Shown here: positions 1 through 64,000 of the stretch, piece by piece
How the letters are laid out: every line of letters begins with the position of its first letter
How positions within the stretch are numbered: the stretch's first letter is position 1
DNA from: Oidiodendron maius Zn
Lineage: Eukaryota > Ascomycota > Leotiomycetes > Myxotrichaceae
Assembly (NCBI GenBank): GCA_000827325.1
Contig: KN832872.1
Location: 744,001 to 808,000, forward strand
Length of the DNA stretch: 64,000 bases
Direction of reading: 5' to 3'
The notes under the pieces: model-generated
Seen by the model: the letters and a program-made list of their open reading frames with translations, nothing else
Databases searched by the model: none
Told to the model about the DNA's origin: nothing
Translations under genes and position numbers: made by a program

Positions 1-3000
1 AAAGCGGTTCTCAAGCGGATTGAAGCCCATACTTTCCAAGATGAGGACGGCGATGAATACGAAGGCTCGACATTTGGGGGCTTTGGGGATTACTTCCGGC
101 GCAAGAAGATTAAGCTTCAAAATCTCGACGCCGAACTTCGATCCAGTGCTGGTGATAAGCCTCCGATTTTCCGTGGCATCGTGGCACATGTGAATGGATA
201 TACGCAGCCGTCCCTAAACGATCTGCATCGTTTGATTGTTACTCATGGAGGAGGTTTCATGCAATATTTGGATGGCAAGACAACTGTCACTCATATCATC
301 GCCGCGAATCTCACCCCAAAGAAAGCCGTCGAATTCCGGCGATACCGCCTTGTCAAGCCTGCGTGGATCGTGGATAGCGTGAATGCCGGCAAGCTCTTAC
401 CTTGGGATGAGTACCGAGTAATTAGTGAAGCGCCTGGTCAGCGACTGCTTGGATTCAGTCAGGGGAAGATGGTTAGCCAGGTGAACGTTGACCGGAGTGG
501 GTATCGCGACCAGATGGAGACAAGCTGGTATTCCACCAAAGTCAAAGGTATCGCGGACGATATTGATGAGAAAGCAACTTCGGGCACCGCTGACCAAGAG
601 GGTAATTTCGACGGCCAGCCGATCGAAGCCATCACAGAGGCAGTATCTGAAGATGCTGATGGTAGCGTCCAGTTATCTGGCAGTTTTGAAGTTACTTCCT
701 CACTTGAAGAGGCCCTCAAACAGGCAGCTAGAGCCAGCCAACATCGAGGTGTAAATCTGATGTTAGATATTGAGGATCAAGTGTCACGACCGGCTGCATC
801 ACCAAGTTTAGGGGGGAATGAATGTGGGCCGATGCCCCTCGATGGCACAACATCTTCAAAGGCCGGAGCCTTGCAGATACCGCAGAAACACCCTCCTGAT
901 ATGGGATCTCCATCTCCTTCAAAGAAGGCAAAACAGATGACAGCTGAGGAGCATAATGCAAAACTACTGTTAGATCCTCATATTCGGAAGTCATCTACAG
1001 CAAACCCGAATTTTCTCCAACAGTTCTACTCTGAATCTCGTTTACATCATCTGTCCACATGGAAAGCGGAATTGAAATCACGATTACAGCAAATGGCAGC
1101 AGAGGCTGCTGCTTCGCAAAAGCCGGCGAAAAGAAAGTCTGGTCAGAGATCCTACATACTGCATGTTGATTTCGACTGCTTCTTTTGTGCTGTGTCACTG
1201 AAGAATTCACCCGATTATATTGACAAGCCTGCTGTTGTAGCCCATGGTAGTGGGACGGGATCTGAAATTGCAAGCTGCAACTACCCAGCTCGTGCCTTTG
1301 GAGTCAAGAACGGCATGTGGATGAAACAGGCTTTGACATTGTGTCCTACTATTAAAGTTCTTCCTTACGACTTTCCTGCCTATGAAGAGGCGAGCAAGAG
1401 CTTCTATGAGGCTATCCTAGGTCTCGGATGTATTGTGCAGAGCGTCAGCGTGGATGAGGCCCTAGTTGATATCACCGCTTTATGTCTACCAGACAGAGAA
1501 TCTGATGACAACGATCAAGGTATCACGACGGAGCAAGAAAAGGCGAACGGCATTGCTCTGGGGCTTCGTAGACACATTAAACAGACAACCGGATGCGAAG
1601 TTTCTATAGGAATTGGTGCAAATATCCTCCTTGCCAAAGTCGCGCTTCGCAAAGCTAAACCTGCAGGTCAACATCAAATCACGCCTGAAAATGTGCTTGA
1701 TATTGTGGGAGAGCTTAGTGTTCAGAGCCTCCCTGGGGTCGCGTATAGCATTGGTAGCAAGCTTGAAGAAATAGGCGTTAAACTTGTAAAAGATATTCGT
1801 CTTTTAACAAAGGAACGCTTGACGACTGTATTGGGACCAAAGACAGGAGAGAAAATTTGGGATTACTCTCGTGGCATTGATAAATCAGAGCTCGGGGAAC
1901 AAGCTGTTCGAAAATCCGTATCGGCTGAGGTCAGCTGGGGTATAAGATTCATTTCCCAGGCTGAGGCAGAAGACTTTGTTCAGAATTTGTGTGTCGAGTT
2001 ACAGCGACGTCTTATGGAACAAAAGGTCAAAGGGAAGCAACTAACCATTAAGATTATGAAAAAGGCTGCGGATGCGCCTCTAAACCCACCCAAGCATTTG
2101 GGACACGGAAAGTGCGATACATATACCAAAAGCACTGCCTTGCTACTTGCTACGAACAGTGCAGATATTACTGGTCGGGAGGCTGTTTCAATTCTTCGGA
2201 GCTATGGTTTCTCGCCCGGTGAACTGCGAGGTTTAGGCGTTCAAATGACGAAGCTTGAACCTATTAAAACGCGTGATACGCCTGGAGATTCAAGTCAAAG
2301 AAAGCTTGATTTTGGCAAATACACTGCAGAGAAGTTGCCAAAACCGTTGGATGACCCTGTTGATGATCCAGAAACTCCAAAGAAGTGCAAAGACACTTCA
2401 TCAAAGATGAGCAAGGCAGAAGATCCAATCGATAATTCCACACCTCCAAAACCCCAAACCATTATTTCGCATTTGCGGGATGAGATTGATCCAATCGATG
2501 AAATCAAAAGCCCCCAAAAGAAAAAGCAGACCACGATGCACCCAGCAACGGCGATTTCAAGAGCTAATGCCTCGGATCAAAAAGCAAAGAGGTTGAACCT
2601 CACAGGTACCCAGTTTGTCCTCCCGACTCAGATTGATCCAGCCGTATTGGCTGAGCTTCCACACGATATTCGGTCGAAGCTCATGGCACAGAGCAGAAGC
2701 AGATCAGCGTCTAGGACGAGCTCACCCGGCATTCTATCACGATCAGCAAGTCCGACAAGTATATCAAGACGAGGTTTAACTCTACAGCAAAATGAACCAC
2801 TGCCGTTGCAATTTGATCCTGAGGTATTTGAAGCATTACCGGAAGACATGAAAGCCGAAGTTCTAGCATCGTACTCCGCGCAAGGCAGTGGTCGACAGCA
2901 GGCCATTCTGCCACAATCACCTCGAAAAAACAAAACTCGACCTCCCAAAAAATTGACGCCGACTAAGAAACGAGGCCGTCCCGTTGGCAGCAAAAATAAA

Positions 3001-3588
3001 AAGGAAGATCCATTTCCTACTCTTACGCAGTCTAATTTTGTCCTGGGCAAATCAGCGGACACCTCAGTGGACTCTGAGGGCCCAGAATTGCTGGATCTGG
3101 ATTTCCTTGCCGCTCTCCCCGAGGAGATGCGTCTGGAGATCCTTGCCGAAAACCGCCAGAAACGCCTGGCCAAGCGTGGTGGCCTCGCGGCATCCAACCT
3201 AAAGAAGCGCCGTCCGCCAGAGCCAGCCGAACCTGGACAAATAAAATTAATATTACCAAGGAGAGACCCAAGGCCGACATTCACGACGAGAGGCCTTTGG
3301 AAAGGAGACGAGCTGAGGGGTACAGTTCAGATGTGGCATACAGAGTTCAGAGATGACGGCCCCCTCAGCGAAGACGTGCAGGCGTTGGAGAGATATCTAA
3401 GGAGGGTGGTGACTGATGAAAGGAATTTATCGAAAGCCAGGGGGGTAATCAAGTGGCTAACCTGGCTTGTTGACGAGGATGAGAGTACGGATAACGGACA
3501 AAAGGTGTGGCTAACTGCATTGGAAACTATCAAGGGCTCGGTGCAAGTCGCTGTGCAAGAGAGGGGACTCGGCATATTGGATCTGTAA
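1..3588 (+). CDS. REV1: DNA repair protein REV1 (5' end outside window)
   Basis: Translesion synthesis deoxycytidyl transferase of the Y family. The frame is open from base 1, so the start lies upstream; 1195 residues are visible (numbered from the first codon). A BRCT domain covers about residues 50-140. The polymerase core follows: palm motif YILHVDFDCFF with metal-binding D390 and D392, and the catalytic SVDEALVD motif with D485-E486. Helix-hairpin-helix and little-finger regions run to about 740. The C-terminal half carries three ubiquitin-binding (UBM-like) motifs with a central Leu-Pro, near residues 877, 938 and 1033, and a Rev1 C-terminal domain (about 1105-1195) that in known homologues binds other translesion polymerases. 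No intron is needed in the visible part. Identification is secure. Confidence 0.96.
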   Translation, partial: KAVLKRIEAHTFQDEDGDEYEGSTFGGFGDYFRRKKIKLQNLDAELRSSAGDKPPIFRGIVAHVNGYTQPSLNDLHRLIVTHGGGFMQYLDGKTTVTHIIAANLTPKKAVEFRRYRLVKPAWIVDSVNAGKLLPWDEYRVISEAPGQRLLGFSQGKMVSQVNVDRSGYRDQMETSWYSTKVKGIADDIDEKATSGTADQEGNFDGQPIEAITEAVSEDADGSVQLSGSFEVTSSLEEALKQAARASQHRGVNLMLDIEDQVSRPAASPSLGGNECGPMPLDGTTSSKAGALQIPQKHPPDMGSPSPSKKAKQMTAEEHNAKLLLDPHIRKSSTANPNFLQQFYSESRLHHLSTWKAELKSRLQQMAAEAAASQKPAKRKSGQRSYILHVDFDCFFCAVSLKNSPDYIDKPAVVAHGSGTGSEIASCNYPARAFGVKNGMWMKQALTLCPTIKVLPYDFPAYEEASKSFYEAILGLGCIVQSVSVDEALVDITALCLPDRESDDNDQGITTEQEKANGIALGLRRHIKQTTGCEVSIGIGANILLAKVALRKAKPAGQHQITPENVLDIVGELSVQSLPGVAYSIGSKLEEIGVKLVKDIRLLTKERLTTVLGPKTGEKIWDYSRGIDKSELGEQAVRKSVSAEVSWGIRFISQAEAEDFVQNLCVELQRRLMEQKVKGKQLTIKIMKKAADAPLNPPKHLGHGKCDTYTKSTALLLATNSADITGREAVSILRSYGFSPGELRGLGVQMTKLEPIKTRDTPGDSSQRKLDFGKYTAEKLPKPLDDPVDDPETPKKCKDTSSKMSKAEDPIDNSTPPKPQTIISHLRDEIDPIDEIKSPQKKKQTTMHPATAISRANASDQKAKRLNLTGTQFVLPTQIDPAVLAELPHDIRSKLMAQSRSRSASRTSSPGILSRSASPTSISRRGLTLQQNEPLPLQFDPEVFEALPEDMKAEVLASYSAQGSGRQQAILPQSPRKNKTRPPKKLTPTKKRGRPVGSKNKKEDPFPTLTQSNFVLGKSADTSVDSEGPELLDLDFLAALPEEMRLEILAENRQKRLAKRGGLAASNLKKRRPPEPAEPGQIKLILPRRDPRPTFTTRGLWKGDELRGTVQMWHTEFRDDGPLSEDVQALERYLRRVVTDERNLSKARGVIKWLTWLVDEDESTDNGQKVWLTALETIKGSVQVAVQERGLGILDL

Positions 3589-4062
3589 GGTTTGCCTTAC
3601 CTTTGGGTACGAACGGTGTGTTGGACAAGCACCTGCTAGGCTTAACCAAGTGCTAGGATACAAAAAATACCAGGGACAGTATGGCTGCGAATGCAAGGCG
3701 CCTAATTATTGACAGCTGCAGATCTATATCCGCCATAATTTGGTCGCATATGCAAGTGTATAAAATATATATGTCTTACCGTTCTGCCTGGGACGCGCGA
3801 CATGACGATTGTTGGGGCTAATTAAGAATAAACCTCCAGCTTGATATGTTCCACTTTTGTCAACTAGACAACCATGTATAATTCTACCTCACATAGATGA
3901 ATAGGAAGTGAAACTGTTCACAGCGCAAACTCGGAAGGTTCGACCCATATTGCTTACCATATTTGGTGAAGGGAATCGCATCTCCCAGTTCCAGCCTGTA
4001 CCGACATCGTATTATGCCAGTTAGCAACGACAAATTGAGTTTAGTCAATTACTCTTGATAAT
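3589..4062. other. intergenic, REV1 3' to WSC gene
   Basis: No gene seen. The stretch is AT-rich and should hold the REV1 3' UTR and the promoter of the WSC gene. A GGTTCGACCC string near 3937 resembles a tRNA T-loop but no cloverleaf fits around it. Confidence 0.5.
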
Positions 4063-4638
4063 ATGTCTCGCTTATTTGACATATTATCCTTTCTCTCACT
4101 CCTTGCCCTCGCCCTTCCTCTTGGAACACAAGCCCAATCTTCTTCGTACAACCCAGTAATAAGATGGCGATATCTGGGGTGCTACAACAAGACAATTTAT
4201 TATCCAGGATTTGGAGAACGAGCTTTGTATGATGGCGTCCGGGAGTCACTATCCATTATGACTGTCCGTATGTGCATCACATTCTGCGACAGTGATGACT
4301 ATGTATATGCTGGGGTAGAGTATGGCCAGTATGTCTCCCAATCTTTTCTCTCCTCTGTTAATCACTTGCTGAAACTTGAAAACAGAGAATGCTACTGTTC
4401 ATACCACATGTCCAATGTCAGTGCTCAGCTAAATCAATCCGACTGTGACCTTCCATGCGCTGGAAATAGCAGTGAGACCTGCGGTGGCCATCTGAAATTG
4501 GGCGTCTTTCGAAGAAATGTGGCCAATGCTGCAGCGGGATTAAAGCTACCGAGTTTAGTGGACGGGACGCGAGGCAGTGTTGGCAGTTTGCTCGCTCTGG
4601 GAGTGGCGGTGGTTGCATTGCTTTACCTTACTTGGTGA
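4063..4638 (+). CDS. GPI-anchored WSC-domain cell-surface protein
   Basis: Predicted secreted wall or membrane protein of 172 residues, exons 4063-4328 and 4386-4638. A signal peptide occupies about residues 1-25 (ends near TQAQ). One WSC domain with the usual eight cysteines follows; this family is a putative carbohydrate-binding module of cell-wall sensors. The C-terminus ends in a hydrophobic stretch (LLALGVAVVALLYLTW) after a small-residue region, as in GPI-anchor signals. The 57 bp intron (GTATGT...AACAG) is a multiple of three and has no stop, so an unspliced reading is also open, but only splicing restores the canonical EYGQECYC core of WSC. It lacks the long Ser/Thr-rich stalk and cytoplasmic tail of true Wsc sensors, so a sensor role is not supported. 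Confidence 0.85.
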   Translation: MSRLFDILSFLSLLALALPLGTQAQSSSYNPVIRWRYLGCYNKTIYYPGFGERALYDGVRESLSIMTVRMCITFCDSDDYVYAGVEYGQYVSQSFLSSVNHLLKLENRECYCSYHMSNVSAQLNQSDCDLPCAGNSSETCGGHLKLGVFRRNVANAAAGLKLPSLVDGTRGSVGSLLALGVAVVALLYLTW

Positions 4639-6082
4639 TAGAGGAGCCTCGTTTAAGCCAATGATCCTGATGGTCGGAGGGGCTGGGCGGCTTCTCATGC
4701 TCATTGAGTTCAATTAAAACTACGAATTGCATATATTTAGCACGACGTGAAAAGCGAGAGAAGAGAGTTCAGTGACACTGGTAGTACACAATGTATACAA
4801 AAATCCATATTTTAGCTCGACTGACTCCGGCCGCCCAGAACATTACGCTTATCTGGTGTCGATAAGATAAAGTATTTCAATATCGTCCCAATACCACTTG
4901 CCGTGGACAATATTATAAACATATACCCATGAAGAGAAACTGTCGGTGCCAGAATCAACCCCAAGCCTCATACTGTATAAAACCAATGAGATATTAGTAC
5001 TTCTCGAAAAAAACACCCAAAAAACAAGACATGGCAGGCAGTATCCGGAGGATCCTCTCGACCGCTTGCTTGCTCCATTCTTTCGGTTTCTTTGTCCAAG
5101 AGCCAGAAGCGCCGAATGAACCTAGTTTTGGCGTTCGGCTAGGCGAGTCTGCACTTGCCAGACTAGGGAAACATGAGAAGAGCTTGATAATTGAAAGTCA
5201 TGAGGTGTGGGATTTTGCTTGGCAAAATCACGTGCGTCAGCAGTACTAAAATGATGGGAAGAGCTTCGGCCCTTTCCAAGAGCAACAGGAACGCAAAAGA
5301 AGCGCCATTTCCCCTTCACTAATCACAATTCAGTTATCCTTAGGCTCATATTACAAGCGCCAAGTTCCCAATGCCACGTTACCTTATCCTTAATAGGGCA
5401 GCAGGAAAGTTCAAGTTGGAGGCTTACACCTTCGACCCAAGTGGAATCATTTCGTCTCGTGTTCTGACGAGCGTAGGCAGGTCGACAGGGCATGCCGGCG
5501 AATGTCCAATCGGCACAAGTGCCAAGATATAAGGTTTGCTGGAGGATAAAAATGCTGAGAGATTATGTACCAGGAAGCGGAACGGCGCAAGCTCTAAAAC
5601 CCCGCAAGGTCCAAGCCAATTCTATATATTAGAGCACATTACTGCAAGCTATCAAGCTCTTATATCAGCCACTTACAGTTCCTCGGACCGATTACCAGCC
5701 CTGAAAAGCCTTTGACACGGGCAGAAGCCGTCCACACAGACAGTCCTGCTCTAGGTATCTTCCTAGCTCGTGTTGTTCTCTCAACATTTACCCCAGACCG
5801 GCTCCAGACCGAGACCGCCGTGGACCCGCCGGGGAGCACCTAGGCCGAATTTCCGGAGAGCTCTGCTTCCCTTCTGTTCGCATTTGCGAAGAGATTCTAC
5901 AGCTGTTGGAGCTTGAGTATGACCACACGTGCAGCAAGCCGTTCCCTTCATGTTGCCAAGATGGATCAAATTTCCGGTATATATAGGTGCAGCCTGGCGC
6001 CTGAGTTCTTTCCTGGAGAATCGCCGCCGATCAATTGTATCTACTCCTTGAGTACTAATCGATTGTCTCGTATCGGAAAAAA
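4639..6082. other. intergenic, upstream of beta-glucosidase
   Basis: No convincing gene. A 72-codon open frame at 5031-5249 has no recognisable domain and no supporting structure. The last few hundred bases are likely the beta-glucosidase promoter and 5' UTR. Confidence 0.5.
5978..5985 (+). promoter_or_regulatory. TATA box candidate of the beta-glucosidase gene
   Basis: TATATATA about 100 bases before the ATG at 6083, the only strong TATA match close to that start. Position is plausible for a highly regulated secreted-enzyme gene; no transcript start is known. Confidence 0.5.
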
Positions 6083-8981
6083 ATGCGTTTCGACTTTTCA
6101 ATAGCCGCTGCTCTCACAGCTTTGGTTGGAGCTGTCTCCGGTCAAGGTGACTTTTCCCCTCCCAGCTATCCGTCTCCTTGGATGAATGGCGGGAATGGTT
6201 GGCAAGAGGCATACGCCAAGGCGCAGAAATTCGTGAGCCAGCTGACGCTGCTGGAGAAGATCAACCTCACCACTGGTGTTGGTTGGGAGGGAGAGTCCTG
6301 CGTTGGGAACACTGGGTCTATTCCCAGACTCAACTTTCGCGGTTAGTACTATACCATCTGGATTTTATATAGATATAACAGATTTAAGTTCTAACTCTGA
6401 AAACAGGTCTGTGTTTACAGGACTCTCCCCTTGGAGTTCGTGACAGTAAGTTCAACCTGAGCGTATATAGAGAATATCTCCTGGTTTAACAAGACGTGTA
6501 GCCGACGTTAATTCAGCCTTTCCGGCAGGTTTGAACGCTGCAGCAACCTGGAGTAAACAACTCATGAAACTTCGAGGCAATGCGATGGGCATGGAACACC
6601 GTGGTAAGGGTGTTGACATGCAATTAGGCCCTGTAGCTGGTCCACTTGGTCGAACCCCAGAAGGAGGGCGGAACTGGGAAGGTAAATCTATGGTTTTCTT
6701 ACTTTTCGTCTCCCGTAAGTTACAAGGTCTTAGACAACTATAGGATTCAGCCCAGATCCGGTTTTGACCGGCGTTGCCATGCAACAAACCATCCAAGGCA
6801 TTCAAGACGCCGGTGTCATTGCCTGCGCGAAGCACTATATCATGAACGAGCAAGAACACTATCGCGAGTCTACGGGCACTACCAAATTTGCGTACTCCGC
6901 CAATGTAGATGACAAGACCATGCATGAGCTCTACTTATGGTAAGACTGAAGTCTGAGTGAAATGAAGGTTTCTAACTGCTTGTAGGCCTTTTGCTGATGC
7001 TATCCGTGCCGGCGTTGGCGCCGTGATGTGCTCTTATAATCAAATCAACAACTCTTATGGCTCACAAAACAGTTATACTCTGAATCACTTGCTTAAAAAT
7101 GAACTTGATTTCCAGGGCGTTGGTATGCTGCCTAGCCTATGTTTCTGTATTAACACTGACAATCGCAGTGGTTAGCGACTGGTGGGCTCAGCACACTGGG
7201 GTTGCCAGTGCTTTGGCTGGTCTTGGTAAGCAGTTTAAACTCTGTCCATGTGACATAACTTAACTTGTTCAGATATGACCATGGCTGGAGACCAGAAACT
7301 TGCGTCAGGCAACACTTACTGGGGTTCGAACTTGACCGCTGCAGTCCTTAACGGAACTATTCCTCAGTGGAGACTTGACGACATGGTTGTCCGTATCATG
7401 TCAGCCTATTACAAAGTTGGTAGAGACAAGGCCAGAGTCCCTGTGAATTTCAATTCATGGACATTGGAAACCGACAGTTACCAACACCCGGAGGCAAAAG
7501 AAGATTTCACGCAAGTCAACTGGCATGTGGACGTTCAGGGTAATCATGCTGCTCTCATCCGTGAGATTGGAGGGGCCTCTACTGTCCTGTTGAAAAATAC
7601 CAATCATGCCCTTCCGTTGAAGAAACCAAAGAGTATAGCTGTCATCGGAGAGGATGCCCATGATAATCCCGGTGGGCCAAACTCCTGCAGTGACAGGGGC
7701 TGCGATATTGGAACGCTTGCGATGGGGTGGGGTAGCGGAACCGCCAATTTCCCGTATCTTATTGCTCCTGTGACGGCACTCAGAGCACAAGCTGCCGGGG
7801 ATCACACCAAGTTTGCAAATGTCAGTAATAACTATGATCTTGCAGCTGTAACTGCAGCTGTTACTGGAGCCGAGGCAGCCATTGTCTTTGTCAATGCTAA
7901 TAGCGGTGAGGATTATATTACCGTGGATGGAAACCAAGGAGACCGGAACAACCTTACTCTGTGGGGTAATGGAGACGCCCTTGTATCATACGTCGCGTCG
8001 CTAAATCCAAACACTATTGTAGTCTTGCACACCGTCGGTGCAGTTATTGTCGAGGAGCACAAGAACAATCCAAACGTGACCGCTATCCTCTGGGCAGGTC
8101 TTCCTGGCCAAGAATCTGGCAACGCAATTACTGATGTCCTCTATGGCGATGTCAACCCTCAGGCTAAGACAGTCTTTACCTGGGGCAAGAGCCGCGAAGA
8201 TTATGGCGTGGATGTCATGTATAAGAATACGGCAGACCCGCCCCAGCTTGATTTCTCTGAGGGTGTCTTCATTGATTATCGCCACTTCGATGCTGCTGGC
8301 ATTGAACCTTCATATGAGTTTGGCTACGGTTTATCCTACACCAGCTTCTCATATTCCCACCTCCAGGTCAACAAGGAGTTCGCATGGCCATATGTGCCTA
8401 TTAAAGGTCACACTAAAACGGCGCCGACATTCGGCAAGATTGATTACAACTTCTCTCATGCCGAGTTCCCTACCGGATTCCATGCAGTTCACGACTATGT
8501 CTACCCGTATCTCGTCGGGCCTGTCCCTACAGGCCTGCCTCAGAATTGGCCGGCTGGATCTAAGGACAGTAACCCACAGCCTCTTCTAGCTGCCGGTGGA
8601 GCACCTGGAGGTAATAGCGGCCTTTATGATGTCCTGTACACAGTCTCGGCTAGAGTGACCAATACCGGCTCCAGAAGAGGTACCGAAATTGCTCAATTGG
8701 TATGCAAACTTCCTCTTGAGGTAATTATTTCATATTTCTAACAAACTTGATCATAGTACATTTCCCTAGGCGGCCCATCTGACCCCAAGATTGTACTGCG
8801 CGGCTTTGACGACTTGACCCTGGCGCCTGGCCAGTCTGGAACCTTCGCGTACCAGATTACACGCCGTGACATCTCTAACTGGGACCCAGTTACCCAAAAC
8901 TGGGTTATAAATCATTATCCCAAAACCGTGCATGTTGGTGCTAGCTCGAGAAACCTGCCACTAAGCGCTGCTCTTCATTAA
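6083..8981 (+). CDS. secreted beta-glucosidase, glycoside hydrolase family 3
   Basis: Hydrolyses terminal beta-D-glucosyl residues, for example of cellobiose. Eight exons: 6083-6341, 6407-6445, 6502-6681, 6744-6939, 6986-7122, 7169-7225, 7273-8699 and 8757-8981, giving 839 residues, close to the roughly 860 of Aspergillus BglA-type enzymes. All introns are 46-65 bp GT-AG and each junction restores family sequence. Signal peptide about 1-20 ([20 protein letters not shown]). The GH3 N-domain holds the nucleophile D274 in VVSDWW; E502 in NSGEDY is the likely acid/base, because the D274-E502 spacing matches that of A. aculeatus BGL1 (D280/E509). The C-terminal fibronectin-III-like domain ends in SAALH. 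An uninterrupted 488-codon frame from 7275 is only exon 7 plus intron read-through and should not be taken as the gene. Confidence 0.95.
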
Positions 8982-10511
8982 TTTAAAGCAGGGCTTTGCA
9001 TGATAATTCCAATGAGACTTGACTTTATTCGCTAACCGAATGACATAGGCGACTCATTGAGACTGGTTAATATAAGTAATATTTAGTGAATTTCCCACTC
9101 TTGCTCTTCTGCATGACTAATATCTTCTTAAATGTGAACTTTCCAAGTAGGTTACGTATTGCGGAGTAAAATTGCTACCGCCTGCGATATTAAGGAGAAG
9201 TGGAGAGATGATTTTGCCCTTAACGTATCCTCATTTCGAATACGTGACGTAGAAATTCGCGATTAGTGACAATGTATTGAGGGCGTGAATAAGTAGACAT
9301 TTATCGACTAGATATGTCGGGATATCAGATCATATTTTTCGGATCAGAAGATCTGCAAAGAGAACCCCGCTTAGAAAAGGGGGGTTGAAGCACCAATATT
9401 TCTAGTTGACGTTCTCGACTGGACCAAACTCAACCTCCTTCATCTCCTTTATTCCCCAAACGCCTTGATAGCCCCTTGAACCTCACAATGTCAACAATCG
9501 CCACTCTGCTTATCTTCGTCCTCCATAGGTCAACTGAATATCATAACTCCTCTAATTCTCACCCCCCCTGTCCACCAGACCGTGGCGACGTTTTAAAATA
9601 TCTTTGTCGTCTAACTGCAGTGTTTTCCAATTCCTGCATAGTGGTTAGAATCAATGAAAGCTTTTCCTCTTTGGTATGTGACGGTTTTCTATAACCAGCA
9701 GGAGGGAAACGAACCTCGCGCGCCGATCCTCACTCAGTTTCCATGAGACTCTCGATCGCAATAATTTGCGGGTGACGTAGTTATTTTGCGCCCTCAAATA
9801 ATGCCCTAATGGGTGGTCCACTTTGCTTAAAGCTCCTTATGAGCTTATGAGCTTAATATATTCTATTGTGTTGGGCTGGCAGATCTTCTGCTACGACCAG
9901 ATGTCTCCATTCGTAAGAAATGTAGCCCGGCAAATCACACGGCAGTGCTTATATAGTCCCTGGTCCATCATAGGCATTTCCATTCCCTGAGATTCGTATT
10001 ACTGGCCTTGTGGGTCCGTGATGGTAATATGGCCCCATATCTAGCCCTGTCGAATGCAATAGGAGAGAGGAAGCGTGATTAAAAGATTTAGCATGTGATA
10101 AAACGATATGAGAGTACAAACTCCCACCGCGTTTTTCAGACAACTCTAAGTATTAAGAGCTTATCAGCCTCACTTTATCGAGTGTCTGAAATTAGGACTG
10201 GTTCCAATCACTGTCAATATTCGTGGGTATGGCCACAGTAAGAGACTAAACACCCTCGGCGGTCATGTTCATGGTCCTGCACGTGGATAAGTCGCGGTAT
10301 TGTAGCTCTAGCAAATCCATAGTGGTGCATGGGCTATTCCGCCAAAAGGGCACAAAACTGGCTTGCTCAAATAACCAACCAGGTGGCCTGCCCGTCTGCT
10401 CTGGTAGGCAAGATGACCAAGTGAAATGGGGAGAAGTTGGCAATTTCACCACCAGCTGGGAACATATATCCAGGCGAAAAATACTATATAATCAATTCAT
10501 TTCCACGGCTA
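8982..10511. other. intergenic, 1.5 kb
   Basis: No supported gene. A short frame with ATG at 9488 (stop at 9694, 68 codons) starts with a hydrophobic run (MSTIATLLIFVL) and follows a CT-rich tract, so a small secreted peptide is conceivable, but no family resemblance or splice structure supports it. A short direct repeat of TTATGAGC lies near 9838-9855. Confidence 0.45.
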
Positions 10512-11650
10512 TTAGTTATTAAAGTTGTCAGGACGATTGTCTTCCGGCGAAGGAGATTCCGATCTTCCAGGTGTTGAATTGCACTGAGCAATGTGGGAAT
10601 CGGCGGACGACGACCTATCTTCCTCACCATATGAGGCAGGGCTCCTCCAAGCGGATTCTCTAGGAAGATCTGTAGATTGGAATTCCTGCTGGGCCAATGG
10701 CTGGCCTGGATTGAATAATAACTCTTGTATGGATGGACTTTCTCGCCCGGGCAGTGGGTATTCATGGAGGTCAATGTCACTATCCCGCTCCTCAGTTGGA
10801 AACCTTGACGAACGTGATGTAGGCCGAGACATATGGGAAACCTGGTGTTCTCGAAACCATTGCGGGAACCACTGCGGCCGGTACTGGGTCATTATTGGGA
10901 ATCCCTCATGGCTCTCGTAATTCTCACGGGCCGGATCATGCCTAGACGCCGATCTGGAAGACCTACGTGACTGTTGAGAATGTCCTTCTTCAAGAGAACT
11001 CTCCCTATCAATAGGACTATAACCTTGATAGTCTGGTCCCGGCCAAAACCGAGGTAGAGTGTACGTCGTCAGGAGCAGGAACAGGGAGAGCACAATCGGC
11101 ATCCAGGGGACGAGGTCTCTCAATGGTGTGCGGGCGGACGAATAAGTTGCAAGGCCAAACAATGTTGATATTGGGAGCATGAGTGGCCCATAGCTATAAA
11201 TTATATTAGTACGGTGTAGGTGGTGAAGATCGAAGTTGTGGATATGCTACATAAAAATATCCTTGCGATGAAGAAGGGCAAACCCCCCGCATGAGATCAG
11301 GAAGATGAGCACATCCCTAGGTGATATCGGTCATTAGATTTCCTATGTCAAGCAGAAGGAAGAGAAACTGACAAATGCCAAAAGGTAGAGGCGTCGACCA
11401 GAACAGGTGACGCCACCGCGGAACCAACCATTGTTCCAAGAAACGCGATGTCCTTTACGCCTTCGTCTTCATTAGCCTCACCATCTGTTTCGTCGCTGCT
11501 GTTGAATAGCTTCCGGAGAGAAGCCCTTATGAATGGAAGCACCATTCTGAGGTTCGGCGGACGAGAAGCTGGCGACCGTGCTTGGGTAGAAAGTCGAGTC
11601 AATCTCAGGATGACGAGAGAACAGCTAACAATAATGCGAGGATCTAACAC
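10512..11650 (-). CDS. orphan membrane protein with Ser-rich tail
   Basis: Not recognised. Two exons read on the minus strand, 11650-11373 and 11193-10512, joined by a 179 bp intron (GTCAGT...TATAG); the junction codon reads F in the sequence STFWHFYGPLMLP. The product is 319 residues. It has a basic N-terminus, a hydrophobic stretch after residue 70, a second around LFGLATYS and a strong membrane segment WMPIVLSLFLLLTTYTL. The remaining 190 residues are polar, Ser/Arg/Pro-rich and probably disordered, with many RxxS sites. The intron is long for this window, so the 5' exon is less certain than the 3' exon. It is divergent from the 12.4 kb gene across a GC-rich spacer. Confidence 0.6.
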
Positions 11651-12365
11651 GAGTAATATGTGTTGAATTGGAAGGGAACTGTCAAGGTTGTAAGCTTGCA
11701 GGTCAGCCTGCCGTGAGAATGGCCGCGTTGGGCCTCAGTGCGTGTAGGCTATGTAAGGTTGAATACGCCTCCCGAACCACGGTTGGCCGAGTATACAGAA
11801 CGCGACTGGCCGGCAAAGGATGAGACGGGCATTCTCCGCGCTTGCCGAGCAACTCTATCCTTTGAGGACCTGGCATCTGTGACAGCCTCTCTCTGCTTCA
11901 AGAGTGCCCCGTCGGGCAAACGGTCAGCCATGGCATCTGCCTCGCGTCCAGCCCCTGAATATCCAATACACAGCCGCCGATTCGGTGACGTCGGGCATCG
12001 CTCACGGTGTGGGCAAGATGCCAACCTCCCGCCTTGACGCCCAACGATCCCATCCTGGCCGATGCGGAGTGGTGGTCCGACTATCACTGTCGTGTTTGTC
12101 GGTGAAAAGACTCTCGAGTGGCACCTCCAGTCACGCGCGCCCTGCTCAACGCCCGGCCAGCGATAGGCCTCGCAGCCCGAGCCGGGCAGCAGTGTGCTAT
12201 TTTGAGTCTGGAGATGGATCAAAACTACCTGGGATACAATACACAATGCTATATATCATCGTTTTGAGGCCCCCTGCCTTACAGTTTGAATTACATACCA
12301 GATGTAGTGGCGCCATTGAATAATTGCGAGTATTGGTTTTCCAAGCCGTCTCTCCCAGTCTTACA
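11651..12365. other. divergent spacer with GC-rich island
   Basis: Between two divergent orphan genes. From about 11,760 to 12,200 the GC content rises to roughly 57-73 percent per 60-base line, against about 45 percent around it. Several long frames are open on both strands simply because stop codons are rare in GC-rich DNA; I find no domain in any of them. The origin is unresolved. Confidence 0.5.
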
Positions 12366-13040
12366 ATGAGCAACTGCTGTTCCAATGAAAGCGAAAAGCA
12401 CATCGATTCTCCTCTATACTTGTTCCCATTGTCCCAAAAGAAGTCGGTGAAATGCGTGCCTTTCGAATCATGCGCCGACTCGTTATCAGTTTCAAGGTCA
12501 CAGCCCGTCCTCTCAACATCATGTGAAATTGTATGTGCATGCGTTGCATCTCTTGTGACAACTGTTTATACGCTTCATCACGGAAAACGCGTTAGAGCCT
12601 TTGTAAGTGTATGCTGCAAAGTGACAAAGCCACTATCGTCAATAGCTGATTACTTGTAGCGCGTTGACCATGCGGAGCCTGAGTCTCGAATCCTAGCATT
12701 TGACCCGGGGCATTTTTCTTTTATTTTAGACCCATCTCCAGCACTGATGCTCTCGTCATGCCTTATTTTGGGTTGCGCAATCTCGTCTTACGCCTACCGG
12801 AGGCAGGAACAAGATAGCTATCAAACGCTCATCTTGCTTACTGCCATCGGAGCAGCCTCTGCAATAGGCCTAGCCGCAGGCGTCGATGTCAATTTGATCA
12901 TGTTGGGCCTAATCCCGTGGGCACTGTGTCTTGCCATGGTTCTCAGTTCCTGGCTACACTGGCTATTGAGACGGCACATTGACTTCAAAAGTCTTAACTG
13001 CTGCGATATTGACGAAACTAAGGTCCTTCTGTCATGTTGA
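12366..13040 (+). CDS. orphan four-pass membrane protein
   Basis: Not recognised. Exons 12366-12602 and 12660-13040 with a 57 bp intron (GTAAGT, branch GCTGATT, acceptor TTGTAG) that joins two open frames in phase 0, giving 205 residues. An in-frame upstream ATG at 12324 is also possible. Four hydrophobic segments are visible: IVCACVASLVTTVYTL, LMLSSCLILGCAISSYAY, LILLTAIGAASAIGLAAG and LIMLGLIPWALCLAMVLSSW. The N-terminal 60 residues are Cys/Ser-rich and polar. The good donor, branch and acceptor plus the continuous hydrophobic pattern across the junction are the main evidence; further 5' exons cannot be excluded. Confidence 0.55.
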
Positions 13041-14332
13041 AACGACCATGCAGTGCTATTGGCAACATTAGGTAAAAATGTGCAAGCTTATATGATTAGT
13101 ATGAAACTAAATAACACTTTATCGATAGATAAGCCAAACGGCAACCCACGCAGTGTCGTTATTCACGTGGAGCATGCCGACAAAATAGCACAAACAATCT
13201 CTCCTCCGCCTCATCCAAAGGGGAGACTATACGTTTGACATTTAGACGCACTCCAATATGCGTCTATTCTGTCCTATCTGGAAGGATGGTTTCGGAAATT
13301 TCATTTCCAAAGTATGATGACCTCGCAAAGGCCGTATTTGAAGACAAAAGAGATTTTTATTTACTTTAAAAATCGGACTGTATTCCAGGTGTTTTCTACA
13401 TTGGGGTTCAAATATATGGTGGCTTCTGTGAAACGAAGCTTGGTTTACATTGAAGCTTTTTTCAGGTTAGTTTTATACATCCGTTCAATGGTGAGTTTGG
13501 CTATTTTGTAAAGCTCATCTGTATCTACATCGGTGACAACAAACGTAATGTAACACGGCCCCTGCCACTGTGCCATTTAGAGAATATTGGAATAAATTGA
13601 GTACAATTGTTCTCCAGCCTTACTAATGTTTTCCAATCCGGAGGCCGTGATGCTAAGAATACACGCTGTAGGCACTCCAGCTGTAATCGACAATTATTCT
13701 ACCTACATTTCTGGCTATTAACAAAGGCCCTTAGCAGTCCTTGGAAATAATATTCCGCTCACTAAAACTTGATGACCATGTCAGTTATAGATAATGTCTG
13801 GTTTCTGGCAGGAGATATCAAATCTCAGTATGAGAGCTTTGCCCATAATATAGTAGTATTTGTCAGAGATCGTCAATTACATGGTTTAGAAAGGTACTGT
13901 CCGTTACTAAGCTCAAATTTATCGACCGATATATATTCAGTATAGTAGGATAGTAATTAACTAGCTGTAAGCTACTTTTCACCGATATTTCGGTATTATG
14001 TTCTGAGGCTCTTGCACCAACCGGACTTAACGCGGATCGGAGATCGGACATATCAGGATCGGCTATTAAGAGACAGAAAACATACTGATTTTGAATGGCG
14101 GCTGCCATGATATGAATCGGAGGTAACAATCTGTAGTCTTATACTCGACCTCTTCTCCATTCACATATTACCAATTCTTCCTGGCGGCCAGGTATATATT
14201 GAGTGAGACACCCAACAGACATGAGCTTTATCTTTTCTTCTCACACTTGTCCGACCATAAGTATTCTCACACAACATTTCAAAGAACACCTCATCTCCAT
14301 TAGTTTTACTTTTCAATAGTTCAGCTTAAGAC
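13041..14332. other. intergenic, 1.3 kb AT-rich
   Basis: No gene seen; the short frames here have no domain or codon pattern. The right end is the promoter of the oxidoreductase gene, with a TATATATT at 14193-14200 and a CT-rich tract around 14230-14250, both typical of fungal core promoters. Confidence 0.5.
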
Positions 14333-15417
14333 ATGTCTACATATACTGCCCTTGCCATTACGGAGATTGGGAAACCCCTAACCAAAATTTCTCTTCCAAT
14401 GCTGGAACCGAAGGAGAATGAGATCCTGCTCAAAGTTACAGCAGCCGGTCGTAAGTAGCCACATTGAATCTGACTCAAATAATGCCTTTGCTAATTCCAC
14501 TAGTAAATCAATTAGACCCTCGTCTAAGAGACCTCAACATGGGCTTTCTGAAGCAATTCCCCGCCGTCATTGCTTTCGATATTGCCGGTGTCGTTGTAAA
14601 GTCTGGAAAAGATGTTACATCTTTCCCTATTGGATCTCACGTCCTCGCACATGCCTCGATTCAAAACGCTACATGTGGCGGTCTTCAAGAGTATACAATC
14701 ATAGATTCGCAATATAGCGCCCTCCTGCCTCAAAACATCAATGATGTCGACGCTGTCGCAGTCCCAACTGGCACAGTAACTTCAGCTTTGAGTTTGTTCT
14801 CTCCTATGGGGTTTGGAATCCCATTTCCAGGAACTCCTGAGGCCGAGGGCTTTGATTATAAGTCTCAAAAGATCGTCATTGTTGGTGGTGGCACAAATAC
14901 CGGAAAATTTGGTATCCAACTCGCAAGAATTGCAGGAATCGGAACCATAATTGCTGTGGCAGGGAGGACTGGGCAAGCTGAACTAAAGGAACTTGGAGCG
15001 ACTCATGTTATTTCCCGTCACGCTTCAGATATTGAGTCTCAAGTCCGAGGAATTGTTGGCGATGAATTGCTCTACGTCTACGACACGTACAACTCCACAG
15101 AAGGCTTAGTACATTCAGCAAATCTCCTTTCAAGGTCGAAAGGAGGAGAGCTTGTCCGTCTTGTAAGAGGTCCACCAGTTGCCTCAGCAAATGGCATCAA
15201 AGGAGCCGGATTTAAAGAGAAGCAGATAATTGGATTTTCTAGCGGTATTCCGGCATTTGGAGCTATGTTGTGGAAGCAGCTCCAAGAGTGGATCGAGGAA
15301 GAACGTTTGAAATTTCCCAAATATTCCGTTGTAGATGGACTGGATGTGGACAAAGTGAACGCGGCACTAGACGATTTGAAGATCAAAAGTGGAAAGAGAT
15401 GGCATGTTAGAGTATAG
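14333..15417 (+). CDS. MDR-family NAD(P)H oxidoreductase (enoyl reductase/ToxD-like)
   Basis: Medium-chain dehydrogenase/reductase of 343 residues, exons 14333-14450 and 14504-15417 with a 53 bp GT-AG intron; splicing yields AAGLNQLDPRLRD, the usual N-terminal GroES-like motif of this group. The Rossmann segment is IVGGGTNTGKFGIQLAR (a variant of GxxGxxG), followed by ELGATHVISRH. The Cys/His zinc ligands of true alcohol dehydrogenases are missing, so it belongs with the zinc-independent trans-enoyl reductase-like fungal proteins. Substrate unknown. No polyketide synthase or other cluster partner is nearby, so a stand-alone detoxification or carbonyl/enoyl reduction role is more likely. It converges on OCT1 with only 92 bases between stops. 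Confidence 0.85.
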
Positions 15418-15509
15418 AACTTGATTGGGAGAACTAAGCAGACGACAGGAAAAGGGGTATAGAGTTTTGCGGAGTGGAGAACAGTATCTATTATAAATTC
15501 GAACTCCTC

Positions 15510-17888
15510 TTATGACGAACCTTCACCTTGGCCTTTAACACCCCAACTTCCCACAATTTCCATGGCTGTTTCGCCGCCATGCTCAACCCTGCCATCTCTT
15601 AGAACCTCTGCTAAGCATTTCCACGGATCCCTTCCCCCGCCCCATTTCAGCACTTGTTCTTTCATCCTCTCGCCGGATTCTGGATCTATTCCCTTCCCAC
15701 CGTGCCCATTATCAAAGACTACCTCCCAAACTCGCTTTGCCAGCACGCGATCGAACAAGTAACTATAATATGAACTTCCATACCCATACAAATGACCAAA
15801 AAAGCCCTGCCAGCGGGTTCCCTGGGGATCAGGAGGGAAAACTCCATGTTCACCCTGGAGAGTGTGGTAGATTTTGGTACTGTCGAAAGCGGGCGAGAGG
15901 GGAACGGGAGAGTGATAAATTTGATCAGTCATGGAGAGCAGAATCTGATTTTCGGTATCGCAGCCTTCGAACATTTTTTCTAACGCCAACGTCTGCGCAA
16001 CCAGCTCATAGGGTAATGGCTGGTCGGTCTCATAGTGGCGTGCAAATAGTGCGAGGACTGTTGGGTCCGCTGCGAAATGCTCCATTAGTATGGAAGGCAG
16101 TTCAGAAAAATCGGTTGCGCAACGAGTACCAGAAACATTCTGAAGAGAGGTGCGGCCCAGTATGGAGTGAATTGCATGGCCCATCTCATGGAAAAGCGTT
16201 CGAACTTCCCCAAAGCTTAATAGCGACGGGAGATTGGGATTAGAAGTGGTAGCGAAGTCACAGATGAGAGCTATTGTAGGTAGCTGTTTCAAGATGCCTG
16301 AAGATCTGGAAGTCGCCATGCCATCATTAGCCGCCTCATCGGGTGATACGAATAAGGAGTGGACCGAAGCTGTTGCTTCATCAAGCTCTTGCTTTGTGAT
16401 TTCTCGTGAACAGCGTAACGTAAAATGTGCGGGATTTGGAGATTTGCCAGGACGTGAGAAGAGATCGCAATATAATACAGCGACATGTCCATCTGTTTCT
16501 GATACTACATCGAGTCGGCGAACATCAGAGTTCCAAGTTTCGCCAGGCAGAGTCTCGCGAGGTACAAATCTGACCCCGTAAAGGCGGGTGAAAAGTCGCG
16601 ACAAGCCCTGCATTACTGTGCCAACTGAGAAGTACGAAGAGAGGAAGTCGGCATGCCTCCCATTCGAGGGTACCGTAGAGAGAAGACGTGCCATAAAGTA
16701 GTCCTTATCCCATGGGTAAAGGACGGGGGTAGAAGTTTTATATTTGGACGCTTTGAACTTCAGAAGCTCAGCCATCTCCGTCTCCGCCACACCTCTATTA
16801 TCTTTTGACAATGCTAGTAAAAATTTATTAACGGCTTCTGGCGTTTTCGCCATTTTATCTCCTAGAGATAAATGGGCAAAGCTCTCGAAGTTGGAGAGCC
16901 TGGCCAATTCTGCTCTCTTCCCGAGTAGAATTTCTAATCTTTGTACACTCGCATTGGAGGCAGTTCGAGCAGCCATAAAGATCTCTCTCCTGACACTCTC
17001 GTCGTGAACAGAACGCAAAGCATTAACTGCAGCAGTACTAAGTGTTGGTAGAATGATTCGGTCCCATTGGGCTGACTGCTGAGCGAGTATAGGATCCATC
17101 CCATGCAGCCTGCTGCTCTGAAAAGTCAACTGTGGAATTTCTGGCGCCATGTAATCCACAAATGCCTGGCCTACCTCACTGATTTCTTGCGAAAGAAGTA
17201 CAAAGCGTTCCCTTTGCGACTGGGGTAGATCGATGGCTGATTTAGAAAAATCTCTCTTCAATATTTGTGCTACTGCAAGCTCTTCTTCGCTCCAGCCAGC
17301 TACAATATCTGCGTTACCTATAGCAAGGTTCAACTGCGTATCTAGCCCTTTCGTAGTGTTTAATATGTTCATATATTCAAACATCGTAGCATATGCTCTC
17401 GTAGCAGCGGCTTGCATCATTGGGTCAGGGTGTGTCGCTCGGACGAAATCCGATACGTCAATAACTCGACATAGCAAGTCACTGAGCCTGTCCAGCCTGC
17501 GCGCAATTTGTCTGTAGTCGTCGACAGAGGATGATCTAAGGACCTGTTCGACGATACTCCTTGCTTTTGTTAAAGTTCTATTCGCGAACTCTTCGAAGCC
17601 TGCAGGTTCACTGAGATAGCGGTTTTGAAAAAGTCCCTTGTTTCGTCCATTGTCCCAGTGTCTAGAAGATTGCGAGAAGTCTTTCCAGACATTTTGCGAG
17701 TCGAAAATCTGCCTCAAGGTCCTGTCATCGTGTAGGGTTCCCGGATCTGCTTTGTCCACGAGTGCGGGTTGCGAGACTGAGAAGTGAAAGGCGGTGGTAA
17801 ATAGCAATCGCCGTGCTTGTATCTGCCGCTGGACGCATCTCGAGCATGTCCATGGTCGAGATATGACGGGTTTGAACATTCCTCCCAC
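15510..17888 (-). CDS. OCT1: mitochondrial intermediate peptidase
   Basis: Zinc metallopeptidase of family M3 that removes an N-terminal octapeptide from many matrix proteins after the main processing peptidase has cut. Single exon, 792 residues, usual length. The N-terminus is basic and Ser/Arg-rich (CSRCVQRQIQARRLLFTT), a probable mitochondrial presequence. The metal site is FHEMGHAIHS with H567, E568 and H571, and E596 in DFSELPS is the third ligand. M1 or M4 could be the start. It is divergent from the MICOS subunit gene with a 189 bp shared upstream region. Confidence 0.96.
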   Translation of the reverse strand: MGGMFKPVISRPWTCSRCVQRQIQARRLLFTTAFHFSVSQPALVDKADPGTLHDDRTLRQIFDSQNVWKDFSQSSRHWDNGRNKGLFQNRYLSEPAGFEEFANRTLTKARSIVEQVLRSSSVDDYRQIARRLDRLSDLLCRVIDVSDFVRATHPDPMMQAAATRAYATMFEYMNILNTTKGLDTQLNLAIGNADIVAGWSEEELAVAQILKRDFSKSAIDLPQSQRERFVLLSQEISEVGQAFVDYMAPEIPQLTFQSSRLHGMDPILAQQSAQWDRIILPTLSTAAVNALRSVHDESVRREIFMAARTASNASVQRLEILLGKRAELARLSNFESFAHLSLGDKMAKTPEAVNKFLLALSKDNRGVAETEMAELLKFKASKYKTSTPVLYPWDKDYFMARLLSTVPSNGRHADFLSSYFSVGTVMQGLSRLFTRLYGVRFVPRETLPGETWNSDVRRLDVVSETDGHVAVLYCDLFSRPGKSPNPAHFTLRCSREITKQELDEATASVHSLFVSPDEAANDGMATSRSSGILKQLPTIALICDFATTSNPNLPSLLSFGEVRTLFHEMGHAIHSILGRTSLQNVSGTRCATDFSELPSILMEHFAADPTVLALFARHYETDQPLPYELVAQTLALEKMFEGCDTENQILLSMTDQIYHSPVPLSPAFDSTKIYHTLQGEHGVFPPDPQGTRWQGFFGHLYGYGSSYYSYLFDRVLAKRVWEVVFDNGHGGKGIDPESGERMKEQVLKWGGGRDPWKCLAEVLRDGRVEHGGETAMEIVGSWGVKGQGEGSS

Positions 17889-18077
17889 GCGTATGGATGT
17901 TTCCTGCTTGTGACGACTGGTAGAGTTCCAGGTTGTAAAGTATAGTTACTTGGCGTTCAGCCCAGGAATTATTTTTATGCTTTGCTTATGCTGACTCTGC
18001 ATAAAACCACACAACCTCACAAGCTTTATCACCTCCGGTTTCCAATCCTCAATTGAAGTGCCAAAATTATCCCCGAT

Positions 18078-18912
18078 ATGGCCTCGACACCTCTCTTGCG
18101 GCAGGTGAGGATATTACTCTGGTCGATTGCATAAGCTAATCTCCTCCAGCGCGTTGCGCCTGTAGCTGCTGGCGTTCTGGCCTTCGGAATCACACTTTTC
18201 CCTAGAATAGCCCTCCATGCTGAAGCTCCAGACCGGCCGGACGTACGGTTCCTGCTATCTGGAACTCTCAAATGACCCGCGCTGACATACTCGGAAGATA
18301 AAAAAACCCATATACGATGAATACGACCATTCTCCAACTTCTTTATCCGCAGAGCCTCTCTCTGCCCGTTTCGAGAACCCAAACAAAGCGGCGTCACCAA
18401 CTCCTACAGATCGTCTAGCGAAGCAAATCGGAAAGACCCGTCTATTCATATACTCATATGTCGCCGCCGCTGAGAACAAGGTGGACGAGCTCATGGATTC
18501 AGCCTTCCATCTCGAGAGCAGTTTCGTGAGCACGATTGCTTCCCTGGCACCTCCTCGGGAGGCGGGGGAGAAGCTGATACCTGGGACCCTGTACGTTCTT
18601 GTTGCTGCCATGGCGGGAAGCATTGTTGCCAGGAACCGCAATGTTGTGCTGAGGGCAACTCTTCCTCTTGCAGTCGGTGTTGGCGCAGGGTGGGTTGTGC
18701 TACCGAGTACCATGAGGAATATCTCGGATCTGCTTTGGAAATACGAAGAGAGGTTTCCAGCGGTTGCCGATGGGCATATTAGAACGAGAGACGGCATTGA
18801 AAAGGCGTGGCGAATGGCGACAATTCACACCCAACTTGCTGGAAATATCCTAGATGAGAAGATCACTTCTGGAAGAGAAGCTCTGGAGGGCTGGGTCCAG
18901 AAAGGAAAGTAA
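18078..18912 (+). CDS. MICOS complex subunit Mic26/Mic27 (apolipoprotein O family)
   Basis: Mitochondrial inner-membrane protein that helps shape cristae junctions. Exons 18078-18104, 18150-18242 and 18298-18912; both introns (45 and 55 bp) fall between codons. Product 244 residues. A short N-terminal segment leads into a hydrophobic stretch (VAPVAAGVLAFGITLF). The conserved region begins at KPIYDEYDH and includes DRLAKQIGKTRLFIYSYV, then the paired membrane segments LYVLVAAMAGSIVARN and LPLAVGVGAGWVVLP. The first exon codes only nine residues, and the second intron has a GTACGG donor; the frame supports both. Which of the Mic26 and Mic27 branches it belongs to cannot be settled by eye. Confidence 0.88.
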
Positions 18913-19462
18913 ACGGGTAACAAATATCTGCATCATGCAGTATTTCATAAACTCTATGCCTTGTACAAACAATAGATTTCTACTGTGTTCCACTCGTAAT
19001 AAGGCAGTGAAAGTAACTTGGATAAAATGATACGTATCAGCATTTGTGAATCCAAAGCTCTGCTTGACAAGACTGCAATATGTTGCTTGATCAATCACAA
19101 AGAAAGCCCTTCTTATCATCTACATTTTTGCCTCGAGGGCAACTCTTATGACGGCATTTACTCCTACAGGTGCATACAGCCACGAAATTTCGTTGACGAT
19201 TAGGCTCATCATTTCACCTATGTCCTCTCGACAGTGCGAGTTAATGCCACAAGCGTGAGAAAGGGGAAATTCCTTATATTGAGGTCTCTGTTCACTTCTG
19301 GGTCAGTTGCTCTACATCGGATGCAAAATAGTCCATGAAATACAACGCAAGCTCGCTATATTTGCTCAGTTTGAATTTTATGAACTAGGATCTGTCAATA
19401 AACATCCGTTCCAGCCCAATGGTCCCTTGCGGGAGAAACTTTTGTTCCGGTATCTCGATTAT
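18913..19462. other. intergenic between convergent genes
   Basis: AT-rich 3' flanks of the MICOS gene and the CWF19-like gene; no gene or clear structure seen. Confidence 0.5.
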
Positions 19463-21218
19463 CTAAAGTGTGAAATCAAACTCCTTGAACGCCGCCTTGA
19501 ATGCCTCAATATCCTGCTTCTCTTCCTCCTCAGATTGGGCACAATCTCTCCACTGAATTCTCTTCTCGAGGCCTAGTAGCTTCGCTAGGACAACCCTGCC
19601 AAACTGTAATGAAAATCTAATGCTGTCATCGAATGACATTGTGAGGCATTTTGTACTGCCTTCTTCAGCATCTTCAGTTGGTGGTGTCCAAATCCAGAGT
19701 CTGAAAAAGTCACCTTCATCAAGCCCTACTCCGGGATCCCGTACTTCGAGGGCAGGATAAGAAAGATTCTCGGCTTCAACTCTGAACGCAGCTTCAACTA
19801 AGCCTTTGCGGATCAGATCTCCAGATACAGGAATAAACTGCCAGTGCGTATGGATGCCACTGCCCTTGCTTATCTCATAAGTGACTGCTCCAAGCCTGTT
19901 ACTACTAGCCTTGGCGATCATTTTCTCTAGCGCTGTCTTGAACATATTCATTTCTGTATAAGTCCTCTCTCGCGCGTTATCTTCTTCCGGGATCAGTGCA
20001 AGCGTTGGCGAATGTGTCAGGGGTATGATAAGCGCGTGAGCTGGATAATTTATACCTGATTTTTCATTGGTATTAGAAGTGGTGAGAGGTCCTTTGGCAA
20101 TTGTGAGATATGAATCATTCCCAATCGAAGATATCAAATGTGTCGCAAGATTAGGATTGGAAAGACAAAAGAAACATTCGCCAGGGCCAGGTGGTGGTTG
20201 AATTTGACCTCTATGACCTTTCCACCGTTTTCGAGCATGGCTGTGGCCCTCTTCATTAGAATAGCGAGAGTATGGATCTCGCTCAAGCGCTTTGCGCTTC
20301 TTCGGCAGGAATGGAGATACCGTGGTACCTGGCGGTAGGGCTGCGGTTGTGTCAGATAAAGCCGGAAGAGAAAATGCGTATAATGCTTTTTGCTTCGTCG
20401 AGTTTCCGTGTGGAGCTAGAGAAATGAATCTGGTCAAATGTTTAATATCAGGAGCAAGCTGTGTCGGATCGTGAATGAATGGTTCTCGTTCAAAGAAGGC
20501 GCTGGATGAAGAAAAATGATATCGTGGTTTAAGAGCAGTACAGAGATCGGATATATGATCATGGGAGATTGCCGCCTCTTCGGGGACAGGGACTTTTGAG
20601 CCTTTGGTTACTGATGCAGGCCACATCGTCGTGATTAGAATATCTGCCGAGTTGGCTCCATACAAGGCCTTAGCGTCACCAACTGTATGAAATGGGAAGT
20701 ACTGCTTATTGGAAAGTCCTTCAACAATGGTTTCGTGGAGGTTCCCTCCCAGGGTGACAATTCTAATTCCTTCAGAAGTCTTCGTGATACTTCGTTTCCC
20801 GAGAAAATGAAGATTTTCGCAAATCTTTACAATTATCAGCGCAAGTAGATAAAGAATATCGCAAAGGAGATCGCATCACCTCCTCATCTTTCTCAATCTT
20901 GTCAATTATACGCTGCGGTAGTGCTTTTGAGCCGACTGTAAAATATGTAGGTAGAGGAATGGCGATTTTGCCAGCGAGGAGGTCCGTTACCGCATCATCG
21001 TCGCCCGAAAAGAGATTCCCAGAGACAAGGGCAAGAGAAAATTTATTTTTCGCGTGTAGGGTTGATATTTTGTGGAAAGCTGTTTGTAGTTGGCCATTGA
21101 TGTCGCCTAGAACTATGCTGCGCGAAGTTAGCGCAACGATCATTTAAGTTGGAAACTTAATGCATACTGAAACGGTAAAAAATGAAGGTGGAAATAATAC
21201 TGACATCTTGGCAGCCAT
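19463..21218 (-). CDS. CWF19-like / Drn1 protein (CwfJ family)
   Basis: Spliceosome-associated protein; the yeast relative Drn1 assists lariat debranching. Exons on the minus strand are 21218-21205, 21117-20880 and 20824-19463, 537 residues. The first exon codes only MAAK plus two bases; splicing gives MAAKIIVLGDINGQ, the expected start of the metallophosphatase-like N-domain. The CwfJ C-terminal domain 1 starts at GECFFCLSNPNLATH and contains INYPAHALIIPLTHSP and the HIT-like motif GIHTHWQFIPV. The C-terminal domain 2 includes DEGDFFRLWIW and ends in FKEFDFTL. Frames starting at 21143 or 20665 are single-exon readings and miss the true start. It is divergent from UTP20. Confidence 0.93.
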
Positions 21219-21480
21219 AGTGATACAGAGGCTACGGAGCTTTGGTAGTAAGAATAACCAGCACGTAAAGTGAGCGTCGTCGCGCTTGATTTGACGCGAG
21301 GTTTTAGTTACGCCCAACTCGATAAGGCTGATCTAGACCTAGTTTGGATGTCATGTGAAGATAAGAACTCTCGGCCTCCACAGCCTTTGATGCAGAGTAA
21401 ATTTTTGAGATTCGTCCGAGTGGTGATAAGAGCTACACAGCGCCCACAGTCTTTCATGGGCTTAGGCTCTCCTATTCAAA

Positions 21481-24400
21481 ATGCCGACCTCATCTTCTGG
21501 GAGAATTGTGAAAGCTCGAAATTTGAAAAAGGGAACGCCTCACCGGAAGAACCACAGGTGGGAGTCCTTCACAGTGAAAATTTCGAAGCTTAACTCTCTC
21601 GATCCTATTCGAAAAGTCCGTCGCTATGATATCGATGCCGAAGACCTTTCAGCAAGCACATCATACTTCAGATCGGGATTGGAGAAATGGCAAGAATTGA
21701 ATATATCCGGCGAATTTGTGGCATTCTGTCAGGAAGTGCTTCCAATGAGCGATAGTCTGCCGCAAATTTTACATTTTGAGGACGACATAGTGAGCCTTTT
21801 GTTTGCCTATATCGAAAAGAGGGAACTAGACTGTCTGCAGCCTCTGCTAGAGCTGCTGGCAGACTTTGCGCACGACTTGGGGACGAGATTCGAGAGGCAC
21901 TATGGCAGGTCCTTGGAATTGATCGCTTCAATCGCTGGGTCACAGCAAGATGTCGAGGTTATCGAATGGAGCTTTACATGTCTGACCTTTATGTTCAAGT
22001 ATTTGTCAAAACTTCTTGTGCCGGACCTTCGACCAACCTATAATCTCATGGCTTCTCTTCTAGGAAAGCAACGCCAGCAGCCACATATTGCTCGTTTCGC
22101 CGCCGAAGCAATGAGCTTTCTAGTTAAGAAAGCCGGAGCACCCGCCCACCGAGAACAGTCACTATCATTGATTGCACAATACGCCAAGTCAGACCTGCAG
22201 AGTATCTCAGGAACCAAAGAATTCGAACTTTATTTCCACGGCCTGATGACAATGTTTTCTGAAGCTATGAAAGGAAATGGGCTGACGGTGCACACCTCTG
22301 GCCCTGCTATATTCAAGTCACTTATTTTACTCGTCACCGAGGAGGACGTGATTTCGCCAGCCAATTCACAATGGGTGGATTTCATTTGTGGAGTATTAAC
22401 GAGCATCCTGCACCACACGGACTCAGACACATTCAAAGATGTCCTAGAAGTCATCTTGAAATATTCTGCAGCGACAAGTGCCCTAACTGCGGCACCTTCT
22501 CGTGATAAAAAATTGGGTCAGTCGTTTCTATCTGCTCGAATGTTGGGAACTATTGCTGGGGTACGAAAAGGATCTCGGGTTAGCGACTGGTCTTCCTTGC
22601 TCAAGAGCATGTCCGAAATTTTATTAACCGTATCTACAAATGAACACAAAGTGCAAGGACAAGAGCTGGATCTCGCTTTATGGAAGCTCGTCATCATGAG
22701 CGCTGCCATTATCCTTCTATATTCCCCAATGGATGCTGCCATTCCCTTTATCCCGGAATTTATGGACGCCTTAACTAAAGAGCCATTGTCGAAGTGGTTT
22801 CTAGCATTTTGTTCCTATTTCTCCTTTGTTGATCCGGGACGCTTTAACAGTGTGGTTTTGGCATACTTTCAAAGGCATGTTGCATTTATCCTTCAACGCT
22901 GCGAGATATTAACCATTACTACAGATTCGTTGTGGCTCATTGGTCAGATGCAGATAATGGAGATACTCTATGCGTTCTATTACCAAGGATGGCATCATCA
23001 GGAGTATTTGCAAGCAACAATAGAGATGCTCGCTTTACCCTACCTCAATCTTGGCAAGATCAAATCGTTAGCAAATTTGAACGCCTTGAAATCCAGCCAT
23101 TTCCGGAGCAGGCTTCAGTCGCAACCTATGACCGAAGTCCAGAGACATGGCATGATCGTTGCTTGCCAAAATATAATGCTCTTCTCGAAGTTTTGCAGTG
23201 CACTACTGTCCACCCGTCGACAAACGGTAGAATTTCGGAAATACTTCTTCGCAAACTCAAACTTGCCTTACGACCATCTTCATCTCTTGCTCCGGAAGAG
23301 GCGCATTTTATTGTTGGTAGAGGGTTTAGTGCCTTTTCCAGAATGATGAGAGGAACTGGGCGAGATGACACATTACTCCAACCATTGTTACGCGCGGCTG
23401 GCCCTAGATATTCACGGCTACCCAATTTTCTCGAAGCACTACTTGCATATGAGACAGGCTTCCAATCTTCGCCATCTCATGCAGTAAATAGCCCACAAGT
23501 TAGAACACCACAGATTATTCCCGAGTCCGAGATGGATAGAGAACCCCTAATTGACTGTCTGTCGTCGAACCTGTCCACAGAATCTCATGAACTTCGTCTC
23601 CTCTCTCTGCATCTACTGCAACACTTCCACCAAGTATCTCTCGGGTATTCCGAAGCTCTCTCCCTTATGGTCATGACGGAACAGATGCCACTTACTCTCC
23701 AGACTGCTCGATCCGCTTCGATGCACATACGCAAACTAGCCACTCTATACTCTCATCAAACAAATCTGTGGCTGAAACAGTCTATAGTAAATTTTTGTTT
23801 CGGGATGTTTACTGTTAAATTTTCTCAAGTATGGGAAGATGCTAGTGCTGCATTGCAGCAGATAACAGAGTCTAAAGACGGTGAAGAGTTTGTGGCGGAT
23901 CTTGCTTTCCAGTGGCTGGAATCTCCTTCTATTATATCGAAGGGTTCATCTGAAAATCCTGATCAATCAACTAACAAAGGCTTGACGGACTTTGAGTGTT
24001 CGAATATGATGGAATTGACTCGCCTCGCGACCGCGGCAGATGCAGAGGTATCAAATGCCAGGGATCATATGTTTAAAGACTTCAAAGTAGCCCAACAATT
24101 AATCGACGCCCAACCAGCTACGGCTAGATCTCAGGCACTGCGTGTTCTCGTCGCTATTCCCAGTATGGCCGAGAAGCGATCGAGAAAATTGGTCCCAATG
24201 TTTCTCTCATGGGCTGGGAAGCGTAACGATGAGGCAGAGTTGACTGAAAACGAAGCGGAGTCCACGCATAGTGATTGGACAAGAAAGGACCAGAAAGCCC
24301 AGCTTGATTTGTTCGGTCGGTTTGGAAATCCCAAAGTGCTGTACAAGTCAAATGAGGTTTATGATGCTCTTCTGGGGTTGCTAGCCAATGGCGATATTGA

Positions 24401-27400
24401 GATCCAAAAGTCTGCCCTTAGGGCAATCTTCACCTGGAAGGACAAAAACATTAGTCCATACGAGGAAAATTTACTTAATCTTCTTGACGAAGCGCGATTT
24501 AAAGAAGAGATTGGCGTCCTATTGCAAGGAGAGACACTTGTTCAAACAGAACACCGCGAAATCGTTATGCCTGTACTACTGCGGCTGCTGTACGGTCGAG
24601 CAATCTCCAGGAAAGGCGCTGCAAGTGGTAGACGCGGTATGGAGGCGCGAAGGCTCACTGTGCTACGGAATCTGGGACCGGAAGACATCGACGGCTTCTT
24701 GGACATTGCACTTGGCAAACTTAGAGACATCAACCTAGTCGATGAAGGAATATTCAATAACCTCGTGCTCAAAAAAGAAGTCTTGAGTGTTAGGAAACAA
24801 GTCGGGTTCACAAACATGATTGAAGCTGTCCTGAAAGAACTTAAATCCAAGGCCGCGCCATTGACTGCAAAATTGCTAGGGGCTGTGCTCTATTGCACTG
24901 TCTACGCTTCCCGACAATTGCAAAGCGATATTGATAGCATAGAGGAGGAAGAAAACACCAACTCGAGTCAAACCTCATTGCTGAAGGTCGTTCGACAGAC
25001 AGGCATAAAATGCTTAATTCTTTTATTCGACAGCGCAGAAATCTTCGACTGGTCTTCATATATCAATACTATACTTGAAGAGCTCATTCTTCCGAGGTTA
25101 GATAATTTACCAGTTGAGACGGCACAAGGGGTATCTGGAGTGCTTCGGTTACTTTTCACGTGGTCCACTTCGCTCGAGACCGTTTTATTTCTTGCGGGCA
25201 ACACTCAGATTCTCTCTAAAGTTGCAGAGTGTCTCACTCCGCAAAAGGCGAAAGACGAAGTTAAGTTATTCGTATTGAGTATCATTGGCAACGTCTTGAA
25301 ACTATCTCGCGAACATGCCTCTCATGACCGCAATCTTCAAGTTAAGAATAGGCTCCTTGACCCAAATATGGATGTCTTCCTGACCCAAATCGGTGGAGTG
25401 CTTCGAGACCAGCAAGACATTAGCAAGACCTTGCTCGAAACCTGCGTCAAAACAATCTCCGAGTTAGCACCCTTCGTGTCTACGTCATCACAAGCCTACA
25501 ATTTAGTTGATGTCTCGACTTTCTTACTGGATCAACCCTCAAGGCGAGTGAATCCAAGGACCAAGAGCGCCCTTCTTCTTGTATTAGAGCACTTTGTGCC
25601 GCTTTATGAACTACAGAGCGATTCGGGGTTGAAGGACAAAGTGTACAGCACTATAACATCGCTGTTTGGATTTTTCAAAGATAATGACAGTCGAGAGGTG
25701 CTATCGAGGGTCCTTATGGTGTATGCCCAGATGGACCCAGTGATTGGCGAAGTCGCTTCGCTTTGCATGGACCTCAATTCATTCACTCCAGGCCAGCTTG
25801 ACCAACCAGACTATGACCGGCGACTGAAAGCATTCAATTTTATCAATGCCCCAAGATCGCAACCATTTTCAGCACGACAATGGTCGCCGTTGTTATTCAA
25901 CATGTTGTTTTATATCAAACGCGATGAGGAATTTGGAATTCTTTCGTCGAACTCTTCGGACAGCATCTGCCAGTTCATTGATACAGCGGGTACAGCTACA
26001 GATGATTCCGCACAGGAATTCAAGCATCTATTGTCAGCGGTCCTTATGCCAGCTCTATTTTCGGGTATGAGAGAACAGTCTGAAGTTATTCGAAGAGAAT
26101 ACGTAAAAGTAATGGCTCATGTGATTCGAACTTTCCCGACATGGACAGAAGTTAGTGATATGCATTGCCTTCTTGCTGGAGATGATGAGTTGGAATCTTC
26201 ATTCTTTAATAACATTTTGGCCGCAGGAAAGGGGAGACAGTCAAGCGCGCTTGGTCAGCTGTCTGCTGCAACAGAAAATTGCCAATTGAGCAGCAAAAAT
26301 GTTTGCCATTTGTTTATTCCTCTTATCGAACACTTTATATTCAATAGAGCAGAGGGCAGTGAAGCTCATAACCTAGCTGCCGAAGCAACTGCCACTGTCG
26401 GGATTTTGACCGCTTCATTAGAATGGTACCAATATCGAGCCACACTCAAGCGATATATTGGGTATATCGGGGGAAGGCCGGATCTTGAGAAACAGATAAT
26501 TCGGCTGTTGGGCAAGGTCATCGATTCTCTTGCTCAAACCACGGATGACACAGTACCGGAGCCTGAGTTTAAGCCTGGGCAGAAACGGCAATATACTTTG
26601 GCAATGACGATTCCGGATCAGCTGAAGCTTGCCGATGATCTTACTACAAATATTCTTCCACTTTTAACGACATATCTTCACCAAAAAGATGATTCTACTG
26701 TCAGTCTTCGTGTTCCAGTTGCTATCATTGTTGTTCGACTCCTCAAACTGCTACCACAACAACAATTGAATGACAGACTTCCGGCTGTGCTTACCGATGT
26801 TTGCCAAATCCTTCGAAGCAAAGCACAGGAGTCACGCGACATGACTAGAGATACCCTAGCCAAAATATGTGTCTTACTAGGGCCTTCCTGTTTTGGATTT
26901 ATTCTCAAAGAATTGCGTGGTGCTTTAGCAAGAGGTTATCAGCTTCACATCCTATCATACACCTTGCACTCTATTTTAGTTGCAACGACTCTTGAATATG
27001 TGCCAGGATCCTTAGACTATTGTTTACCATCTATTGTGAGTATCATCATGGATGATATATTTGGCGCTACAGGACAAGAAAAAGATGCCGAGGAATATGT
27101 CAGCAAAATGAAGGAGGTTAAAAGCAGCAAAAGCCACGATTCAATGGAATTAATCGCAAGAACAGCATCTTTAGGTCGGATAAATGAGCTTATCAGGCCG
27201 ATACAAGTCCTCTTGAAGGAGAAACTCAGTCTAAAAATGATACGAAAGATTGACGAACTTCTCAACCGGATTAGTTCTGGCTTACTCAAGAATCCCGAAA
27301 TTCACAGTCAAGACAGTTTGGTTTTCTGCTACGAAATAATTCAAGGTGTCTATGCTGGAAATAATTACCGAGAGAGAGAGAAGCAGGACTATCGGCTGAA

Positions 27401-29441
27401 AAGGTATCTCATTCAGAAGGCCGCAAAGCAGGGAGAAGACAGAGCCAGGACTACTATCTGTACCTTCAAGTTGGCTCGCTTCGCTTTTGATGTCTTGCGT
27501 TCTGTGTTAAAGAAATATGATGATCTTCGAACGGCAAGCAATCTAGCTGGCTTTATCCCAATACTTGGAGATTCAGTCGTCCGTTCTGAGGACGAAGTCA
27601 AGGCGGCTGCTTTTCGATTGCTGGCTACTATCCATAAAGTGCCTTTGAAGACTACAGATGATGGAACAAATCTCTACAAGGTCGCTACTGCAGAGGCTAT
27701 CAAGTGCATTTCTACATCTTCGATAACGGCTTCAGATACTTCGCAGGCAGCCTTGAAACTTATCTCAGTTGTGCTTCGAGACCGTTCCGACGTGCCAGTA
27801 AAGGATACGGCGGTTGACGACCTCCTTGAGAGACTAAAGGATAACATAACTGAGCCAGAGACACGACATATAACTTTTAATTTTCTCCGGGCAGTTATGG
27901 ATTCGAAAGTTGAAACAGCAGTAGTCTACGACACGCTGGATTATGTTGGAACTATAATGGTGACAAACGATGATAAAGATACCCGCGACTTGGCTCGGGG
28001 TGCTTATTTTCAATTTTTGCGGGAGTACCCTCAAAAGAAGAGCAGATGGGTCAAGCAGCTTGCCTTCATAGTTGCGAACCTCAAATACGACAGAGAGGGT
28101 GGGCGACTCTCTGTTCTCGAAGTCGTTCATCTACTTCTATCTAAATCGTCTCATGAATACGTGCAGGAGATATCTGCTACCTCTTTCATGCCTCTGATCT
28201 TCATGTTAGCAAATGACGATAGCCAAAAATGCCGCATGGCCGCCGGTGAGATCATCAAAGAAATCTTCAAGAAAGCTGACAAAGAACGGCTGTTTACATT
28301 CCTCACTCTTTTGCGCTCTTGGATCAAGCAATCAAACAGTCATTCGGTGGTCCGTCTGGCTTTGCAAATTTATGGGTTATATTACGATGTTCAGAATGTT
28401 GATGACTCTGACGTTCAGATGCTGTTAAAATACTTAAGCAATATTCTCGATGCGGTTGGAGATGCAGATTCTGATTGGGAGCAAATATTTGCCGCACTCC
28501 AACTTTCATCCATTCTCGTTCAAAGATTTCCCGAAAAGCTACTATCATCTTCTATGAGTTCCCTTTGGCCAATAATATGGAACTGTCTGTCATACCAGCA
28601 TGCTTGGATTAAAGAAGCGGCTGCAAAGCTTGTTGGCAGTTACCTTGCTTCTTTTGCACGTGACATTACTGAGTTCTCTAGTCACCATCTGCCGTTGAAG
28701 AATGCTGGGGGCTTGAAGTTGAAAGCCCATGATATTGCAACTCTTACAAAGAGATCTGCGAATATGTTTAGGACACCTGGTTTGACAACCGAACTTGCTG
28801 GAGAAATTGTCAAGAATCTCGTCTTCCTTGGGGTTGTTGCTGGAGCTAGCAACCTTCCTTGCACATACTCTCCAGATATCGAAGATTCACTTGACAACGA
28901 CGAAGCCGATGAGTCCGAGAATGTTGATATAAAGAAAGATACAGTCTTGCACTATCTTTTTAGGCGACTCAGTTTCCTCCTAAGAAGAGAGACATCCCCG
29001 CCACGTGCAGCAGGCCTCGTGCCAAAGACTGCGGTCCTCTCTCTCCTTGAGCGCCTCGTGTCTAAACTGCCATCTGATAACATAATCCCTTATCTACAAA
29101 CTGTGCTTCTGCCACTCCACAATCTAACAGATCCCTCCATTCCAACACCTTACTCAATAGACGAACTATTCCGATCTGGCTATGATACTCTGAAATCCGA
29201 CGCTGGAGCGTTGATGGAGAGTTTAAAAACGAAGGTTGGGACTAAGGAATATACCGAGGCTCTCGTCAAGGTTAGGGAGGGCATTAAGGGTAAAAGACAA
29301 GCTAGAAGTGGGAAAAGAAAGGTTGAAGCAGTTACCCACCCGGAAAAGCATGGGAAACAGAAGATGAGGAAAGGAGAACGGAAGAAAGAACGGCGAAAAG
29401 AGAAGGGCCAAGAGCATGGAAGGCGCAGGAAGGAATATTGA
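21481..29441 (+). CDS. UTP20: U3 snoRNP-associated protein UTP20 (DRIM family)
   Basis: Very large HEAT-repeat component of the small-subunit processome needed for 18S rRNA maturation in the nucleolus. Two long overlapping frames join into one 2636-residue protein by removing 22875-22924. That 50 bp intron has a GC donor (GCATGT), an ATTAAC branch and a CTACAG acceptor; the junction reads AYFQRFVVAHWSDAD, and the frame change is exactly the intron length modulo 3. No GT donor nearby gives the right phase. The body is alpha-helical repeats throughout. The last 60 residues are strongly basic (KGERKKERRKEK), typical of nucleolar processome proteins. Length agrees with fungal UTP20. Confidence 0.95.
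22875..22924 (+). other. UTP20: GC-AG intron in UTP20
   Basis: Donor AG|GCATGT, acceptor CTACAG, phase 2, with the codon AGA formed across the junction. GT dinucleotides at 22828, 22852, 22855 and 22879 were tested and give the wrong phase. Confidence 0.8.
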
Positions 29442-29735
29442 CTCATTTATTTGCATGGCATAGCGTCAGGGTCGCAGATCTGAAAATTCACAAGTAGAGA
29501 CTTAATAAAGTCCGTGTCGCCGCAGCAGAACCATTTATGGTACAATTTTATATGAGGAGTCTTTGAACTATATCTACATCGGTTTGCATGATACCGAACA
29601 TCCTGTCCTTTGACGCCGTTTCGCTAATCATCGCAAATCTCGGTTTCGCCTCTACAAATTAATGTAGATTCTATACAATGCGACCTCAGCTTTGGGTATA
29701 TAATAGAGCTGTTCTATGATACCTGCAGCCGCCTG

Positions 29736-30403
29736 TTATTCCAAATTTTTCGGCCCATCCATCTCAGATGTAACATCGTCCTTCTTTAACCTAGTTGTTG
29801 TGGTCCCGTCCTCCCAAAATTCCAGATCTCCGTCTTCACTAAGTGTCCCTTTTTTGACCAGCTGTCCCCGATCCCGCATGAGATCCTCAATGGTCTCATA
29901 TTTATCCCCAAAAATCTTTATGCCATCAGCACCTGTCCCAAGAACTCATTTAATTCACAAAATTTAGGACTTGCAATTGTACTTACATTTAAATGGTCAC
30001 TGATTATATGTCGGTTTCTACAGGAAGGACAGGTAATCAGGATGGAGCCATAGTGATATGCATGTTTTGTGATTCGATGGGTGCTTCGTGTGGAGCAGGG
30101 TGTGCATGTGAACGTGATATCGTAAGAAGGCTGCTCGCGGCGGTTCAGGGTCGGCGGTTGTGGATTTTCAGGCTGTTCCACAAGGTGAGATTTTTGCCGT
30201 TCTTTGGCAGAGTCTTTCGGAAGGGAGTTGAGGGACAGAAAGGAAGAGGAGAATGGTTGGAAACGTTGGGAGCGGTCAGGCTGCAGAGAGAGATGAGGGG
30301 GGCGAGGGAGACAAGGCCGAACAGTTTGGAGGCGTCCGAGTTTAGAATGGGTGAATCTGGAAAGGGCACGGAGGGTGGACGAAGGAGTAACAATAGGCGG
30401 CAT
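29736..30403 (-). CDS. ZIM17: mitochondrial Zim17/Hep1 zinc-ribbon chaperone
   Basis: DNL-type zinc finger protein that keeps mitochondrial Hsp70 soluble. Minus-strand exons 30403-29987 and 29915-29736, 198 residues. The N-terminal 90 residues are basic and Ser/Pro-rich, consistent with a matrix presequence. The zinc ribbon uses C100 and C103 (CTPC) and C125 and C128 (CPSC), followed by NRHIISDHLNIFGDK and IEDLMRDRGQLVKKG, the family signature. The 71 bp intron has a good GTAAGT donor but an AAAG acceptor; the nearer ACAG acceptor leads to a stop after four codons, while AAAG restores DHLNIFGDK. It is divergent from CUL3. Confidence 0.92.
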
Positions 30404-30880
30404 TTCGATGGCTTTACTCTCGGCAAAAGACTTTAGACATCGAGAGTATGGTCAAGTCGTTATGTGGTATTTTAGAGCACAAAAATGAGGTTCATCCAAA
30501 ATCTATGCCTTGCGAATGCAAATGCGAACTAGACTCAAAACTGTCTGGTTGACCTCGGCGCGGAAAAACAATTAACCCCGATTATGATAACCCGAGTTGA
30601 AGCTCCCCTCCAAAGTTAGCCAGAACAGCGCTTCGTCCTTCCTTTCTTCAGCCCGCCTCTTTTCCTTCGGCCGTGTGCACTGCATTCAGCTGCTACGCTC
30701 TCAGATATTCATTCGCTTATGCAAATTCTATCTTCCTGCGACCTCTGTTCTTAGTCAACCGGGCATGCTCTTTCAGTAATAATTGAACATAGCGATATTG
30801 AGAACCAAGTTGCAGAGTGCTTGGGTTTTCTTGGGCCCGAAAACATCGAGATTTAAGTAAACGGACGTGCCAAGATAACA
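30404..30880. other. divergent promoter region ZIM17/CUL3
   Basis: Shared upstream region of two divergent genes; no further gene seen. Confidence 0.5.
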
Positions 30881-33753
30881 TGATATCCGGCCGAGGTCGA
30901 GGGCGGATCAGACCGCCAAGGAGGGTAAGTTTAGATTTGTTATGTCTTATATCCATCTTGCAGTTAGTTTGCGTCGGCACAACAACGTCATCGACTATAG
31001 TTTGAGCCTTCACAGCGACCATATACAAGCATTCGCAGTGGGAGTGTCGGGGAAGAACAAAATCTCTTTCCCGATCCATGGCTACAAACTCTTTGATCTT
31101 TTCTATACCTCGGCCTGTATTTCAGAGCAAAGCGGGCCTATATGTAGATGCCCCCACTTTGGCGCGTCCTATTTCACTAATTCTTGCCACAAGCTCAAGG
31201 CCATTGCTAATATTGCCTTATAGGGCCTAACAGGGCATGCCGATAATGCAGACTTCGATGCGTTGTGGGATATATTGCGGCTTGCTCTCCGGCAAATCCA
31301 TGAGAAAAATGCGTCACAACTCTCATTCGAACAACTCTACCGAGCCTCCTATAAAATCGTTCTCAAGAAGCAAGGCAATGTCCTCTATGACCGGGTAAAG
31401 GAATATGAGGAACAATGGTTTGGGTCTCAGGTGATGCCAGCTATCCGCAAGCTCATAACCAACAATCTCGTCAATATTACCTTAGGTGGAGTGTCAGGAG
31501 CAACAGCAAATGAGCGCCGGCTGACTGGAGAGGAGTTTTTAAACGGTCTAAAAGCATCATGGGAGGATCACAATACCGTCATGAATATGACAACAGATGT
31601 TTTGATGTACATGGATCGAGTATACTGTACAGACAACAGGAAGCCATCCATTTTCACTACGGCCATGGGCTTATTTCGCGATCACATACTACGTTCTCGA
31701 CTTTCCTCTATCGATTCAGAACTTGTCACCTTCGACATTCTCAATTCGGTTGTTCTAGACCAGATTTCCATGGAAAGGGAAGGGGATATTATCAACAAGC
31801 ACCTGATTCGATCCTGCATGTATATGCTGGAAGGCCTTTATGAGACAGATGAGGAGACCGAACACGAAAAGCTATACTTGACTGTCTTCGAAGTCGAATT
31901 CTTGAAAGCTAGCAGTGCCTTTTACCAAAAGGAGTGTGCTAATCTTCTTCGAGAAGGTGATGCCAGTGCATGGTTACGCCAAACTAAGAGGCGATTTGCG
32001 GAAGAAGAAACCCGATGCCAGACAACAATTTCCCCTCTTACGGCACCCAAGATAGCGCGAGTTTTGGAGGATAGGATGATCCGAGAGCATCTTTCTGACT
32101 TCCTTGCTATGGAAGGTAGTGGAATCAAAGCAATGATTGAGCATGATCGATATACCGATTTAGCACTTCTGTATCAGCATATTTCACGAGTTGACACTTC
32201 AAAAGAACCTCTGAAAAATGCGCTGCAAAGTCGGGCAGTGGGCTTAGGATCCGAGATCAACAAAACCATTCTCAACACCGACTCAGCCGACGCACAGGTT
32301 GAAGATGGAGGAGCTGTTGCAGGGGATAGTGAAAAGCCCAAAACGCAGAAGATCAGTGCTACTGCGAGACAGACTGTAGCAGCGATAAAGTGGGTTGATC
32401 TTGTGTTGCAGCTCAAAGACAAGTTTGACAACATGTGGAAGACGTGCTTTGACCAAGACCTGATTCTTCAAACTGCTCTGACGAAGAGCTTTGCAGACTT
32501 TATAAACCTTTTCCCAAGGTGCTCGGAATATGTCTCCTTATTCATCGACGATAATCTCAAGCGTGGAATTAAAGGTAAGACAGAAGCAGAGATTGACATT
32601 GTTCTGGATAAAGCTACTGTATTGGTGCAATATATTCAAGATAAGGATATGTTCGAGCGATACTATAAGAAACACTTGGCTCGGAGACTCCTGCTCGACA
32701 GATCGGAGAGTGCTGATGTAGAGAAGCAAATGATCTCGCGTATGAAGCTAGAAATTGGTAGCTCATTCACGACCAAATTAGAAGGCATGTTTAAGGATAT
32801 CAGTTTATCTGAGGACCTTTCTACTGGATATCGCAATTACATTACCAATCTGGGCGATGCGGATCGAAATCAAATAGAGCTCAGTCCCCGGGTTTTGACA
32901 TCAAATTACTGGCCTATGGAGTCTATGGGAAGTGCTTCAACAATTGCCGAGGATGGAACACGCCACGGCTGCATATGGCCGTCAGAGATACAGGCTTTAC
33001 AGGAATCCTTCAAGGCATTCTATCTGAAGGAGAGAAACGGCAGGACGTTAACCTGGCTAGGGTTCTTGGGTAATGCAGATATTAAGTGTGTATTCCCCAA
33101 GATACCGGGAAAGGAAGGCCAGCTAGGCAAGGAAAGGCGACATGAGATTAACGTGACAACGTACGGTATGATTATCTTGCTACTCTTTAACGGTCTTGAC
33201 GACGGCGAGAGTTTATCCTTCGAAGAAATCCTAGAGCATACAAATATCCCTCAACAAAACCTCGCCCAACTCCTCTACACGTTGTCCGTCCTACCGAAGT
33301 GCCGAGTATTAAATAAACAACCTCCAACGAAAGATGTGCCTAAGGCGGGAGACCACTTCTCGTTCAACTCTAGTTTCGCCTCAAAGTCAATTAAAATTAA
33401 AGCCCCAGTGATATCTGGGTCGGTGAACAGAGTTGAAGGCGATGAAGAGCGTAAAGACACCGAGGATAGGAATGACGAACATCGTGGAAGCGTGATTGAT
33501 ACTGTTATTGTGCGGATAATGAAGTTAGTTTCTCGACCTCTTTTTTACAGCATTGGAATTATTAACAAGCCGGCTTAGGGCACGCAAGGTATTCAGTCAT
33601 CAGCAGCTCTTCACGGAAGTTATCGCTCAGCTATCCCAAAGGTTCAGACCCGATATAAACATGGTAAAGCGGAGAGTAGAGAGTTTGATTGAGAGAGAAT
33701 ATCTTGCGAGGGTGGAGGACGCCGAGACACCAACCTACCAGTACCTAGCATAG
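30881..33753 (+). CDS. CUL3: cullin-3
   Basis: Scaffold of BTB-type cullin-RING ubiquitin ligases. Exons 30881-30925, 31224-33523 and 33579-33753; 839 residues. The first exon codes 15 residues (MISGRGRGRIRPPRR) and is separated by a 298 bp intron with a TGCTAAT branch. The joined sequence continues with FDALWDILRLALRQIHEKNA and LSFEQLYRASYKIVLKKQGN, diagnostic of CUL3. The cullin homology domain covers about 430-700 (DMFERYYKKHLARRLL). The C-terminal neddylation motif is IVRIMKARKVFSHQQL with acceptor K782, and the chain ends in YQYLA. The K782 codon is split by the 55 bp last intron. An apparent stop shortly after IMK is intron read-through. Confidence 0.95.
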
Positions 33754-34411
33754 ATTTTCACTATAGTTTTCATGGGCGGTATTAAGAGCGCATTTTATGT
33801 GGTTTGCATGGTTTGCAGGCGAGTTCGCAGGGTGGCGCATTGGCGTGAGCGGGAGACACGAAGGGCATGTCTGAGGACTATGACCCCCATGGTTGCCAAA
33901 ATAGGACTATAACGGCATACCGCAGTCAGCAAAACATGAAAATCTCTTGAAGAGTGTTTGGCAGACTTCATGCTCGTGAATTGTGACGGCATTGTGCTCA
34001 GCTCTTATCTGGGAGACTCAAAGTCACTGCCAAGACTTTGCTGCTGGGGTCGGGGATTGACGTCAAGGTGGGCTGTAGACGCGCTAAACCTCCCGCGACT
34101 GATAGCGGCTAATCTTCGGCTGTCCCTGGAATTCAGCATATGCCTAAACCTCCATGATTCAGCTTCATAGAACAACATTTCGCCTCCCTTTCCTCTGCCA
34201 TCTTTGGTGCCATGCATAGCCTCGTCCGGGAGGCCTGGGATATGGGATCCTAGCATTTTAAACACCAGAATTCGATCAACTCGACCTGGCTTTGCTCGCT
34301 CTGCACGGCTCGCTGCGAAGCTCTTCTGCCTAGTTGGACTTCTTCCACCCGCCCACCTGCATCTAGGTGCCATCTGTCAGATCCTGCTCTCAGCAAAACA
34401 CGCCAGTAAAG
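33754..34411. other. intergenic CUL3 to SNF2 gene
   Basis: No gene seen. An open frame at 34204-34479 overlaps the start of the SNF2 gene in another frame and has no domain. The stretch should contain the SNF2 promoter and leader. Confidence 0.5.
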
Positions 34412-37400
34412 ATGGATGCCGTGGCAGAGAAGTTGTTGAAGCCTCCTCGGGAGATGCAGAGGCCATATCCGGATGTTGATCTTATACCAGTAAATATATA
34501 CCGCCTTCAATCAAGCGCATTCAGTATTTTGATGATTCCATGCTAATGTGATCGCAATTACCAAATAGGGTCTACAAAAGCCAGCGATCCAAGATGCAGC
34601 CTCTTTGTTACCCACCGACGCGGTTGCCGATGCCGATACAAGCTTTACGTTTACCCCTCCTTCATCCCGGCACTCTTCTTCAGATTCGTCTAAAGACTAT
34701 ATCCTCGACATCTCTAGATACATCTCCGTAGGATGTCTTCGATTGCAAAGAAGCCAGTGTGGTATTCCATACGATACCTGGAAGTCTTGCGATTCGTGGA
34801 CTGCATTCGCTCATCCGCTCGATACCTTCAATACTGAAGGCGGGAGGTACCTACCAAAAAAGCTACAGGTCCAGATGTCCAATCTGTCAATTTTGAAACC
34901 ATACCGGGACCTTCATGACTCAGGATGGATTCGCATGGAATTTAAGTCCAACGACCTGAATACTGGCCAGGCTCGGATCTACGTCCTTCCTGATGATGTG
35001 GGGCAGTGTACCATTAATAGGCAAGTTAGGCCTCTGCGGCGACAAATGCAGCAGTTACTTTCGCAGCTCGACATATCAAGAGCCACTTGGAGAGGATATT
35101 GGGAAGATAATTCTCGCGTGACTCATATTACTTCGTCTCCGGACACCCACGGGAACACTAATACTTCGCTTTTCGAGATCTTCAACACTCTGCCATCACC
35201 AAGCCCAAATCCAGAACTTGTCGCTGATAAGTATGCGAGATATGCTATGTATGACATTCTTGACAGCAATATCAAGGGCCTGACTAGTACTTTATACATG
35301 TATCAACGACGATCGGCTGCGATGATGCTTCAACGCGAGGCCCAAACGTCTCAACTTCTCGACCCCACATTGAGAGAAATGATCGATCAAAATGGAAACG
35401 TTTTCTATTGTGATCCTCAAGCTGGTACTTCTCTGCGGGAACCTCGCTACTATGATTCTGATAAAGGGGGGATCTTAGCTGAGAACATGGGATTAGGAAA
35501 GACGTTGATTTCGCTAGCTCTCATTCTCGCAACGAAGGGAATGGCGCCTCAGATTCCAATTGAATATTCTGTCGATACAGCACCAGTTCGCAAGACTACC
35601 GGATCTTTACTAGATATGGCCGCTGCATGTGTTTGTCGCACCGGAACGCCGTGGATGTATCCTTTTAACCGAAATTTCGCACAAGAATATGAACTTTCCA
35701 ATTGCGCTAAAGCCATTCGGAGAAACCGAGCTTTTTACAATCTTCCACCACGTATGAGACGAAAACAGTCCCGCATTACTACCCCTAAAGAGCGTAAAGT
35801 CTTGCTTACCGATGCAACCATTGTGGTAGTACCTGCCAACTTGGTCCAACAATGGATACAAGAAATCAACAAGCACACCGAAGGGCTTAAAGTCCTTAAC
35901 CTTAGTTGTAGTAAGGATCGGCTACCACCTGCGGAAGAGATGGCTGAATATGACATCATTCTGTTCAGCAGACAGCGGTTTGACAAAGAGTCTCAAGATG
36001 GAAGTGACCGGAATGGGCGCCGCACAAGTACACCGACAGCGTGTAAGTGTCCATACATTGGTAGCTCTAGGAGCAGGAACTGCACTTGCCTGAAGGAAGA
36101 AGATATCTATCACTCACCTCTGAAAGACCTTCATTTCAAGCGATTGATCACTGACGAAGGTCATATCTTTGGGAATGCGTCGAAAAGTTCTATTACAGAG
36201 GCTTCTACTGTCGTTCAGCTCCTGCGAGTTACATCCCGTTGGATTGTCTCTGGCACCCCTACCCAAGGTCTTTATGGCACCGAAACGTCAATAGCCGCAT
36301 CAGAAAATTCGTCTATCTCGACTTCTCCTCTGCGGGAGAACGATGGTAACAAGCAGATTGGAAGCTCTGACAAGGCTAGAGCGAAACAACTGCTAAACTC
36401 CCCGACCTTTGACGACCTGCTTCAAATCTCCATTGAGCAAAGCAGAGATATCTACAAGCAAGAGCGTAAAGATCTTGAGAAACTAGGAAATATTGCTACT
36501 ATGTACTTGAAGGTTCGTCCATGGGCTAATACCGCAGATGACAGTGAGGTTGCACAATGGTCTCGCTATGTGATGCAGCCACGCCATGGCTCAAAGAGCC
36601 ATGGCAATATCCATTGTTTGAGGTCGACATTAGAAGGAATGATAGTTCGAAACAGGCCAAAAGATGTCGAAAATGATGTAATACTTCCCGCATTGCACCA
36701 GAGCATCGTTACACTTGACGGATCTCTGCAGGATAAGATATCTTTGAACATATTCTCCATGCTGATTGTCTCAAACGCCATTACCTCCGAACGGAAGGAT
36801 GCGGATTATTTTTTCCACCCCCGTCAACGAGCAGCATTAGATCTCCTAGTAAAGAACTTGCGCCAAGCCTCATTTCATTGGTCTGGCTTTTCTCTAGAGG
36901 ACATCAAAAACACTACACAGATTGCGAAAGATTTCCTGGAAAAGGGAGAGGTGCCAGTTAGCCTAAAAGATAGAGTACTTCTTCAAGAAGCCATTCAGGT
37001 TGGGGAAAGCGTTCTTGCGAATTCTATCAAGAAAGCTACTAGTATGTATCACGAAATGCCTATGTACATACAAAATGAGTGGCCTGAAGAAGTCAGGGCT
37101 GCTTGGTCACTTGATGGAGAGACTAGAAACCCGACATTAATGGGTGTCACTATGATCCACTCCCTCCAGAAGATTGTGCGGACACAGCTATGGAAGCCAG
37201 ATCCGATGGATGGCCTCGAGCAAGCGGGGCGTGTCGCTCTGAGAGACACATACCTTCAGGCAAATCCCGAGCGAACTACAAGACAACTCCAGAGTACCAG
37301 TCGTAACAAAGCTTCTAAGGTTGTTAAAAAGGCTGATCAATCTTCAGCAGTGTTGGCTGGTGGTATCATAGCTGCGACAGTCAATGAACCAAGTCCAATG

Positions 37401-38741
37401 AAAAGGACCCAAAGATTATCTTCCAGCAGATGGAAGTCTAGCAACTCAAAAGAAATGGCTGCCTTTGAGCTCTCTTCTACCTCTGATTCAATGGGAAAAA
37501 TGGATCCAGCTCGTAATGGTCAAATAATCGATGGCTCGAAGTTTCCGCCAGACACGAAACTTAAATCTGCGATGAAAATATCAACTGCTGGCAATAAAGT
37601 TCTCGATCTTGATCCCACTTCTCCTCTCACTTCAACGATGCTTGTTTCGACTTCCTCTGCCAAACTCACATACCTCATGCAACGTATAACTGAACAACAT
37701 GAGACCGAAAAGATACTTGTCTTCTACGAGGCAGATAACGTGGCTTACTATATCGCACAAGCTCTTGAATGTCTTAACATTAAACATCTCATCTATGCGA
37801 AAACCCTCCCATCTGATCGCAAGTCACAATATGTCGTTACTTTCAACAGAACAGAGACATTTCGTGTTCTTCTTATGGATATTTCTCAGGCCGCCTTCGG
37901 CCTCGACATGAGTTCTGCGTCACGAGTCTACTTTGTTAATCCAGTCTTCTCCCCTCAGGTGGAAGCACAGGCTGTCAAACGTGCTCACCGTATAGGTCAA
38001 ACAAAACCTGTGTTTGTTGAGACGCTTGTCTTAAAGGGCAGTATAGAAGAAATAATTCTCGAACGTCGGAAAGATATGACCACTGAAGAGCACAAAAAGT
38101 GCAAGAATATCCTGAATGATCGTAAGATCTACAATTGGATTCGAAATGTGCAATTTATTCCTCTCCCAGGTGATAATGGACCCGGTCCGGACCAAATGGC
38201 TCTACTGGATAAGCCAGAACGTGTCTTCGGCAGAGGGACAGGTTCCAATGTCAATGAAGTTTATAATCCGGATTCTGACCTGATAATGAGCCTGGCCAGT
38301 CTTAGTTCGAAAGGAAAGAGGAAAGCGAGTGTTGCTTTCCAGTCGGACAGCAATACCTCCGGAACGAGCATAACCACCAGCGCGAAAAGGAAAGCCGTTA
38401 CCTTTGGATGGGGAAATAGCCTTTCTCCAACAGAAGATCTTGATGGGACGCAAATAAATAGCCCAGAACTACGACGAGAGATAGTAGATGAATTGGAGGA
38501 AGACGATAAAAGCTACCTATACTCCAATGAACACTCCGATCCATTCGAGAGATTCAACGAGGCTCCAGGTAGTCAATCCGCCACAACTTATAGAAGGCTT
38601 TTCGATCCGACAGCCCCTGACACGACCCTTTTCTCTTCTGGTACGCTAACTAGCTCTCTAGCAAATAACGCCGAACATTCAGGTGTTGAGGAAGCTATTC
38701 GGCACTGGCAACCCGCCTGTTATCCCCCTGGGTCGGATTAG
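34412..38741 (+). CDS. SNF2-family ATPase, Rad5/HLTF-like
   Basis: Putative DNA translocase of 1416 residues, exons 34412-34489 and 34569-38741 with a 79 bp intron between codons; the start is ATGGATGCC in good context. ATPase lobe 1 has motif I AENMGLGKTLISLAL (around 331-345) and motif II DEGH at 555-558, the variant typical of Rad5/HLTF proteins; SGTPTQG is motif III. Lobe 2 spans about 1035-1160 with motif VI QAVKRAHRIGQTKPV. Between motifs I and II lie two Cys clusters (CVCRTG, and CKC...CTC just before motif II). No RING finger is visible between the lobes and no HIRAN domain at the N-terminus, so it is not a canonical Rad5 ubiquitin ligase. Long Ser-rich linkers (about 900-1020 and 1250 to the end) look disordered. 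Exact orthologue unknown. Confidence 0.85.
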
Positions 38742-39186
38742 ATTTCGCAGGTTAGGAGTGCGGCTTTGCTATTTGCTATTCTGTTAGATAAAATGAAGTA
38801 TGGTGAGGGGTTCTTGGGATATGATGTATAATGCCGAATACCTCAGATGTGGCAAGTGCGGAACGAGACAACTGTAGTGATGCATACTGTATCTGCTAAA
38901 AATAGACTTCTTGGATGCCTCATCACGCTGCAATGCCAACCATAAGGCCAATCGCCGTAATACAGGTCTATAATCTCTTCACTGCTCATCGGTAAAGGCG
39001 AGGCCATATACAGTACTTCGTACTCAATGCACTATAATATAGAACAGGGATCCGTTGCGAGTTACATGCACCAGGCAAGGCCCGTCTAGGCTACTGCTTA
39101 CTGATAGATTGCGGCACAAGTCAGATCATATGTCCTGCCCTCTCCTCGCATTGCTAACTGTTCAACTTTTGCCAATTTCAATCAAA
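38742..39186. other. intergenic SNF2 to DUF4267 gene
   Basis: No gene seen. The frame of the following gene is open upstream to 39055, but the better start is 39187. Confidence 0.5.
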
Positions 39187-39573
39187 ATGGCGTCTTTTAA
39201 ACCCTGGCGACATATTCCTCCGCTTCTTATAGCAACTGGACAAGCAATCGGTGGCATCATGCCCTTCTGGGACCCGGCAGCTGCCATCCGCGCATTCGGA
39301 CTCCCTGAACAAATCGCGACTGCTCATCCAGCGCAATTGAGTTTTATGATCTATGGCTCGCGCGCGACTATAATTGGAGTAGCTATGTGGATTTCGTATC
39401 TTAGAGGCCGTCTCCGGACGGTTGACCTCTTAATGGCGTTGAATTTTTATGGCTCCGCTACAGATGCGTATACTTGCTGGTTGGAAGGCGAGATCGGAAA
39501 AGCTTGGTTCCGTGGGCTACTCGCAATCTTTCTTGGCGGCTGGGGATTGTTGGGTGTTACGGCTGGAGCGTGA
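39187..39573 (+). CDS. small DUF4267 membrane protein
   Basis: Single-exon protein of 128 residues starting at MASFKPWRHIP (context ATCAAAATGG); the longer reading from 39055 adds 44 residues that look like leader sequence. It has four hydrophobic segments (PLLIATGQAIGGIMPF, IYGSRATIIGVAMWISY, VDLLMALNFYGSATDAY and RGLLAIFLGGWGLLGVTAG), matching the size and pattern of fungal DUF4267 proteins. Function unknown. Family assignment is by remembered pattern (GxxxxxYGSR region), moderately sure. Confidence 0.75.
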   Translation: MASFKPWRHIPPLLIATGQAIGGIMPFWDPAAAIRAFGLPEQIATAHPAQLSFMIYGSRATIIGVAMWISYLRGRLRTVDLLMALNFYGSATDAYTCWLEGEIGKAWFRGLLAIFLGGWGLLGVTAGA

Positions 39574-40019
39574 AAAGTGATCCTCTAGCGATCCTTCTAA
39601 TGAGAACTTAAACATGTACTCTGCCACCTGATTTTGTATGTCATGGCACTGGACTAGGCATGAGGACCAACATCTCGAGGCTATAAAATCTACCACCATT
39701 TGCCTAAGTGCTTAGGGCTTGTTGTAGGCATGGTTTCTCAGTCAGTTCCTAATGACAAAGACACCAGATATCGGAGACGAATGAACAGATAACGTGCTTT
39801 GGCATAACAAAATACTTAGAGTGAGCTGGTCAATAACTGGTGGATGCTTATTCCTTGGGTTGAAAACTGAAATTAGTCGTTCCGGCGTATTTCATTGCGA
39901 GGATTTTCCTGTAGTTACAACTATGGAATCAAGCCAGCGATTACAAATAATGCGTGCCAAAGCGTACTTATGATTACATTACCCTTCCGACGCTGAATAA
40001 ATTTGCGTACAAAATCCCG
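39574..40019. other. intergenic between convergent genes
   Basis: 3' flanks of the DUF4267 gene and ISC1; nothing else seen. Confidence 0.5.
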
Positions 40020-41571
40020 CTACCAATCCTGAATTGCCTCGTCAGCCATAACGTGCGGCTCTCCTATAGCGGCGGCTCTGGTGTTGCTGATCTCCCACTC
40101 GAACTCCTTAAGCGCTCTAATCTCGCTGCCGATAAATAAGCCCCCAATCAGGCCATCGATAACTCCAAGTCCTAGGCCTAGAGTACTCAGCAGCATGAGC
40201 AAGAAGGCCACGAAATTTCGCGGACTCCACCAAACGGCCACCAGACATCCAATGCTAACTACGAGTGCAATCATGAAATTCCCAAGTCGAAACCGGCGCT
40301 GCTGCCGCTCACGACGTCTATATTTATAAATCATTTCGAGAATTTCGTCGTAAGTCTGAACAGGGAGGAAAGGTGGCGTTGTGAAGCCAAGCTGCCCTGC
40401 AACGGATCGGTGGGGTAATCGGAACTCGGATGTAGTGGGTGACTCGAGGAAGACGCCATTGTTCACTGCATCAGCTTCTTCGTTTTTATTTGATTCTGGC
40501 TGCACAAATGTAGAGTGCACGAGTGTTGCCTCTACAGAGAAGTGGTCACTTAATGAACACTGCAGCTCAGGATGGCGGTCCAACATGCCAACTTTAGCTG
40601 ACTTTACAACCCACCCTCCCGCTGCTGGGTTTGATGGGTCGAAGGCCGTGCTTGCAAAAATATAGTCCAGACGCTTCGCCCTTGGATCTTCCCGGTCAAG
40701 CGGCACGACAATGGCTGGTTTTTTGGGGCCAAGCTTCTTTTGCTGTCCTTTGTTCCACCGCCAAGTATTTAGAATACTGTCGCAGGTGGCACCATTCTCA
40801 TGAAGATTGTACTCGGCCGTCGGTATGGGCTTACGCCTGGCTTGCTCGACGGGATCAATGGCAGCACCGAGAGAGCAGTCTGGGTGTAGAAGCATCCAGA
40901 CGTCGCGAGCGGGCGAGTGTGTGTCAATGAGACGGTGGGCTAGGGAGAGGGGTACCATGTTGAAGTCTCCCAGGCCGAGAACGAGATGCCCACGTTCTGC
41001 AGCTCCACGCATTAATTTTGCGATCTCCCATGCTTGGGCAGTGCGGTGGCAGAGGTAGGAATCATTCGGCTCTCGTTCGTAAGGTGCATGAAGCTGGAGG
41101 GAGAAACTTATTAGAATTGGTATTTGGTTGGGCAAGAGCTACTCTTACATGGGTGGTAAAGACCTCAGCTACATCTTTTGCACCAGTTCCATATCGTATC
41201 TTAGCGCATGCAACTCCCTTGCCCACGAACCAGTCACCTCTAAAGAAAGCAGTCGGTCTTCCGTTCAGTGGGTACCTATACATAGAACTCTCCTCGATGG
41301 GCCATTTGGAGAGTATCACCAATCCGCCGCCAAAAATGCCACTGTGATAGAATTTCCCATACGGCAGTATATGTCTCGTCTTTCCGCGGATTGCCTGGTA
41401 GTCTTCCTGGGTCCAACATTCTTGCAGTCCGACAATCTGTGGAACTGGGTCTGCTGTGGCTATGCGAGCGCCGATTTCTGCTAGTCGTTCATTATGAAGC
41501 GCAGAGAGGTACTTCAATCCCCAGCAATTCAAGCTGATTACATTGATCTCCGTCGGCGCTGAGGTACTCAT
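40020..41571 (-). CDS. ISC1: inositol phosphosphingolipid phospholipase C (neutral sphingomyelinase family)
   Basis: Hydrolyses complex sphingolipids to ceramide. Minus-strand exons 41571-41149 and 41093-40020, 498 residues. It has an endonuclease/exonuclease/phosphatase fold: INVISLNCWG near the N-terminus, metal-binding E51 in LQECW, GRPTAFFRGDWFVGKGVA (the P-loop-like Isc1 signature, 105-121), D184 and N186 in GDFNM, DYIF, and D324-H325 in LSDHFSVEA. Two C-terminal membrane segments (about 400-425 and 430-460) match the yeast enzyme's topology. The 55 bp intron removes VRV... and restores TTHLHAPYERE. It is divergent from SWD3. Confidence 0.95.
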
Positions 41572-41928
41572 GGTTTCCGTGTGTTTGAAGAGCAGTACTG
41601 AGCAAGGAGAGGAGTGAGTAGGGAGGGTCCGTCGGATTCAGTCGAATGCGCAGCTCCTATGGGCAGGGGCATCTTAGTCCCATGTTTGGCGTACAACTCA
41701 AATATGTTTTGTCGAGTTTTATAGCCTGTTGTGTCACTGCCGATGTTTGAAATGTCCTGTTAGGTTGTCACTATGTCTGAGATCATGAGGCCCCTTCAAT
41801 CTTATACGGCGCGGTCGCGGTTATAGACGCGCGGCTAAATATTAATCCGCACACGTTCTTCAGCTCGTAATGCTCGCGATAGTCGCGATAGTCGCAGTTC
41901 AACATAGAAAGCAAAACCGACAAACAGC
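41572..41928. other. divergent promoter ISC1/SWD3
   Basis: Upstream region shared by two divergent genes; apart from a short tandem repeat near 41874 nothing specific is seen. Confidence 0.5.
41874..41896 (+). repeat. short tandem repeat before SWD3
   Basis: Unit TCGCGATAG, two full copies and a partial third, 33-55 bases upstream of the SWD3 start codon, so probably in the 5' UTR. Confidence 0.6.
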
Positions 41929-43425
41929 ATGTCAGACTTCGACTCACGAGCCAGTAGCCCAGCTCTGGTGCATCGCCCCTCGAAGCGGCGGCGTGTTTAT
42001 GACGACGAGAGTAACAGCTCAAGCCCAAGATCCAGACCCAGCTCCCCAGATGATCTTGACGAACGGTCCACGACTTTGAATAATGCCCATCGCAGAAGGA
42101 ATTCCTCCGGCGAAATTGGCGATGGTCCCAACCACAAATACCATGACCATAGCAGGATCCACTCCACCAGCCCAGATACCCCCCGCTCTTCGCGTGACTC
42201 GCCCACACCATCGCTACCGACCTACAAACCTCTCAAAGTACATTACAAGCAGAAATTCGTTCTTACAGGTCATAAAAAGGGTATCTCGCAGGTGAGGTTC
42301 TCGCCAGATGGGCGCTGGATTGCGAGCGGTGCTGCGGATGGTACGATCAAGATCTGGGATGCAACGACCGGCATGCATATGCGGACATTAGAGGGCCATC
42401 TCGCTGGAGTATCCACGATCGCCTGGAGTCCTGATTCTAATGCGATCGCCTCAGGATCCGATGATAAAACGATTAGGCTGTGGCACAGAGCTACCGGAAA
42501 ACCATATCCTGCACCTCTTCTAGGGCACCATAATTATGTTTACTCACTGGCATTCTCGCCGAAAGGCAACATGCTGGCTAGCGGGAGCTATGACGAAGCC
42601 GTATTTTTATGGGATTTGAGGGCTAGAAGGCAGATGAGGAGTCTGCCTGCCCATTCGGATCCTGTGGGTGGAGTGGATTTCATTCGAGATGGCACATTGG
42701 TGTGCAGCTGCTCGACAGACGGTCTAATGTACGTAGGTCTTCTGCCCATGTACGTTCATGTGCTAATAAACCATAGCCGGGTCTGGGATGCTGCAACAGG
42801 TCAATGCCTACAAACTATTGTTCACGAAGATAACGCTCCTGTTACTACCGCCCGATTCTCGCCCAATGGTCGCTATATCCTTGCCTTCACTCTTGACTCT
42901 TGTATTCGCCTATGGGACTATGTCTCCGGGACTTGCAAGAAAACCTACCAAGGACATATTAATGTCAAATATGCCTTAGGCGGGGCATTTGGCGTAACTG
43001 GATCCGATGCTTTTATCGCTTCGGGTAGCGAGACTGGCGAAATATATTTTTGGGATGTAAAGAGCAAGGATATTGTGCAGAAAGTCAGTGGGCATCAAGG
43101 CCCCGTGATGTGGGTTGATACTTGTCCCGGCCAGAGTGGAACACTTGTCAGCGGAGGATTAGACGCAACTGTGAGAATCTGGGTCGATGTCAACGAGGAT
43201 GAGCATGATCATGCTAATGGCATAACGACGGGGCATGAAAACAACACAGCTTTGCAAGGCTTTGTCGATGATAATGGTGGCATGGTACAAGTCAAGATTG
43301 AAAATGGCGGATATGGTGACGATGCGAGAGAAAGGATGAGTGTCGATGTCAATGGACAAGAAACCCCTGCCCAGTATGCCGAGGAATCAATAGGTGGTAT
43401 CGAGCCAGAAGAGATGCTGGGTTAA
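41929..43425 (+). CDS. SWD3: COMPASS complex WD40 subunit (SWD3/WDR5)
   Basis: Scaffold subunit of the histone H3K4 methyltransferase complex. Exons 41929-42728 and 42777-43425; 482 residues. The 48 bp intron (GTACGT, branch TGCTAATA, acceptor CCATAG) interrupts a WD repeat, and splicing restores CSTDGLIRVWDAATGQCLQT. A Ser/Arg-rich N-terminal tail of about 100 residues precedes seven WD repeats (first: LTGHKKGISQVRFSPDG; last ends in DATVRIWVD). The C-terminal 70 residues are acidic and Gly-rich. Repeat sequences track WDR5 more closely than other WD proteins, though other seven-blade scaffolds cannot be fully excluded. Confidence 0.88.
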   Translation: MSDFDSRASSPALVHRPSKRRRVYDDESNSSSPRSRPSSPDDLDERSTTLNNAHRRRNSSGEIGDGPNHKYHDHSRIHSTSPDTPRSSRDSPTPSLPTYKPLKVHYKQKFVLTGHKKGISQVRFSPDGRWIASGAADGTIKIWDATTGMHMRTLEGHLAGVSTIAWSPDSNAIASGSDDKTIRLWHRATGKPYPAPLLGHHNYVYSLAFSPKGNMLASGSYDEAVFLWDLRARRQMRSLPAHSDPVGGVDFIRDGTLVCSCSTDGLMYVGLLPMYVHVLINHSRVWDAATGQCLQTIVHEDNAPVTTARFSPNGRYILAFTLDSCIRLWDYVSGTCKKTYQGHINVKYALGGAFGVTGSDAFIASGSETGEIYFWDVKSKDIVQKVSGHQGPVMWVDTCPGQSGTLVSGGLDATVRIWVDVNEDEHDHANGITTGHENNTALQGFVDDNGGMVQVKIENGGYGDDARERMSVDVNGQETPAQYAEESIGGIEPEEMLG

Positions 43426-43604
43426 AAGAATAGTCCAAGCAAAGTTCTACCTACTCCACTGATGCGGCAAACTATACAATCCCGCATTCAGGGTCGAACA
43501 TGATGTCTTCACAACAGAAAATTGCGATATATGTTACGTTACTAACTATAAGCGATTGAAGAGGAAAGAAGATGTTGTGATATACCGATGCCAAGACCCC
43601 AACT
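43426..43604. other. SWD3 3' flank
   Basis: 3' UTR region; nothing else seen. Confidence 0.4.
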
Positions 43605-44184
43605 TCAATCCTCCTCAGTCTCAGACTTAGCTGCCTCTCGATTGACCTCATCGACGTCTCGAAACGAGACAGAAACTCTTCAATTGAAGATCTTCGCGCC
43701 CTTCTTTGCTCCTGGTTGACGCCGGGACTTAAGCCTCTCTTTCTCTTAATTCCACACTCTCTCTAAAACACTCGTCATTCTGCCTAAGCCTCTGCTGACT
43801 TGATTCATGGCCAGAGTATGTTTTTTGACGCAGGTTGCTAAGCCTGGACTTCTCCTGCTCCTGGAAGGCTCGTGAAGTGGTTTTGATCTCTGACAGAATG
43901 CCCTGCTTCCAGGCGTCATATGCATCCAGACTGAACTGTGACTTTATATATCGAGAATTTGCATTGGTTTCCGAGAAGACGCCGATTGAGATTCTCTTTC
44001 TGCGCACATCCGGTTCGGGTTCTTCCGTCGCGTTAGCCTCCTCAATACTTGAGCCGGCTTGTCCTCGAGTATACTCTGATGCTTTTCTGTCGTGGCCGAC
44101 GCTGCAATTTGCTTAGCACCCTTCATCTTCAACATCTGATTCCGATATTGCTAGCAAAGGGGTCCGTTGGGTTGGTATAGGCAT
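43605..44184 (-). pseudogene. doubtful gene, possibly decayed or mis-spliced
   Basis: Not recognised. On the minus strand one frame runs from an ATG at 44184 (MPIPTQRTPLLAISESDVED) to a stop at 43729 and looks protein-like: acidic, then RRKRISIGVF, then a helical charged segment with DAYDAWKQGILSEIKTTS. It is interrupted by one in-frame TAA at 44113-44115. The stop lies in an 18-base stretch that begins GT, contains CTAAG and ends CAG, yet is far too short for a normal intron. After the stop at 43729 another frame again looks coding (VSFRDVDEVNREAAKSE, ending at 43605) but is cut by a TGA. Either a spliced gene whose exons I cannot place, or a gene in decay. The function is unknown. Confidence 0.35.
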
Positions 44185-45580
44185 TAGGTTTTGCTCAAGA
44201 TGATTGTAATCCCAAACTTATCTTCGATCCGCCTAGCAACGTACCTGTAGCAATTGCCGTACCGGCTTTAGGCCCATTCAATATTGATGGTTTTAGTAAT
44301 TGTTTCGACAACGGAAATGAGAGGCCACAATTGCAATCCTTAAACGATCTGCGTAGCTTGTGAAGGATCTGAGGCCCATCTACAAAACACTGGGAGAGTG
44401 CGATGTTTTTGGTGTGCTACTGTTGGTGCTGGGCATAAGTAACTGATCTGATATGCATATGGTAACAGAAGAGCGTCCTTCTCACCAGGAAACAAGATAT
44501 TGTTCACATGTGCAATCTTACTCTAGTCATATGTTGTCGCGCCAGTTTTATATTATTATTATATCTCGGCTGCCTCGGGGTAGAAAGAGGTTTAGGACTA
44601 ATAGGACTAACTAGCGACATTCTGTCACTGTATACGTGTATTGAGCGAATCATGTGTTCTTGTATTCAAACCCCTTTTTATCTGCTCCGAGAGGTCCACA
44701 GCACTAGTTTTACGGTTTCGTAGATACAAGTATACCTATTGTGCGACACATTCCTTGTGTCTCTTATATAATCAGCCCCTGAAAGTCTTCGGTTGTTCAA
44801 GCGAGCGGTTCCCTGTTTCCGGTAAGATGGTGGGCAACTTTCTGGCTTCTTTCCGATGGCCCAGGGACTAGTACTCATTAGCATCGCATTGAGGAAGAAT
44901 GAGCGTAATGTTGTGGATATCTAAGGCTATATCATATGTAAGCCCAGACTGGGATTGTTCCAGAGCTACAAACTAGGGCAGGATAATTGAGAAGGTATTT
45001 CTACAGTACATATTTCCTCTGACCAAAGTCCCATCAGCCTCGAAGCCGATGTTGACAAACTTCCTACCACGCAAACATTGATATATAAGAAAGTCGGATT
45101 TATCTTTTAGCTCCCTGTTTACGAGCTGCATTTACGGCCTACTAATGCCTATCAAGACGAAATTCTATTACAAGGCTAGAAAAAAGGTCCCAAAATACAA
45201 GCCAAGTTAGATCTATAGGAATAACCTAGAAACTTAGTGGCAGACGCAGGGAAACTGGGCAATTGAAAAAGCAGGAGAGAAATGCTTCCTGTCACTTGGT
45301 GATGATGCTAGTGGTGACTAAGAAATACCGGGCGCAAAGAACCGAGAGAGTAAAGCACTTATGAGCAGGCTCCTAAAAGAAACGGGAATGTCTTTGGGCT
45401 CTAATTGAAGTATGTACAATATGCAGGCATAGACCTGCATTGTCTCAACTGGCACTGCTATCATCTCCAAACGTTGAGGCACCACTGTCATTTACCAACG
45501 CCTGCTAAAATGCACGATCGCTGTATCGCCCAATATGCCAGCCAAAGTCACATCTCACTCCTGTCGCCTGCTTCCAACAA
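44185..45580. other. intergenic, 1.4 kb
   Basis: No supported gene. Short frames lack domains and ATG/splice support. A minus-strand frame around 44390-44190 appears protein-like but has no start codon before an upstream stop. Confidence 0.45.
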
Positions 45581-48500
45581 TCAAATAGTCTCCCAACCTC
45601 CATTGTTAATATCCATCTCTAGCTTCCTCGAGATCACACTCGGAATCCCATGGCATAGCCATTGGTTTCTTAATGCATCATATCGTCTTTGATTCAGGTA
45701 CAATTGCCTGTTGTGTCGCAATCCAGGATCAACCTCGCCATACTTATCGATATACGGAGCTACAACCCAAGAACCGGATATGTAGTGAAGGTAGAACACA
45801 CAACATTTACGGATATTGATGAACAGGCCAATATTCTTCTGACATCTTTCGATCCCGTCAGTAGAGCACAAGGAGGAATGCGAATAGATGAGAGTTCAGT
45901 ACATACTTCAACATATGTTGCTGTGCGCCTCCAATAGGAGCACGGCGACCTGGACGGGCTGGCCCTTCCTTCAAACAGCAGATACTCTGCCCACAGAATA
46001 TTTCGGCACAGAACAAGCAAAGCATAGGATCTGAGATATCTTTGCCTGTTGTGGGACAGCGTCTCTTCATGGTTTCTTCCATGAGAGTGTCGTAGTTTCT
46101 TGGCAGACCAATAAGTTCAAAGATGGCTGGGTGGCCGACATTTACTCTACGTGAGTGGTCATAGTCGATATCGTGCCTACTTGACTTGTTATACTCTCGA
46201 CTGTGTTCGATCCACCAATCCATGAGAACTGAGGTAGTCAATCTTCCCTCAGTATCAGGAATGTGAGAACACATCTCGCTAAAAGAAGGTAAACGAAGCG
46301 CTTCTGATAGTCGCTCTAACTCTGAATTGCCTGGAGTTGTAGGGATGTGGTTCTGGAAGGCCACACCGTAACGGACGTGTAGAAGCAGTACGACTTTTCG
46401 AAGGAAAACTAGAGCGTACTTCTGCACAAAGTCGCAACAAAACTCCATTCCTGATAAGCCAAATTTGTTGTAAGGGGTACCCTCGTGGCCACCCAATCCG
46501 TCTGCACGCCAGATTCTTTCACAAAAGTCGCAAAAAACTGCTAATGAAGTGGATGCTTTTGCATCATCATTAGTGAGCGTCCTCCAGTTCATTTCATCTA
46601 CTGCGTGACCTAGTCGGATAACCACCTTAACCATTTCAGCTAGGTAGCAAAGTCGAACGACATTCATTATATCGATCTCATCGACAGGTACAAGACAGAG
46701 TGAGCATTCTGTCAGGAAGACAAAGATATCCTGACTTAACAGCGGTTCCACTTTCTCATTGAGACTTTTCCTGGCATTTGCACGATATGGGTCGTTGAAA
46801 AATAGCTGGTAGTATTGGCGTTCGTAATCCCGACAAAACTCCCTTGATACTCTATTATCTCCAGCAGCTTTGATACCACCAATGGAGACGTAAGAAATTG
46901 CGGTCTCGGCCAAAATTCGTAGGTGAGTGACAGCTTGCTGCGGGATTGTCTCTAAATAGGTAGAACCAATTGGCGTGCCAACCCCACGTTGCTGAATTTC
47001 AACCGCAGATATGGAGAAGCCTAACGACTGAGCTAATGTATCACTAGAACAAAAGTCGTTTGGCGAAACATTTTCGGTAGTGTCTAGTGGCATCGTAGAG
47101 TGTCTAGTTGGTAACTCATTTATGGTCATAGTATCTCGCAAGCGGCGATATATATCAACCAAGTCTTTCATGGAGGACCCTGAGGATGAAGAATCCGTAA
47201 CATTATTATCATCTCCTTGACTAACGCCTGCTTCTAGCCCCTCCGTTAATATAGTATTGGTCCCTGTCGTTACCGTGGATGCCAAGTTCGAAGGCGTAAA
47301 TTGGCGTAAAGTGCCAGGAGTAGTGGCATTCCATGCATCAATAAGCAGCTCAGACATCTTGGCAGCTAAGGGAGCCGCTATCGACTCACTATTGTTTTGC
47401 ATGAACAGTGCCAGGCTACGGTTCGTAGCCCCAGATGAAAGTTTTGCGTCGATTCTATCATGCCGCACCCTGCCATCTGCGCCAAAGACATTGGCAAAAG
47501 TCTCTAGCCAGTCCAAAAAGGAAGAAATTTGCTGAAATCGCAATGGCCCGGGATACAACTCCTCCTTTGGCGGCCAGATAATGGGTAAGAATGCATTTCC
47601 CAGGGCCTTGCAAAGAGGGCAAACAAACTCATTCATCTCCAGACGCTCAGGATGGTGGCGTGCAATTTGATGTTGGTGTCGTCGGTGAGATGCGTCATAG
47701 TACACTTCAAAGCACTTGTAATGCATGATGTGACCACAGCCAACGGATACTGGTCCTGGTCGAGTCGATTTGGACGAAAAGCCTTTGCCAATAGATTGAC
47801 GCTCGGTTACAATCTCGACGCCACTGGAGGTTATTTTATGAACTTGTTCTCGATTTTCGCCGGCAACGCCGAATGGTCGGATATTCCCAGCACTATTGTC
47901 CAAGCTCATGGGCGTCTTCGAAACCTCTCGAATGAAATTGGGGTCTTCAAAGTCGGTCTGGCGTAATATCGTACTTTTCGTCATCAATGCGAAGGTTCCA
48001 TAGAGGCGTCCATCCTTGCCGGTTTCCTCTTGGCAGAGGATACACTTCCCTGATGGGTATTGATAATACGTCTTTTGATCTTCATGTCCATAATCCACAT
48101 TCTCATCTTCCATTTCGTCCTCGCCCCAGTCAATGTCACCCTGATTGTTAAGAAATTCCTTCTGTTGCTGTTGGAATTTTGCCATTACTCTAGCTTGACG
48201 ATCAAGTGCAGCTTGTTTCTTTTTCTCCCGCTCCTCTTGTACGTTGTTATTTGCAGGAGATGCCGTAGATATTCTATCCACGGGAACACCAAGTCGTGCA
48301 AAAGCTGCTTCAAAATTCTGTGGGTGCTTTTGCTTCATTCTCTTTAACACTAGAGTAATCTTTGCGTGACATGACTTGAATGCTTCCTTTTGAGACAGCA
48401 TTTCCAAAACGCCAGCGATGGTCTTTGATCCGGGCATTTTCGGTATGAAATTGCTCCTAGCAGTGCTTGCAAGAGCCGTATACACAAACGACTGGAGAGA

Positions 48501-51500
48501 AGTTTCAGACATTTCATCTTCGTCCGTCTGATCTTCGGCAATGGCAATAAGAACAAGATGCAAGACCACCTGCAAGAAAGCTTCGACTCTGGTGAGGGGA
48601 ACTGTCGGCGTGCTTTCTTCAGACTTGAGAGGATATAGCAGGGCGTAGTAAATTATTTGCGCAAATATGCCCGTCCTGGTGAAAGCGGCAAGATCAGAGA
48701 AAGCTCCAGATTCGATTGGACGGAGTTTTGGCTCAAACACAATGTCTGCGGCATTCCGACCCGTCTTCTTAGCCATCCATAGTTTATATGCACTCTCGGA
48801 CTCCTCTCGCTGATTCTTGTTGTAATGCGCAATGTAAGGATCGATATTCTCCAGAAACTGATCCTTCAATTCAAAAGTTCCAACATCAGTGAGGCCCTCT
48901 GGTGACTTGAAGGTCGTCATTTCATCAAGAATATCTTGACACTCCTCTTGGTCCTGGAATTTGTCGGGCAGTTTGCTGCAGATCTCCGAAAACGACAATG
49001 GTTTAAAACAGAGGACATGTATGATATCGCGCCGCATCGCAAGCACGTGTGGGCTCACTTCATCTGCGGTCGAGACAAGCGACGTTCTGTCGCTAACTAA
49101 TATTATAAGGAGATGAATCAGCTCTTCGACAATTTCCAAAACTTGGCCGTCATCTAGCGAGTCGGACTTCTGTTCATACGTGCCCTTCATCCATTGCTCC
49201 AAGCCATAACGATCGATGAGAGAAACAAGAACGCGGGCTGGCGGACACACAACCATCGCGGTTTGTAGCAGGAAGATGTCACGATGATGGGACACATCGC
49301 GCTGCTGGACCCCACGATAGGTGCCTTGCTGATGTCGAAGGCTCATTCCATTACGCACCCACATACCAGCCTTCATTTGAGCCAACCATGCACAAACACG
49401 CAGTGGATAGTCAAATACCGCCATCAGATGGTCTTCTGGCGTGTAACTTTGAGTCGGCATTGTTCGCTGCCCCATCGCCTTTGGCTTCTGCATTAAATCC
49501 TCCGTCGTAAATCTCAGAAGTTCAACGAGTTGCTCACGAGGCATGCTTTTTCCACACTCGATAAGCCATGATAGAGTATAATGAAGAGCATGATGAAAGC
49601 TGATTGGCTGGGACTCAACGACAAACTTGACAACTAAGTGTTGCATGGCGCTGCTTGATGTTTCAGTAGTATCAAATTCATAATCGCCGACCTTTTTGAA
49701 TTTTATCTCGTCTTTAATCTCTGCTTGGGTAAAGTGCTTTCTTTCTGTCCCAAGAGAGTTGAGTATGACTGTCTTTGCTGCAAGCTGGATGGCCTTCGAG
49801 ATGTAGATCAAATCATCACCATCATTACACTTAAAAGACTCCGAGAATTGTCTGCAGAGCCGATTGATTTCTCGAGTAATGAGAGACGCGCTGATCCAAG
49901 CATCTGTTTCGTATTCAACGTGCTCCCCAACCGCTCTGACATTCGGACATATGCCTTGGTGTAATTTGACGAGATCCAAGAACTGCATCATGTATCTATC
50001 ATCTACTCGCAACCTTTCCTGGACATGTTCCGAATTAAAGAGATATCTCAAGTCGACAAAGAAATGGTACATCCTTCTGTTAGTGACTGATCCGGAATCG
50101 AAAGCCAGGACGGCGTTTGGAAAGATATCATGAGGATGGCCAACTTGCCGAGTAGTGAGAAATGTGTATAATATTGCCATCAAATTTGTCAAGAAGTTTC
50201 CCCTCTCTACAATCTCAGCTGTAATAGAAGGTGTAGTCAACATCTGAAGTGAAATGTTGATAATCGAATGGTCAGGCTCCCGGTCAGCGATAAGGTAAAG
50301 CTGTGCAAGGGTTGTATAGAGACCTGCAAAGCGCAATCCAAGAATGCGCTTGAATTGGGGGATCGACACCACAGTGGATATATAGAGATCGCGGAGATCA
50401 ATTCTGACTCTCTTCCACAGTCGCAAGTCAAACAGTATAAGCCAGTCCAAGCGTAGGCGCTGCCAAAGGTCCTCGTGAGTAGCTGTCGAGTCTCTCTCCC
50501 TAAATGCTTGGGGAGTTTCCAACCAATATCGAGCAGGCCTGGCAGGCTTGTCAGGAAGTGTATTTTTGGGAGTTTTGGGTATATCCATGTTCCCTTTGGC
50601 ATAGACATTATGGGAGATTAGGGGTTGGGTCTCAGCGGTGTCGGAATCAGACGGTGTCAAGTCTCTATCTTGTATTGGTCTCCGAGCTGGAGGGGGCGGA
50701 GGAGGAGGAGGCGGAGGCCAGCCAGCCAGAACAGCCTCCCGTATTTCTAGAGGATCTTCGTCCTCATTTTGAGTCATATCAATATCTCCATCTGTGTCTG
50801 TATCTTGCTGCACCTCTCTTTGGAAACGACCTCCCCCTGTCCCCATCAGCCTCGTATCGAATGCATCGTCATCATCCTCTCCATCTGTAGACATTGAGCC
50901 CTCGTCCTCCATGAGTTCTACTTCAACTTCGATATCAGGTGAATCATCATTGCCGTCATCGTTATCGGTGTCGTCCTCGGTGCCTGTAATGGCTTCGGCT
51001 GTCTGCCGCAGGAGGTCTTGCTGTTGGCTAATGAGCAACCGTCTAAAGTTATCATGTTCATCTCTCTCATGATCATCTATCCCCTTCATACCCACACCAC
51101 TATTACTAGCCTCGCTACCAGTGCTCCATGGTTTCAGCATTTCTTCGCAGACAATCTGACGAAGGATATCGTGGTCAGGGCCAACACTACAACCCGCAAC
51201 ATCGCTTAGCCATTCGATAATTGTCCCGCACATCTGTTCTCTGAAGGTATCTCGTGCCGAACGGATCGTGGTCGTAACTTTAATTTGCTCAATGATTTTG
51301 GAGACACGAAGCAGTTCATCTACATCAGAGCTATATTTCACAATGCTTCGACCAATATCGTCAGTCTCAAGAGCTCTCTTCATAGCATCGGCTTTGCTGA
51401 CTTTGCATGCCTTTGACACTTGATTGCAGACCTCGTTGATTGTATGCTTTTCGTCGTTCCAGAGCAGTAGAGCAAATGTGCAAGGCTCCTCTACAATATC

Positions 51501-52199
51501 TCCGTTATAATATTTAGTACCAAGGCGCGACATCTTCTCATCCACCAATATAGATTCCCGCGACTTCGGTAATCGTAGCTGCTCGGGGGAACAGGAGATA
51601 ACATCGCAGATATAGTCAAATACTCTTCCTATGGTCATGCGAATGCTCTCAATCAATTCGTCAGGCAAGCTAGCTGCCTTCCCCTTCTCCTTCTTGAAAG
51701 GTCCATCGAAAGTCGTATGTATTGAGCAATGAACAGGAAGTCGCCACGCCTCAGGATCTCCACAGTCACAGCAGCCACTATTGCCGGATGATACGCTGAT
51801 GTAAACCATGTGCCCAGTGTGGTCGGAAGAATCATAGCATCGACTACAGAGAACGCAGGTGTCATCAGCACTACACGTCTTGCATCTGTATGTTGCTTCG
51901 CCTGATTTGAAAATATGCCCACAGGCTTTCCCTCGCGCCGCCTCAGTGAACTCGTCTCCGTCTGCCCCGCCCTGGGCCTTTCTGAGCTTCCATATCGCGT
52001 TGGGAGGCGGTCGGGTATTGTCTGGGAAGAAAAGTCGTAAATAGTCTTGCTGGCCTCCAGCTAGGGACCAAAAGAGGGATTGTATGAGTTCTTTCTCGGC
52101 CTGCTCGCCGTATTGATTATTGTGTGCGCGGGGTAGAGTCTTAAGGAACTCGCACAACTGCAGTTCCTGCGTGGACATTTGCGCCATCATATTCAACAC
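45581..52199 (-). CDS. UBR1: E3 ubiquitin ligase UBR1 (N-recognin)
   Basis: Recognises destabilising N-terminal residues and ubiquitinates the protein (N-degron pathway). Minus-strand exons 52199-45907 and 45845-45581; 2185 residues. UBR box at 91-162 (KACGHIFKSG ... CCDCGDPEAW), ClpS-like domain about 235-310 (TFALLLWNDEKHTINEV), an acidic region about 400-490, a run of ten prolines near 494-503, and a RING-H2 about 1383-1530 (CILCQEE ... CGHIMHYKCFE ... CPLCKALGN). The C-terminal cap ends in VISRKLEMDINNGGWETI. The 61 bp last intron (GTATGT, branch CTACTGAC, acceptor GAAAG) is required: without it the reading ends in an unrelated tail. Start could be M1, M4, M5 or M8. Confidence 0.96.
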
Positions 52200-52787
52200 G
52201 CTTTGAGAGAGCTAGTCAGCATACCGACTTCCTCAGCTTTATTCCTTGAAGATCGAGCTCTGAGATGGTGATCTATGGGAGATATCTTATCGCACCAGCT
52301 CGAAGTGTGGCGGCTCTCCAATGGTGGGCTGCAGGGACAGAGCTGGTTCTTCAGAAAAGGGCGTGAGGAACACTGGCGGGGCTTCGAATGTTAGTCCTCG
52401 AGAAATATACAGGGTGACGGGAAAGATGGAAAGTGGTGGTCGGATTTTTGTTGATGTGGATGTTCCGGCAGCTCAGATGTTTTTGTAATAAACGAATACC
52501 TGAGGTAGCTCGGGTGTTAGAGAGGTACCGATGGGGCCGCCTGCATTCATTATCAGGCAACGTAACCCACTCTACTTGTTAAAGGACCTGAAAAATTGCA
52601 GATACGAGGATGTGGGCCAGATCAGAAATACTTTCTCCATCGGATTGGGTTCTATTGTTCGTCTTTGTACACCTTGTAATCAGCGCCCTCCCTTCTTCTG
52701 AACCGTCCTCATGCATATCATATACAATAGCTCTTCTTCACAACGTGAACTCCACCCTATCATCCCTTCGCCTCAGACTAAATGCGG
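52200..52787. other. intergenic UBR1 5' / QCR9 3'
   Basis: Upstream region of UBR1 and 3' flank of QCR9; no gene seen. The plus-strand frame 52610-52882 is antisense to QCR9 and has no support. Confidence 0.5.
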
Positions 52788-53262
52788 CTACTCATCATCT
52801 CCATCCTGGCTCTGGACATATTTCGCCCGAATGTCTTTCCATTGTCGCTGCGCAGAAGATTAGCATAGCGCCACTAGACTGATGAAGGAAACATGCCCCT
52901 TTGTTGATGTTATCCCAGATCCTGTCGGCCGTAATATCGTACGTGCTGTATCGTATTAGCCATCTGCAGTTCTCTTTCGGCTCCTCCCAGGGATCCAGCA
53001 CGTACACCTCGAATGCGAAGGCAGACGCGAACACAACACCAAGGAATACGTAGTTCCTTCGAAAGAGAAAGCTACATATCCAATCAAGTTAGCTCTGTAT
53101 TCTTGTCTTCATTTCAATATATGCGCGGAATCAAATGGGTCGATGGTGCGCAACGGGATCGGGTGACTTGCTTGTAGAGAGGGCGACTGGCGGCAACCTG
53201 GAAAGAAGTCAATTAGCTAAAGTCGACAGCTTGGGAAGCTTGGTAAAGGCAGAATATACCAT
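52788..53262 (-). CDS. QCR9: cytochrome bc1 complex subunit 9
   Basis: Small inner-membrane subunit of respiratory complex III, 67 residues, the normal family size. Five coding exons on the minus strand: 53262-53260 (ATG only), 53197-53172, 53071-53006, 52945-52897 and 52847-52788. The product starts MVAASRPLYNFLFRRNYVF, has one membrane segment (LGVVFASAFAFEV) and continues TADRIWDNINKGRQWKDIRA, all diagnostic for QCR9. Introns are 62, 100, 60 and 49 bp. The second (GCAAGT) and fourth (GCATGT) have GC donors; neighbouring GT sites give the wrong phase. A 79-codon frame at 52795-53034 is partly intron read-through. Divergent from PYM. Confidence 0.9.
52848..52896 (-). other. QCR9: GC-AG intron 4 of QCR9
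   Basis: GGG|GCATGT donor, TGCTAATC branch, GCGCAG acceptor, phase 0, joining NINKG to RQWKDIR. Confidence 0.8.
53072..53171 (-). other. QCR9: GC-AG intron 2 of QCR9
   Basis: Donor AA|GCAAGT, GCTAAC branch, TATGTAG acceptor, phase 2; the split codon AAC gives the N of PLYNFLFRRN. Confidence 0.8.
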
Positions 53263-53623
53263 TGCGAATCCTGTGAGGGGGATGAGGTATGTAGATGTAG
53301 AACTTCGTGCCTTCGTAGTTGAGTTAGGTTTGTTGCTCGGAAGCTCGATATTCAATTTTAGCGTCATTTTCGGAAAGTCACGTGAATATCGGCATCACCC
53401 CACCGCCTGGCTTGCTGGCTGCTTTCCGACATTGTCGGGGCATCTGTGTATCCGCAGCCTGATCGAACCTATCGTTGGCGACTCCCAACTTAAAATCACT
53501 CGAATCTATCTGAACATCTCTTGAAGGTCGTGTGGCGGCCAATCGCGACAAATTACACAATACGGCATCTAATATCTAGAGTGTTTGTCACACAGTTCGG
53601 CACCACGACGCAACTCCAAAACT
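53263..53623. other. divergent promoter QCR9/PYM
   Basis: Shared 5' region of two divergent genes; no further feature seen. Confidence 0.5.
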
Positions 53624-54211
53624 ATGCCTTCTGTCCCGACTCCCTCCAAGGCAGGCATAATAGAAACCAATAGTGGAGAGCGCCACATTCCGTCATCCGT
53701 ACGGCCAGACGGCACAAAACGCAGAGAAATCAAGATTCGCCCGGGATATAAGCCTCCCGAGGATGTCGAAGTATATAAAAATCGCACGGCAGATGCCTTC
53801 AGAAACCGGGGTACCGATGGGGTGCCTGGGGCAGTGGGATTGAAGGACGACAAAGAAGGAAACTCTGCAACCAGCAACAAGAATGCCAAACGGAGAGAAG
53901 CAAGAAAGAAGGCCAAAGCTACGGATGAAACGGGGGATGGTGAGAACGCAAACACAGCGAAAAAGGATATTCAAGAGGACAAGCCCGAGGAAGTTGTGGA
54001 CCCAGCCGCCGAGAAAGAGAAAAAAGTGAGAAATTTAAAGAAGAAGCTGAAGCAGGCCAAGGAATTGAAGGAGAAGAATGACGGTGGTGCTGCGCTGTTG
54101 CCGGAGCAATTTGCCAAAGTTATTAAAATCAGTGAGCTTATACGGGAGCTCGATGCATTAGGATTCGATGCCGAAGGAGAGCCAAAGGCCAAAAAGGAGG
54201 GAGAATCTTAA
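53624..54211 (+). CDS. PYM/WIBG exon-junction-complex partner
   Basis: Partner of the Mago-Y14 heterodimer that in animals helps strip exon-junction complexes from spliced mRNA at the ribosome. Single exon, 195 residues, starting at MPSVPTPSKAGI; the frame is open upstream to 53585 but without ATG. The N-terminal Mago-binding block is SGERHIPSSVRPDGTKRREI followed by KIRPGYKPPEDVEVYKN, very characteristic. The middle is Lys/Glu-rich and disordered, and a C-terminal helical segment (LLPEQFAKVIKISELIREL) matches the conserved PYM tail. Its presence suggests that this fungus keeps the exon-junction complex. Confidence 0.9.
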   Translation: MPSVPTPSKAGIIETNSGERHIPSSVRPDGTKRREIKIRPGYKPPEDVEVYKNRTADAFRNRGTDGVPGAVGLKDDKEGNSATSNKNAKRREARKKAKATDETGDGENANTAKKDIQEDKPEEVVDPAAEKEKKVRNLKKKLKQAKELKEKNDGGAALLPEQFAKVIKISELIRELDALGFDAEGEPKAKKEGES

Positions 54212-55130
54212 TTCTAAGACGGCTGGCCTAGCGAATTTGAGCGAAGGTATCATGCCATGTTGCATTTACCGATGGAGTTAACATGGAGTTCAGGCTACCT
54301 CTGAAGGATTTGGGATTGGCTTTGGCGTTCAAGCATATTAAAGCATGGTGTTCTAGATAGACGAAATGTTAAACGGGTGTTATTTCCATGATCTTATCCT
54401 AACGGCATGATGCAAAAGGTCATGAGATAGTTATGATTTATCATGGGATATCAAAGGCTTGGGCATCGACATCCTGTAAAGTTGCGCCGCCCAAGACCGC
54501 TTAGAGCGCTATATTATTAGATGAATTATATCACCCACTGCCATAAAGTTTGGTCTTTTAGTTACGACTATTTTGGAGCAGACAGGAAGTATTGCAGCTG
54601 CAAGTAATCGACAAGACTTACATACATAAGAGCAAGACCATCCGCCCTTGACGCAAACTTGTGTGCACTGTCTCGGATACAAAAAGATCAAGCGACTTTA
54701 AACCTCAGTTTCAAAAGGGATCATATACCATTTGGCTAGAACACCGAGCGCACTGTCTTAAGCCATTACACAATAGCTGTTGGGAGACATCTCCTTTATT
54801 AGCAGTCAATAACAAAAACTAGTCTCAATTCATCATGGTGAGGAAGTTGCACAAAGATATTGCTATGCGCAAGGAAATATTTTATTCTGCACAATGTCCA
54901 TCGAGACAAGTTCGATCTTTCATGTGGCTGCCGTTTATTACAGATAAAGATTACGGTCAAACTAGTCGGATCCAACTTCTCATCTAACCGAAGCAGACGA
55001 TGAATTTTTCTAGTGCAGCAACTACTACGACACCTCGGTGCACGGTTTGATTTGCATATGATCCAAATCAATCACTAGGCACAGCGTGCATAGCATTTGT
55101 TGATAGTGTTTTCCTCTGCAAGAGCTTTCT
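54212..55130. other. intergenic, 0.9 kb
   Basis: No gene seen; AT-rich, holding the PYM 3' end and the promoter of the nucleoside hydrolase. Confidence 0.5.
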
Positions 55131-56740
55131 ATGGACTCCAAAACTGATAAGATTGATGTTTGGCTGGACTGTGATCCAGGTAAGTCCGAGCCGATTTCAA
55201 CCTCCTAGTACTGAAGACGACATTTATTTAATACACCTGGACAGGACACGATGTAAGATCCCAATCAGAGAGTTTATTTTATTCATTAATTTCCATACCT
55301 GTCATATAATTGCAACATGCATCTCGAGCATCTCAGGCTTGGTAATGAAGCAAAAGAGCAATCAACAGGCCTGTACCTCAGCCCGTGCTCTCGCAACTGG
55401 CAGAGGGCTTATGTATATTTTATCCCTGTCGTTGAGATAGCATCGCATTGGTATTAGTTATGACTTAGTAGTTCATTTATTTGCAGTCGTTTTGTCGCAG
55501 AATATTCGAATCTTGCTTCGTTCTGTTTCCCACTTTCCCGAGACCCACTCATGCAATCCTGCTATCAAACCTCATTCAGGAAGTTAAAACCACTGCATAT
55601 GCGATATCTAGTTGGACTTTGCCAATCGTTAGTTTTTCATATTCTGTAACCCCCAACTGATATAATCTTTATTAGGACGTCTTCGCCATCATCTTTGCAG
55701 CGTACCACCCCACTCTGAACCTTCTAGGCATCTCTACCGTCCACGGCAATGCTTCCTTATCTCATACCACCTATAACGCAGGATCTGTGCTCACAGCTAT
55801 CGGTCAGCCATCGATCCCCATATACCCAGGAGCATCCTCCGGACTAGTTAGGCCTGCTGCTCACGCCGTTGATATCCACGGTCAGACAGGATTGGATGGA
55901 ACCACTCTTTTGCCCGTTCCCTTTACCGGCCCCAAATCCGAGCCTGCCATCGATGCAATAGCATCCGCACTTCTCCAAACACCTCCTGGTACTGCTTGGT
56001 TGGTCGCCACTGGAGCCCTCACCAATATTGCTCAAGTCTTTGCTAAATATCCTGCCCTTGCGGGACATATTAAAGGACTGAGTATTATGGGCGGCTCGGT
56101 TGGCTCATCATTTACACCTGCAGTGCTCGGGACTGTCACAGAAAAGGACAGAATTGGGAACTGGAGTCGATGGGCCGAATTCAACATTCTCATCGACCCT
56201 GAAGCTGCCGATCAGATCTTCTCAAACCCAGTTCTTGCCGCTAAGACCGTCCTCATACCTCTCGATGTGACACACCTTGTACTAGCAACCAAGGATGTCC
56301 AAGAGCAGTTACGAAATGGCAAAGAAGGGACTGGTAATACTACAACTCTAAGGACCATGCTTGTCGAACTGTTAGTGTTCTTCGCGAAAACTTATGCCGA
56401 TGTATTTGGAATTACAGATGGGCCACCACTTCATGATCCACTAGCTGTGGCGGTGATTCTAGACGGGGTATCAGGGCATGAAATCCCGTTTTATGATTTC
56501 AAGGGTGAGGTAAATGGGACAAGGACGAAAGAACGGTTTGAGGTTCGTGTAGTCACAGAAGGCACTCATGAAGATGCACAGAACGGCTCGCAAACCGGGA
56601 GGACGATTGTTAGACTGTTGCCCAAGGGAGAGGAGGGCGTGAAGATTCCGAGAGGTCTTAATATCCCTAGGTTTTGGAGCGTGTTAGAAGATTGCGTGAA
56701 AAGAGCTGATGAAGTCAACAAACAGAATAGTATCAAATGA
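55131..56740 (+). CDS. inosine/uridine-preferring nucleoside hydrolase
   Basis: Cleaves ribonucleosides to base and ribose in salvage; closest known type is the Urh1-like uridine nucleosidase. Exons 55131-55179, 55245-55252 (8 nt) and 55676-56740; 373 residues. Splicing builds the catalytic signature DCDPGHDDVFAIIFAA: D13, D15, D19 and D20 fit the Asp cluster that in this family binds calcium and activates water. The microexon supplies part of G17 plus H18 and D19. Further family blocks are STVHGNASLSHTTYNAGSVL, VATGALTNIAQVF, GLSIMGGSV, EFNILIDPEAADQIF and GPPLHDPLAVAVIL. Intron 1 is 65 bp and intron 2 is 423 bp, the longest coding intron in the window. Both have GTAAG donors. Confidence 0.9.
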
Positions 56741-56789
56741 TAGACATTAGATTATAATCAGCGCCCAATGCCAGATCGATATCTAGAGG

Positions 56790-58427
56790 CTATGACCCCG
56801 AAGCTTTCCTACCCTCTATAACGCGCATAACATCCTCGACATTGTTTACATCTCCCTTCCGTTTCTTGGGACCTCTCTTCCTCTTTCCTTTTCCTTCGCC
56901 TTTCACGCCATCTTCTGCATTATCATCCATCCCGCGCCATGCCGATAATTTAACTTGCTTCTCCTGAAAATCCTCTTCATCCTCAAATCTACTGCTGCCG
57001 AATCCTATATCTATATCCTGAGCGTCTCGGTCATCTTGTTGTATCATTTTCTTTAGCCGTGCTTGCCTTGCTGCTTCTTCCACGTTCTCCGCTTCTCTGC
57101 CAAGGGGGTTGAGCATTGATGCTCTCTTGATGGCGGCGCGGATGGTGGGGTCGTCTGAAAGTGCCTTGGGAGCTTTCGTTTCTGCCGGCTCCGCGTGGCT
57201 AGCAAAGTAATTCCTCGAGGTAATAGGTAGTGCCGGTCGCGAAGGAGGCCCCATGTTGCCCAATTCTGGTTTCTTTGGCGAGTCCTTTTCGGTTGAATCA
57301 CGCGATACTTCTCCGCCTTCTTCATCAGAGTTGTCCTCGTCTTCCCCAATCCCTGCCAAGGGGTCATAATCGTCCCCCACGTCATCGAAGATATCCGTGT
57401 CCTCCTCCTCCACTACCGCCTTTGGAACATCTGGTACCACCATACCCAAAGGTTTGACATCTTTATCCGGCATGAGAAGCCCACGGCCTTTCTCAGCTTC
57501 TGGCTCCACCAACATCTTCCTAACTTTCCTCTTTTCATTCCCATTCTCATCCACCGTGATCAAAACTTCTCTTCCCTTCTCATCTCTTTTAATCCTAGTC
57601 TCTATACGGCGCTCTCCGACCTTCTTGAATTTTAATCCCAGACTCTGACCTTTTGCTTCCTGTGCTGCCTTTCGCGATGCTTTCAATTCGGCCAGAATCT
57701 GGTCTCGATTCCGTTTCTTTCCGGGTATCATATCTAACGGGGCCATTTCCCCTTTCTTGGTCGTCTTTGCCTTATCCACGGCCTTGACCTCCCTATCCTC
57801 CAACTTCTCAAATTCATCGTCCAGGTTCACTTCGGCATCCAGACCACCCTCGCTATCTCTTTCCCCTTGCCTATTGCTGTTAAGAACATCCTCACCCCTC
57901 TTTACCCTTTCCAATAGCTTCCAATCCAATCCCTTGACTAAATGCGTGCTAGACACGTCGCCCCCCAGTATCTCATCTCTCAATTGTATGAACGTCTCCT
58001 CGTCAATCTGCTGCAGCTTCATCATTTCCTCCAGCGCCCTCACACGTTCTTCTTTTTCATCCGCTGACTCTTCTTGGCGAAGTTTAGAGCGGTCGACATA
58101 GGCGCTGGGTAATTTCGTGCCTTTTGGGGCTGCGCTACTCCGGAACTTCTTGGTCGGCTGTGATGACGAAGACCGCGCTTCAGCTAGTTGCCGCACAAAA
58201 TCGACACCTCCCACAGATCGTCTAGGTATCCTGAGTTAGCATGTCTTCGACTTTGGAAAGGAGAATAGGTACGGTGTCATCGGTATCGAACTGCGCATTC
58301 GAGAACCCAGCGCTGTCGGGACGCCATCCCGCCTCGGGGTTGAGCCGAGCGATGGTTTGCTGTCGGCAGCGGAGGACTGCCTGGCAGGCGTGTCTAGAAC
58401 TAGTTTACGAAACTGGGAGTTGTTCAT
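56790..58427 (-). CDS. RED-like (IK cytokine family) splicing factor
   Basis: Nuclear protein with a RED-like N-terminal region; animal RED works with SMU1 in the activated spliceosome. Minus-strand exons 58427-58273 and 58221-56790, 528 residues. The 51 bp intron (GTACCT, branch GCTAAC, acceptor CCTAG) restores SRMRSSIPMTPRSVGGVDF. The N-terminus MNNSQFRKLVLDTPAR and the block SSIPMTP ... VDFVRQLAEA are family marks, as is LVKGLDWKLLERVK. Most of the protein is charged and probably disordered, with an acidic patch near DDYDPLAGIGEDEDN and a basic KRKRGPKKRKGD near the C-terminus. The frame starting at 58214 alone lacks the conserved first exon. Confidence 0.88.
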
Positions 58428-60055
<1,628 letters not shown>

Positions 60056-60065
60056 TCAAGGGGGC

Positions 60066-60281
60066 CTAAGTCATGTCAGTTCAGCCCATCGCTGGGACGG
60101 GAGAGTGCATGATCCTTTCGCTGGTATTATCCAGATCAAGTTCATCTTAACCGTATGATCTCAGAACGAACCCAGGATGTGTCAACAATACTTCTCATCT
60201 CATCGTGGACGATGGTGGATGAAGAGTTGTGCTTGACGCTGGGAACGAACACCGGTTCATGCTTTACAGTTGATAAAATAC
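60066..60281 (-). other. THI4: predicted 5'-UTR intron of THI4
   Basis: Donor CAAG|GTATTT at 60281 and acceptor GACTTAG at 60066, with CTGAAC/CTGAC branch candidates just before it. It encloses the TPP riboswitch and several upstream ATGs, the arrangement known for Neurospora thiamine genes. Boundaries are inferred only. Confidence 0.5.
60107..60262 (-). promoter_or_regulatory. TPP (thiamine pyrophosphate) riboswitch
   Basis: Reading the minus strand, the conserved thi-box core is present: CTGAGATCATAC, then CTTGATCTGGATAATACCAG and GCGAAAGGATC, nearly identical to the family consensus. Helix P1 forms between GCATGAACC at the 5' end and GGATCATGC at the 3' end (eight pairs, one mismatch). 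The P3 arm is extended, as in other fungi: CCCAG pairs with CTGGG, and GTCAA with TTGAC, around an insertion of about 50 nt. It lies 73-228 bases upstream of the THI4 ATG within a predicted leader intron. By analogy with Neurospora, TPP binding would change splice-site choice and leave upstream ATGs in the mRNA, lowering THI4 translation. Confidence 0.92.
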
Positions 60282-60625
60282 CTTGACTCGTTCAGGGATA
60301 ATTCCAATGCTTGGATGCCATGACTCCCTCCAATCTGTGAGATGTACTTGAAATAGATGATTCTAATATAATGAAGAAGTCAGCTCAGTAGGGCGGAGCA
60401 TAAGGGGATACACAGACGGTATATTCTGTGATGCTAACACTTGTAGGTATTCAATATTTTATGTTGAGAGAAGAGGGAAGCAAAGTGGAGATGTGGGGTG
60501 AGGTCCTGCTATTTCATAGAAGGGTTCGTCACGTGTTTCCGCGATTTTCGGGCCGGACAATATGAGCGTCGCGTCCTCAGTAGCAGTCGCTCACCCGTCA
60601 GCAAGAAGCTGCCCAACAATGAGAA
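60263..60625. other. divergent promoter THI4/APN1
   Basis: Shared upstream region. A short out-of-frame ATG at 60619 precedes and overlaps the APN1 start; otherwise nothing specific is seen. Confidence 0.5.
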
Positions 60626-62207
60626 ATGCCTCGTCGGCCGACTCGCATGATTGACACAGGGGATGTGGAAGCCAGTTCTGCCGCTAGTACAACTAAACCG
60701 ACCGAGCGACGGACTTCTGCGAAGTTAGAGAGTGCATCGGCCGACACAAAGGTCCAGCATCCCTCCCATTCCAAAAGTGGTCATAAAAGGGTCAAGTCGA
60801 AGACCGATTTGGATAGCAAGAGTCTCGATACTGGGAAGGAATCAATTTCGGGTTTAAAAATCGACGGAGTCAAGGCCAAGGCGACCAAGGAGCCTAAACA
60901 GCTGTCACAAAAGCGCCCAGCTGAGGCGGAAGACGACGATGAGTTGGAGAACAAGGCCAATAAGACAATAAAGAAACGGAAATCTAAGGAAAAGAAGGAA
61001 AAAGTAGCTATGCCTCTGGCCGTTCGAACAGCTGTCGGGTCTCTGAAACATTCAATGTACATTGGAGCCCATATCAGCGCCGCTGGAGGTGTGTATCAAG
61101 GCAATATGATGCAGTACTGGTAACTAATTCCTCATTGGCATAGGTGTGCAAAATTCTGTCAACAACGCACTCCAAATTGGCTGTAATTCTTTTGCTCTCT
61201 TTCTTAAATCTCAGCGGAAATGGACCAACCCGCCTCTTTCCCCTGATGCACGCGATCAATTCAAAGCACTATGCATAGAACACAAATACGATGCAACGAA
61301 GCATATCCTCCCACATGGCTCCTATCTAGTCAACCTTGCTCAAGCAGATCCTGAAAAGGCAGAACAAGCGTATAGCTGCTTTTTGGATGACCTCAAACGA
61401 TGTGATGCTCTAGGGATTGAGCTTTACAACTTCCATCCTGGTAACACCGGATCCAATGCACGACCTGAAGCAATAGCCCGCATTGCAGCCCAGCTGAATA
61501 AGGCACACAAGGCAACTAAGAACGTTATTACTGTCCTTGAAAACATGGCAGGTAGTGGCAATGTTGTTGGTTCAACTTGGGAAGACCTACGAGACATAAT
61601 TGCTCTTATTGACAATAAAGCTCGTGTGGGGGTGTGCATTGATACCTGCCACACATTCGCAGCCGGATACGATATTCGATCAGCCGAGGCTTTCAAAGAA
61701 ACGATGGACAAGTTTGAGTCAATCATCGGCTTATCATATCTCAAAGCTTTGCATCTCAATGACAGCAAGGCGCCGTTTGCGTCACACCGTGATTTGCACG
61801 CGAATATTGGAACAGGTTTCTTAGGACTGAGAGCATTTCACAATGTGATGAACTATTTGCCTTTCCAAGGACTTCCGATGGTCCTCGAGACTCCTATAGA
61901 AAGGAAAGGACCTGATGGCAAGACTATCGAAGATAAGGGGGTATGGGCAGCGGAAATCAAACTATTGGAAGGGTTAGTAGGGGCAGACGCGGCGAGCGAC
62001 GATTTTAAAAAGGATGATCAAAGACTTCAAGACATTGGAGCAGAAGAGCGAAAGAAGCATCAGAATCAGGCCGATAAGAAGCAGCAGAAGACTCTTGACG
62101 CATTGTTCAAGAAGGTCTCTCCTAAGAAAAAAGGGAAAGCCAGGACGAAAGAAACTCTGGATGATGAGGAATCTAGCGATGCAGGATGTAGTCACAGTGA
62201 TGCTTGA
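60626..62207 (+). CDS. APN1: AP endonuclease APN1 (endonuclease IV family)
   Basis: Cuts DNA at abasic sites in base excision repair. Exons 60626-61088 and 61144-62207; 508 residues. The 55 bp intron restores GAHISAAGGVQNSVNNAL. The endonuclease IV core (about 145-425) shows the expected metal-site blocks FHPGNTG, LENMAGSG, CIDTCHTFAAGYD, LHLNDSKAPF, HRDLHANIGTG and LETPIE. An N-terminal extension of about 140 residues is Ser/Lys-rich with KRKSKEKKEK, a likely nuclear signal. The C-terminal tail of about 85 residues is basic and ends in a QQKTLDALFKKV segment that resembles a PCNA-interacting box (Q-x-x-L-x-x-x-F); this is an inference. Confidence 0.95.
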
Positions 62208-62489
62208 ATGTACCGTGCAGACTCAAGACCTGCGAATGAATCTAATATATGAGCCATAATGTCAATTGAATCCCGAGGGTTGGGAGATACCTAATCAACG
62301 CTCTTGCTCCTTATCGCAGAAACTCAAGAGTTCAAAGTTGATGGAGTCCACGTTCACGTGCTGTTGCCTCGGCAACCTCCTACAAGTGCGGCCCTAAATA
62401 TTGATCTTTTGGTAACCTCGACTCAAAAGAGACGCAACATCACGAGCCAACGACAGTGAAAGACAAAACACGACAATTGCCCAGACAAG

Positions 62490-64000
62490 ATGCCAGTCTC
62501 GGAGGATCTCATCGATTTTGACATCATCGAGGGCCAGAAAGAAAACATCCAATCTTTACCAGGGGGTCGCTCCGCGCGTACACTTGCAAACTTATTTTCT
62601 CCCTCAGTTCACACAATTTCTTCTCCAACACCTCCACACACGCAAAATCTCAATGATGCCATAAGGGGAGAATATGAGGCCGAGCTAGTCAATATTTCCG
62701 AGTCAGATGATCCTCTAGATATCTATGATCGTTATGTCCGATGGACTCTTGACGCGTATCCTTCTGCGCAAGCTACACCAGCATCACAGCTCCTTCCGCT
62801 CCTCGAGCGTGCCACGAAGACATTCCTCAATTCAGCGCAATATAATAATGACCCCAGGTATCTGAAGCTCTGGATCTCCTACATTAGATTTTTTTCGGAT
62901 ACCCCTCGAGAAACATTCACTTTTCTAGCACGTCATAACATCGGTGAAAATTTGGCCCTCTTCTACGAAGAATTTGCCGCATGGCTCGAGGGCGCCGGGA
63001 GATGGGCACAAGCAGAAGAAGTGTATAAATTGGGCATTAATAAAGGAGCCCGGCCGACTCCACGACTCTTACGAAAATACAATGAGTTCCAAGAGCGATT
63101 CTCTCTGCGGCCAGAGAATGTCGACGAGCCGTCATCTCCAGCCTTGCCGACTGTGCGACCGGCTCTTGCAGCGAAGATTGATCCCTTTTTTGCTCCGACT
63201 TCAAGGGATCCACAAGCCCCAAACCCCAGCACCGGGGTTGGGAAATCATCGACAAAGAATGGGCGACAGAAGCTGGCCATCTTCTCGGATGCTGATGACC
63301 CAGCGCCAGCTTTCGCACTTGAGGAGCGTGCCAAAGGCTGGGAGAGCATAGGATCTTTAGCCGAGCGCAAGAAGGAGAATACAATGGAACCGAAGCCATG
63401 GGTTGGAGAGACATTGAAAGCAGGAGGGAAGAAAAGCACTACTAAAATTGCAGTGTTCAAAGATGAGGTAAGTAGGATTTATTTTTATCCTCAACATGCA
63501 AATGTTGATAATTACAGGACTAATGATTAGCGATTATCGCGCTTTGTATTTCAGTCTATACCACGCATCACATCACATCAAATTGCTCCTCCATCCGTGC
63601 AACAAGTGACTGTGAATCCAAGGAATGGGAGAATTGAGTGTGTGTATGTTAATTTAGAGGCTTTATACCCAAACAGTGAAACTCCTAAGTCTGAGTTGTC
63701 ATTTGAAGAGGTGATGGCAGGTCATCGTAGGTGGCTGAACAAGATTTGGAGACAGGAAACATCTTCCGAGCCAAACGACTCTCTAGAGCTGAATCATAAG
63801 ACCAATGAGTCCAATTCCAGCGGTGATACACTGGGTGGGGAAATATCGGGTAGTCTCACTACTAATGATCATGTTATATTGGATGAGAACGGGGTGGCCA
63901 AAGAACTCACCCGTGAGAGCAAGGCCCGGAAGATGAAGATTAAGGAAATTAATGAAACTCAAATCAGTGAGTCTTATCAGAGACATACACATATGAAGCT
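62490..64000 (+). CDS. BUB1: spindle checkpoint BUB1/MAD3-type protein (3' end outside window)
   Basis: N-terminal part of the mitotic checkpoint protein. Exon 1 is 62490-63467, then an 87 bp intron, then exon 2 from 63555 to about 63966, where ATCA|GTGAGT is a likely next donor. The Mad3/BUB1 homology region 1 (TPR-like) covers about 55-200: DDPLDIYDRYVRWTLDAYP, KLWISYIRFFSDTPRETF, LALFYEEFAAWLEGAGRW and AEEVYKLGI. Two KEN motifs are present, at 17-19 (GQKENIQ) and 295-297 (RKKENTM), as in Mad3/BubR1-type APC/C inhibitors. The window ends before any kinase domain, so BUB1 and a kinase-less MAD3 cannot be separated here; exon 2 sequence (LSFEEVMAGHRRWL) resembles the fungal BUB1 kinase precursor. 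Confidence 0.88.

Follow-up and report, generated by a model that had tools for sequence, protein, structure and literature searches.

In Saccharomyces cerevisiae the first coding exon of QCR9 is the AUG alone, 3 bases in length, as listed in Table 2 of PMC3226532; the same paper gives three-base first exons for 20 yeast genes. QCR9 is also cited as an intron-containing gene (Phillips et al. 1990, via PMC9502982), and the yeast QCR9 intron is the study subject of PMC12350175. GC-AG introns are given as 1.009% of fungal introns (PMC7072748). For two filamentous species the figures are 243 of 14305 junctions (Trichoderma longibrachiatum, 1.7%; PMC4324775) and 0.77% (Fusarium graminearum, 2604 introns surveyed; PMC3577648). 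The rate of roughly 1 percent for fungi used in the initial annotation of the locus described here is thus about right (PMC7072748). The usual context of a GC donor is AG/..AAGT, and the F. graminearum survey describes GCAAGT as frequent (PMC3577648).

The QCR9 gene of Oidiodendron maius Zn was found on the minus strand of a 64,000-nucleotide stretch of contig KN832872.1, termed here the window. The protein is of the same family as S. cerevisiae QCR9, and the AUG-only first coding exon followed by an intron in yeast (PMC3226532) is the arrangement preferred here too. The Oidiodendron gene differs from that of yeast in that it carries three further introns, two of which have GC donors. Yeast QCR9 is not known to have an intron other than the one after the AUG. 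Introns 2 and 4 of the Oidiodendron gene combine a GC donor with an AG acceptor, as do the GC-AG introns of F. graminearum and T. longibrachiatum, and the donor of intron 2 is the same GCAAGT that is frequent in the F. graminearum survey (PMC3577648). Two differences from these filamentous fungus introns are seen, however. Two GC-AG introns are present within one four-intron gene, and the intron 4 donor, GGG/GCATGT, is weaker than the usual AG/GCAAGT. Intron 4 is the odd one, its donor being outside the AG/..AAGT context.

Gene model and identity

The gene extends from 53262 to 52788 on the minus strand and consists of five exons (3, 26, 66, 49 and 60 bases) and four introns (62, 100, 60 and 49 bases). 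Positions are those of the window.

53260..53262, minus strand: coding exon 1, predicted from the sequence as ATG alone; arrangement as in S. cerevisiae QCR9 (PMC3226532 Table 2)
53198..53259, minus strand: intron 1, 62 bases, ATG/GTATAT ... TTCCAG, phase 0, branch-like sequence AGCTAATTG
53172..53197, minus strand: exon 2, 26 bases
53072..53171, minus strand: intron 2, GC-AG, 100 bases, CAA/GCAAGT ... ATGTAG, phase 2, branch-like sequence GCTAACT
53006..53071, minus strand: exon 3, 66 bases, inside the Pfam match from the raw genome search
52946..53005, minus strand: intron 3, 60 bases, GGT/GTACGT ... ATACAG, phase 2, branch-like sequence GCTAATAC
52897..52945, minus strand: exon 4, 49 bases
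52848..52896, minus strand: intron 4, GC-AG, 49 bases, GGG/GCATGT ... GCGCAG, phase 0, branch-like sequence TGCTAATC
52788..52847, minus strand: exon 5, 60 bases with the stop codon TAG

The joined coding sequence is 204 bases including the stop, or 67 codons, with the reading frame intact, and encodes the 67-residue protein MVAASRPLYNFLFRRNYVFLGVVFASAFAFEVTYDITADRIWDNINKGRQWKDIRAKYVQSQDGDDE. A Pfam search with the joined protein shows a match to PF05365 (QCR9 / UQCR10) at residues 8-58 with a score of 92.9 bits against a cut-off of 27. Matches in the PDB comprise 36 distinct sequences at E <= 0.001, the best with an E-value of 2e-17. In each of the four introns the branch site is CTAAY-like and the acceptor is YAG. 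Checked against the sequence, the coordinates and junctions of the initial annotation proved exact, and its reading of the locus as QCR9 with five exons and two GC donors is supported. By homology, the product is predicted to be subunit 9 of the mitochondrial cytochrome bc1 complex, and its membership of the complex is read from the same homology.

An exon-by-exon search of the 45.9-Mb genome (58 contigs, four candidates scored) yields a single QCR9 match. In the viral contig and genome contig collections no relative was confirmed, either by protein scans (13 and 93 pattern stretches) or with a three-row alignment (64 and 98 pattern stretches).

The divergent neighbor of QCR9, at 53624-54211 on the plus strand, has its ATG approximately 360 bases away and displays a Mago-binding domain (PF09282, 53 bits), as found in PYM, an exon-junction-complex factor. 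Also close to QCR9, the region 56790-58214 (minus strand) shows the N-terminal domain of RED-like protein (PF07808, 34.7 bits), a family linked to the spliceosome. An inosine-uridine preferring nucleoside hydrolase (PF01156, 204.3 bits) is situated at 55787-56740 (plus strand), and a member of the Thi4 family (PF01946, 366.5 bits) at 58937-60034 (minus strand).

The GC donors of introns 2 and 4

The initial annotation held that introns 2 and 4 must start with GC (GCAAGT and GCATGT), and models restricted to GT do fail. Frame-aware alignment against two QCR9 chains gives a score of 120.5 when both GT and GC donors are allowed and 91.0 with GT alone, and the GT-only alignment loses the usual C-terminal part of QCR9. 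When intron 2 is swapped for a GT-AG intron with the other introns fixed, the best model retains 97.5 of 161 alignment points. The same exchange for intron 4 retains at best 121.5 of 161 points and the RQWK sequence is lost. With both introns exchanged, the best of 5220 combinations reaches 62 of 161. The GT closest to the donor of intron 2, that of GTCACC 4 bases downstream, does not keep the frame set by the ATG plus exon 2. The poor scores of these GT-AG replacements show that, given the homology, the two predicted GC donors are required for the normal QCR9 protein. If any dinucleotide is allowed as a donor, the score is 124.0 as compared with 120.5, with a different solution in the region of intron 2 that includes a three-base exon. 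In our view this solution represents overfitting to the N-terminal columns.

GC donors were also looked for elsewhere in the genome by counts of donor patterns in three contexts, where the counts are of matches and not of distinct introns and the control is the backward pattern. In the context GNAAGT with GCTAAC there are 343 GT matches (control 87), 95 GC (44) and 83 GA (78). In the context AG/GNAAGT with CTAAC, the only one in which GG was counted, there are 57 GT (32), 46 GC (6), 25 GA (27) and 10 GG (24). The context G/GNATGT with GCTAAY gives 181 GT (27), 50 GC (23) and 28 GA (21). Thus GC matches are above the backward controls in all three contexts; GA, and GG in its one context, show no comparable excess. 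The GNAAGT context is weak evidence because the raw GC count of 95 is hardly above the GA count of 83, although the GC control is lower (44 vs 78). Taken as sequence patterns, the counts support the view that GC donors are a real class in this genome. Intron 4 of QCR9 is among the 50 G/GCATGT matches, and intron 2 is too long for the patterns. A local intron census over 264 kb (the window and a further 200 kb of this genome), a sample too small and noisy for a GC-AG rate, gives 10 GT, 5 GC, 2 GA and 3 GG candidate donors at a score of at least 5, with no separation between them.

Two side observations concern GC donors in general. In the pattern AG/GNAAGT...CTAAC...YAG, the number of GC matches (46) nearly equals that of GT (57) and is further above its control (6 vs 32); the combination of GT with this full consensus may be avoided in donors. 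A GC-AG intron candidate, GAG/GCAAGT, with coding-like flanks is found on the same contig as QCR9 (contig C3, 718451-718508, minus strand).

With a GC-AG rate of 1%, four introns would include two or more GC donors with a computed probability of 5.9e-4, and with a rate of 2% the value is 2.3e-3. Two such donors are therefore uncommon for a given gene, but with an assumed gene number of about ten thousand they are to be expected somewhere in the genome. The initial annotation described the pair as unlikely by chance, which is true of any one gene (5.9e-4 with a 1% rate) but not of the whole genome, where some such genes are expected. With this expectation, and since the gene was picked after the fact, its strangeness was overstated. 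In the literature, as judged from titles, abstract openings and selected text, we recognized no account of GC donors in QCR9; as evidence this is weak.

The first exon and other readings of the locus

Ten options for intron 1 were examined. The ATG-only exon and at least three other choices keep the full 161 of 161 points; these others include one GT donor (GTCGAC, a 41-base intron) and two GC donors (GCCTTT and GCTTCC). The score does not separate these choices, as the homology starts only after the first residues. If intron 1 is retained, an in-frame TGA follows after 17 codons. ATG/GTATAT is the best reading of exon 1 but not the only one, and is preferred because of its branch site, its acceptor and the AUG-only exon of S. 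cerevisiae QCR9. The claim that the ATG must stand alone is therefore sound as the best reading, but the arrangement is not strictly forced. Nor is the start-codon-only exon the oddity it had been taken for, as such an exon is already on record for QCR9 of S. cerevisiae (PMC3226532 Table 2). It is thus a trait that the gene shows elsewhere and not a local peculiarity. That the predicted intron position after the start codon is also found in budding yeast suggests an old position, and intron 1 of the two fungi would then be of common ancestry.

A second in-frame ATG is present 105 bases upstream (53367-53365). No stop codon interrupts the frame between 53367 and 53260, so that translation from this ATG would give an exon 1 of 36 codons with the same donor. 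We estimate the probability of 35 open codons by chance at about 0.2, and the open frame thus says little. The longer exon would add 35 residues to the protein. In the 11 PDB chains with the best scores, by contrast, the aligned part is preceded by only 1 to 6 residues, though parts not modelled or not deposited may be missing from these chains. Together with the ATG-only exon of yeast QCR9, this makes the longer exon 1 very unlikely. A slightly longer N-terminus would also result if intron 1 had other ends, e.g. a donor at 53227 and an acceptor at 53187. This leaves the homology score unchanged, as do at least two of the GC-donor choices, but the donor GTCGAC is poor, the intron has just 41 bases and the arrangement is without precedent in yeast QCR9; it appears very unlikely.

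Two non-consensus bases in one gene might, on the other hand, indicate a decayed or strain-specific allele that is poorly spliced, or errors in base calling. However, the coding sequence is intact, the genome displays a single QCR9 match (four candidates scored, exon by exon) and GC-donor patterns are found elsewhere in the same genome, all of which argue against this explanation and make it very unlikely. A very unlikely proposal is that the weak donors of QCR9 are selected as a splicing-level brake on the supply of a bc1 subunit, with GC conserved at both positions in related fungi.

Splicing and consequences for annotation

The locus is best read as an ordinary nuclear QCR9 gene with four short introns, predicted to be U2-type, two of them with a GC donor; we put the probability of this reading at about 0.87. 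The donors of introns 1-4 match the U1 complement CAG/GTAAGT at 5, 7, 5 and 5 of 9 places, the GC donor of intron 2 thus matching at 7/9 and that of intron 4 (GGG/GCATGT) at only 5/9. This weak match of intron 4, like its departure from the AG/..AAGT context, counts against the reading. In the genome, two U1 loci were found with 41 of 795 candidates scored, both below the Rfam cut-off and both with the usual 5′ end, ATACTTACCT. Neither of these two loci is a variant U1 snRNA that would pair with the C, and further loci may be missed at this number of scored candidates. RNA folding of the four introns shows nothing beyond shuffled sequences (z = -0.30, 0.08, 0.86 and 1.17; intron 1 was folded one base short).

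Minor (U12) introns have a donor close to RTATCCTT. Splicing of the QCR9 introns by this route is ruled out by the donors GTATAT, GCAAGT, GTACGT and GCATGT.

In the proposed mechanism, the U1 snRNA would pair with the remainder of the donor and the GC mismatch would be tolerated. Branch sites and acceptors appear normal, and the ordinary U2 spliceosome would remove the introns. All four would be spliced out constitutively to give the 67-residue protein. Removal by the U2 spliceosome in spite of one mismatch is the simplest explanation, and we infer that the introns are indeed spliced and that their use is constitutive. QCR9 with four introns is ordinary biology, each of its oddities being of a known kind.

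Augustus, as used in 2012, does not recognize GC-AG introns (PMC5677156). With gene finders that refuse GC donors, QCR9 would be missed or truncated, and the ATG-only exon adds to the difficulty. The main value of the QCR9 case is thus as a warning for automatic gene annotation. If the GC donors are conserved, QCR9 would in addition be a compact gene for testing why GC donors are kept.
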